40,486 bases of DNA, taken from Bacteroidia bacterium (GTDB lineage Bacteria; Bacteroidota; Ignavibacteria; UBA10030). Positions 1 to 40,486 of this stretch are shown here, piece by piece (position 1 is the stretch's first letter; every line of letters begins with the position of its first letter). The DNA is taken from positions 1 to 40,486 of the forward strand of contig BQML01000039.1 in assembly GCA_022180565.1 (NCBI GenBank), given 5' to 3'. The position numbers and the translations under genes are program-made. The notes beneath the pieces are model-generated. The model saw nothing but the letters and a program-made list of their open reading frames with translations, did no database searches and was not told where the DNA came from.

Positions 1-2
1 CG

Positions 3-629
3 GTCAAGGATACCGGAGTGGGAATAGCTCCCAATGTTCTCGAACACATCTTCGAACCGTTTTTCACCACGAAGCCTCAGGGACAGGGAACGGGTTTGGG
101 TCTTTCTACAGCCATGGGGATTGTCCGGAGTCACGGAGGGTATATTGACGTGGACAGTCAACAAGGCATGGGGAGTGAATTCAGGGTGTACCTGCCCGCG
201 TCGTCCGGCAGTGAAGAGACGGGCAGCAAGGAGGACGGACATCCGGAAAGAGGAGAGGGGGAAACAATTCTTCTTGTTGAGGATGAAGTCTCGATTCTTG
301 ATGCTTCCAAAATGATTCTTGAAGCGGGAGGGTATGAGGTTCTCACGGCGAAGGATGGAACAGAGGCTCTTGCTGCGTACGCCGGTCACAAGGATCGCAT
401 TCGTTTGATGGTAGCGGATATGTCGATGCCGCTGATGAGCGGAGAGGCGACGATTCGCGCCGTTCGATATCTGAATCCCGATTTGCCGGTTATTGTCTCC
501 AGCGGGCTGCCCTTCGATCGTGACGGACTTGGTTCAACGGTGAAGGCGATTCTGCAGAAACCATATACGGGCAAACAATTGCTTGCAATGGTACGGACAG
601 TGCTTGCGGAACCGAAGATCACAACATGA
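3..629 (+). CDS. Hybrid sensor histidine kinase, C-terminal part (ATPase end plus receiver domain)
   Basis: The gene is cut by the window start; its frame is open from base 3. The first residues, VKDTGVGI, are the G1 box of the histidine kinase ATPase domain, followed by an F-box-like FEPFFTTK and the G2 box GTGLGLS. After a short linker comes a receiver domain (roughly residues 85-200). It has the acidic pair in LLVEDE, the phospho-acceptor Asp in VADMSMP, the SSG switch residues and the conserved Lys in LQKPY. The protein therefore autophosphorylates upstream (sensor and DHp parts lie outside the window) and passes phosphate to its own receiver, as in hybrid kinases. The next gene follows after 12 nt and is also kinase-like, which suggests one signalling unit. 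Confidence 0.9.
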
Positions 630-641
630 GGATCCAAGATC

Positions 642-1217
642 ATGATTTCGTTCGGCCTGCTCAGGAAGGCTCTCGTGTTTGCCGGGAGGTATCCCGTGGT
701 TGTTGCCGCTGTGGCTATTTACGGGTACTATCTGACCACGACCCTGGATTTTTTTGAAAAGTCGCACAACACAAAATTCACGTTCCTGGACTTCATTCTG
801 CAGTTTGATTCGCTGTTCTGGATGTGGATTACCGCCTTCGTGTTCATCAAGCTCCAGCAGAGCCGGGAGAATCAGTTTCAGGAAGAGCGCCGTCGGCTGG
901 CAATGCAGACCCACCTTGAAAAATCCGCTCTGGCAAGTTCGATTCTGAAGGATATCACCGCTCAATTGCAGGATACGATCAACAACCCGCTGGCAATCAT
1001 CCGCTTGAGTACGGAGGAGATGCGAGAGAAGGTGAAGAAGGACGGAGACCTCACCAGGAAGCTTGATCAGATTGATGCGTCTCTGCGGCGGATCCACAAC
1101 GCCATCAAGGACGTTGCCATGTACGAATCTACGCGGATTCTCGACATGATCGGTGAACTTGTCAAGCTCCCGGACCCCCATCCGTCGCGGCATGATCGTG
1201 AAGTGCTCGATACCTAG
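642..1217 (+). CDS. Small membrane protein with a degenerate histidine-kinase DHp domain
   Basis: This 191-residue protein has two predicted membrane segments (about 15-33 and 54-70), a charged coiled-coil linker (72-100), then a stretch resembling the dimerisation/phosphotransfer helix of HisKA kinases. The usual HEINNPL is here DTINNPL (111-117), so Asp stands where the phosphorylated His should be. A second helix (about 135-160) completes a helical hairpin. No ATPase domain follows; the protein stops after a short polar tail. It probably cannot phosphorylate itself and may instead dimerise with, or modulate, the hybrid kinase encoded 12 nt upstream. That role is inference. A sequencing artefact is unlikely because the frame is clean over the whole length. 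Confidence 0.7.
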   Translation: MISFGLLRKALVFAGRYPVVVAAVAIYGYYLTTTLDFFEKSHNTKFTFLDFILQFDSLFWMWITAFVFIKLQQSRENQFQEERRRLAMQTHLEKSALASSILKDITAQLQDTINNPLAIIRLSTEEMREKVKKDGDLTRKLDQIDASLRRIHNAIKDVAMYESTRILDMIGELVKLPDPHPSRHDREVLDT

Positions 1218-1383
1218 CTGGGACTCTCCGAAGAAGCATAGATGCTCATATCCCCGAAACTTTTGACCTTCCCATCCGTTTGATAACAGTCCCTGGCGGC
1301 CGTTGATTTTCCGGGAGAATTCCCTTAGCATGCCGCATATCTTCTTCATCCATCAATCCACAATTCAACGAGGAGCAGTCATA

Positions 1384-3039
1384 ATGAAACGATCGCTCGT
1401 GGTTCTCTTTGGTCTGGTGATCGTCTGTTCAGTCGGGTTTTCGCAGGTGTTTGTCGACACGAGTGCCATCGCGAAGATCAAGGACGAAGGAATGAACCGT
1501 TCGCAGGTCATGGAGATTCTTTCCTTTTTGACCGACGTTTACGGACCGCGCCTTACCTGGTCTCCGGAGTACAGAGAGGCCGGCGTGTGGGCAAGCGGAA
1601 AGTTGAAGGAATGGGGGTTGCAGAACGTCCATTTTGACAATCATGGGCCCGTGGGGAAAGGGTGGACACTGAAGCGATTCTCTGCGAACGTTCTTGGCCC
1701 ACGCGCCTTTCCCGTGATGGCCTATCCCAAGGCCTGGTCACCCGGCACGCGAGGGACGGTCAAGGGAAACGTGGTTTACCTGGAGGCAAAGGATGAGAAT
1801 GATCTCAAGAAATACGCGGGGAAGCTGAAGAACGCCTTCATTCTCATCAGCGGTCCGCGGGAGCTCGAAGCTCACTTTGAACCGCAGGCGCACCGTCTGC
1901 ATGACTCGACACTCCTGGACCTGGCGAATATGGGAGAGCCCGCTCAGGGCGGCAGACGGCGCATGACGGACTCTGCCGCGATTGCGCGCTTCATCAAGAC
2001 GGCTCAGTTCAACGCCCAGAAGCTGGACTTTTGCATGAAGGAAGGGGCCGCGGCGCTTCTTGATATCGGGCGCGGTGACGGCGGCACCATCTTCGTTCAA
2101 CAAGCCACGGTACCGTTTGCGCCGAAAGACATTTCTGAACTCTTTGGAGGCCGTGCATCCGCGTATGCTCCCGATGCGCCGAAGATTCTCCCCCAAGTCT
2201 CGTTAGCGGCCGAGCATTACAACCGTATCGTGCGGATGATCCAAAAGGGACAGAAGGTTACGATGGAGATGAATCTTGAGGTAGAGTTCTCGAAACCCGA
2301 TTCGAGTTTCAACGTGATTGCCGAAATTCCGGGTACGGATCTCAAGGATGAGGTAGTAATGATCGGGGCCCATTTTGACTCGTGGCAGGGAGGAACAGGT
2401 GCAACGGATAATGCCACCGGTTCAGCCGTGTGCATGGAAGCGGTAAGGATTCTCAAGAAGACGGGTCTCAAACCGCGCCGCACCATTCGCATCGGCTTGT
2501 GGGGTGGCGAAGAGCAGGGGCTTCACGGTTCACGTGAATATGTCAAAGAGTTTCTTGGCGAGCGAAAGCAGAGCGACATGATGTCGATGATCATGGGCGG
2601 CGGGGGTGGAGCGCTTGAGACAAAGCCGGCGTACGAGAAGTTCCAGGTCTATTTCAACAACGACAATGGTACCGGCAGAGTGCGCGGAGTGTATCTGCAG
2701 GGCAACGACGAGGCGCGTCCGATCTTCCGCGCATGGCTCGATGCGGCAGGGTTCCCGGAGGCGAAGACACTCACGTTGTCCAACACCGGCGGCACGGATC
2801 ATCTGGCATTCGATGCTATCGGACTCCCGGGATTTCAGTTTATTCAGGATCCCATCGAGTACGACACGCGCACGCATCACTCGAACATGGACGTGTATGA
2901 CCGAGTACAAGCCGATGACGTGAAGCAGGGATCGGTCATGATGGCGATTTTTGCCTATCACGCGGCCATGATGGACGGCAAGTTTCCACGGAAGGCCATG
3001 CCGCAACCGCGTCCCCAGGCCTCTTCAGGAAGCCAGTAA
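1384..3039 (+). CDS. Exported M28-family zinc aminopeptidase with PA-like insert
   Basis: The 551-residue protein starts at the ATG preceded by GAGGAG (about 1369); an upstream in-frame extension to 1303 lacks support. The N-terminus (MKRSLVVLFGLVIVCSVGFSQ) is a signal peptide with likely cleavage after the SFSQ-like site. Residues about 100-290 fit a protease-associated region. The catalytic part shows the M28 metal set: His330 and Asp332 in AHFDSW, Asp342 in ATDNATG, the GluGlu pair 376-377 in GGEEQG, Asp472 in GGTDHLAFD, and His498/499 in THHSNMD. M28 enzymes remove N-terminal residues from peptides using two zinc ions. It probably acts in the periplasm or outside the cell on peptide nutrients. 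A hairpin follows the gene. Confidence 0.9.
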   Translation: MKRSLVVLFGLVIVCSVGFSQVFVDTSAIAKIKDEGMNRSQVMEILSFLTDVYGPRLTWSPEYREAGVWASGKLKEWGLQNVHFDNHGPVGKGWTLKRFSANVLGPRAFPVMAYPKAWSPGTRGTVKGNVVYLEAKDENDLKKYAGKLKNAFILISGPRELEAHFEPQAHRLHDSTLLDLANMGEPAQGGRRRMTDSAAIARFIKTAQFNAQKLDFCMKEGAAALLDIGRGDGGTIFVQQATVPFAPKDISELFGGRASAYAPDAPKILPQVSLAAEHYNRIVRMIQKGQKVTMEMNLEVEFSKPDSSFNVIAEIPGTDLKDEVVMIGAHFDSWQGGTGATDNATGSAVCMEAVRILKKTGLKPRRTIRIGLWGGEEQGLHGSREYVKEFLGERKQSDMMSMIMGGGGGALETKPAYEKFQVYFNNDNGTGRVRGVYLQGNDEARPIFRAWLDAAGFPEAKTLTLSNTGGTDHLAFDAIGLPGFQFIQDPIEYDTRTHHSNMDVYDRVQADDVKQGSVMMAIFAYHAAMMDGKFPRKAMPQPRPQASSGSQ

Positions 3040-3061
3040 GCATACCATATCCGGTTGGGGT

Positions 3062-3096
3062 GAATGCCCGTCACGGATCATCCGCGGCGGGCATTC
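3062..3096 (+). terminator. Hairpin after the peptidase gene, terminator-like
   Basis: A perfect 9-bp stem (GAATGCCCG pairing with CGGGCATTC) encloses a 17-nt loop, 22 nt after the peptidase stop codon. The following GTTCTGT is only weakly T-rich, so it may be a weak terminator or a transcript-end stabiliser rather than a strong intrinsic terminator. Confidence 0.5.
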
Positions 3097-3154
3097 GTTC
3101 TGTACACGCCGGTTTTGCTGGGAGTATTGATGGAATCTGTGTATATTTCGCGCC

Positions 3155-3820
3155 GTGAACACTGACCAGCGTCCGGCTCTTCGATCAATTGTCAGAGGCG
3201 TCGTCCTTTTCTCAGCCGCCTTCGCGTTTGTCGAGGCGTCGGTCGTCGTGTACCTGAGGGAATTGTACTATCCGCATGGCTTTGCATTCCCTCTCAGTCC
3301 CATAGAGCCCTTTCACCTGATCGTCGAGCTCTGCCGAGAGGTTGCAACGATCCTGATGCTGATCGCCGCAGGCCTTCTTGCCGGCGCCACTCGCTGGCAG
3401 AAAACGGCCTGGTTCTTGATTGCCTTCGGGCTCTGGGATATTTTTTACTATGTGTGGCTCAAAGCTGTTCTTGACTGGCCGTCGTCTCTTACTGATCCGG
3501 ATGTTCTCTTCCTGATTCCCATTCCATGGATCGGTCCCGTTCTTGCTCCCGTGATCGTATCACTGGTCTTCATTGCTGCCGGGTCGTTGATTCTCCGAAA
3601 TGAGTACTCGGGCGTCGGTTTTTCTCCTCCCCTCGCCGCGTGGGGATTTGCCGGTCTGGGTACGTGCCTGATTCTCTATACGTTCATGTCTGACATCCCT
3701 GCTTCGCTTCACTTCCAGATGCCCTCACCCTACAACTACTGGATCTTCGGAGCGGGAGTGGCCTGCTACGGCGCCGGGATGGCGGTTGCTCTTCACAAGC
3801 CTGAAAAAATGCCGGCATGA
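3155..3820 (+). CDS. Polytopic membrane protein of unknown function
   Basis: This 221-residue protein is strongly hydrophobic, with about six membrane segments, and I do not recognise a family. The start is taken as GTG because no later start precedes the first membrane segment. There is no clear ribosome-binding site. A TATATTTC sequence resembling the group's -7 element lies only 6 nt upstream, so the transcript may be leaderless or nearly so. The stop overlaps the next gene's start (ATGA), which couples it to the GT4 glycosyltransferase. It could help envelope glycan metabolism, but only the neighbourhood suggests that. Confidence 0.75.
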   Translation: MNTDQRPALRSIVRGVVLFSAAFAFVEASVVVYLRELYYPHGFAFPLSPIEPFHLIVELCREVATILMLIAAGLLAGATRWQKTAWFLIAFGLWDIFYYVWLKAVLDWPSSLTDPDVLFLIPIPWIGPVLAPVIVSLVFIAAGSLILRNEYSGVGFSPPLAAWGFAGLGTCLILYTFMSDIPASLHFQMPSPYNYWIFGAGVACYGAGMAVALHKPEKMPA

Positions 3821-5088
3821 AGAAACGCAGAGTCATGATTGTCACCTATTTCTGGCCGCCATCGGGCAAGGCCACGGCGCACTGGCCGGTGGCAATGAGC
3901 CGCCGGTTGCCGAATCTTGGCTGGGAGCCTGTTATCCTCACGATCGATAAGGATACGTTTGCTCAACAGGATCTGAGCCTTACCGAGGGGGTCGTTGATC
4001 CGTCGATTCGGGTTATCCGTGCGCGGAGCCTTGAGCCGTTCGAAACCTACCGAAAATTCGTTGGCAAGGATCCCTCCGTCCCCCTTACGGCGTCAGAAGT
4101 TATTTCCCGGGAAGTTGGCGGAATTCGGCACCGGATTGCCATTTGGATCCGGATGAATCTTTTTGTTCCTGATGCTCGTGTCGGTTGGTATCCGAACGCC
4201 GTACGTGCGGGCCACGCCGCGCTGACGGAGAATCCTGTCGATGCTGTACTCACCGTGGGGCCGCCGCATACGGTGCATCTTGTGGGAAAGACTCTCGCAA
4301 AGCGCTTTGGCGTTCCCCATATTCCTGTGTTGATCGATCCCTGGGTCGATATCGTCTACTATCGCGGCTTTCGCCGGAATCCTGTTACCGTCTTCCTCGA
4401 CCGCGCTCTGGAACAGTCTGTTCTGCGCTCGTCGGCACATGCTGTGTTTGTCACCCAAACGATGCGCGCCGATTATTCCGGGAAATATTCGTTTCTCCAA
4501 GGGAAATCATCGGTCATCTACTGGGGTTATGACGAGGAGCCCTTTCGACGATTGTCTGCCCCGAGGAAGAAACAAAGAGGAGAGGTCATCGTCCATGCAG
4601 GAAACCTCTTTGATTATCAGAATCCCGCGCAGCTATGGAAGACCATCGGAAAGCTGGTACAGCGCGGGCGAAATATCCGCTTGGTTTTTGTCGGAACGGT
4701 AGGACCGGGGGTCCGGGCGTCCATCGCGGAGCACGGACTGGAAGGACGGACGGACTACCGCGGGTTTCTTCCCTACGAGGAAATGTTAAAGGAACTCATG
4801 CACGCGACGTACCTGCTGGTATGCGCCACAGAACCGCGGCATGTTCCCGGAAAACTCTTTGAGTATCTTCGGACCGGGAAGCCCATTCTCGCCTATGGAA
4901 ATGACAACAGGGAGGTGGAAGACATTCTTTCGGAAACAGGCAGCGGAATGCTGTTTCCGTTTTCGGATGGAGCGGAGGAGTTCTTCAGGCGGGCCAAACG
5001 GTTCCGTCCGGATGTCAACGCGGCGGGCCGCTATGAACGAGGAAACCTTGCGGGCAGACTTGTTGAGATTCTGGAGACTGTGGTATAA
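3817..5088 (+). CDS. GT4-family glycosyltransferase
   Basis: The 423-residue product has the two-Rossmann (GT-B) layout of GT4 glycosyltransferases. The N-terminal part begins VMIVTYFWPPSGKATAHW, typical of the acceptor domain. The C-terminal part contains VIVHAGNLFDYQNP, then YRGFLPYEEM and the donor-binding stretch GKLFEYLRTGKPILA with its conserved Glu. Such enzymes transfer a sugar from a nucleotide-sugar donor with retained configuration, on the cytoplasmic face. Its start overlaps the previous stop by 4 nt. It runs tail-to-tail into the polysaccharide cluster, only 15 nt from the end of the FdtB-like gene, so it may belong to the same pathway although it is on the opposite strand. Donor and acceptor are unknown. 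Confidence 0.85.
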   Translation: MKKRRVMIVTYFWPPSGKATAHWPVAMSRRLPNLGWEPVILTIDKDTFAQQDLSLTEGVVDPSIRVIRARSLEPFETYRKFVGKDPSVPLTASEVISREVGGIRHRIAIWIRMNLFVPDARVGWYPNAVRAGHAALTENPVDAVLTVGPPHTVHLVGKTLAKRFGVPHIPVLIDPWVDIVYYRGFRRNPVTVFLDRALEQSVLRSSAHAVFVTQTMRADYSGKYSFLQGKSSVIYWGYDEEPFRRLSAPRKKQRGEVIVHAGNLFDYQNPAQLWKTIGKLVQRGRNIRLVFVGTVGPGVRASIAEHGLEGRTDYRGFLPYEEMLKELMHATYLLVCATEPRHVPGKLFEYLRTGKPILAYGNDNREVEDILSETGSGMLFPFSDGAEEFFRRAKRFRPDVNAAGRYERGNLAGRLVEILETVV

Positions 5089-5103
5089 GCGCAGTCTGGA
5101 TTG

Positions 5104-6195
5104 TTATTCGGGGAAGCTGTTCATGACTTCAGCAACCCGCGTGATATCTTCGGTGGAGTGGGCGAAGGAGATCGGCAGACTCAACGTCGTGCTGTGAATC
5201 TCGTCCGACACAGGGAATTCCTTTCCGCGGAAGTATTGCTCGAGGGCCTTTTGTCGATGGGGCGGGACCGGATAGTGGATTTCGGTTTTGATGTCGTGGC
5301 GCAGGAGGTACTCCCGAAGAGCGTCACGGCGGGGATGACGTACATTGAAAATGTGGTACACGTCGCGGAAGTCCGGGTGAACAACCGGTTTACGGAATCT
5401 GGCGTTGAGAGCCTTGTGATAGACGTTCGCGAGCGCCCGTTTATGGCTGTTGATTTCCTCAAGTCTTTTGAGCTTGACGGAAAGGAATCCCGCCTGTACT
5501 TCATCCAGCCGTGAATTGTATCCCACGACGTCATTCAAGTATTTCTTCGAAGATCCATAATTTCTGAGCTTTCGAACCTCTTCCGCAACCAAAGGATCGT
5601 TGGTAACGATCGCCCCCGCATCCCCCAGAGCGCCGAGATTCTTCGTCGGATAAAAGCTGAAGGCCGATGCATGGCCGAACATCCCCGTCATGGTTCCCTT
5701 ATACCGGGCACCGTGGGATTGAGCGCAATCTTCGATCAGGAAGAGATTGTTCTTGTTGACAACGGCCATGATGGGATCCATGTCGCAAGGCTTGCCGTAG
5801 AGGTGAACCACAATGACGGCGCGGGTATGCGGGGAAACCAGGTCTTCCAACCTCGTCGGATCGATGTTGCACGTGTCCCGGTCCGGCTCTACGAGAACCG
5901 GAACACACCGGCAATGGAGCGCGGCGAGGATAGTGGCCACATAGGTATTGGCCGGGATGAGGATCTCCGAACCTTCCGGGATATGCAGGGCCTTGATCGA
6001 GAGAATCAATGCGTCGAGACCCGAGGCCACTCCTATACAGTGGCGCGTGCCTACGTAATCAGCGAATTCCTCTTCAAATCTCTCCACGGATTTCCCCAGG
6101 ATGAACCATCCTCTGTTCAGCGTTTCCTCAAAGGATTTCACATAATCCGTCAGAAAGACTTTATTCGAAGCATGCAGATTCTCGTATTCGATCAT
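5104..6195 (-). CDS. fdtB: DegT/DnrJ/EryC1-type PLP sugar aminotransferase, FdtB/QdtB-like
   Basis: The 363-residue protein is a full-length sugar aminotransferase of the DegT/DnrJ/EryC1/StrS family. Visible features are GVASGLDAL (PLP phosphate pocket, about 55-63), the Asp of LIEDCAQSHGA (about 153-163) and the PLP-binding Lys185 in SFYPTKNLGALGD. The ATG at 6195 overlaps the stop of the upstream ketoisomerase gene as ATGA; a longer reading to 6315 would run through that gene and is rejected. Together the two enzymes make a dTDP-3-amino-3,6-dideoxyhexose (Fuc3N or Qui3N) from the dTDP-4-keto-6-deoxyglucose intermediate. Galacto versus gluco product cannot be told from sequence alone. It is the last gene of the minus-strand cluster. 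Confidence 0.88.
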   Translation of the reverse strand: MIEYENLHASNKVFLTDYVKSFEETLNRGWFILGKSVERFEEEFADYVGTRHCIGVASGLDALILSIKALHIPEGSEILIPANTYVATILAALHCRCVPVLVEPDRDTCNIDPTRLEDLVSPHTRAVIVVHLYGKPCDMDPIMAVVNKNNLFLIEDCAQSHGARYKGTMTGMFGHASAFSFYPTKNLGALGDAGAIVTNDPLVAEEVRKLRNYGSSKKYLNDVVGYNSRLDEVQAGFLSVKLKRLEEINSHKRALANVYHKALNARFRKPVVHPDFRDVYHIFNVRHPRRDALREYLLRHDIKTEIHYPVPPHRQKALEQYFRGKEFPVSDEIHSTTLSLPISFAHSTEDITRVAEVMNSFPE

Positions 6196-6557
6196 GGATA
6201 GGGTTCGAAGATGTAGTCTTTTGGGTCGAAATGTTCCGAAGCGAAGACGAGGAGGACGGCGTCCGGCGTGAAGTGATGCATGGTATGCCAGTCGCGAGTT
6301 TCGAGGATCAGGCATTTGCTCGGATGATCGAGCACAAAGTCTTCTCTGCGGTTTCCGTCGTGATTGGACACGATACAGCTTCCATGAATGCAGACTGCCG
6401 CTTGGATGGTCTTGTTATGCCGGTGTCCTCCCCGTGTCGAATCATCCACCCCGTAAATGTAGAAGATCCGTTTGATCGGGAACGGGATTTCCTTTTCGAT
6501 CACGGTCAGATTGCCGCGCTTATCGGAAAATGTGGGAAGATGCAAGAGGTAGGCCAT
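6192..6557 (-). CDS. fdtA: dTDP-4-keto-6-deoxyhexose 3,4-ketoisomerase (FdtA/QdtA-like cupin)
   Basis: This 121-residue cupin matches the FdtA/WxcM-like family: RGNLTVIE near the N-terminus, PIKRIFYIYGV, the catalytic His pair in RGGHRHNK (His45, His47) and the closing DPKDYIFEPYP. Such enzymes move the keto group of dTDP-4-keto-6-deoxyglucose from C4 to C3, giving the substrate for the aminotransferase encoded next. Length is close to the usual 130-140. It overlaps fdtB by 4 nt and follows the previous glycosyltransferase stop by 2 nt. No acetyltransferase (FdtC/QdtC) is recognisable nearby, and dTDP-glucose synthesis genes (rmlA, rmlB) are not in the window. Confidence 0.88.
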   Translation of the reverse strand: MAYLLHLPTFSDKRGNLTVIEKEIPFPIKRIFYIYGVDDSTRGGHRHNKTIQAAVCIHGSCIVSNHDGNRREDFVLDHPSKCLILETRDWHTMHHFTPDAVLLVFASEHFDPKDYIFEPYP

Positions 6558-6559
6558 GC

Positions 6560-7540
6560 TTATAGAAATTTGTTCATGTCATACACATGGTACGTTCCGT
6601 TCAGAGTCCTCCATGCATAGAGGACGGGGGATTTCCATGTCATGGTCCATTCGCCGGCACCGTGGGGGTCGACCGGAAAGCCCATGGCGCGGATATGAAT
6701 CCTGATCTGTTCGAGCTTCCGCAGGTACGGTTTATAGAGGTACTCCAGGACCTGCTCTGACAGCGCCCTCCGCCCGAGGTCCACGAGACCGTTGGTAAAG
6801 AACCGCACATAGTGAAAATGATAAAAAATCAGCTCAGACTCACGTCCGGAGGCGTTTTCCGTGAGGAGGAATCCGGAACCAGACGGTTTCAGCGAGTATT
6901 GCTGAACATTCCAGGGGGCGACGCCGCCTCCGCGGTGCTGCAGCACATGAACTCCTCTGAACCGTGTCGTCCAGTCATCCAGATACATCTGATCGCCGAA
7001 TTTTCCGTCTTCGAGGCGCGCGTAGCACCATTCATTACATCGGTCTCTCCACCATCGCAGGGCCTCCAGGCCGTGGTCATCCTTCCGGAACGAAATGAAC
7101 TGTACGCAGTACTTTCCGCTCTTGCGGGACTTGTCATATCTGGGAGTATACCGATGTTCGGTGATGAGGACAGAGTTGTCGCCCATTTCTGCAAGGAGGA
7201 CGGAAGGGTTTGCATAGAACCAGAGGTCCGCGTCGAGATACGTACATCGGTCCGCTCCAAAACGTTCGAGCACGTGCAGAATGATCGACGGCGTGCAGGT
7301 CCAGCAGTATTCCATCGGAGATCGTGTTTTCTTCACGCGCCGGAGTTCCTCGTCCTCGAACTCCGCCAGGGACACAACGGTAAGATGCGGGCGGCGGATG
7401 GCCCGCAGAATCCGATCGCTTTCCTCGTCGAACGCGAACGCGTAAAGATGGAAATCCACTCCGGAGCGTTCAAGCGATTCATGGAGCGCGAGTCCGCGGG
7501 TGAGGTACTTCGAATCAAACAGGGTGCAAAAGTTATGCAT
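6560..7540 (-). CDS. Putative GT-A glycosyltransferase with DAD metal motif
   Basis: The 326-residue protein starts at the ATG that overlaps the upstream methyltransferase stop (ATGCATAA). The opening MHNFCTLFDSKYLTRG and YLDADLWFYANP (DAD at 103-105) fit a nucleotide-diphospho-sugar transferase of the GT-A fold, where DxD binds the metal-sugar nucleotide. The middle has GDQMYLDDW and a conserved-looking His/Trp-rich end. The family is related in pattern to GT8-like transferases, though I cannot assign it firmly. Given its position directly before fdtA/fdtB it may transfer the 3-amino sugar, which is inference from neighbourhood. Confidence 0.75.
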   Translation of the reverse strand: MHNFCTLFDSKYLTRGLALHESLERSGVDFHLYAFAFDEESDRILRAIRRPHLTVVSLAEFEDEELRRVKKTRSPMEYCWTCTPSIILHVLERFGADRCTYLDADLWFYANPSVLLAEMGDNSVLITEHRYTPRYDKSRKSGKYCVQFISFRKDDHGLEALRWWRDRCNEWCYARLEDGKFGDQMYLDDWTTRFRGVHVLQHRGGGVAPWNVQQYSLKPSGSGFLLTENASGRESELIFYHFHYVRFFTNGLVDLGRRALSEQVLEYLYKPYLRKLEQIRIHIRAMGFPVDPHGAGEWTMTWKSPVLYAWRTLNGTYHVYDMNKFL

Positions 7541-8258
7541 GCGGTTTGCGGAAGAGCAGGATATTGTCGAGGTACAGATCCTCATTCCGGGGGAGGATCC
7601 ATCCGAGGAAACCCCCTGCGATCGTACACGGCGCCATCAGCACGGCCGTGATGAGGATGTTCACGAGCGTGTAGCGTGTGACGGTCTTTTTGTGCACGTA
7701 GGCGATGAACAACTGCACGACAGCCCGGAGATCGTCAACGCTCTTGTGCTGTTCCTCGATCTCGAAGCCACATCGTCGGACAAGGTCGGCGATACCGAAC
7801 GATGAATACCGCGCGAAATCGCGCGGCTGTTCGTGCTCATCCCACAAAAAGGGCACGGTGAGAAGACAGCGACCGCCCGGCTTTAAGACCCGGTGCGCCT
7901 CACGCAGGAACTCCTCCGGCGTGAAGACATGCTCCAGCACCTGGTTGCAGAGCAGTGAATCGAATTCATTGTCGGAAAACGGAAATCGTGTCCCGTCGTA
8001 GAAAACGTCGGCTCTTCCACGGGCCCTGCTCTCGGGTGTATCGAGTTCAAGGCCGACATACGCCTCTGATGCGCAGAGATCCCGGTACGGTTGTAATCCG
8101 CAGCCGATGTCCAGTGTCTTTCCCGTGATGGCATGGCCAAGAGCACGGATGTGGCGGTAAAGCCCGCGACGAGCGATGAAGAAAGGATTAATGAAGAGTC
8201 CCAGAAGGCCGGGACGGAAGAGCTCCCTTTGATACACGGTTCTGAGGAGGGTTGTCAT
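7533..8258 (-). CDS. Class I SAM-dependent methyltransferase
   Basis: The 241-residue protein has SAM motif I as LDIGCGLQPY, an acidic end of strand 2 in GLELDTP, and the Methyltransf_11-like stretch SDNEFDSLLCNQVLEHVFTPEEFLREAHRVLKPGG. The ATG at 8258 overlaps the previous stop as ATGA, which decides the start against a longer reading to 8294. A hydrophobic C-terminal segment (about 195-220) may attach it to the membrane. Substrate is unknown; in a polysaccharide cluster it is likely a sugar or glycan end. Confidence 0.83.
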   Translation of the reverse strand: MTTLLRTVYQRELFRPGLLGLFINPFFIARRGLYRHIRALGHAITGKTLDIGCGLQPYRDLCASEAYVGLELDTPESRARGRADVFYDGTRFPFSDNEFDSLLCNQVLEHVFTPEEFLREAHRVLKPGGRCLLTVPFLWDEHEQPRDFARYSSFGIADLVRRCGFEIEEQHKSVDDLRAVVQLFIAYVHKKTVTRYTLVNILITAVLMAPCTIAGGFLGWILPRNEDLYLDNILLFRKPHA

Positions 8259-8929
8259 GCCGTTCGCTCGAGCCGGAAAACGCACAGTGTCCAAAAAAGA
8301 GTCGGAACCATGCGCCCCAGAAATCGCTTTATTCCTCTTGTTTGGTCGGCCGATTCCTGCTGTACAATACGAAGGTTCCCCACATCGCGGACCAATTGCT
8401 GGAAATCCTTTATGGAAAGCGGATGGATGTGCCCGGTGGAGTACCAGGAATAGCCAAAGAGGTGCGGGCGCGGAACCCGGCCGGCAAAGAGAAGGTCCAG
8501 CCTGTTTTTATAGAAGCCGAAATTGGGGAATGAAATGATCTGCATCGGGGCGAGGCGTTTCATCTCGCGGAGCAGGACCTCGGGGTACATAACCATGTGT
8601 ATGGTCGCGTTGCAAATGGCGACATCGAATTGGTCGTCGTTGAACCCGGACAGAGGAACATCGATTGCCCCTTCGATGACCTTGAGGCCCTTTTGTGCGG
8701 CTTGCTGAACTCCAGACGGCGATCGGTCGATACCAATCCCGCTGACATTCTTTCTTGCTTTCAGGAGCGCGAGGAGCGAGCCGTCGCCACATCCCAGGTC
8801 GATCACCGTAGCTCCCTGCGGGACCCAGGAAACGATCAACTCATGTTCCGGGCGGTTCGTGTTTTCGCGACCGGTATACCGGTAGTCTCTGTTATCGTTC
8901 AGGTCCGGGGAATCGATTGTCGGTATCAT
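8255..8929 (-). CDS. MetW-like methyltransferase-fold protein
   Basis: This 224-residue protein looks like the MetW family. It has motif I VIDLGCGDGSLLALL, GIGIDRS, then QKGLKVIEGAIDVPL and the typical IISFPNFGFYKNRLDLLFAGRVP followed by an aromatic-rich YSWYSTGHIHPLSIKDFQQL. MetW proteins normally partner MetX in methionine synthesis, but here the gene lies inside a polysaccharide operon without metX. A glycan- or lipid-directed methyltransferase role is therefore more likely. Both ends overlap neighbours by 4 nt (ATGA), so it is translationally coupled. Confidence 0.8.
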   Translation of the reverse strand: MIPTIDSPDLNDNRDYRYTGRENTNRPEHELIVSWVPQGATVIDLGCGDGSLLALLKARKNVSGIGIDRSPSGVQQAAQKGLKVIEGAIDVPLSGFNDDQFDVAICNATIHMVMYPEVLLREMKRLAPMQIISFPNFGFYKNRLDLLFAGRVPRPHLFGYSWYSTGHIHPLSIKDFQQLVRDVGNLRIVQQESADQTRGIKRFLGRMVPTLFWTLCVFRLERTA

Positions 8930-9837
8930 GGCGATTGCTGAAATGAACGGCGGAAGAGGCGCAGTCCGCGCTTGACCCAGGATCCTCGGCTCGTCCTGAA
9001 AAATTCCTTAAACGCCGTTTTCGCGTCGGGATGCTCTTTCAGCGGAATTCGCTCCACGGTGATCGGTGTGTCGGACAATGTGACGTCGAATCTGTTCGAG
9101 AGGGACCACGCGTGCGTTGCGGCCGATTCCGTTCCAAGGTGTCGCACGAGCGGCCGGCCGGGATAGAGCGTCAGGCCACCGCGCAGGAACGCACTGGCAT
9201 ACCAGCAAACGGCCCAGGAATCGATTCTCCCGCGAGCGTGATTCCGGAGCATGCGGGTATAGGGAAAGCTTCCGTCGAAGTCGAATTCCCTTGTTTGACC
9301 GCTTTCTTCGAGAGTGTGAAGCAGGACATCGGCATTCAGGTTCAGTGTCTCCCACCCGCGCCTCCACGTTCCCCATCCCCAGCAGTCGGCTCCTCGCAGA
9401 AAAAAAGTCTCGGGTAATTTCCGTGTGACGGGGTACACGTACCCGTGCACGGAGACGACCGACGGATCATGGGCATAGGTCCGGAGCCCGTCGTTCATGT
9501 ACCGAAGAAAGTACGGCGATGTGACCAAATCATCTTCGAGAACAATAACCCGATCGTGCCGGTCCAGCATGGCCGAGACGCCGGTGACGACTGACCGGGA
9601 AAGGCCAAGATTCTGTTCGCGAGCAACCACGGTGACAGATCGGAATCCTGTAATCCCGGCGATGATGTTTCGGACCTGCTCAACCGACGGTCTGTCCCGT
9701 TCACTCTTCCATCCGTCCGAGAAGACGGTCAGGTCCGTCCGGTCCGCGCCCTCGTTCTGCTTCAGGGCATCCAATGTTTCCCTTGTCAGAGCAGGCCGTT
9801 TATACACAAAGAGGGCTACGGGCGCCGCGGGGTTCAT
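8926..9837 (-). CDS. GT2-like glycosyltransferase (LEDD motif, GNT-I-like pattern)
   Basis: The 303-residue protein begins PVALFVYKRPALTRETLDAL, then NLGLSRSVVTGV and the metal-binding VIVLEDDLVTSPYF (EDD at 101-103). Downstream is FFLRGADCWGWGTWRRGW, a pattern seen in bacterial transferases of O-antigen clusters with a GT2/GNT-I-like fold. It would transfer a sugar from a nucleotide donor onto the growing lipid-linked chain at the cytoplasmic membrane. The ATG at 9837 follows the flippase stop by 21 nt. Donor and linkage cannot be read from sequence. Confidence 0.83.
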   Translation of the reverse strand: MNPAAPVALFVYKRPALTRETLDALKQNEGADRTDLTVFSDGWKSERDRPSVEQVRNIIAGITGFRSVTVVAREQNLGLSRSVVTGVSAMLDRHDRVIVLEDDLVTSPYFLRYMNDGLRTYAHDPSVVSVHGYVYPVTRKLPETFFLRGADCWGWGTWRRGWETLNLNADVLLHTLEESGQTREFDFDGSFPYTRMLRNHARGRIDSWAVCWYASAFLRGGLTLYPGRPLVRHLGTESAATHAWSLSNRFDVTLSDTPITVERIPLKEHPDAKTAFKEFFRTSRGSWVKRGLRLFRRSFQQSP

Positions 9838-9858
9838 ACGCCGGTGTTTTCCCGTATC

Positions 9859-11196
9859 TTAGTCGTTTTCATCCCATTTCCTGCTCAGACGGTAAAACGT
9901 CAAAAGCCCTGTAATCATCGCGCGAAAATTCCGCCTCGTCCGGGGCACTATGGCATCAAGGACGAACACCGTGACAGTGAAGCTTGCATACGTGCCGATG
10001 ATCGATCCGACGACGCCCAGCCGCGGGATCAGCAGGTAATTTACGACAATATTGACGACGGAACCACTCAGAGCGCACACCAAGGTGTGGCGGAACAGAT
10101 TTTCAGCGGATATGAAGATACTCCGGGCCGTTCCGAAGTTCGCATACACCCTTGACCAGATCATGAGGCTTACCAACGCCGCCGAGGGCGAAAAAGCCTG
10201 CCCGTACAGGAAATGAACGATTTCATCGCTGAACAGGGAGACCGGCAATCCGATCCCCAGGGTCACGATCGTCATGATGCGGTAGAGATTCTTCATCCTG
10301 TTGTAGAAGACGTCTTCGCTCCATTCCTTCGACCTCACAATCACGGGATACACCGAGGTCATGATGATCATGGGAATGAATCCGAACGGTTCCGTGAGTT
10401 TGACCGCTGCTGCATACAGGCCCACGGACTCGTTTCCCAACATTTCTCCCAACATCACCTGATCGATGCGCGCCTGAAGAAGAACGCCAAAATCCGTCAG
10501 CACCAGCGGCCAGGCGTTCGAGAGCAGATGGCGAAAGATGTCCGGACGGAAGGTCCAACGGGTGACCGAAAATCCGTTATGCCGGTACATCATGACGAGC
10601 CCGATTCCCCCTGCGGCAAACTCAAGGCTTGTCAAAAGAATGAAGACCTCAACATCAGCTCCCGCGAGGATTGCGCCGATCTTCGCGAGATTGAGCAGGA
10701 TGAAGGCCGCGTTCTTTGCATAGACGGTGAACTTCGACTGGAGCTGAGACTGGAACCAGAAGTCAATCACGTCGAAGGATTGAAATGTCAATCCGAGACC
10801 GGCGAGGAACACCAGCCAGTGGGTGGATCCGTCTCCCGGACGAACGGCCATTACAGCGCCGACGGCGATGAGCACTGCTAGGCTTGCTCCTGTCAGACGA
10901 AGCACGAAAGCGGTTCCCAGCAGTTCATCCCTGCCGGCTTTGTTGCGGACGATATCGCGAACCACGAGCGCATCGAGTCCGAGGGTTGCAAGCGGGGCAA
11001 ACATGCCGGCGAAGGAGAGGGCATAATACATCACGCCGTTCAGTTCGGTGCCGAGGTAGCGCGTCAGCCAGGCGTTGACAATAATCGCTCCGCCGATGCG
11101 GAGAACGCGGTCAACGGAAAGCCACGTGAGGTTGGAAAGAGCCTTCCGAAGTGTCGGTGAAAATGAGGCGAGGAGTCTGGCGAAGGGTTTCGGCAT
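9859..11196 (-). CDS. wzx: Wzx-type polysaccharide flippase (MOP superfamily)
   Basis: The 445-residue protein is very hydrophobic, with about 12-14 membrane segments, and starts with the typical region LSNLTWLSVDRVLRIGGAIIVNAWLTRYLG. Further family-like stretches are QARIDQVMLGEMLGNESVGLYAAAVKL and the late VVNIVVNYLLIPRLGVVGSIIGTYAS. Such MOP-family proteins move undecaprenyl-pyrophosphate-linked oligosaccharide units to the periplasmic face. Its presence suggests a Wzx/Wzy-dependent polymer. No convincing Wzy polymerase is seen in the window, unless one of the other large membrane proteins serves. Confidence 0.9.
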   Translation of the reverse strand: MPKPFARLLASFSPTLRKALSNLTWLSVDRVLRIGGAIIVNAWLTRYLGTELNGVMYYALSFAGMFAPLATLGLDALVVRDIVRNKAGRDELLGTAFVLRLTGASLAVLIAVGAVMAVRPGDGSTHWLVFLAGLGLTFQSFDVIDFWFQSQLQSKFTVYAKNAAFILLNLAKIGAILAGADVEVFILLTSLEFAAGGIGLVMMYRHNGFSVTRWTFRPDIFRHLLSNAWPLVLTDFGVLLQARIDQVMLGEMLGNESVGLYAAAVKLTEPFGFIPMIIMTSVYPVIVRSKEWSEDVFYNRMKNLYRIMTIVTLGIGLPVSLFSDEIVHFLYGQAFSPSAALVSLMIWSRVYANFGTARSIFISAENLFRHTLVCALSGSVVNIVVNYLLIPRLGVVGSIIGTYASFTVTVFVLDAIVPRTRRNFRAMITGLLTFYRLSRKWDEND

Positions 11197-11250
11197 TCGA
11201 CATTCTAGGTCCGATGTCGAATCATGCGCAGGAATGTTTCGGGTGTTGCA

Positions 11251-13773
11251 CTAGGTTCCACGGAATCTCTGTTTGTACGCGGTCGCGGCGCCCAGACCGA
11301 TGAGACTTCCGAGAACAAGCAGATTCGCCCACAGACTCAATTGTTTTCCGACGGCAAATCCCCGCGGTTCGAAGCGGAGGGTGATCGTATGTTCACCGGG
11401 CGGAACGACAATTCCCCTGAAAAGGTAATTCAGTCGGAGGATGGGGGCCTCCTCACCATCCACGTATGCTTTCCATCCTTCTGGGTACCAGGTTTCACTC
11501 AGAAAAAGGAGATTTCTTCCGCCGGCGGTTACCGACAAAGAAAGATCCTGAATTCCCCAGTGTGTGATTTCGACGGTGTTGGTCGGCAGAAGAGGGTCGA
11601 GCGATACACCGGGATCCTCCAAAACGTAGGCAACGGATCGCGGATTGAATGAAGCACGGGCAATCCGCTCGAGGATCGTTCTGGCATCGGCCACCTCGAG
11701 TCTGCTGACGAAGAACGCGCGGGGATAGACGAGACGATTCACGTACACTTTGCGGTCCGGACCGTCGTACGCCAGCCCAAGGTACGATGTCGTATCGGGT
11801 CTGTTGCTGATGATGTATTTCACATTCATGAGTTGCCAGAGCACCGGATTACGGAGGCCCACAACATCGATCATGTCCTGGTAGGCCCTCATTTTCGCTC
11901 CCTGGTAGCCGTACGCGCTTTGAATGCGCCAGTAGGCGAGGCTGTTGTTGTAGGGGGGCTGACCGTCGATGAATTCGAGCACGCGATACGCTGTTGTGTC
12001 CTGGAGCAGGTACTTCACGTACTCCGGCGCCGTGAAGAGTTGTTCTCCTACGCGCCGGTCCACCGGTTTCAGAGGACGGTAATTGACATGCCAGAGGTCG
12101 AGCAGTGTCGCTCCGAGCACCAGAATCGTGAGGACAGAATATCCGATCTTTCGTTGTGCGAAGTACACCAGGCCTCCGAGGATGGCAAGGAGAGACAGAA
12201 AGCCGATCGCAAGGTCACTCTGGACGAGGGAAACGACATAGGAGTACAGTTCCTCGAGCACGCCTGGTGGAAGAGGCCCATAGGAGCGGGCGAGCCGTGA
12301 GCCGACATCCTGCGGTGAGAAAAAAATTCCGTACACTCCGCGAACGAGGCCTTTTCCCAGAAAGGTCAAGAGAAGCAGGGCGGCGAGGGCGACGAGGCTC
12401 CAGCGCCACCGTTTCAGATTGTCGAGAATCAATTCCTTGCTTTGCATCACGCGGGCAGCGAAGAACGCAGCAAGGATTGGAAACGCCACGTGGACGAGGG
12501 CAAGAACCATCGACGGGGCGCGGAATTTGTTGAAGAAGGGAACAATGGCAAACATTGGATCATAGAGGATGGGAAATTCTCTGCCGAAGGAAACGAGGAA
12601 CGCAAGAATGCTCAAAATGGTCAGAAATTGCACAAACGGTTCCCGACGGAGGAGAATCATCGCGAGGACGGCCAGAAGCATCACGGGAAGTCCCATATAC
12701 GGTGGGGTCTCGACAAACGGTTGCTTCCCAAAGTACGTATTGAGAGGTTGCGGATTGCCTTGCGTGAGAACACCCTCGTATGTTGTGGTTCCGAAGCCAA
12801 ACCACGATGGTACGAGGAGCGTCATGATCTCCGCAGGAGGGAAGGACCAATTAGTGGCGTAATCGTAGTCAAGTGCTCCTGAAGCCGTATTCGTACTTGA
12901 AGCAGTAATTGGACTTGCTCCGCGGATCGAGTAGGGCAAATACTCCCATGTTGAAAGATACGTGTCGGCGGTCATCATCAGAGCAACCACAGTCGCTCCA
13001 GCTACCGTCAGAGCGGAGCGGATCCAGCCTTTCCACTCTTCTTTCCTGCGGAGTGCACGAACGATGAAGAACACGTAATAGACGCCCAGGGCGCAGTAGG
13101 CATAGAAGATCATCTGTGCGTGAGCGGGCAGAAACAGATAATGGACCGCCAGCACGAGGAGCAGGGCTTCCGTCCACCGGAACCGGGTGCGCAGCCGATC
13201 TGCAAGCAAAAAGATAAAAGGGAAGAAGGCAAGGACGGGCATTTTTGTCATGTGCCCGGCCATTATCCAGACGATGAAGGTGGTCGAGAAGAGGGCGGCC
13301 ATTGCACCGAACAGGGCGGCCAATCTGCTTCCTATCAGGTGAAGGATAAGGAAATACATACCGATAGCAAAGAGGGCATAGTACAGCAAAACCCATCCAA
13401 TGTCTGTCTCCAGCAGCAGCCATTGAAATATTCCTGAGGTTCTCTGGAGGAGAAACGCCGTGACATCGAATGTTCGTGTGCCGTGGACGGTTGCACTTGC
13501 ATATCCCGGCATCCCGCAAAAGATATAGGGATTCCAGAGGGGGAAGATGCCCTGTTCCTCGGCGTCCCGGATCAGAGTCTGGAAACTCATAGAAGCCACA
13601 GTGTCCGGGGAATAAAAGGACTTCGGTTGGAAAATAACTTCCTGGAAGAACATGACGAGTGAGACCAACAGCATGGCAATGGCGGCCGGTGTCTGCAAAC
13701 GTTCCGGAATTGCCGGTGCGGGTTCTATGGATTTTCCGGCAGATCGCTCTCGTTGAGTTTTCTTTTCAGTCAT
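11251..13773 (-). CDS. YfhO-family GT-C membrane glycosyltransferase-like protein
   Basis: This 840-residue protein has a dozen or more membrane segments and the YfhO layout. An N-terminal segment is followed by YSPDTVASMSFQTLIRDAEEQGIFPLWNPYIFCGMPG, with acidic and aromatic residues in the first outer loop. The C-terminal soluble beta-rich domain ends GWKAYVDGEEAPILRLNYLFRGIVVPPGEHTITLRFEP, a hallmark of the family. In Bacillus, YfhO uses a polyprenyl-phosphate sugar made by the GT2 enzyme CsbB to decorate lipoteichoic acid outside the cell. A CsbB/GtrB-like gene is present in this cluster (18012-18998). Here the acceptor would be another surface glycan or lipid. It lies 2 nt before fcl in genome order. 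Confidence 0.85.
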   Translation of the reverse strand: MTEKKTQRERSAGKSIEPAPAIPERLQTPAAIAMLLVSLVMFFQEVIFQPKSFYSPDTVASMSFQTLIRDAEEQGIFPLWNPYIFCGMPGYASATVHGTRTFDVTAFLLQRTSGIFQWLLLETDIGWVLLYYALFAIGMYFLILHLIGSRLAALFGAMAALFSTTFIVWIMAGHMTKMPVLAFFPFIFLLADRLRTRFRWTEALLLVLAVHYLFLPAHAQMIFYAYCALGVYYVFFIVRALRRKEEWKGWIRSALTVAGATVVALMMTADTYLSTWEYLPYSIRGASPITASSTNTASGALDYDYATNWSFPPAEIMTLLVPSWFGFGTTTYEGVLTQGNPQPLNTYFGKQPFVETPPYMGLPVMLLAVLAMILLRREPFVQFLTILSILAFLVSFGREFPILYDPMFAIVPFFNKFRAPSMVLALVHVAFPILAAFFAARVMQSKELILDNLKRWRWSLVALAALLLLTFLGKGLVRGVYGIFFSPQDVGSRLARSYGPLPPGVLEELYSYVVSLVQSDLAIGFLSLLAILGGLVYFAQRKIGYSVLTILVLGATLLDLWHVNYRPLKPVDRRVGEQLFTAPEYVKYLLQDTTAYRVLEFIDGQPPYNNSLAYWRIQSAYGYQGAKMRAYQDMIDVVGLRNPVLWQLMNVKYIISNRPDTTSYLGLAYDGPDRKVYVNRLVYPRAFFVSRLEVADARTILERIARASFNPRSVAYVLEDPGVSLDPLLPTNTVEITHWGIQDLSLSVTAGGRNLLFLSETWYPEGWKAYVDGEEAPILRLNYLFRGIVVPPGEHTITLRFEPRGFAVGKQLSLWANLLVLGSLIGLGAATAYKQRFRGT

Positions 13774-13775
13774 GG

Positions 13776-14846
13776 TTAGGCCGATTGCGGACTAGTGGCA
13801 AGGGTTTGGAAATACCATCGGATGGTTGATTCGATGCCGTAGCGGAGAGGAATGGTGGGTTTCCATCCCAGGGCAGATATCCGCGAAACGTCAAGGAGCT
13901 TCCGGGGAGTGCCGTCCGGGTGGGTCCGATCGAACACGATTTCTCCCTGAAAACCCGCAGTTTCTCCAATCATTGATGCCAGCTCGGCAACGGTGAGGTC
14001 TTTCCCAGTTCCAATGTTGATCATTTCACCGATTTCATGAGGTTCCCTGTCAATCAGCATCACACAGGCTTCGGCCAGGTCGTCGACATGGAGGAACTCC
14101 CGCCGCGGATTTCCCGTCCCCCACAGGAGGACACGTTCTGCGGTCACGCCGACAGTTTGCAAGAACGCGCGCACATCGTCTGCAGACTGTGGGGCTCTGA
14201 ATCCGAAACCGAGCGGACGCGCCATGACGTCGCGCATCAATGCCTCATGGTTGTGTTCGGCGAGAAGACGGGCCAGGATGAATTTTCGGATCAGGCCGGG
14301 GAGGACGTGTGAAGTCTCAAGATTGAAATTGTCGTTCGGGCCGTAGAGGTTGGTCGGCATTGCGGAGAGGAACTTTGTTCCGTACTGGCGGTTGTAGGCG
14401 TCGCAGAGCTTGATGGCCGCGATCTTCGCAATGGCATAGGGCTCGTTGGTCTGTTCCAGCGCTCCGGTGAGCAGGGAGTCTTCCCGCAGGGGCTGGTCGG
14501 CATTGCGCGGATAAATGCAGGACGATCCGAGATTGAGCAGGCGCTGAACGCCGACACTATAGGCCGCATTGATCACATTTGCCGCAATCATCAGATTGTC
14601 ATAGATGAACGCGGCGCGGTAGGTGTTGTTGGCCAGGATCCCCCCCACGCGTGCCGCCGCAAGGAAAACAACGTCGGGCTTTTCCCGCGCAAAGAACTTC
14701 TGAACAGCATCCTGCGACCGCAAGTCCAGCTCAGCACTGGAACGCAGAACGAGATTCGTGTACCCCAGGGAATTGAGTTTTCGGACGAGCGCGGAGCCGA
14801 CGAGTCCGGTGTGTCCGGCGACATAGATTTTTGCTTTCTTATCCAA
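13776..14846 (-). CDS. fcl: GDP-L-fucose synthase (GDP-4-keto-6-deoxymannose epimerase/reductase)
   Basis: An extended SDR enzyme with the NAD(P) site GHTGLVGS (about 11-18), [11 protein letters not shown], the catalytic Ser in LGSSCIYP and the Tyr137/Lys141 pair in NEPYAIAK. It converts GDP-4-keto-6-deoxymannose to GDP-L-fucose. At 356 residues it is longer than the E. coli enzyme (321) because of an insert at about 208-245, a form I associate with Bacteroidota. The start is probably TTG at 14846, which overlaps the gmd stop as TTGGATAA and places the Rossmann motif correctly. An ATG at 14882 would add 12 residues and is the alternative. Confidence 0.92.
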
Positions 14847-15990
14847 CCTCGTGCCTGATTCTTTCCAAGAGCGTGAGGTCATGGGTCGTCCACGAAAACC
14901 CCAGGGCCTGGACACGGCTGATGCCCTCGCCGGGAGGCGTCAGGCCTGCCGCAAGGAGGTCATGATCGACCATGATTTTCACGAGATCGTCGAACAGAAC
15001 CCGCGGTGACCACCCAAGCGCTTTCTGTGCCTTGGAGCTGTCGGCCTGGAGAGCGTGTACCTCGGTGGGGCGGAAATACTTCGGATCGATCTCGACCACC
15101 ACAGCTCCCTGCTTCACCGGGGATCCCGCGGGAGCGCCGGCAACGATTCCCTGCTCCTCCAGGCCTGATCCCCTCCATTCGATCTCCACACCCGCGTACC
15201 GAAACGCCGATTCGAGAAACTGGCGGACGGACGAGGACGTGCCGGTTCCTACGACAAAATCCCCCGACTCCGGAAGCTGAAGCATCCTCCACATGATTTC
15301 GACATACTCCGGTGCAAATCCCCAGTCCCTCCTGGCATCAAGATTGCCGATGAAGAGCCTCGGCTGATGGCCGGAGAGGATCGATGCAAGCGCCCGGGTT
15401 ATCTTTCTCGTTACGAAAATTTCCCCCCGGCGGGGGCTTTCATGGTTGAACAGAATGCCGTTTGTCACGTAGAGATTGTAAGCTTCCCGGTAGTTGACCG
15501 CGACCCAGAACGAATACACTTTGGCGATGGCATAGGGACTCTGGGGTTGAAACGGCGTTGACTCGCGCTGCGGAGGAGGGGCGGCCCCGAACATTTCGGA
15601 CGACGAGGCCTGGTAAAATCGGGTTTTGATACCACTGCGGCGGATCGCCTCAAGAAGCCGAATAGTTCCAAGTCCTGTGATGTTCCCCGTGTATTCAGGA
15701 AGGTCGAACGACACGCGGACATGGCTCTGGGCACCAAGATGGTAAACTTCCTCGGGTTTGAGATTGAAGACGATATCTGTCAGGAGTCCCGGGTCTGAAA
15801 GATCGCCATAATGGAGAAACAGTTTCGCCTTGGGATCGTGAGGATCGGCATAAATGTGATCGATGCGGTGCGTGTTGAACGTGCTGGCCCGGCGGATCAG
15901 CCCGTGCACCTCGTACCCCTTTGAGAGCAAAAACTCGGCCAGATAGGAGCCGTCCTGTCCTGTAATTCCTGTGATCAGTGCGCGTTTCAT
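14839..15990 (-). CDS. gmd: GDP-mannose 4,6-dehydratase
   Basis: The 383-residue enzyme has the NADP site [44 protein letters not shown], and the catalytic SSSEMFG with Tyr153/Lys157 in [28 protein letters not shown] is also diagnostic. It makes GDP-4-keto-6-deoxymannose, the substrate of Fcl encoded directly downstream. GDP-L-fucose is therefore a likely donor for one glycosyltransferase of the cluster. GDP-mannose synthesis genes (manB, manC) are not in the window. A 60-nt AT-rich gap precedes it, which might hold an internal promoter, but no consensus is seen. Confidence 0.96.
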
Positions 15991-16050
15991 GGCCTCGTGT
16001 TCTCGTGAACGAACCTGAAAATAAAGAATAAACTCATGAGATGGAAGTTT

Positions 16051-16860
16051 TCAGAGCGGTTTGCGGGCGAGGACCAGCAGCCCCGCCCCGCTTTTGAGCA
16101 TGGAACGGTAGTCGCAAGCCATCATGGCAATCGTGACAGGGAGAACGAGGAGATAATAGAAGGGGAGAAAAAGAAACCAGAGCCTGCTCCGGTTGAGAAG
16201 AACCATGGGAATCTTGATGCCCATTCTCCATGCTCGCATGCCCCAGGGACCGTACGTGAATCTCACGTATTCAGGTACCAATCCGGCATCCCGGAGCTTG
16301 TTTGCGATCTCTTCGACACTATAGCCTGAACGGGCGTGCTCCTCGATGAACCCTGCGCTCCCCTCATGCGCCGTATCGGATCCCCCTTGATTGGAGGGCG
16401 TGTTGATGAGGACAGAGCCGCCCGGCCGCAGCGCCTGCGCAAAATTGCGGAAAACGGTCCGATCGTCAGGAATGTGTTCCATCACGTCTACGGAAAGAAT
16501 CAGGTCGAAGGCACTGCGGTAAGCTTGGACCGTCAGGTCTTCCACACGGAATGTTACATTGAGAAGGCCGAGGGATCGGAAGAACTCCGTGCAGTCGCGG
16601 ATTTGGTCCTCTTTGACATCCACGGCGATGATGGACACCCCTGGAAACCGGCGGGCGGTGTAATAGCTGTACTGGCCAAAACCCGATCCTGCGTCGAACA
16701 TCGTGCGAATCTTCCCGCCGGCGAGGAGGGCACGGAGCTCCCTCTTGACATACCACTCCCTTAAAAAGAGAAGGCCAAGCGCCGCATAGAAAATCCTTCG
16801 CAGAAGGGGCCGCGACCGTACAATGCTGCCGATGATGTTCTTGACGGGATCGTATTTCAA
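16051..16860 (-). CDS. SAM-dependent methyltransferase with C-terminal membrane segments
   Basis: The 269-residue protein carries SAM motif I MFDAGSGFGQYSYYTARRF, the acidic IIAVDVKEDQI, and LILSVDVMEHIPDDRTVFRNFAQALRPGGSVLI. The C-terminus has a hydrophobic region (about 220-250) that could sit in the membrane. The start is taken as TTG at 16860, which overlaps the preceding stop as TTGA and has GGAGGAG 11 nt upstream. The much longer reading to 17154 would be antisense-like junk inside the glycosyltransferase gene. It may methylate a polyprenyl-linked sugar or glycan. Substrate is unknown. Confidence 0.82.
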   Translation of the reverse strand: MKYDPVKNIIGSIVRSRPLLRRIFYAALGLLFLREWYVKRELRALLAGGKIRTMFDAGSGFGQYSYYTARRFPGVSIIAVDVKEDQIRDCTEFFRSLGLLNVTFRVEDLTVQAYRSAFDLILSVDVMEHIPDDRTVFRNFAQALRPGGSVLINTPSNQGGSDTAHEGSAGFIEEHARSGYSVEEIANKLRDAGLVPEYVRFTYGPWGMRAWRMGIKIPMVLLNRSRLWFLFLPFYYLLVLPVTIAMMACDYRSMLKSGAGLLVLARKPL

Positions 16861-17978
16861 GGGGAAGCCAACTCCTCCACGGCACGGACCAAGTGGCCCC
16901 AGGAAAACCGTTTCTTCTCTCTTCGGATGTTTTTCACAAATCCACCCTCCTTCTTCTTCCGATAGAATTCCAGGATTGCTTCCGCCAATTCCAGAGGCTG
17001 TTCCGGCGAAACGACGTATCCCGTCGACCCGTGCAGTACCGCCTCCGCGAGGCCTCCGACGTTCGTGGTGATGACAGGTTTGTTGAACTGATAGGCGATC
17101 TGAACGATCCCGCTTTGCGTTGCCGAACGGTACGGAAGGACCACCGCGTCGCACGCCGAGAAATAGACTCCAACCTCTTCGGCAGGCACATAAGTCGGAA
17201 CGACGGTCACCGACTCGCTACAGCCTAAGGTGCGCAGCAATTCCCTGTACTGCGATTCCTTGTCATAGAACTCTCCGACGATCAACAGACGAACGGGCAT
17301 GGAACGGAGGACAAGCGGAAGCGCTCGGAGAAGAATGTCCAGTCCCTTGTAGGGGCGAACAAGGCCGAAGAACAGAAGCACACGGGATTCCCCGATCCTG
17401 AGCCGCCTTCTGGCCTTTTGTTTGCTCATGGCTCCAGTGAACAGCTCGTAAATGGGGTGAGGGACGAGCAGGTGCCGCGCCCGCGGGAAGAGACTCAGAA
17501 GATCCTTCCTGACGGTTTCGGACAGCACGATAAAGCCATGTCCATAACGGAAGGCAATCCGAGCAAAAGCCCGGCTTCCGGGGAAGGGTTCGTGCGGCAG
17601 AATGTTGTCGCAAACGAAGAGAATGCGCGAACGGGTTTTTCGGCGAACATGGGATGCAAGGGCCGCAAAGCACAGGGCGAAGAAGGGGTGCCAGTACTTG
17701 AAGAGAACGAGATCCGGTCTCAGATCCGAAATTCTCCGCGCGGTTCTGATCCAGGTAAGCGGATTCAGCGAGTCGATCAGTTGTTCTGCTGAAACCGGCG
17801 GGACCGTCGCACTTGTTTCTTTCTGGGATGTTCCAGGGAACAGAATCTCGGGGTACAGACGCTTGAACGTGATGACGCGAACCGTGTGATGTTTTGCCAA
17901 ATGGCGGGCAAGCAAGGCTGTGGAATGAGCAATGCCTCCCCGCCAGGGAAACGCAGGTCCGATCAAAACGATATTCAT
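16857..17978 (-). CDS. GT4-family glycosyltransferase
   Basis: The 373-residue protein starts MNIVLIGPAFPWRGGIAHS, the usual glycine-rich acceptor-domain opening of GT4 enzymes. It continues with RVLLFFGLVRPYKGLDILLRAL, then VPTYVPAEEVGVYFSACDAVVLPYRSATQSGIVQIAYQFNKPVITTNVGGLAE. The last part is the donor-binding region, where the usual E-x7-E appears in modified form. It transfers a sugar from a nucleotide donor with retention at the inner face of the membrane. It is coupled to the following methyltransferase by a 4-nt overlap and lies 33 nt after the GtrB-like gene. Sugar specificity is not readable. Confidence 0.88.
   Translation of the reverse strand: MNIVLIGPAFPWRGGIAHSTALLARHLAKHHTVRVITFKRLYPEILFPGTSQKETSATVPPVSAEQLIDSLNPLTWIRTARRISDLRPDLVLFKYWHPFFALCFAALASHVRRKTRSRILFVCDNILPHEPFPGSRAFARIAFRYGHGFIVLSETVRKDLLSLFPRARHLLVPHPIYELFTGAMSKQKARRRLRIGESRVLLFFGLVRPYKGLDILLRALPLVLRSMPVRLLIVGEFYDKESQYRELLRTLGCSESVTVVPTYVPAEEVGVYFSACDAVVLPYRSATQSGIVQIAYQFNKPVITTNVGGLAEAVLHGSTGYVVSPEQPLELAEAILEFYRKKKEGGFVKNIRREKKRFSWGHLVRAVEELASP
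16872..16878 (-). promoter_or_regulatory. Ribosome-binding site deciding a TTG start
   Basis: GGAGGAG on the minus strand, inside the end of the GT4 gene, lies 11 nt before the TTG at 16860. With the TTGA stop-start overlap it supports TTG as the methyltransferase start. Confidence 0.6.
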
Positions 17979-18011
17979 GGACGCAGTCTGCGAGGCACGC
18001 GGATTGAGGGC

Positions 18012-18998
18012 TTACTGAAGGTATTCCCTGACGGAATATTGCTGAGTGTCGCGTTCCTGCCGTGTGATCATCTCTCCCAGGAGCCCGATCGAAACAAACT
18101 GGACGCCGATGATAATGAAGAGAAAACCGACCAGGAACAATGGCCGGTTGCTGAGGGAGGTACGGCCGAGGAGCCATTCGATGGAGAGCGTGACATCGAT
18201 GACAGCGCCAATCGTGAACGAAACGATCCCCCAGACCCCGAACAAATGGAGCGGACGGCGTATATACCGGGTCGTGAAAAGAATGGTCAGCAGATCAAGG
18301 AAACCCCTGATGAACCTGCTGATTCCGAATTTAGTTTTGCCGTACTTGCGGGGATGGTGCTGAACGACCTTTTCCCCGACCCTATAACCGGCCCAATGTG
18401 CCAGCACCGGAATGTACCGGTGAAGTTCGCCGTAGACATTGAGTTCTTTGACAACTTCCTTTCGATAGGCCTTCAGGCCGCAGTTGAAGTCGTGGATGGG
18501 AATGCCGGTCAGTTTCGCAGTCACAAAATTGAAAAATCGGGATGGGATGGTTTTCGAAATCGGATCGAAGCGTTTTCGCTTCCAACCGGAGATCATGTCG
18601 TACGAATCGGTCAGTGCTTCCAGGAGGGAAGGAATCTCAGCCGGGTCGTCCTGAAGGTCCGCATCGAGGGTGATGACAAAATCCCCCGTGGCCGCCGCGA
18701 ATCCCACGGAAAGAGCCGCCGATTTTCCAAAATTCCGCCTGAAACGAATCACCTTGACATTTCTGTGCCTGCTGTGGAGTCCTCGAAGCACAGCAAACGA
18801 ATTGTCGGTGCTCCCGTCATCAACGAGAATGATCTCGAACGGCTCATTCATTTCCCGTGACACTCTTTGAAGCGACTCAAAAAGTTCGGTGATCGATTCT
18901 TCTTCGTTAAAGAGAGGAACGACAACGGAGATGCGCGGCGGCTTTGCCCGCAATCGGGCCGCACGTGGTGACTGTTTTGCCAAAGATGCTGTGGGCAT
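18012..18998 (-). CDS. GtrB/CsbB/ArnC-like GT2 polyprenyl-phosphate glycosyltransferase
   Basis: The 328-residue protein has a GT2 domain resembling dolichol-phosphate mannose synthase: ISVVVPLFNEEESI, ILVDDGSTDNS, the FGKSAAL stretch, and LDADLQDDP (112-119) for metal and donor binding. Two C-terminal membrane helices (about 235-260 and 270-300) match the GtrB/CsbB/ArnC subgroup. These enzymes charge undecaprenyl phosphate with one sugar on the inside; after flipping, a GT-C enzyme uses it outside. The cluster has two such candidates, the GT-C protein just upstream and the YfhO-like protein. A small GtrA-type flippase was not found. Confidence 0.9.
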   Translation of the reverse strand: MPTASLAKQSPRAARLRAKPPRISVVVPLFNEEESITELFESLQRVSREMNEPFEIILVDDGSTDNSFAVLRGLHSRHRNVKVIRFRRNFGKSAALSVGFAAATGDFVITLDADLQDDPAEIPSLLEALTDSYDMISGWKRKRFDPISKTIPSRFFNFVTAKLTGIPIHDFNCGLKAYRKEVVKELNVYGELHRYIPVLAHWAGYRVGEKVVQHHPRKYGKTKFGISRFIRGFLDLLTILFTTRYIRRPLHLFGVWGIVSFTIGAVIDVTLSIEWLLGRTSLSNRPLFLVGFLFIIIGVQFVSIGLLGEMITRQERDTQQYSVREYLQ

Positions 18999-19055
18999 AG
19001 GTCAGAGAGGGAACTTCAAAAAGGAACGGAAAAAAGCGAGGAAAAGCAACGACGC

Positions 19056-20630
19056 TCAACGGGTTGCCGCAGTATCGATCTCGTACAGTACGGCCGGTGG
19101 AGAGGTGGTGTACACGACAGGACGCAGTTGCGGGGGGGCCTGGCGCGGATCGAGAAGGAATTGGAATTGTGGACGCATGGCCGCTTCGATGAGGCTGAAA
19201 TAGAGGAACCGGGCTTTCAGCGTCCGGGCTTCCTTCAACAGTTGATCCATGGTCTCAACGTAAGGGAATCCCATCATCTCCAGGCCCAGGTAGTATGAGG
19301 CATGGGGTTTGCGTGTGATCAAACCATCCTCTCTCCGGTGAGGAACATTATTCTTGAACCATTCGGCAATCACCAGGACTTCCCTTGGCCCGGAGTCAAT
19401 GTTCTGCCGGTTGAACTGATAGGATTGGACAAACGTCCACCCGATGAGAACCAGCACAATGAAAACGGGGAGAGAAAGCCGGCCAACGGGTCTGACGGAT
19501 CGAAGCTTTTCCCACGAAAGAGCGTGCAAGGCAAGGACCGTGTACGCCGCAAGGAGGAACATCGAGAAGCGCTCGCTGTAGAAGACGATGAGGAGGATTC
19601 CGAAGAAGACAAGTGAATACACCAGAAACCCGGCAACGGTCCGATTGACGCGCTGTTTATACAAGAGCAGGATTCCGGCGACGGCGAAGACGCCGGTGTG
19701 CCAGCCCAAGAGAGTGGACAAATCGTTCAAGAGGTGATTCACAACATTGCCTGCAACGGTTGTGACAAACAGGCTCGGATCGGCGAAGATGACCTGACCG
19801 AGGGAAGTGTAGTGCCGGGAAGCCTGGCTCCAATACTCATCCCACCCCACCCGGCCCTTTGCAAACATCTCGTAGGCAATATTGAGGTAGTTCTTGTTAT
19901 AGAAGAAATCCCCCTTTTCGGCAAGGCAGTACATTCCCCAGGGGAGAATCGTTAGAAAGAACACCGCGAGGAATCCCGCGGACCTGAGACTTCGACGGGC
20001 GAGAGGTTCGTCGTGGGGGTTGATGAGCAGGAGTACCAGCGGTACTGCGACGACGACGAAGATTCCGTTATAACGGGTCAGGTACGCTATTCCGGCAAGG
20101 AACGCCGACAGGGCGAGGGCCGTTGCCGTGCGATCTTTGCAGAACAGAAAGCATGCTGAGGCGGCGACAAGGGCGAAAAACATCATGTCCGTTCCCGCGC
20201 TGTAGGAGTACTGAACAAACACGGGATTCACGGCAATGAGCAAGGTTCCCCAAAGTGCTCTTTCGGGTCCGACAAACTGAACCAGGAGGCGGTGAACGAA
20301 AAACACGCTCATGGAAGAAGCCAGGACGGCAAGGATGACACCGGTACGGAAGAAATCTCCAAAAACCAGACTCGCCGCGGCCAGCAATGCCGGGTAGGCT
20401 GGTCCGCGAAACTCCTCGATCAGAAGAGATCCTCGGAGAAGTGCCTCGGCGCCGGGGACGAAGGTCCAGAAGAAATCTGTTTCAATGCCATAGTCGCCAA
20501 CCGTATGGTACGTGAGCGCGGCGGAGAGCAGAATGGCGCCATAGAGGCCGGCCAGCCAAAGCGCGAGGCGCGGATGCATGACAAGACGCGCCGCAATCAA
20601 GACAGACTTCTGTTTCTGTTCTTTTCCCAC
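19056..20630 (-). CDS. ArnT/PMT-like GT-C membrane glycosyltransferase
   Basis: The 524-residue protein has about 11-12 membrane segments and a GT-C pattern: an acidic motif in the first outer loop (GIETDFFW), then FRGPAYPALLA and VNPVFVQYSYSAGTDMMFF. A soluble C-terminal domain follows (about 420-524). Related enzymes transfer a sugar from a polyprenyl-phosphate donor on the outer face of the inner membrane. The neighbouring GtrB-like gene probably makes that donor. The start is GTG at 20630; an ATG 17 codons later is possible. It is the first gene of the minus-strand cluster and has a clear consensus promoter upstream. Confidence 0.82.
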   Translation of the reverse strand: MGKEQKQKSVLIAARLVMHPRLALWLAGLYGAILLSAALTYHTVGDYGIETDFFWTFVPGAEALLRGSLLIEEFRGPAYPALLAAASLVFGDFFRTGVILAVLASSMSVFFVHRLLVQFVGPERALWGTLLIAVNPVFVQYSYSAGTDMMFFALVAASACFLFCKDRTATALALSAFLAGIAYLTRYNGIFVVVAVPLVLLLINPHDEPLARRSLRSAGFLAVFFLTILPWGMYCLAEKGDFFYNKNYLNIAYEMFAKGRVGWDEYWSQASRHYTSLGQVIFADPSLFVTTVAGNVVNHLLNDLSTLLGWHTGVFAVAGILLLYKQRVNRTVAGFLVYSLVFFGILLIVFYSERFSMFLLAAYTVLALHALSWEKLRSVRPVGRLSLPVFIVLVLIGWTFVQSYQFNRQNIDSGPREVLVIAEWFKNNVPHRREDGLITRKPHASYYLGLEMMGFPYVETMDQLLKEARTLKARFLYFSLIEAAMRPQFQFLLDPRQAPPQLRPVVYTTSPPAVLYEIDTAATR

Positions 20631-20655
20631 GAGGATTCGCCGACGTGAACCGGCT

Positions 20656-20685
20656 CAAAGTATTTTGAATTCGTCCGAGATGCAA
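20656..20685 (-). promoter_or_regulatory. Bacteroidota-type promoter for the polysaccharide cluster
   Basis: On the minus strand TTG (20685-20683) is followed after exactly 20 nt by TACTTTG (20662-20656), a perfect TAnnTTTG -7 element. Transcription would start near 20650, about 20 nt before the GTG start at 20630. It faces away from the ksgA promoter. Confidence 0.7.
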
Positions 20686-20699
20686 CCGCGCGGGGTTCG

Positions 20700-20730
20700 T
20701 TGCTTCTCCTCGCCTTGTTCGTTATATTGT
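20700..20730 (+). promoter_or_regulatory. Bacteroidota-like promoter for ksgA
   Basis: TTG (20700-20702), 20 nt, then TATATTGT (20723-20730), close to TAnnTTTG. The expected start near 20737 leaves a leader of about 16 nt before the ATG at 20753. Confidence 0.55.
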
Positions 20731-20752
20731 CAGGCGTTTTCTTCCGAACGGA

Positions 20753-21544
20753 ATGGTCGTTCCCAAAAAATCGCTGGGGCAAAATTTCCTGCGGGATGAG
20801 AACGTCGCGCGGAATATCGTGCAGACAATCCGCCCCGGTCGCCGCGATGCCGTTCTGGAGATCGGTCCCGGAATGGGAGTCCTTACCGCGTATCTGGTCG
20901 GAGAAGCGGGGCATTACCTTGGCGTCGAATTGGATCACCGTTTGCTGGAGCTCTTGCGGTCCCGTTTTCCCTCCGCCACGTTCCTCGAAGGGGATATCCT
21001 GGCCGTACGCATGAAGGATCTCCAGATTCCCGGCAATCTCGGATTGCGTGTCGTGGGAAACATCCCATACTCTCTCACGAGCGAGATACTGTTCTGGATT
21101 GTGGATCAGCGGAATGCGCTTGTCGACGCAACGTTGATGATGCAATGGGAAGTTGCCCGCCGTCTGACGGCGCGTCCCCGCACCAAGGATTACGGAATTC
21201 TCTCTGTCGTTCTTCAAATGTACATGGTTCCGGAGATCAGGTTCAAAGTCTCCCCCAACTCGTTCTATCCAAAGCCATCGGTTGATTCCGCCGTCGTTCA
21301 TTTGGGAAAAAGGAATTGGGTTCCGGCCCATTCCGAGGAATTGTTTCGTTCCGTTGTCCGGGGGACCTTCGGAAAGCGTCGAAAAACCCTCCTCAACAGC
21401 CTTCGATCCCTGGGATACGGAGAGGATGTGTTGCGGTCGCTCCGGTTTGATCTTGGGCGCCGTCCCGAAGAACTGAGCGGGGAGGAATTTCTGGAGCTTT
21501 CCTCCGAACTTTCCCGCTCCGGCGGAGTGAGCCCTCCCCCATGA
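20753..21544 (+). CDS. rsmA: 16S rRNA (adenine 1518/1519-N6) dimethyltransferase
   Basis: This 263-residue protein is RsmA/KsgA, which dimethylates two adjacent adenines in the 3' hairpin of 16S rRNA during small-subunit maturation. It shows the family opening KKSLGQNFLRDENVARNIV, the SAM site VLEIGPGMGVLT (34-45), acidic GVELDH, and the catalytic NIPY at 103-106. The C-terminal helical domain has VRGTFGKRRKTLLNSL. Length matches the family (about 260-275). It is divergent from the polysaccharide cluster and 90 nt ahead of mgtE, which appears to have its own -7 element. Confidence 0.97.
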   Translation: MVVPKKSLGQNFLRDENVARNIVQTIRPGRRDAVLEIGPGMGVLTAYLVGEAGHYLGVELDHRLLELLRSRFPSATFLEGDILAVRMKDLQIPGNLGLRVVGNIPYSLTSEILFWIVDQRNALVDATLMMQWEVARRLTARPRTKDYGILSVVLQMYMVPEIRFKVSPNSFYPKPSVDSAVVHLGKRNWVPAHSEELFRSVVRGTFGKRRKTLLNSLRSLGYGEDVLRSLRFDLGRRPEELSGEEFLELSSELSRSGGVSPPP

Positions 21545-21578
21545 GATCATGAGCGTGATCGTTGATGGTAATCAATCG

Positions 21579-21586
21579 TACCTTTG
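21579..21586 (+). promoter_or_regulatory. Candidate -7 promoter element for mgtE
   Basis: TACCTTTG is an exact TAnnTTTG match 49 nt before the mgtE ATG. The upstream -33 element is poor (a GTG rather than TTG at 21 nt spacing), so this is a moderate candidate. Confidence 0.4.
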
Positions 21587-21634
21587 CGGGGTTGGACCTT
21601 GGCAAGGTACACCTTCGATGCCGAATTTTTTGTC

Positions 21635-23032
21635 ATGACTGACTCGACAGACCACAGAGCCTTCAGCGATGAGCGTCGGGAGCTGATCGAGGTTGACGAC
21701 GAACTCATGAAGGACATTGAGGAGATTGTCCGGACCCGTTCCGACTTTCTCCTCCTGAATATCCTTCAGGACCTTACTCCTCCCGACATCGCCCACATCA
21801 TGAACCGGCTGGAAGCCGAGGAGGCGGAGTATGTCTTCGGCCTGCTGAAAGCCGATGTGGCGAGCGGGGTTCTTCTGGAACTGGACGAGTCCCATCGCGA
21901 ACATCTTCTGCCCCGTCTGCCGCAGGAGAAGCTGGCCGAGCTTGTCGATGCCATGGATTCGGATGATGCGGCGGATATTATCGGGGCGTTGTCGCGCGAC
22001 CAGGCCGCGAGAATCCTGGGAACGATGGACGTTGAGGATTCCTCGCATGTTGAGGAACTCCTGCGGTACGACGAGTCCACCGCCGGCGGCATCATGGCCA
22101 AGGAAGTTGCCACGGTCCATCCGGATGATACGGTGAAGAAGGCCATCAGAATTGTGCGGCGCATGGCGAAGGATCACAAGAATATTTACAATATCTATGT
22201 AACGACGGACGACGGACTCCTTGTGGGCACGGTTCCCATCCAAAGCCTTCTGCTCTACGCTCCCAATAAACGTATTCGAAAAATCATGAAGGACGACGTT
22301 GTGAGCGTGACGCCGGATGTCGACCAGGAAGAAGTAGCGCAGATCTTCAAGAAATACGACATCATTTCCCTCCCCGTTACGGATACGGCGGGGAAATTGC
22401 TCGGCCGCATTACTGTGGACGATATTGTGGATGTTCTGGAGGAAGAGCATGTGGAGGATGTGGCCCGTATGGTGGGTTCGGATGCGGACGAGATTGAGCG
22501 CCGTTCACCGACGCAGGTCGCTCTCCTCAGGCTCCCATGGGTTTTGACAACTCTTTTCATTGAGCTGGGAGCGGGACTCGTGATTAGCCGGTTCGATGAA
22601 ACTCTGAGTCGGGTTATCCTTCTGGCTTCCTTCATGCCGATTATCTCCGCCATCTCGGGAAACACGGGTCTGCAGTCTGCGGCCATCGTGGTTCGGGGCC
22701 TGGCAACCGGTCACGTGGATCTTGCGCGATGGTGGAAGCCTGTTATCCGCCAGGTCCAGACTACCCTGATCATCGGCGCTGCCTGTGGGCTCGTCATTGG
22801 TTTGATCGGAGCGTACTGGGACGGGAACGCGGTTTTTGGAGCGGTCGTTGGAACATCCATGTTTATTTCCATCAATATTTCGGGACTTGTCGGCACGGCG
22901 ACGCCGATGATTTCCAAACGGCTTGGTTTTGATCCCGCCCTGACTGCCGGACCGTTCGAAACGGCCTTCCAGGATGTTGTCGGTATCTCGATCTTCCTCT
23001 CGATCGCCACCCTCCTCATCCAATGGCTCTGA
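21635..23032 (+). CDS. mgtE: MgtE magnesium transporter
   Basis: The 465-residue protein has the complete MgtE order. The N-domain helical repeat includes LTPPDIAHIMNRLEAEEAEYVFGLL and DADDAADIIGALS-like repeats (about 30-130). Two CBS domains follow (about 135-260, with STAGGIMAKEVATVHPDDTV and the ISLPVTDTAGKLLGRITVDDIVDVL stretch), then five membrane helices (about 295-465) with the pore signature-like ISAISGNTGLQSAAIVVRGLA. It is a Mg2+ channel of the inner membrane that closes when cytosolic Mg2+ binds the N and CBS domains. The ATG at 21635 is chosen over an upstream TTG because family homology starts there. The PAP2 gene follows after 4 nt. Confidence 0.96.
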   Translation: MTDSTDHRAFSDERRELIEVDDELMKDIEEIVRTRSDFLLLNILQDLTPPDIAHIMNRLEAEEAEYVFGLLKADVASGVLLELDESHREHLLPRLPQEKLAELVDAMDSDDAADIIGALSRDQAARILGTMDVEDSSHVEELLRYDESTAGGIMAKEVATVHPDDTVKKAIRIVRRMAKDHKNIYNIYVTTDDGLLVGTVPIQSLLLYAPNKRIRKIMKDDVVSVTPDVDQEEVAQIFKKYDIISLPVTDTAGKLLGRITVDDIVDVLEEEHVEDVARMVGSDADEIERRSPTQVALLRLPWVLTTLFIELGAGLVISRFDETLSRVILLASFMPIISAISGNTGLQSAAIVVRGLATGHVDLARWWKPVIRQVQTTLIIGAACGLVIGLIGAYWDGNAVFGAVVGTSMFISINISGLVGTATPMISKRLGFDPALTAGPFETAFQDVVGISIFLSIATLLIQWL

Positions 23033-23036
23033 CCTG

Positions 23037-24005
23037 ATGACCTTCAAGCGAACGCTTGCGGCGTTTTCCCCGGCCGATGTGGTCACGATCGGATTTCTGC
23101 TGTTTCTGACTCTTCTCAATCTGCTGTTTCATTCGCGTGTGGAAGTGTGGGTCGAACTCTGTCTCGTCAACATCGCAGTTGTCGCGGGCATTGTCCTCCT
23201 GGCCCGCGGTGCGGACAGGAAGCGGACACGTTTGCTCACAGGACTGCATCGATGGTACTTGTATCCCGCGGTTCTGCTCATCTTCAAAGAGCTGTATTTC
23301 ATGATCCGCCCCATTCATCCTGTCGACTATGATGATCTTCTCATAGCGATCGATCGGTGGATGTTTGGGACAGATCCGACCCTCTGGCTGGCCAGATTTG
23401 CTCACCCGGTCGTGACCGAGATTCTCCAGGTTGCGTACTGGTCGTACTATCTTCTCTTCATCATCCTTGGGGTTGAAATCTACAGGCGGCACACCCTCAA
23501 ATCCTTTGACAAAGCGGGATTCCTGATCGTCTATGGATTCTATCTTTCCTATGTCGGTTACTTTATCCTGCCGGCCGTTGGTCCGCGATTCACGCTCCAC
23601 GATTTTGCCCTTCTCGATCAAGAATTGCCGGGACTTCTGCTTGCCGTCCCGCTCCGTGATTTCATCAACGCGGCAGAATCCATCCCGACGGGCGTTCCCA
23701 ATCCCGTCGACTATGTTCAGCGCGACGTTTTCCCGAGCGGGCATACCCAGTTGTCACTCATTGTGGTCTATTTGGCATTCCACTTCAAGCTCCGGTCGCG
23801 CTGGTTGCTCACCGCGCTGACGGTGCTTCTGATTTTCGGAACGGTGTACCTTCGGTATCATTATGTTATCGACGTTCTCGCCGGGGGTGTGTTCTTTCTG
23901 TTCACGGTATGGAGCGGCCACCACCTGGAGCTCAAGTGGAGTGATCTGCAGTATACATGGCGAGGCGAGAACAATGACCTTGAAACTCGCCGCGAAAACC
24001 GATAA
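23037..24005 (+). CDS. PAP2-superfamily membrane phosphatase
   Basis: The 322-residue membrane protein has about six to eight membrane helices and the PAP2 catalytic motifs near its end: FPSGHTQLS (His near 236) and the third motif in YLRYHYVIDVLAG, with Arg, His and Asp in the expected spacing. PAP2 enzymes remove phosphate from lipid phosphates such as undecaprenyl pyrophosphate or phosphatidic acid, or act as phospho-group transferases of the AUR1/inositolphosphoryl-ceramide type, which this layout resembles. It is coupled to mgtE (4-nt gap). A role in polyprenyl phosphate recycling is possible but unproven. Confidence 0.85.
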   Translation: MTFKRTLAAFSPADVVTIGFLLFLTLLNLLFHSRVEVWVELCLVNIAVVAGIVLLARGADRKRTRLLTGLHRWYLYPAVLLIFKELYFMIRPIHPVDYDDLLIAIDRWMFGTDPTLWLARFAHPVVTEILQVAYWSYYLLFIILGVEIYRRHTLKSFDKAGFLIVYGFYLSYVGYFILPAVGPRFTLHDFALLDQELPGLLLAVPLRDFINAAESIPTGVPNPVDYVQRDVFPSGHTQLSLIVVYLAFHFKLRSRWLLTALTVLLIFGTVYLRYHYVIDVLAGGVFFLFTVWSGHHLELKWSDLQYTWRGENNDLETRRENR

Positions 24006-24029
24006 GTTGTTGGTCAGCAAATTCCGCCG

Positions 24030-24296
24030 ATGACACAAGATCAAATGGTGAAGGAACTAGAGGTGCTTGCGGCAAACAGCGGCATAGGTCTGCGGTATGA
24101 GAAGGGTGATTTTGAAGGAGGCTACTGTGTTTTGAAGGACGAAAGGCTTATCGTTGTGAACAGAAAGCTTCCGCCGGCCCGCCGTGCCTCGATTCTTGCC
24201 CAGGGTCTCGCTGAAATAGGGATCGATGAGTTGTATCTCAAACCGGCTGTACGCGAGTTTATCGAAGATGAGCTTGCAAAGGCGGGGAGGTCCTGA
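24030..24296 (+). CDS. Small conserved-looking protein of unknown function
   Basis: This 88-residue protein is probably cytoplasmic: no signal peptide or membrane segment. The pattern GIGLRYEKGDFEGGYCVLKDERLIVVNRKLPPARRASILAQGL looks like a compact alpha/beta domain with a glycine pair, one Cys and a basic helix. I recall similar short proteins in Bacteroidota but no function. It sits between the PAP2 gene (24 nt) and the phosphatase (2 nt), so it is probably co-translated with the phosphatase and may take part in the same signalling step. Confidence 0.7.
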   Translation: MTQDQMVKELEVLAANSGIGLRYEKGDFEGGYCVLKDERLIVVNRKLPPARRASILAQGLAEIGIDELYLKPAVREFIEDELAKAGRS

Positions 24297-24298
24297 CC

Positions 24299-26716
24299 GT
24301 GAAACGCCTCTCGGCTCTTCTTCCCTTTCTCCTTGTCCTGGCCATTTCCGTGGCGGTTTTGATCGCCGTGTATCCGCGGACCTTTCCGCTCGGTGGATTG
24401 AGGCTCCTGATTGATTCACGGGAAGCGGCCGCGGCCTCCCGAACGTCTCTCGATTCCCTTGGCATTGAAGTGAATGGACTCAAGCCTGTGGCGGAGTTCC
24501 GTGTCAATCGGGCGTTTCTGAATGCCCTGCACCGGCTTCACGGTATAGACAGTACGAACGTCCTTCTGGAGTCCGGCGCGCCGGTGGGTTCGTGGCGTAC
24601 GCGGTGGAGAACGGAGAAGTCTCTGGGTTTGACGAGCGACAATTCCGAAGAGGGGGCCCAGAGGGTGATGGACGCCCTGCGAGGTCAGGTCAGTGTGGAG
24701 CTTGCCGCTGATGGCGGCCTTCTGGCGGTCGAACAGAAGATCGCCGACAGCGCACTCATGGCAACGATGTCGCTTGACGAAGCGCGGAGAATTGCCGCGG
24801 ACATTGTTGCCCGTCGAAGTGCATTAAGGACCTTCGTGGACACTCGGGCACCCGTTTCTGAAAAAACGATTGTTCAACCCCACCGGTCCGACTACGAATT
24901 CGTCTGGAGGGCTTCCCCGCCGTGGTGGCCCGGTGGTGCGGAAGTGAGAACGCTCGTGGCGGGGTCAACCCTGGCGGGACTGAGCACGGATTTCAGAATC
25001 CCCGAAGAGACCTCCGACACGTTGGAATCGGTTGTCCAGGTTACGGTTGTGATTCTGTACGTTGCCGTTATCGGATTCATGGTCGTCTCGGCCTTCAAGC
25101 GATTCCGTTCGTTCGAGATCGGCTTCAGACTTGCAACCATCATCGGCATCGTGGGCGCGCTCGTGATGGCGATCGAAATCCTCCTCTCGGTGCAGGAGGA
25201 TATCGGGTGGGGATTGATTCTTGCCGTCCTCCTGGGGCCGGTTTTTGTCGGGGGCGGTCTTGCACTGGTATGGGCGGTGAGCGAGTCGGTGGGTCGCGAG
25301 GTATGGAAGGAAAAATTCATCTCGCTGGATCTGCTGGCGAACGGGCATGTTTTTCATTCGCGGATTGGCGCAAGCATTGTCCGAGGGACGGCGCTTGGGG
25401 CATTTGCCGCAGCCCTGTTGTTCGTCGGAGTTGCCGCGACGGAAAACCTTCTGGGAATTCCGTTGCGCTGGGAGATGACCAGCGATGCTGTGGAGAACCA
25501 GTTTGACGTTATCCTGCCGTGGTTGTATGTCACCGGCAACGCGGTTTACACAAGCGCTTTCTTTTTCTCTCTTTTTATTCTCTACCTCTTTTCCCTTTTT
25601 CGTCGTTGGCTGGATTCTCCAGCGGCCGTCTTCGTCGGCGCTCTGCTGATCGTCGCCTTTGTCCGCCAGGGCCATACCTTCCCGCTGGGAATAAGCTTCG
25701 TCCTGCATGCGTTGGTCGCCGCCGTGTTTGTGTGGTCGTTCTTCAAAGGCGATGTTCTGACCTCGTACCTGACGGTGCTGACCTTTGGGGTCGTCAATTT
25801 GGCGGGTGTTCAGTTTGTCGTCGATCATCCTTTTTACGAATCTTCGGGTTGGCAGATGACCGCGGTGTTCGGACTCGCCGTCCTTGGCTCCCTCGCTTTG
25901 CAGTTTCGCAGGAAGGAGATCACGGACTTTGACGAAATCACGCCCGTGTTTGCGAGGCACATTACGGAGCGTCAACGGCTTCAACAGGAGTTGGAGATTG
26001 CCCGTGAGGTGCAGAGAAGCTTCCTGCCCAAGGAAAACCCCAGAGTTCCGGGACTCGATATCGACTCGATTTGTGTTCCTGCGCTCGAAGTGGGGGGAGA
26101 TTACTACGATTTTGTGCGGTTCGGACGGAACAAGTTTGCCGTGGCCGTGGGGGATGTGTCGGGCAAAGGGACTCAGGCGGCCTTCTACATGACGCTTGCC
26201 AAGGGATTTCTCCGTGCGCTTTCCGACGAAAACCAGTCGGCGACGAAGGTGCTGACGCAAATGAACAGGCTGTTTTACACAAACGTTGAGCGGGGATCGT
26301 TCATCAGCATGATCTATGGCATTTTTGATGCCGGCAGCCGGTTAGTCAGACTCACGCGCGCGGGACACAATCCGATCTATGTCTGGCGCGCCCGAAAGAA
26401 GACCTTGGAAATCTATCAGCCCGGCGGTTTGGCCTTGGGGCTCGAAGACAGCGGAAAGTTTTCGCGCTCGATTGAAGAAGTCAAGATTCGGTTTGGGAGT
26501 GGCGATAGTTTTGTGTTCTACACCGACGGCACTACGGAGGCGATGAACGCTCATCGGGAGGAGTACGGAGAGCATCGGTTGGCAGAAGTGCTGCGGATGA
26601 GCATGGGAAAGTCGTCATCGGAGATTATCAAGGCGGTACTGGAAGATGTGAAGCGGTTCATGGGCAAGGAGAAACAACACGACGACATGACGATGGTGGT
26701 GGTGAAGGTGCTCTAG
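24299..26716 (+). CDS. Membrane-bound PP2C (SpoIIE/RsbU-type) serine phosphatase
   Basis: The 805-residue protein starts at GTG with GGGAGG upstream, 2 nt after the previous stop. An N-terminal membrane helix (about 6-25) is followed by an extracytoplasmic region (30-245) with no recognised domain, then about eight membrane helices (250-545). A cytoplasmic linker helix and a PP2C domain (about 570-805) complete it. Phosphatase motifs are GGDYYDF, GDVSGKG, RAGHNP, YTDGTTEAMN and HDDMTMVVV, with the metal-binding Asp residues intact. Such enzymes dephosphorylate anti-sigma-factor antagonists in partner-switching pathways. It is thus probably a receptor that turns an outside signal into sigma-factor release. 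No antagonist or kinase gene is beside it. Confidence 0.9.
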   Translation: MKRLSALLPFLLVLAISVAVLIAVYPRTFPLGGLRLLIDSREAAAASRTSLDSLGIEVNGLKPVAEFRVNRAFLNALHRLHGIDSTNVLLESGAPVGSWRTRWRTEKSLGLTSDNSEEGAQRVMDALRGQVSVELAADGGLLAVEQKIADSALMATMSLDEARRIAADIVARRSALRTFVDTRAPVSEKTIVQPHRSDYEFVWRASPPWWPGGAEVRTLVAGSTLAGLSTDFRIPEETSDTLESVVQVTVVILYVAVIGFMVVSAFKRFRSFEIGFRLATIIGIVGALVMAIEILLSVQEDIGWGLILAVLLGPVFVGGGLALVWAVSESVGREVWKEKFISLDLLANGHVFHSRIGASIVRGTALGAFAAALLFVGVAATENLLGIPLRWEMTSDAVENQFDVILPWLYVTGNAVYTSAFFFSLFILYLFSLFRRWLDSPAAVFVGALLIVAFVRQGHTFPLGISFVLHALVAAVFVWSFFKGDVLTSYLTVLTFGVVNLAGVQFVVDHPFYESSGWQMTAVFGLAVLGSLALQFRRKEITDFDEITPVFARHITERQRLQQELEIAREVQRSFLPKENPRVPGLDIDSICVPALEVGGDYYDFVRFGRNKFAVAVGDVSGKGTQAAFYMTLAKGFLRALSDENQSATKVLTQMNRLFYTNVERGSFISMIYGIFDAGSRLVRLTRAGHNPIYVWRARKKTLEIYQPGGLALGLEDSGKFSRSIEEVKIRFGSGDSFVFYTDGTTEAMNAHREEYGEHRLAEVLRMSMGKSSSEIIKAVLEDVKRFMGKEKQHDDMTMVVVKVL

Positions 26717-26767
26717 ACTCGTCGATTCGTCCTATCGTTGGCTCGCCTATTCGTTGATTCGTATCTC

Positions 26768-27196
26768 ATGCACATCCTCATTCTCAACGGTCCCAATCTG
26801 GGCATGCTTGGACAGCGCGAGCCGGAGGTGTACGGCTCGGAGACGCTTACCGATCTCGAGGCACGTTTGCGGAAGAGGTTTCCGGGCGTGCAATTCACCT
26901 TCTTTCAATCGAACCACGAGGGCGTTCTTGTGGATGAGCTGAACAGGGCGGCCGACGGGGGCGTCGACGGCGTGGTGATCAATCCCGGCGCGTACGCGCA
27001 TTCGTCGTATGCGATCCGTGACGCGGTGGCGGCTTTGAAGATTCCGGTGGTTGAGGTTCACATCACCAACGTACACGCGCGGGAGGAGTTTCGGCGGCGA
27101 TCGCTGATTGCGCCTGTATGCCGCGGCGTTGTCACAGGGTTGGGCCGGCGCGGGTACGAGCTCGCGGTACAGTTTCTCGTGGATGAGCGCGCATGA
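26768..27196 (+). CDS. aroQ: Type II 3-dehydroquinate dehydratase
   Basis: The 142-residue enzyme catalyses the third step of the shikimate pathway. It shows ILNGPNLGMLGQREPEVYG with Tyr22, the SNHEGVLVDEL loop, INPGAYAHSSYAIRDA and EVHITNVHAREEFRR with the catalytic His (103). The ATG at 26768 gives the standard family length; a longer reading to 26738 adds ten unrelated residues. It overlaps the HAD gene by 4 nt. The 51 nt before it contain a loose repetition of ATTCGT-like words and no clear promoter. Confidence 0.96.
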   Translation: MHILILNGPNLGMLGQREPEVYGSETLTDLEARLRKRFPGVQFTFFQSNHEGVLVDELNRAADGGVDGVVINPGAYAHSSYAIRDAVAALKIPVVEVHITNVHAREEFRRRSLIAPVCRGVVTGLGRRGYELAVQFLVDERA

Positions 27197-27876
27197 TCAA
27201 AGCCGTCGTCTTCGATCTGGACAATACTCTTGTAGATTTCATGGCGATGAAGCGCCGCGCAATCGACGCGGCTATTCAGGCCATGCGGGATGCCGGATTG
27301 AAATTGCCGGCAGACGAGATTCAGGCGCGGATCGACGAGATCTACAAACTGAAGGGCATTGAGTTTCAGAATGTGTTTGATGAGCTGTTGTACAATGAAT
27401 TCAGTAAGATCGACTACAAGATCCTCTCGGCAGGCGTGATTGCCTATCGGCGTGCACGGGAGGCGGCGCTGGTGCCGTATCCGCACGTATACATGACGCT
27501 CGTTGAGTTGACGAAAATGCAGATGAAGCTCGGCGTGGTTTCGGACGCGCCGGCAAAAGAGGCGTGGCTACGGCTCACGTATCTGAACTTCCACCACATT
27601 TTCGATGCCGTGATCACGTTTGATGATTCCGGAGAACGCAAACCCGCACCCGGCCCGTTTCGCAAGGTTCTGCAAAGACTGGGAGTGAAGCCCGAAGAAG
27701 CGTTGATGGTCGGCGATTGGGCGGAACGGGATGTCGTCGGTGCAAAGCAGGTCGGAATGAAGACCGTGTTCGCGCGTTACGGCGACACGTTCGGCACCGT
27801 TCATTCCAACGCGGATTATGACATCACGGACATTGGGGAATTGATCTCGATCGTGAAGAAAGAGAACAAGCGGTGA
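27193..27876 (+). CDS. HAD-superfamily hydrolase
   Basis: The 227-residue protein has all four HAD motifs: VFDLDNTLVD (nucleophile Asp10-type), GVVSDAP, the Lys of GERKPAPGPF, and MVGDWAERDVVGAK. A helical C1 cap (about 20-95) lies between motifs I and II. Such enzymes are phosphatases for small metabolites. The length and motif III context resemble the REG-2/phosphoglycolate-phosphatase-like subgroup, but the substrate cannot be fixed. It is translationally coupled to aroQ by ATGA. Confidence 0.9.
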   Translation: MIKAVVFDLDNTLVDFMAMKRRAIDAAIQAMRDAGLKLPADEIQARIDEIYKLKGIEFQNVFDELLYNEFSKIDYKILSAGVIAYRRAREAALVPYPHVYMTLVELTKMQMKLGVVSDAPAKEAWLRLTYLNFHHIFDAVITFDDSGERKPAPGPFRKVLQRLGVKPEEALMVGDWAERDVVGAKQVGMKTVFARYGDTFGTVHSNADYDITDIGELISIVKKENKR

Positions 27877-27986
27877 ACTCTTCTCGAATTGTCGCAATCC
27901 GAACGTCGGAGACGAGCAGAGATCAACGTGGATTTGTATCCGGGGTTCGGATTTCGTGTCTCCGGGAACTTCCATAAAGCGCAGAT

Positions 27987-28361
27987 ATGGGTATCAAAGG
28001 AATCGGTGTGGATGTTGTCGATGTAACACGCATGAAACACATGCTCCGCGACCAGGGCGAGGCGTTCACGGCGAAGGTATTCACGGAGGCGGAGATTGCC
28101 TATTGCCGGTCGAAGAAGAATCCCTATGAGCATTTCGCCGCCCGGTTCGCGGCAAAGGAAGCCGTGAGCAAGGCCTTGCAGACCGGCTGGCGCGGCGAGT
28201 TCCGTTGGAAAGATGTCGAAGTGATGAACGAGCCCTCGGGAGCGCCGAAGATCGCTCTGTATGGGAGCCTGGCAAAGACTCTCGAGGGAAAGATCGTCCA
28301 TCTGTCGCTCTCTCACACCGAGCACACAGTTGTAGCCTTTGCCTTGATTGAAGACAGTTGA
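27987..28361 (+). CDS. acpS: Holo-[acyl-carrier-protein] synthase
   Basis: The 124-residue protein has the AcpS signatures GIGVDVVDVTRM (metal-binding Asp near 9) and FAARFAAKEAVSKALQTG (Glu for Mg2+), and ends with LSLSHTEHTVVAFALIE. It transfers 4'-phosphopantetheine from CoA to the acyl carrier protein and so is essential for fatty acid synthesis. Length is normal. A 110-nt gap separates it from the HAD gene and shows no clear promoter consensus. Confidence 0.96.
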   Translation: MGIKGIGVDVVDVTRMKHMLRDQGEAFTAKVFTEAEIAYCRSKKNPYEHFAARFAAKEAVSKALQTGWRGEFRWKDVEVMNEPSGAPKIALYGSLAKTLEGKIVHLSLSHTEHTVVAFALIEDS

Positions 28362-28401
28362 TAATGGCTCTTTTCGCGCTGGACCTTCCCACGTCAAACC
28401 C

Positions 28402-29442
28402 ATGACCGTCCCGCCCGTCGTCAAAGTCCTCCTTCAGGTTGTCCTCTCCGGTACCTACACGCCGTTCGACATTCGGCAGTTTGTACACCTTTGCTTCAAG
28501 CTCGCGCTCCCTCTCGTGCGGAAGAAGATTGCTCTGGGAAAGGTCAGACCGGACATTCTCCGACTCGGGGAGCATGATATCGTGATCGATTGCCTGGCAG
28601 ATCTGTTTCGAAGGGATTCGCAGGGACGTTTTGAGATGATCGAATCGCACTTCAAGGATACGGACCTTGGGACCATGGACCAAGCAGAGGCGCTTGCCAC
28701 ACTACGGTCGCTTGTATTCCAGGCAGTGGGTCGCGGGATCATTCGAGTACTCAGCGAGGCGGATCCTGTTCTGTCAAAGGTTTTGCGAAATACAAAACTG
28801 GCGGTTCAAAAAACTGGCCTGTTTGTCGAAATGGAACAATTCGGCGAAACATACCTTGTACCCCGGGGGTATCACTGGGATTCGAACACTCCACCAATGC
28901 CGCCTGAAAGGATGGAACAACTTTTCTTTCGCGAGGTGCAGGTCAGTGATTCGGCCATGATCATGATAAGAAAACTTCATGCGGTGCTGGTCAAGGAAAA
29001 GCAGTACCAACCCAAAGTACCTTTTGTCGGCATCGCACTGATGTTCAGGAGGATCCATACGTCAGCGTGGGAAGCGGAATCAACGGAAGAGGCACGGACC
29101 CGGCAACAGAGTGAAGATCCCATGTCGGTAGCGGAGCTCGCCCGTCTGGCGGCAGAAGTGTGTAAGGAGATGAGGAGCGTCTTTTACCGCAGGGACGACA
29201 AAAAGAGGTTCCTCGACATCTATATTGCGGTCGTGCAGGAAGTCCTTGTGGACGAGCATAACGGACATGTTCGAGACGGGTACACGTACTATGAACGACT
29301 GAAAAAGCACATGCCAAAACTCACCCGGGCGGAATATGTTCAGAAACACAAAAAGAAGCTGGAATATCTCGCAAAATCAGGGAAGAAACGGATGAGTGAT
29401 GAAGTAAAGAGGGTATTTTTCGGCTCTAGGGTTGTTCTGTAG
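28402..29442 (+). CDS. Unknown protein, possibly a divergent sigma-like factor
   Basis: This 346-residue soluble protein has no family I can name. The N-terminal part is helical and basic (for example FVHLCFKLALPLVRKKIAL), then ILRLGEHDIVIDCLADLFRRD. This loosely recalls sigma-factor region 2, where an acidic helix precedes D/E-rich residues. A middle region carries MPPERMEQLFFREVQ, and the C-terminus YYERLKKHMPKLTRAEYVQKHKKKLEYLAKS is basic. The gene ends 13 nt before one encoding a membrane protein with an anti-sigma-type zinc finger. A sigma/anti-sigma pair is therefore suggested by context and weak pattern only. The ATG at 28402 is preferred; a TTG at 28348 is possible. Confidence 0.6.
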   Translation: MTVPPVVKVLLQVVLSGTYTPFDIRQFVHLCFKLALPLVRKKIALGKVRPDILRLGEHDIVIDCLADLFRRDSQGRFEMIESHFKDTDLGTMDQAEALATLRSLVFQAVGRGIIRVLSEADPVLSKVLRNTKLAVQKTGLFVEMEQFGETYLVPRGYHWDSNTPPMPPERMEQLFFREVQVSDSAMIMIRKLHAVLVKEKQYQPKVPFVGIALMFRRIHTSAWEAESTEEARTRQQSEDPMSVAELARLAAEVCKEMRSVFYRRDDKKRFLDIYIAVVQEVLVDEHNGHVRDGYTYYERLKKHMPKLTRAEYVQKHKKKLEYLAKSGKKRMSDEVKRVFFGSRVVL

Positions 29443-29455
29443 CTATTGTACAGGC

Positions 29456-30886
29456 ATGGATCACATTGATCAAAAAACCATCGAGCTGTTCCACCTTGGA
29501 GCGCGTTCGGTCGAGGCGTCTCGCAAGGTGATAGCCCGCCACCTAGAGCAGTGCGGCGCATGCAGACATCTGTATGAAGAGGTCCGGGGCTATTATCGCG
29601 AGGTGGGCGTCGAGAACCTCCAGGAGACACTCTTGCTTGATCGCAGGACGCCCAGAGCGTTGCCGGAGGTACAGAAGAATGATGGTTTTCCGATTTTCCG
29701 AAACATGCATGTTCGAGTCATCCGCTCGATTCGTTCTCATCCTGTGTCCTGGTCTGCCGGTATTGCCTGCATCGCTCTCCTGACGTTTTCGTTGCAGCTG
29801 ATAGTCCGGGATGTCAATCCGTCCTATGCCCGCGTTGGTGCTGGATATCTCACCGCGTACAATCAAGCTGAGGAGGTTCTCTGGAAGCAGGCAATTGACC
29901 CGTCGAGTGATGTGCTGACGCTGGATGATCCTCTGACCGTGGGAAAGTCTCAGGCCGCGCGGGTCATAGATGTTGATGGAGACGGTACGAACGAAGTCTT
30001 CGGAGTCTTCGGCTGGGGAACACAGGGCCTTCGGGATGACAGTCGATGGCGGAATGTCCTTGCAGCGTTCAACGCTGACGGCACCGAGCGGTGGAGGTAT
30101 ACGCTCAGGAGAAGAGTGTCCATCGGAACTCAAAGGTTCTCCGACGATTGGCGCTTCTACCAGATCAGCGCCGGTGATTACAACGCAAGCGGCACGCCTT
30201 ATGTTTTTGGATTTGCATCCCATGTGCCCTGGTACCCGAATGTTCTGGTGAAGCTCGACGCCAGGTCCGGGTCTCTTGAGGGCGAGTATTGGCACCTGGG
30301 CATGTTCCCGGTCGTTCGCGAACGGGATATCGATGCTGATGGTGTGGCGGAGCTTATCCTCGGCGGGCAGAACAATCAACTGCAACAGGCATGCCTGGCT
30401 GTTCTGGACCCGCGTGTTATCCGTGGTCAAGGACCGGCCCCTGTGGGACGAGAAATTGAGGGTGTAGAACAAGGAGCGGAACAGTTCTATATAGTGTTTC
30501 CGGGTTCCGATCTGAAACCATATTGGTACGATGTGACGAATGAAGTAACAAGTGTGGGATGGAAGGCCGACTCAACGCTGGAGGTGGTGGTCCGGGAGAG
30601 AATATCGCCGGCACTGGCAGAGAGCTCTTCCCCCGTCCTGCACGAAGACTGCAATCTGTATTTCTATTTCGATAGGAAGATGAATTGCGTGGACGTCAGG
30701 CCTTCTGACGCCTTTTCCGCCATTCGTCAGAAACATAGGAATCTCGGGCTGCTCCAGAAAGAGGCCGATCGTTCGTATTTTGAACACCTGCGATCGCAAG
30801 TCCTTTATTGGGATGGCACAGCATTCGTCCGCAAGCCCGTCATGAACAGACACTTTCAGGCAGTTCTGGATTCCGCTCGTCCGTAA
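29456..30886 (+). CDS. Membrane protein with anti-sigma-type zinc finger and FG-GAP-like outer domain
   Basis: The 476-residue protein starts with a putative zf-HC2 zinc finger, His29-x3-Cys33-x2-Cys36 (RHLEQCGACRHLYEE), typical of anti-sigma factors that hold ECF sigma factors. One membrane helix (about 99-118) follows. The large outer part contains DVDGDGTNEVFGVFG and DIDADGVAELILGG, which match the calcium-binding Asp loops of FG-GAP/VCBS propeller repeats. The layout is that of a transmembrane regulator that senses a ligand outside and controls a partner inside. The unknown protein encoded directly upstream is the natural partner candidate. The ATG at 29456 is chosen; the in-frame upstream start lies inside the previous gene. 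Confidence 0.7.
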   Translation: MDHIDQKTIELFHLGARSVEASRKVIARHLEQCGACRHLYEEVRGYYREVGVENLQETLLLDRRTPRALPEVQKNDGFPIFRNMHVRVIRSIRSHPVSWSAGIACIALLTFSLQLIVRDVNPSYARVGAGYLTAYNQAEEVLWKQAIDPSSDVLTLDDPLTVGKSQAARVIDVDGDGTNEVFGVFGWGTQGLRDDSRWRNVLAAFNADGTERWRYTLRRRVSIGTQRFSDDWRFYQISAGDYNASGTPYVFGFASHVPWYPNVLVKLDARSGSLEGEYWHLGMFPVVRERDIDADGVAELILGGQNNQLQQACLAVLDPRVIRGQGPAPVGREIEGVEQGAEQFYIVFPGSDLKPYWYDVTNEVTSVGWKADSTLEVVVRERISPALAESSSPVLHEDCNLYFYFDRKMNCVDVRPSDAFSAIRQKHRNLGLLQKEADRSYFEHLRSQVLYWDGTAFVRKPVMNRHFQAVLDSARP

Positions 30887-30948
30887 GGAATTCTGCACCG
30901 GGTCTCCGTTGACAGTATATGCATAGAGAACCAACTTGGAGGCTCTCT

Positions 30949-32514
30949 ATGCTCAGATTCACAATTTCAGCCTTGGCCCTTTGCCTGTCGGTGGCCCCGG
31001 CTCTGCGTGCCCAGAATTGGTCGTCACAGACAATCCCCACGTCCGCAACGCTTCGCGCAATTCATTTTATCGATGCAAACAATGGATGGGCGGCCGGATA
31101 CGATGGCGTCATTCTTCACACCACAAACGGGGGATCCAATTGGAATTCCCAAACTTCCGGTATATCAACACGATTGGTTGCCATCCGATTCGTTGACGCG
31201 AACTATGGTTGGGCAAATACGGGTTTGAAGGTCTTGAGAACCGAGGACGGCGGTTCAACCTGGAATGACATGACAGGCCTTGATGCCAACGCAGCCATCT
31301 TTAGAAACACGATCTTCCCCATATCGAGCACCGTAGCATGGTCTACAGCCCAGGCGAGCGGCCAGCGTTGGTTCTACCGCTACACCGCGACTTCGGCAAC
31401 GGCCGTGACAGAAGAAACCTTCAATCTCATCTCTTCAAGTGCGCAGCTGCTGGATCTGTGGTTTGTCGATCAGGATAACGGATGGGCGGTGGGCACAAGC
31501 GGGCAGATTTGGAAGATCACAAGTGCTAGTACAGGGTCTCCATCGTTCACGAATCAGACGAACACGTCCGTGACCTCATCCAACCTCCGGGGTGTGTACA
31601 TGGTGGATGGCAATAATGGCTGGGCCGTGGGGGATAACGGAACCATCATCAAAACCACAAACGGTGGAACCGATTGGAGTACGGTGACAAGCGGCATCTC
31701 TTCGACGCTTCGTGATGTTCATGCATTGGACATGAATAACGTGATCGTCGTGGGAGATGGCGGCGTCATCCGAAGAACATCCAATGGTGGAACCGACTGG
31801 ACAACGGAAACGAGCAATGTATCGACCGTTCTATGGAGCATCGGTTATCCGGGGGCTTCCCCAGGGTATATTGCCGGAGGAGATTTTTCGACAAGTCAGA
31901 ATGGTGTGATCTTGAAAACGACGGATGCCCTGCCTGTGCAGTTGTCTGCCTTCTCGGCGTCGGTGATCGGATCGCGAGTTGACTTGCGTTGGAGGACGGA
32001 GTCCGAGGTAGAAAATCACGGATTTGAAATTGAACGAAGACAGATGCGGGGTCAATCGTCCGGTTCGGCGCCATGGATTGTTCTGGGATTTGTGGTGGGA
32101 GCAGGTACGTCCTCAATCCCCCGGGACTATTCGTACGTCGACCGGGACTTGCAGTCGGGACGATATGCCTACCGAATCCGCCAGATTGATTTTTCGGGAT
32201 CATCAACGTTGTCCAATGCACTCGAAGTTGAGACCGCAACCCTTCCTACCAATCTCCAGGTGTCCTCGGCATATCCCAATCCTTTCAATCCCACAACGAC
32301 GTTCTTGTTCACTCTGCCCGAACCGGGCCGTGTTGTTGTCAGGATCTACACCATCTTCGGAGAAGAATTGGCAACCGTCGTGGACAAGTACCTGCCTGCC
32401 GGAGGTGAACACAAGGCAGTTTTTGACGCGTCAGGGCTTCCTTCGGGAACATACATTGCACGAATATCGGCCGGTCCGAATACGGTCATGCAGAAACTGC
32501 TTCTTCTCAAGTAG
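30949..32514 (+). CDS. Secreted YCF48-like beta-propeller with type IX sorting domain
   Basis: The 521-residue protein has a signal peptide (LRFTISALALCLSVAPALRAQ) and GGAGG 8 nt before its ATG. Residues about 25-330 hold repeats of the form D-x-NNGWAVG followed by I-x-x-TTNGG-x-W, the YCF48/BNR-like propeller blades. A fibronectin-like linker starts with VQLSAFSASVIGSRVDLRW. The end (YPNPFNPTTTFLF, then GEELATVVD and LPSGTYIARI) is a classic Por-type C-terminal sorting domain. It is therefore likely exported by Sec, then moved to the surface by type IX secretion. Function on the surface is unknown. Confidence 0.9.
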   Translation: MLRFTISALALCLSVAPALRAQNWSSQTIPTSATLRAIHFIDANNGWAAGYDGVILHTTNGGSNWNSQTSGISTRLVAIRFVDANYGWANTGLKVLRTEDGGSTWNDMTGLDANAAIFRNTIFPISSTVAWSTAQASGQRWFYRYTATSATAVTEETFNLISSSAQLLDLWFVDQDNGWAVGTSGQIWKITSASTGSPSFTNQTNTSVTSSNLRGVYMVDGNNGWAVGDNGTIIKTTNGGTDWSTVTSGISSTLRDVHALDMNNVIVVGDGGVIRRTSNGGTDWTTETSNVSTVLWSIGYPGASPGYIAGGDFSTSQNGVILKTTDALPVQLSAFSASVIGSRVDLRWRTESEVENHGFEIERRQMRGQSSGSAPWIVLGFVVGAGTSSIPRDYSYVDRDLQSGRYAYRIRQIDFSGSSTLSNALEVETATLPTNLQVSSAYPNPFNPTTTFLFTLPEPGRVVVRIYTIFGEELATVVDKYLPAGGEHKAVFDASGLPSGTYIARISAGPNTVMQKLLLLK

Positions 32515-32551
32515 GCTTTCCCAACGGGGGCTGGAGGGCCACGGCCCCGCG

Positions 32552-32582
32552 TTGCAAGTCTGGTCTGATTTCCCTACCTTAC
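32552..32582 (+). promoter_or_regulatory. Promoter for the MerR-family gene
   Basis: TTG (32552-32554), 20 nt, then TACCTTAC (32575-32582), near the TAnnTTTG -7 form. The ATG lies 24 nt further on. Confidence 0.5.
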
Positions 32583-32605
32583 GCTGAGAACGAGACGGCA
32601 ACGCC

Positions 32606-32995
32606 ATGAAACACATCGGTATCAAGAAGCTGTATTACTCGATCAGCGAGGTGAGCAAGATCACCGGACTGGAGCAGTATGTGCTCCGATACTGGGAGTC
32701 CGAGTTTCCGCAACTCAAGCCGCAGAAGAATCGTGCGGGGAACAGAATCTACACGAACAAAGACATCAAGCTAATCCTGCACGTGAAGCAATTGCTCCGG
32801 GACGAGAAATACACAATCGAGGGAGCGAAAAAAGTCCTCGAGGACTTTGTTCCCGAATCCGAAGCAGGCGAGCAATTGGAGCTTCTTAGCGTTCCCCCGA
32901 AAAAGAAGATCAAAGACGAAGAGATCAGGGCAGATGTGGCTGAGGTCAAGGAATTTCTTGAGGATTTGCTGAAGAGAATCAACGCCGGGTCTTGA
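32606..32995 (+). CDS. MerR-family transcription regulator
   Basis: The 129-residue protein has a MerR winged helix-turn-helix at its start: YYSISEVSKITGLEQYVLRYWESEFPQLKPQKNRAGNRIYTNKDI. A helix linker and a short C-terminal tail rich in Lys/Glu follow. There are no Cys residues for metal binding in the effector part, so it is not a classical metal sensor. Small MerR proteins of this shape are common in Bacteroidota and mostly uncharacterised. It sits alone between secreted-protein genes and has its own promoter-like sequence. Confidence 0.88.
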   Translation: MKHIGIKKLYYSISEVSKITGLEQYVLRYWESEFPQLKPQKNRAGNRIYTNKDIKLILHVKQLLRDEKYTIEGAKKVLEDFVPESEAGEQLELLSVPPKKKIKDEEIRADVAEVKEFLEDLLKRINAGS

Positions 32996-33090
32996 GACAC
33001 GCTTCACAGCAGTGCGAAGTTCATCCTTCCCGTTCCACCAACAATCGAAGATGCCGAAGGGAATCTGTTGGGATTCTGCAGAGATTCCGC

Positions 33091-33121
33091 TTTGATAAAG
33101 AAGCATTCTTGGACATTTTTG
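33091..33121 (+). promoter_or_regulatory. Promoter for the SBBP-repeat protein gene
   Basis: TTTG (33091-33094), 19 nt, then CATTTTTG (33114-33121), one mismatch from TAnnTTTG. The ATG at 33160 has a strong AGGAGGT site just upstream. Confidence 0.5.
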
Positions 33122-33159
33122 GACCACTCCAGAGTGTTCCTTTTTTCTAGGAGGTCAGC

Positions 33160-34812
33160 ATGATCCAAAGTTATATGGGCGCCCTGCCCGCCGTTGCTCT
33201 CGTCACGATGTCGCTTTCGGTTGCCTCTGCCCAGGTGTCCGAAGTATGGTCGCGATCGTACAATGGATCCGGAAACGGATTCGATCAGATTTACGCGATG
33301 ACCATCGATGGAGCAGGGAACGTCTATGTTACCGGGAGTACATACAGCGGTGGGGCGACTGGTGTCGACATGGCCACGATCAAGTACAACCCTGATGGAG
33401 ACTCATTGTGGGTGCGGAAGTACAACGGTCCCGGCAACAGCACAGACATCGGTCGGTCGATAGCTGTTGACGCGGACGGGAGCGTGTTTGTAACAGGGGA
33501 AAGCAGGAGCGGGTCATCCTCGGGCACAGAAGACTTCCTGACGATCAAGTATCTCGCCAACGGCGACACGGCGTGGACCCGCCGTTATGACGGTCTTGGG
33601 GGGCTTGGCGATTTTCCCGCCGGACTTGCCCTCGACGACTCGGGCAATGTCTATGTCACGGGCGGAAGCAACTCTGGCGCGTCTGGCAACGATATCATCG
33701 TTGTAAAGTACAACAACGACGGCGTTGAGCAATGGGTCAGCCGATTCGAGGGGACCGCTACGTTCGGATTTTCGGACTATTCATACGGGATCGCCGTAGA
33801 TCCAGTGACGGGTAATGCGCATGTCGTAGGTCATGCAGACAATCTCAATACGTTCTGGGACCTGACAACGCTGAAGTACGACCGCTACGGCACCAAAGTG
33901 TGGCACAGGACTTACGCGGGCCCTGTTAATAACGTGTCGGAGAAGGGCGAAGCCATCACCATCGATGCGGCGGGAAATGTCTATATCACGGGGAGTAGCA
34001 ACGGAACGAATTCCTCGACCGACATTGTGACCATTAAATACAGCGCTGACGGCACTGAGCAGTGGACCCGTCGCTTCGATCGGAACCAATTGATTGATGA
34101 TCCTTTTGCGATCGCGGTCGATCCCGCAGGCAACGTCCTCGTTGGTGGAGAAAGCGGCAACGACTACGTGCTCATCAAGTACAGTCCTTCGGGTGATAGC
34201 CTCTGGGCACGATGGTACAATGGCACCGCAAACCTGACGGATCAGGTCTATGCCATCGCCGTGGATGGGGATGGAGACATCTACGTCACGGGCCGGAGTG
34301 GAGGCAATGGAAGCAGTTACGATATTGTAACCATCAAATATACGGCGGCAGGCGATTCAGTTTGGGGAGTTCGATTCAACGGGACGGGATCGTTCAATGA
34401 TGAAGCAACCGCGATCAAGATTGATCACCTTGGCCACATCTACGTCGCGGGAATGAGCACCGGGACCGGCGAAAGTGGTAACTTTCATCTGGTGAAGTAC
34501 ATGGAATCAACCCCCACTTCAGTAAGCGATGGACGGATCGCCGGTCCGTCGGATTTTGTACTCCTGCAGAATTATCCTAACCCATTTAACGGGATCACAT
34601 CCTTTGACATACGTCTGACTCAGCGGGGGCGGATCGACCTGAAGGTCTTTGACAGTCTGGGACGGGTAGTGGCCACAGTGGTGAACGGTCTTCACGAGGC
34701 GGGTGTACACCGGTTTCGCTGGAATTCCGGCGACGCTCCGAGCGGGACATACTGGTACCGATTGATTGTGGGAGAAAAGTCGGAGACGCGCTCCATGGTG
34801 CTGATAAAGTGA
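33160..34812 (+). CDS. Secreted SBBP-repeat beta-propeller with type IX sorting domain
   Basis: The 550-residue protein has an N-terminal signal (through VASAQ) and eight SBBP-type repeats of about 50 residues. Each reads roughly GN-x-YVTGSS, then D-x-x-T-x-KY-x-x-DG-x-x-W. These fold into beta-propeller blades. The C-terminus has LLQNYPNPFNGITSF, then VFDSLGRVVATVVNG and APSGTYWYRLIVG, the Por-type sorting domain. It is likely a surface or secreted protein exported by the type IX system. The ribosome-binding site AGGAGGT lies 6 nt before the ATG, suggesting strong expression. The specific role is unknown. Confidence 0.92.
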   Translation: MIQSYMGALPAVALVTMSLSVASAQVSEVWSRSYNGSGNGFDQIYAMTIDGAGNVYVTGSTYSGGATGVDMATIKYNPDGDSLWVRKYNGPGNSTDIGRSIAVDADGSVFVTGESRSGSSSGTEDFLTIKYLANGDTAWTRRYDGLGGLGDFPAGLALDDSGNVYVTGGSNSGASGNDIIVVKYNNDGVEQWVSRFEGTATFGFSDYSYGIAVDPVTGNAHVVGHADNLNTFWDLTTLKYDRYGTKVWHRTYAGPVNNVSEKGEAITIDAAGNVYITGSSNGTNSSTDIVTIKYSADGTEQWTRRFDRNQLIDDPFAIAVDPAGNVLVGGESGNDYVLIKYSPSGDSLWARWYNGTANLTDQVYAIAVDGDGDIYVTGRSGGNGSSYDIVTIKYTAAGDSVWGVRFNGTGSFNDEATAIKIDHLGHIYVAGMSTGTGESGNFHLVKYMESTPTSVSDGRIAGPSDFVLLQNYPNPFNGITSFDIRLTQRGRIDLKVFDSLGRVVATVVNGLHEAGVHRFRWNSGDAPSGTYWYRLIVGEKSETRSMVLIK

Positions 34813-35070
34813 ATGCTTCGGTGTTTAAGTGCTGGTCAGAGGGTGAATTGACAGACCTTGAGGTTTCATGAGGAGGTCAGGGCTGGGGCGGCTGAAGGGA
34901 AGGACAAGGAATTGCTGAAGAAGGGGAATTCGAGTTTCTGATACGATTCGTGTCTGTCTTCGCTAACCTCTCGTGCCCTCCAGACCATCGTGGGTTAGGA
35001 TAAGGGGCTCTGACCCGGCATCTCCCTTCTGCCGAATCCTTTCTCTTTTTTTTTTTGTAGATTAGTCAGA
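34813..35070 (+). other. Intergenic region with a T11 tract
   Basis: These 258 nt contain no convincing gene. A run of 11 T (35046-35056) lies 14 nt before the next ATG and is not preceded by a strong hairpin, so it is more likely promoter-associated than a terminator. A purine-rich stretch at about 34870-34930 shows no reading frame of note. Confidence 0.4.
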
Positions 35071-36045
35071 ATGGACGCACAAGACTATCTGCGGAGCCAG
35101 CTTCTTGACCGAAAGACCCGCCTCCTTGCCGCCATGAAACGGGGGAGCAGTGAACATCTGATCTCCCTCATGCAGGAAGTGGATTCGGCCCTTCAAAGGA
35201 TGGCCAAGGGCACATACGGGATCTGCGAGACCTGTCATGATTCCATTGAGCATGAGAGGATCATGGTTGATCCCCTTGCCAGGAACTGTCTGGATCATTT
35301 GAGTGCCGACGAGCAACGCGTTCTGGAACACGATCTTGACCTTGCTTATCAGGTTCAAACCAGATTACTGCCCAAAAAGGATCTGGAGGTGGGAAGATGG
35401 CGTACGGCGTACCATTACGAGCCATCGGGGCCGGTAAGCGGGGATTATTGTGATCTGATTGTCCCTGAAAACGAGGACGGTGCGGTATATTTCTTCACCG
35501 GAGATGTTTCCGGCAAGGGCGTGGCTTCATCAATCCTGATGGCGCAGCTCTATGCAATTTTCAGAAGTCTCACCAGGGATCCTGAACCGATTCATAAAGT
35601 CGTAGAGACCGCAAACAGCCTCTTCTGCGAGTCTGTCATGGTCGGTCATTTTGCCACTCTTGTCGGAGGCAAGGCTGGTGCTTCAGGGATGATTCATCTC
35701 TGCAATGCCGGTCACTGTCTGCCGCTGTTGGTAAAAAGGGGCAACGTTGAGATTCTCCCGTCCACGGGACTACCGATTGGAATGTTTTGCAGATCAGAAT
35801 ATGAATCCCTGCAGGTCACGCTGGAACCCGAAGACACCCTCATTCTCTACTCCGATGGGATCACCGAGGCGCGGAATGCCTCGCACTGGCAATATGGGGA
35901 GCAACGATTGAGGGAAGTTGTGGAGGGCAACTTCATGCTGGCGCCACAAGACCTTCTCAGGGTGTGTATCGAAGATGTGAAGAAGTTCAGGAACGGTGTC
36001 CCAGCCTCGGATGACATGACGATGCTGGTACTCCGAAGAAGCTGA
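35071..36045 (+). CDS. Fusion of DksA/TraR-type zinc finger with PP2C (RsbU-like) phosphatase
   Basis: The 324-residue protein joins two modules. Residues 1-80 are a coiled-coil plus a DksA/TraR-like zinc finger, GTYGICETCHDSIEHERIMV, with ligands Cys52, Cys55, Cys73 and His76 (C-x2-C, then C-x2-H). Residues about 90-324 are a SpoIIE/RsbU phosphatase with GPVSGDYCDL, GDVSGKG, NAGHCLPLL, YSDGITEARN and SDDMTMLVL, all metal-binding positions present. It is cytoplasmic. DksA-type fingers act at RNA polymerase and PP2C partners act on anti-sigma antagonists, so the fusion may place a partner-switch phosphatase near RNA polymerase. That is inference. It stands alone, converging on the next gene. 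Confidence 0.87.
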   Translation: MDAQDYLRSQLLDRKTRLLAAMKRGSSEHLISLMQEVDSALQRMAKGTYGICETCHDSIEHERIMVDPLARNCLDHLSADEQRVLEHDLDLAYQVQTRLLPKKDLEVGRWRTAYHYEPSGPVSGDYCDLIVPENEDGAVYFFTGDVSGKGVASSILMAQLYAIFRSLTRDPEPIHKVVETANSLFCESVMVGHFATLVGGKAGASGMIHLCNAGHCLPLLVKRGNVEILPSTGLPIGMFCRSEYESLQVTLEPEDTLILYSDGITEARNASHWQYGEQRLREVVEGNFMLAPQDLLRVCIEDVKKFRNGVPASDDMTMLVLRRS

Positions 36046-36081
36046 CGGAAACGCCAGGCATCGAGATTCTGAACCCCTTTG

Positions 36082-37977
36082 CTACTGCTTCTCCGAAGCC
36101 TTCTCTGACAGAAGAAACTCAAACTGCTGTTCCAGCTTTGCCTCCATCGCGTCGCCCCCGCTAAAGCCAATGTCCTTGAACCGGATGAATCCTCTCTGAT
36201 CGATGACAAACTTCGTCGGAATTCCCTCTACGCCGTATTTTTCCACAAATCCTTCATCAAAAACGACAGGAAACGTGTATTTGTTCTCTTCCATGAATTT
36301 TCTGACGTGTCGCTTCATTTCCTCACCCTTGAGATTCTCCCAGGTATTCACCGCGAGGATCGCGATCGACGGATGATCCTTGTACTTGTTGTACACCTTC
36401 TGGAGGGTCGGAAACGAACTGAGGCAGGGTCCGCACCACGTTGCCCAGAAGTCCAGCACTACGATTTTTCCGCGCAGGTCCGATAGTTTGATTGTCGTTC
36501 CTTGGAGATCCTTGAGGGCAAAATCGATGGCTGGTACCCTCACGGCGTTCCTGAGGAGGTCGGCGCGGGCCTCACCGGCTGCGATCGCACGTGCGGCGTT
36601 CACAGCCTCAAGAAATCCCTCCTCCGATCCGTGTTTTTGCGTGTAAGCCGTTTTGTAGAGAACCATAAGATCGTCATTCGATGCTCCCTTCCGGATACAT
36701 TCATCCGCCAGCCTGATGGCTTCAGAATACTTGTCGTTTTTCAAGTAGCATTCCATGAGGCGCGCATTAATCTCGGCTTCACGACCCTGCGTCGCGTGAT
36801 ACGCTTCCTCGTAGGCCTCTTCCGCCTCACGAAAGTTCCCCAGTTTGAAAAGGCCGAACGCATAGGTGTCTGCGATCATGCCGATCCCGTACTCCTTGCT
36901 CCTCATCCATTGGCGCGTGCTCAGATAGGGCGGTTTTGACCGTTCCTCCTGTTGTCGTGCGCGATCCAGCCCCTTTTTCGCGAGCAAGACAGCCTTTTGG
37001 AGATCTTGACCGGTCTCGATCATCTGCCAAGCTATGGAATTGTAGTGCTGAGGATTGGGATCGGGGTGTTGCTCCAACAGGTCGATGGCCTTGTCAAAGA
37101 GTTTCGCTTGAATGCAGAGGCTTACAAGGATAGAATGGAGATTATCGTTGGTTTGCGGGAAATCCTTCAGAAACCGCTCAAGGAGTTCGATCTTCTTGAG
37201 AGGATCGCGTTCGGCGAAGATGGCTGTTTGCCGCGCCGCGGCCGCCATCGTTCCGTGAGGACTCTTGTTGAGCCATTCGGAACGGATGAAATCCGCCCGT
37301 TCTCTCTGATCCGTTTGCTCGAACCAGGGCAAGAGAGATGCGACCACTTCTTCGTTGTTTTGGTTTTTCTGGTATATTTCTTCAAGTTCCTGCTTGATAG
37401 TGAGCATGGTCTCCTGACCGGGCTTCATGCGGGTTGCAAAGCTCCAGCCCAGCGTTGTCGCACGCCAGTTGTCGGGATACAACCGCTGTTCTTCGGCAAG
37501 ATCCGCCCAGGCCGCATCCTCGTTTTTCCGGCGCTTGAATCCGAAGTAACTGCTCGAGCGATGAATCATCGCCCTCATGACGTGCGCGTCTCGGATCGGG
37601 AGATCTTTGTTGGAATAAACCAAGAGATCCCAGCAATGCTCGCCGTTGTCGTCCACGGCATCCCCCGACACAAACTGCAGAAGCACGACACGGGTTTTCT
37701 CGTCTGTGAGCTTGAAAGACCCTTTCCACAGCGTTCCGCTCTTCTGCATCGGGACCTCGACGAGCAGGGGCATTTCAGATTCACGGACCAGAAGGACTTC
37801 AGCCGTGAGTTCCGCGACATTGCGGTGCAGGGCCGCTTTGGCAGCGCCGTTGTAGGTGAACGTCACCGTGTCGCCGATACGCGGATGCTCCGGACTGATC
37901 GTTGTAACCCGATCTTGCGCGCTTAACGTCAGGGACAACGCTGAGCCGAGGAAAAGAACTTTCAGGAATGTATGCAT
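36082..37977 (-). CDS. Exported TPR protein with TlpA/ResA-like thioredoxin domain
   Basis: The 631-residue protein has a signal peptide (LKVLFLGSALSLTLSAQ) and GGAGGG 8 nt before the ATG at 37977. The early part (30-120) is beta-rich. The middle (about 120-470) has helical TPR-like repeats such as FKLGNFREAEEAYEEAYHATQGRE. The C-terminus is a TlpA/ResA-type domain: LKDLQGTTIKLSDLRGKIVVLDFWATWCGPC (active-site Cys515 and Cys518) and VEGIPTKFVIDQRG with the cis-Pro. It likely reduces or exchanges disulfides in the periplasm. A consensus promoter lies about 115 nt upstream, divergent from that of the YVTN gene. Confidence 0.9.
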   Translation of the reverse strand: MHTFLKVLFLGSALSLTLSAQDRVTTISPEHPRIGDTVTFTYNGAAKAALHRNVAELTAEVLLVRESEMPLLVEVPMQKSGTLWKGSFKLTDEKTRVVLLQFVSGDAVDDNGEHCWDLLVYSNKDLPIRDAHVMRAMIHRSSSYFGFKRRKNEDAAWADLAEEQRLYPDNWRATTLGWSFATRMKPGQETMLTIKQELEEIYQKNQNNEEVVASLLPWFEQTDQRERADFIRSEWLNKSPHGTMAAAARQTAIFAERDPLKKIELLERFLKDFPQTNDNLHSILVSLCIQAKLFDKAIDLLEQHPDPNPQHYNSIAWQMIETGQDLQKAVLLAKKGLDRARQQEERSKPPYLSTRQWMRSKEYGIGMIADTYAFGLFKLGNFREAEEAYEEAYHATQGREAEINARLMECYLKNDKYSEAIRLADECIRKGASNDDLMVLYKTAYTQKHGSEEGFLEAVNAARAIAAGEARADLLRNAVRVPAIDFALKDLQGTTIKLSDLRGKIVVLDFWATWCGPCLSSFPTLQKVYNKYKDHPSIAILAVNTWENLKGEEMKRHVRKFMEENKYTFPVVFDEGFVEKYGVEGIPTKFVIDQRGFIRFKDIGFSGGDAMEAKLEQQFEFLLSEKASEKQ

Positions 37978-38090
37978 ACAATTGCCCTCCTTCGATGCAT
38001 GGTCATGACGCAGGAACAACGGGTCGTCGAAGAACTGAGAGGAAGAATCGGGAATCTATCCTGGCCATGCCCCCTCCGGGGTGTGTGTCT

Positions 38091-38121
38091 CCAAAATAGG
38101 ATCAGCGGGGAAAAAAGTCAA
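38091..38121 (-). promoter_or_regulatory. Promoter for the TPR-TlpA gene
   Basis: On the minus strand TTG (38121-38119) is followed after 20 nt by TATTTTGG (38098-38091), close to TAnnTTTG. The expected leader is about 107 nt, long enough for regulation, but no riboswitch-like structure was recognised. Confidence 0.6.
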
Positions 38122-38128
38122 CCATGCG

Positions 38129-38157
38129 TTGAAAATTACTTGAAGACAGTATATTAT
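38129..38157 (+). promoter_or_regulatory. Promoter for the YVTN-propeller gene
   Basis: TTGAAA (38129-38134), 17 nt, then TATTAT (38152-38157). The same sequence reads TTG, 20 nt, TA, so it fits both a standard sigma-70 form and the group's form. The gene's ATG is 47 nt downstream. Confidence 0.6.
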
Positions 38158-38204
38158 GAACCCATCCCCCACACTCGAGATACGTGTTCGAGAAGGAGAC
38201 ATAG

Positions 38205-39236
38205 ATGAAATTGATCGGCATCTTCCTCACGATGATTCCGAGTGTTATGACCGGACAAACCGGCACGCTGATTGTTCTGAATAAATCGGACCACACCGCG
38301 GCGTTCTTTGATATATCAACACACAAGCTGGTCGCGACGGTGCCGACGGGGATTGCGCCTCATGAAGTGGCGGTGTCTCCCGACGGCATGGCTGCCGTCG
38401 TGGCAAATTATGGGACGGGTCCCGCGCCGGGCAGCTCCCTCACCGTGATCGATGTTCCCGGGATGCGGAAAGTTCGCGACATTGATTTGGGGCAATACCG
38501 GCGTCCTCACGGGGTTGCCTGGCTTTCCGGATCCGTTATTATTGTCACGGTTGAGGCAAACAAAGCAGTGTTGATCGTGGATGTGGAGTCGGGGAAGCTT
38601 CTTAAGGTAATTGCGACGGGGCAAAACGTTTCGCACATGGTGGTGCCGTCCCGCGATCGGACCAAGGCCTTTGTGGCAAACATCGGCTCTGGTACCTGCA
38701 CCGTTGTTGATCTGGCAGAAGGGAAGGTTTTAAAGAATCTTGAGACCGGTGCGGGAGCGGAGGGAATAGACCTATCGCCCGACGGGACGGAGGTGTGGGT
38801 CTCCAACCGCGAAGCCAGCACCGTTTCGGTGATCAATACAAAGGGCTTGAGCGTGGTAGCGACTCTGGAATGCCGTGCGTTTCCGATCAGGGTGAAGTTT
38901 ACGCCGGACGGAAAGCACGTGCTTGTTTCCAATGCCCGGTCAGGCGATGTGGCAGTGTTTGATGCCCGGGAGAGAAAGGAAGTAAGGCGGGTTTCCATGG
39001 AATTCACCAGGGTTAATGAAGCGGACCAGCGATTGTTTGGAGACAGGTTCGGCACAAGCCCTGTCCCGGTAGGTATTCTCGTAGAGCCGCAGGGCAAACT
39101 TGCATTTGTTGCCAACACTCAGGCAGACGTTGTGACCGTGATTGACCTGAGCGCATGGAAGGTAGCAGGACGGTTGAGAACCGGAAAGGAGCCCGATGGG
39201 ATGGGATATTCAGGAGAGATCTTGGTGGGAAAGTGA
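38205..39236 (+). CDS. Exported YVTN-type beta-propeller protein
   Basis: The 343-residue protein has a short signal peptide (MKLIGIFLTMIPSVMTGQ) and GGAG 9 nt before its ATG. It has seven-blade-like YVTN repeats of about 42 residues: PHEVAVSPDGMAAVVANYG, then AEGIDLSPDGTEVWVSNRE and FTPDGKHVLVSNARSGDVAVF. Such proteins are periplasmic or outer-membrane scaffolds, and some are nitrite-reductase-like propellers without heme. No heme motif is visible. It is divergent from the TPR-TlpA gene, with promoters face to face, which hints at co-regulation. Confidence 0.88.
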   Translation: MKLIGIFLTMIPSVMTGQTGTLIVLNKSDHTAAFFDISTHKLVATVPTGIAPHEVAVSPDGMAAVVANYGTGPAPGSSLTVIDVPGMRKVRDIDLGQYRRPHGVAWLSGSVIIVTVEANKAVLIVDVESGKLLKVIATGQNVSHMVVPSRDRTKAFVANIGSGTCTVVDLAEGKVLKNLETGAGAEGIDLSPDGTEVWVSNREASTVSVINTKGLSVVATLECRAFPIRVKFTPDGKHVLVSNARSGDVAVFDARERKEVRRVSMEFTRVNEADQRLFGDRFGTSPVPVGILVEPQGKLAFVANTQADVVTVIDLSAWKVAGRLRTGKEPDGMGYSGEILVGK

Positions 39237-39295
39237 CGGTCTGGGAGAAATTCTTGCAACGATAGGGAAAAGTAGGTAACTTGAACGTATAGTTT

Positions 39296-39363
39296 CGGAA
39301 CGTAGCGCAGCTCCCGAAGGGATCCCTTTCCCGAAGGACCCCTTCGGGGCGGGACCGGTAGCG
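39296..39363 (+). pseudogene. Broken tRNA-Pro 5' fragment interrupted by a 43-nt palindromic insert
   Basis: CGGAACGTAGCGCAGC (39296-39311) and CCGGTAGCG (39355-39363) together match the 5' end of tRNA-Pro: acceptor strand, D-stem and D-loop. Between them, at 39312-39354, is an insert that starts with T, ends with GGGA, and contains CCCGAAGG/CCTTCGGG hairpins. It falls exactly in the D-loop, leaving the flanking tRNA sequence unchanged. The following 18 nt resemble a decayed anticodon arm, and the GIY-YIG ATG starts at 39382. There is no tRNA 3' half here. Confidence 0.7.
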
Positions 39364-39381
39364 GGCGTTGTGGGGGAGTAG

Positions 39382-39651
39382 ATGTATTGGATGTATGTTT
39401 TGTATAGTGAGAAGTTGGGCAAGTGTTATATTGGCCAAACCAACGATCTGACCGAGAGGTTGATTCGACACAATTCAGGTGGAAGTAAGTACACCAGATC
39501 CGGTCGACCATGGATATTGATCCATGCGGAAGAGTACAAGACACGAGGTGAAGCAGTAAAGCGAGAAAGATTCCTTAAGTCTCCATCAGGGTGGTTGGAA
39601 CTGAGGAAGATGAAAGAGAAGTTCTCTTCGGAACGTGGCGCAGCCCGGTAG
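39382..39651 (+). CDS. Small GIY-YIG nuclease-superfamily protein, ending inside tRNA-Pro
   Basis: The 89-residue protein is a complete small GIY-YIG domain: MYVLYSEKLGKCYIGQTNDLTERLIRHNSGG carries the Tyr of GIY, the YIG motif and the catalytic Arg. Later come SGRPWILIHAEEYKTRGEAVKRERFLKSPSG with the metal-binding Glu. Similar single-domain proteins are widespread in Bacteroidota; some families are nicking enzymes, others are unassigned. Its last 23 nt overlap tRNA-Pro, and its stop TAG is the TAG of the tRNA D-loop (GGTAG). Such an overlap would be expected if the gene inserted next to or within a tRNA target. Confidence 0.85.
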   Translation: MYWMYVLYSEKLGKCYIGQTNDLTERLIRHNSGGSKYTRSGRPWILIHAEEYKTRGEAVKRERFLKSPSGWLELRKMKEKFSSERGAAR

Positions 39652-39702
39652 CGCACTTGCTTGGGGTGCAAGGGGTCGCGGGTTCAAATCCCGCCGTTCC
39701 GA
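39629..39702 (+). tRNA. tRNA-Pro (anticodon GGG)
   Basis: The 74 nt fold perfectly. Acceptor stem CGGAACG/CGTTCCG has the C1:G72 pair typical of proline, with discriminator A. The D-arm is GCGC/GCGC, and the anticodon stem CTTGC/GCAAG has loop TTGGGGT (GGG). A 5-nt variable loop and T-arm GCGGG/CCCGC with TTCAAAT complete it. CCA is not encoded. It is followed 4 nt later by an intrinsic terminator and overlaps the end of the GIY-YIG gene. Confidence 0.95.
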
Positions 39703-40056
39703 CAACCGACAGCGGGAGGCCACAACACGTCACGCTGTCGTTTTTTTTGGGGGGGTAGGATGATGTATAAGTTCTATGTCTTAAGGAGCCAGCGAATGGG
39801 GAAGTATTATCGCGGACAGACTCGAGACATCAACAAGCGAGTTTTGCACCATAATCGTGGAGATTCTCGCTCAACAAAAGCTGGGAGGCCTTGGAAGCTT
39901 GTGTACAGTGAAGAATATTCAACGAGGGCAGAAGCTGTGCGACGCGAGAATTTCTTGAAGTCTCCGACCGGCTACAGGAGTGGAAGACAATTCGACTGGC
40001 GATTGAGGCGAAGGAAGAAAGGTAGCGCACTTGTGCCGAAGGCATCCCTTCGGGAC
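39661..40056 (+). repeat. Tandem repeat unit, copy A (396 nt)
   Basis: Starting in the tRNA anticodon loop, the unit holds the tRNA 3' half, the terminator, a GIY-YIG gene, the 13-nt tRNA word GGTAGCGCACTTG and a palindromic insert. It repeats directly at 40057 with near identity. Confidence 0.9.
39707..39748 (+). terminator. Intrinsic terminator of tRNA-Pro
   Basis: An 8-bp perfect stem CGACAGCG/CGCTGTCG with an 18-nt loop is followed directly by T8. It starts 5 nt after the tRNA end. Confidence 0.88.
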
Positions 40057-40098
40057 TTGGGGTGCAAGGGGTCGCGGGTTCAAATCCCGCCGTTCCGA
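40021..40098 (+). pseudogene. Broken tRNA-Pro copy with 22-nt palindromic insert in the anticodon stem
   Basis: GGTAGCGCACTTG (40021-40033) and the stretch from C40056 to 40098 are identical to tRNA-Pro from the D-loop to the discriminator base. They are split by a 22-nt insert (40034-40055) that starts with T, ends with GGGA, and forms a 7-bp hairpin CCGAAGG/CCTTCGG with loop CATC. The tRNA 5' end (acceptor strand and half the D-arm) is missing, so it cannot fold as tRNA. Confidence 0.8.
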
Positions 40099-40102
40099 CA
40101 AC

Positions 40103-40145
40103 CGACAGCGGGAGGCCACAACACGTCACGCTGTCGTTTTTTTTT
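40103..40145 (+). terminator. Second copy of the tRNA-Pro terminator
   Basis: The same stem CGACAGCG/CGCTGTCG as at 39707, here followed by T9. It belongs to repeat copy B. Confidence 0.8.
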
Positions 40146-40157
40146 GGGGGGGGTAGG

Positions 40158-40310
40158 ATGATGTATAAGTTCTATGTCTTAAGGAGCCAGCGAATGGGGA
40201 AGTATTATCGCGGACAGACTCGAGACATCAACAAGCGAGTTTTGCACCATAATCGTGGAGATTCTCGCTCAAACAAAAGCTGGGAGGCCTTGGAAGCTTG
40301 TGTACAGTGA
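40158..40310 (+). pseudogene. GIY-YIG nuclease gene, copy B, truncated by frameshift
   Basis: It starts with the same MMYKFYVLRSQRMGKYYRG as copy A. An extra A near 40272 shifts the frame after GDSRS and gives a stop at 40308-40310. The remaining nucleotides still match copy A, so this is a recent duplicate with a decayed frame or a sequence error. Confidence 0.7.
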
Positions 40311-40419
40311 AGAATATTCAACGAGGGCAGAAGCTGTGCGACGCGAGAATTTCTTGAAGTCTCCGACCGGCTACAGGAGTGGAAGACAATTCGACTGGCG
40401 ATTGAGGCGAAGGAAGAAA

Positions 40420-40486
40420 GGTAGCGCACTTGTGCCGAAGGCATCCCTTCGGGACTTGGGGTGCAAGGGGTCGCGGGGTCAAGTCC
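40420..40486 (+). pseudogene. Third tRNA-Pro-like fragment with palindromic insert, cut by window end
   Basis: The word GGTAGCGCACTTG (from 40420), the 22-nt palindromic insert and the tRNA anticodon region repeat again. The last 16 nt differ from the earlier copies at two places (T to G, A to G) in the T-arm, just at the window end. Confidence 0.65.

Follow-up and report, generated by a model that had tools for sequence, protein, structure and literature searches.

Candidate miniature mobile elements that pair a GIY-YIG nuclease gene with a broken tRNA copy in bacterial chromosomes

The closest described system is SegB of the T-even phages. In phage T6, this free-standing GIY-YIG homing endonuclease, according to the accessible part of its published account, cuts within tRNA genes at the motif RAWTSGAAC and was shown experimentally to be required for the tandem amplification that links tRNA-Tyr and segB; in phages it is found preferentially close to tRNAs, of many isotypes (PMC13096335). 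By our own reading of the motif, its reverse complement appears to resemble the T-loop. SegB behaves similarly to the elements reported here (PMC13096335), whereas a preliminary description of the present locus had named no element of this exact structure. Both have a free-standing GIY-YIG gene beside tRNA genes, as far as the accessible portions of the SegB literature go (PMC13096335, PMC2988022), and T4 segB is located between tRNA-Arg and tRNA-Ile. However, SegB has 221 aa with extra sequence beyond the nuclease domain and resides in phage genomes, whereas the nuclease studied here (ORF-A) has 89 aa and is chromosomal, and the accessible text on SegB describes no hairpin-broken tRNA copy (PMC13096335). 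At the protein level, ORF-A is like the UPF0213/Slx1-like proteins (1zg2 and 1ywl; Slx1, 6seh), which also consist of a single minimal GIY-YIG domain. In a 2006 survey, the Slx1-like GIY-YIG proteins of prokaryotes are predicted to be enzymes of repair or recombination, and its accessible part does not mention tRNA-gene linkage, partial tRNA copies, or arrays (PMC1564403).

The whole unit reported here spans ~300-450 bp, contains a single GIY-YIG gene and no integrase, and duplicates either the 5' or the 3' part of a tRNA, which distinguishes it from integrase-borne islands. Such islands insert at tRNA genes with a replacement tRNA stretch that keeps the gene functional, and this feature is shared. 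There may also be a likeness to REP/RAYT systems, where a nuclease gene is bordered by short palindromes and similar palindromes are scattered in the same genomes; the present elements differ from these in having a GIY-YIG domain instead of a Y1 (HUH) transposase, and in having palindromes that lie inside the tRNA copy and are variable in sequence. We found no description of a tRNA-linked, hairpin-bearing element in the literature, although most subscription papers were outside the search, so that this absence is weak evidence. What is new relative to SegB is a single-domain, chromosomal nuclease gene carrying a hairpin-broken tRNA copy.

The window, i.e., the whole stretch of DNA analysed, is the entire contig C39 (40,486 bp) from a 3.0-Mb genome of 111 contigs that was scored 100% complete; the named members of its family are Ignavibacteria MAGs. 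Its right end contains one intact tRNA-Pro(GGG), three GIY-YIG frames, and three broken pieces of the same tRNA, and the alternation of these parts given in the preliminary description was confirmed using ARAGORN, Pfam, and local alignment. Their order is a 5' tRNA-Pro piece with hairpins, ORF-A, the intact tRNA-Pro, ORF-B, a 3' piece with hairpins, a second ORF-B, and a further 3' piece; by our preferred reading, the window holds two elements, one on each side of the same tRNA-Pro. The broken 5' copy (39296-39363, + strand), recognised by local alignment to the intact tRNA and by direct repeats D4 and D5, comprises tRNA positions 1-16 (39296-39311) and 17-25 (39355-39363), which are separated in the D-loop by a hairpin-rich 43-nt insert with a perfect 8-bp stem (39312-39354, no strand assigned; TCCCGAAGGGATCCCTTTCCCGAAGGACCCCTTCGGGGCGGGA). 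ORF-A (39382-39651, + strand), preceded by GGGGGAG, which resembles a ribosome-binding site, encodes the 89-aa single-domain GIY-YIG nuclease (Pfam PF01541, E 4.5e-15). It overlaps the intact tRNA-Pro(GGG) (39629-39703, + strand; ARAGORN; RF00005, 65.8 bits), and its stop codon is the TAG within the D-loop of that tRNA (GGTAG).

Downstream of the intact tRNA, a spacer on the + strand (39704-39759) contains a terminator-like GACAGCG...CGCTGTC with a T-run and, before ORF-B, a G-run. The first copy of ORF-B (B1; 39760-40020, + strand) is a second GIY-YIG type (Pfam PF01541, E 4.3e-13) with an intact catalytic domain (39766-39969). The broken 3' copy that follows (40021-40099, + strand) consists, by local alignment, of tRNA positions 19-31 and 32-75, split in the anticodon arm by a 22-nt double hairpin (40034-40055; TGCCGAAGGCATCCCTTCGGGA). 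The spacer is then repeated (40100-40157, + strand), and the second copy of ORF-B (B2; 40158-40419, + strand), whose frame is broken by a 1-nt insertion relative to B1, precedes a second broken 3' copy with the identical hairpin, ended by the end of the contig (40420-40486, + strand). Both nuclease types had been described as ending, or potentially ending, at the TAG of GGTAG. This holds for ORF-A, whereas the C-terminal frame of B1, as assembled, continues through GGTAG into the tRNA piece; the corresponding stop exists only in the neighbouring frame and is hence presumed for ORF-B. The repeated unit is ~398 bp long with copies 98-99% identical, and the single-base changes within base runs close to the end of the contig resemble assembly noise. 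Because all B units carry the same hairpin at the same place, they look like one tandem duplication and not, as had been proposed, like fragments left by separate earlier rounds.

Since the window is the whole of C39, the array extends past the contig end. Contig C20 starts with the same 72 nt (hairpin plus 3' half, 99%) and continues into a different flank, which indicates that the array is real and supports the join C39-array-C20. The broken pieces stand between the ORFs and the native flanks, with the 5' piece at the native upstream flank and the last 3' piece, on C20, adjoining the native downstream flank. Elsewhere in the window (35071-36045), we observed a 324-aa protein in which a DksA/TraR-type zinc finger, barely above the Pfam cut-off, is fused to a SpoIIE phosphatase domain.

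The same anatomy was found in this genome at tRNA-Arg(CCG), tRNA-Ala(CGC), and tRNA-Asp(GTC), including in the interior of the large contigs C35 and C9, and each of these small GIY-YIG genes has, across the ORF, a partial copy of the same tRNA with hairpins inside the copy. Two other GIY-YIG genes in the genome encode long proteins, with 271 and 614 aa in the open frame, and have no adjacent tRNA; proximity of an ORF to a tRNA by chance is ~1% in this genome. At L001 (C76, 2060-2428), a second tRNA-Asp-linked GIY-YIG copy is interrupted by a sequence whose reverse strand, judged by eye, resembles an insertion-sequence transposase.

The AlphaFold model of ORF-A has a confident GIY-YIG fold (mean pLDDT 94). 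UPF0213 BH0048 and Slx1 were the nearest structures (Foldseek ranks 1-12), and profile matches were obtained to 1zg2 (E 1.1e-16) and Slx1 (E 1e-9); these best profile and fold matches, together with the minimal single domain, place the protein among the UPF0213/Slx1-like nucleases. The residues invariant among 25 diverse members include Y5, Y16, G18, R26, H30, and E62 (ORF-A numbering), which are the positions expected for GIY-YIG catalysis. The homing-type domain lies outside any intron or intein, with PF01541 in the sole ORF of the unit. One orthologous pair indicated purifying selection (dN 0.027, dS 0.40), and a second pair was too similar to judge. Homology to SegB beyond the fold was not detected for ORF-A, as BLASTP matched only a non-catalytic stretch (21.6 bits), and the PHROG families gave no match.

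GIY-YIG genes were present in all 32 of the 32 genomes from the family of the window, and the profile of the tRNA-linked type matched 227 of 395 genomes drawn from the phylum. Loci were collected by protein similarity and not by tRNA; the profile for the contig scan was a six-sequence alignment of the tRNA-Pro types, which biases that sample toward their relatives. The linkage count covered 170 ORFs of the tRNA-linked type, drawn from a dozen phyla or more, that had 200 nt or more of sequence on each side. An intact tRNA occurred within 200 nt of 133 of them, always on the same strand (0 opposite), and the ORF preceded the tRNA in 71 cases (type A) and followed it in 62 (type B). Only 5 of 47 weaker-scoring control GIY-YIG ORFs had such a tRNA. 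This contrast is partly circular, as tRNA-linked members were used to build the model that gave the score threshold between the two sets, but neither the same-strand rule nor the within-locus fragment test is affected by this. This strong enrichment agrees with the core of the original proposal, namely that a selfish GIY-YIG element is linked to a tRNA gene and preserves an intact tRNA. Among the 37 ORFs that had no intact tRNA, 25 had a tRNA piece on the same strand (several of these ORFs were inner members of arrays), and some tRNA-like match was found in the flanks of 12 of the 47 controls.

The 80 named loci belonged to Bacteroidota, many candidate (CPR) lineages, Omnitrophota, Zixibacteria, Chloroflexota, Planctomycetota, Acidobacteriota, Nitrospirota, Elusimicrobiota, Verrucomicrobiota, Lentisphaerota, and others, and single phylum labels may be wrong because most of these loci are metagenome bins. 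Phages and plasmids were rejected as the usual carriers: 2.9 million viral contigs yielded just four loci, none with a same-strand tRNA within 200 nt, phage matches were weak, and there was no plasmid match. Between the tRNA copies there was no ORF other than the GIY-YIG gene, which rules out an integrase island with GIY-YIG cargo. A group I intron in the tRNA anticodon loop was likewise rejected, since the tRNA beside the ORF is complete and its second copy incomplete.

Across the ORF, 134 of 142 cases had a piece of the same tRNA whose score exceeded that of all 60 shuffles, and 94 of these pieces had an insertion of at least 8 nt, most visibly one or two short hairpins. Perfect stems of at least 6 bp occurred in 91 of 127 fragment regions, compared with 45 of 127 equally long flanks beyond them (paired Wilcoxon p = 2e-6), 25 in the intact tRNAs, and 12 after shuffling; the flanks are themselves rich in hairpins, so that the enrichment over them is only about two-fold. 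Within the inserts, a stem of at least 6 bp was present in 57 of 94, by a criterion that misses double mini-hairpins with 4-bp stems. The insert position was similar for the same tRNA across lineages, as illustrated by tRNA-Cys, where it was position 33 in three CPR genomes with differing stem sequences. The preliminary description had missed these hairpin inserts. Hairpin control of translation is known for T4 homing genes, according to the accessible part of that account (PMC2988022), but regulation of ORF translation is not a general role here, because the hairpin comes after the ORF in the tRNA-upstream type. ARAGORN called some hairpin-bearing broken copies as tRNAs of other identity (Leu and Cys; L192 1775-1851 and L141 1099-1169), and such copies are a likely source of false tRNA annotations.

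Comparison of empty and occupied sites, suggested at the outset, was possible at tRNA-Arg(TCG) and tRNA-Glu(CTC), with the polymorphism lying between species and not within one species. Most of the 59 genomes of a Flavobacteriaceae-like genus have a lone tRNA-Arg(TCG) immediately after the upstream gene, i.e., an empty site, while four carry the element and one an ORF-less relic. The occupied fragment reads GGCTCCATAGTTCAACTGGATA-[CCTGCCTGCCGCAGGCAGG]-GAATATCAGATTT, a pure hairpin insertion between otherwise contiguous tRNA bases. A different genus provided all three alleles at tRNA-Glu(CTC): occupied, empty, and a relic that retains only fragment and hairpin, with no ORF. The occupied Flavobacteriaceae-like allele L250 has an intact tRNA-Arg(TCG) that is only ~75% like its genus and a genus-typical broken piece, and we suspect that the element there brought or replaced the tRNA (a co-converted foreign tRNA). 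Tandem arrays, which according to an early concern might vanish as products of assembly, occurred in complete, single-contig genomes with 3-5 copies: tRNA-Asp with 5 ORFs every 315 bp, tRNA-Leu with 5 every 450 bp, and tRNA-Ser with 3 ORFs. Within the arrays, the hairpin-bearing piece recurs at the same place from unit to unit, as would be expected from tandem duplication by recombination between tRNA stretches. Overall, the earlier interpretation is partly supported: its core survived both of the refuting conditions set out with it, namely a lack of enrichment beside tRNA genes and the loss of the array as an assembly product.

A FastTree tree of 143 nucleases, weakly resolved for a domain of ~75 residues, required 45 changes of tRNA isotype (shuffled mean 103.5, minimum 96) and 77 changes of phylum label (shuffled 100.5, minimum 93). 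Outside Bacteroidota, the closest row belonging to a different phylum shared the isotype in 14 of 32 cases, with 2.6 expected. The isotype association is far outside the shuffles, which supports target specificity and some horizontal movement.

We consider it probable that these loci are miniature, tRNA-gene-specific mobile elements, each consisting of one GIY-YIG gene and a duplicated tRNA stretch, and spread by cutting and repair; both cutting and mobility are what we infer from the observed arrangement, with the ORF flanked by an intact tRNA on one side and, on the other, by a same-strand partial copy that adjoins the native flank. The nuclease would cut or nick the tRNA gene of an empty allele in its loop regions, and repair from the occupied allele would copy in the ORF along with a stretch of tRNA from which a functional tRNA is rebuilt, allowing the host to survive. 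The tRNA copy left on the native flank would be the old target, kept broken by hairpins that would prevent both re-cutting and loss of the element through recombination between the repeats. Recombination between tRNA repeats could then generate arrays. In the ORF-upstream type, the ORF is located behind the native tRNA promoter region, and its stop codon is often supplied by the tRNA. The best reading is that the elements may work like a SegB-type homing gene, presumably through cutting, with a protein of the Slx1/UPF0213 branch. Several points argue against this mechanism: unless the native flank is part of what is recognised, the intact tRNA of the occupied allele should itself remain a target; a protein of 90 aa offers little space for recognising a specific sequence; and immunity alone does not explain the universal use of hairpins rather than other damage.

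A tentative alternative, which we regard as possible but unlikely, is that the nuclease, as a member of the Slx1/UPF0213 branch, responds to DNA structure (hairpins or cruciforms) and not to sequence, the hairpins being ends or substrates for the moving element and tRNA genes being targeted because their arms fold. The nearest solved structures, UPF0213 and Slx1, a nuclease of branched DNA, favour this view, as does the retention of hairpin shape with variable sequence at similar tRNA positions in different phyla; the isotype-specific clades, however, suggest that sequence or position counts too. Palindromes of the form TCCCGA...TCGGGA would also favour it. They numbered 2-108 per genome across the 32 family genomes, some within open reading frames, and across 98 genomes of the class their number correlated with that of the nucleases (Spearman 0.65, p 3e-13, ignoring relatedness; 0.02 for an equally composed control palindrome), with medians of 2 in nuclease-free genomes and 21 where there were at least four nucleases. 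Because relatedness was ignored and the scattered copies examined were mostly outside tRNA pieces, this correlation is a lead to the broader version given below and not a result. The tRNA-copy hairpins are unlikely to be neutral hits of such dispersed palindromes, which are 2-108 per genome, yet hairpins occur in most fragments. A broader version, which seems doubtful to us, is that a minimal GIY-YIG nuclease of the Slx1 type forms a new kind of mobile system, one that moves or maintains short DNA hairpins. It would find tRNA genes by their structure, the hairpins would serve as its recognised ends or as marks of immunity, and the palindromes scattered in these genomes would be its products.

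It is improbable that the ORF is a domesticated or cargo gene, i.e., a host repair gene co-transcribed with tRNAs by chance, beside tRNA pieces that are ordinary duplications. Although duplications and insertions are common at tRNA loci, such a gene would not be expected to be patchily present at the same site among close relatives, to occur in many copies per genome at different tRNAs, or to have a matching tRNA piece across nearly every ORF and form tandem arrays; the repair role predicted for prokaryotic Slx1-like proteins, in the accessible part of the survey, speaks for it (PMC1564403). That the assembler made the repeated unit at the contig end, as the array running off that end and the single-base differences of the last copy might suggest, is very improbable in view of the continuation from the same piece into a different flank on C20, the same anatomy inside C35 and C9, and arrays of 3-5 units within single-contig genomes, the last of which refute an artefact for the family as a whole.

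Read as miniature tRNA-gene-specific mobile elements, these loci raise the question of why hairpins are so frequent in the broken tRNA copy. They would account for many GIY-YIG genes annotated as orphans and for many annotated tRNA pseudogenes, and the range of GIY-YIG enzymes that target tRNA genes would reach beyond phages, to chromosomes across many bacterial phyla. A family so small, widespread, and regular would be a simple model of a parasite that resides in an essential gene and spares its host.
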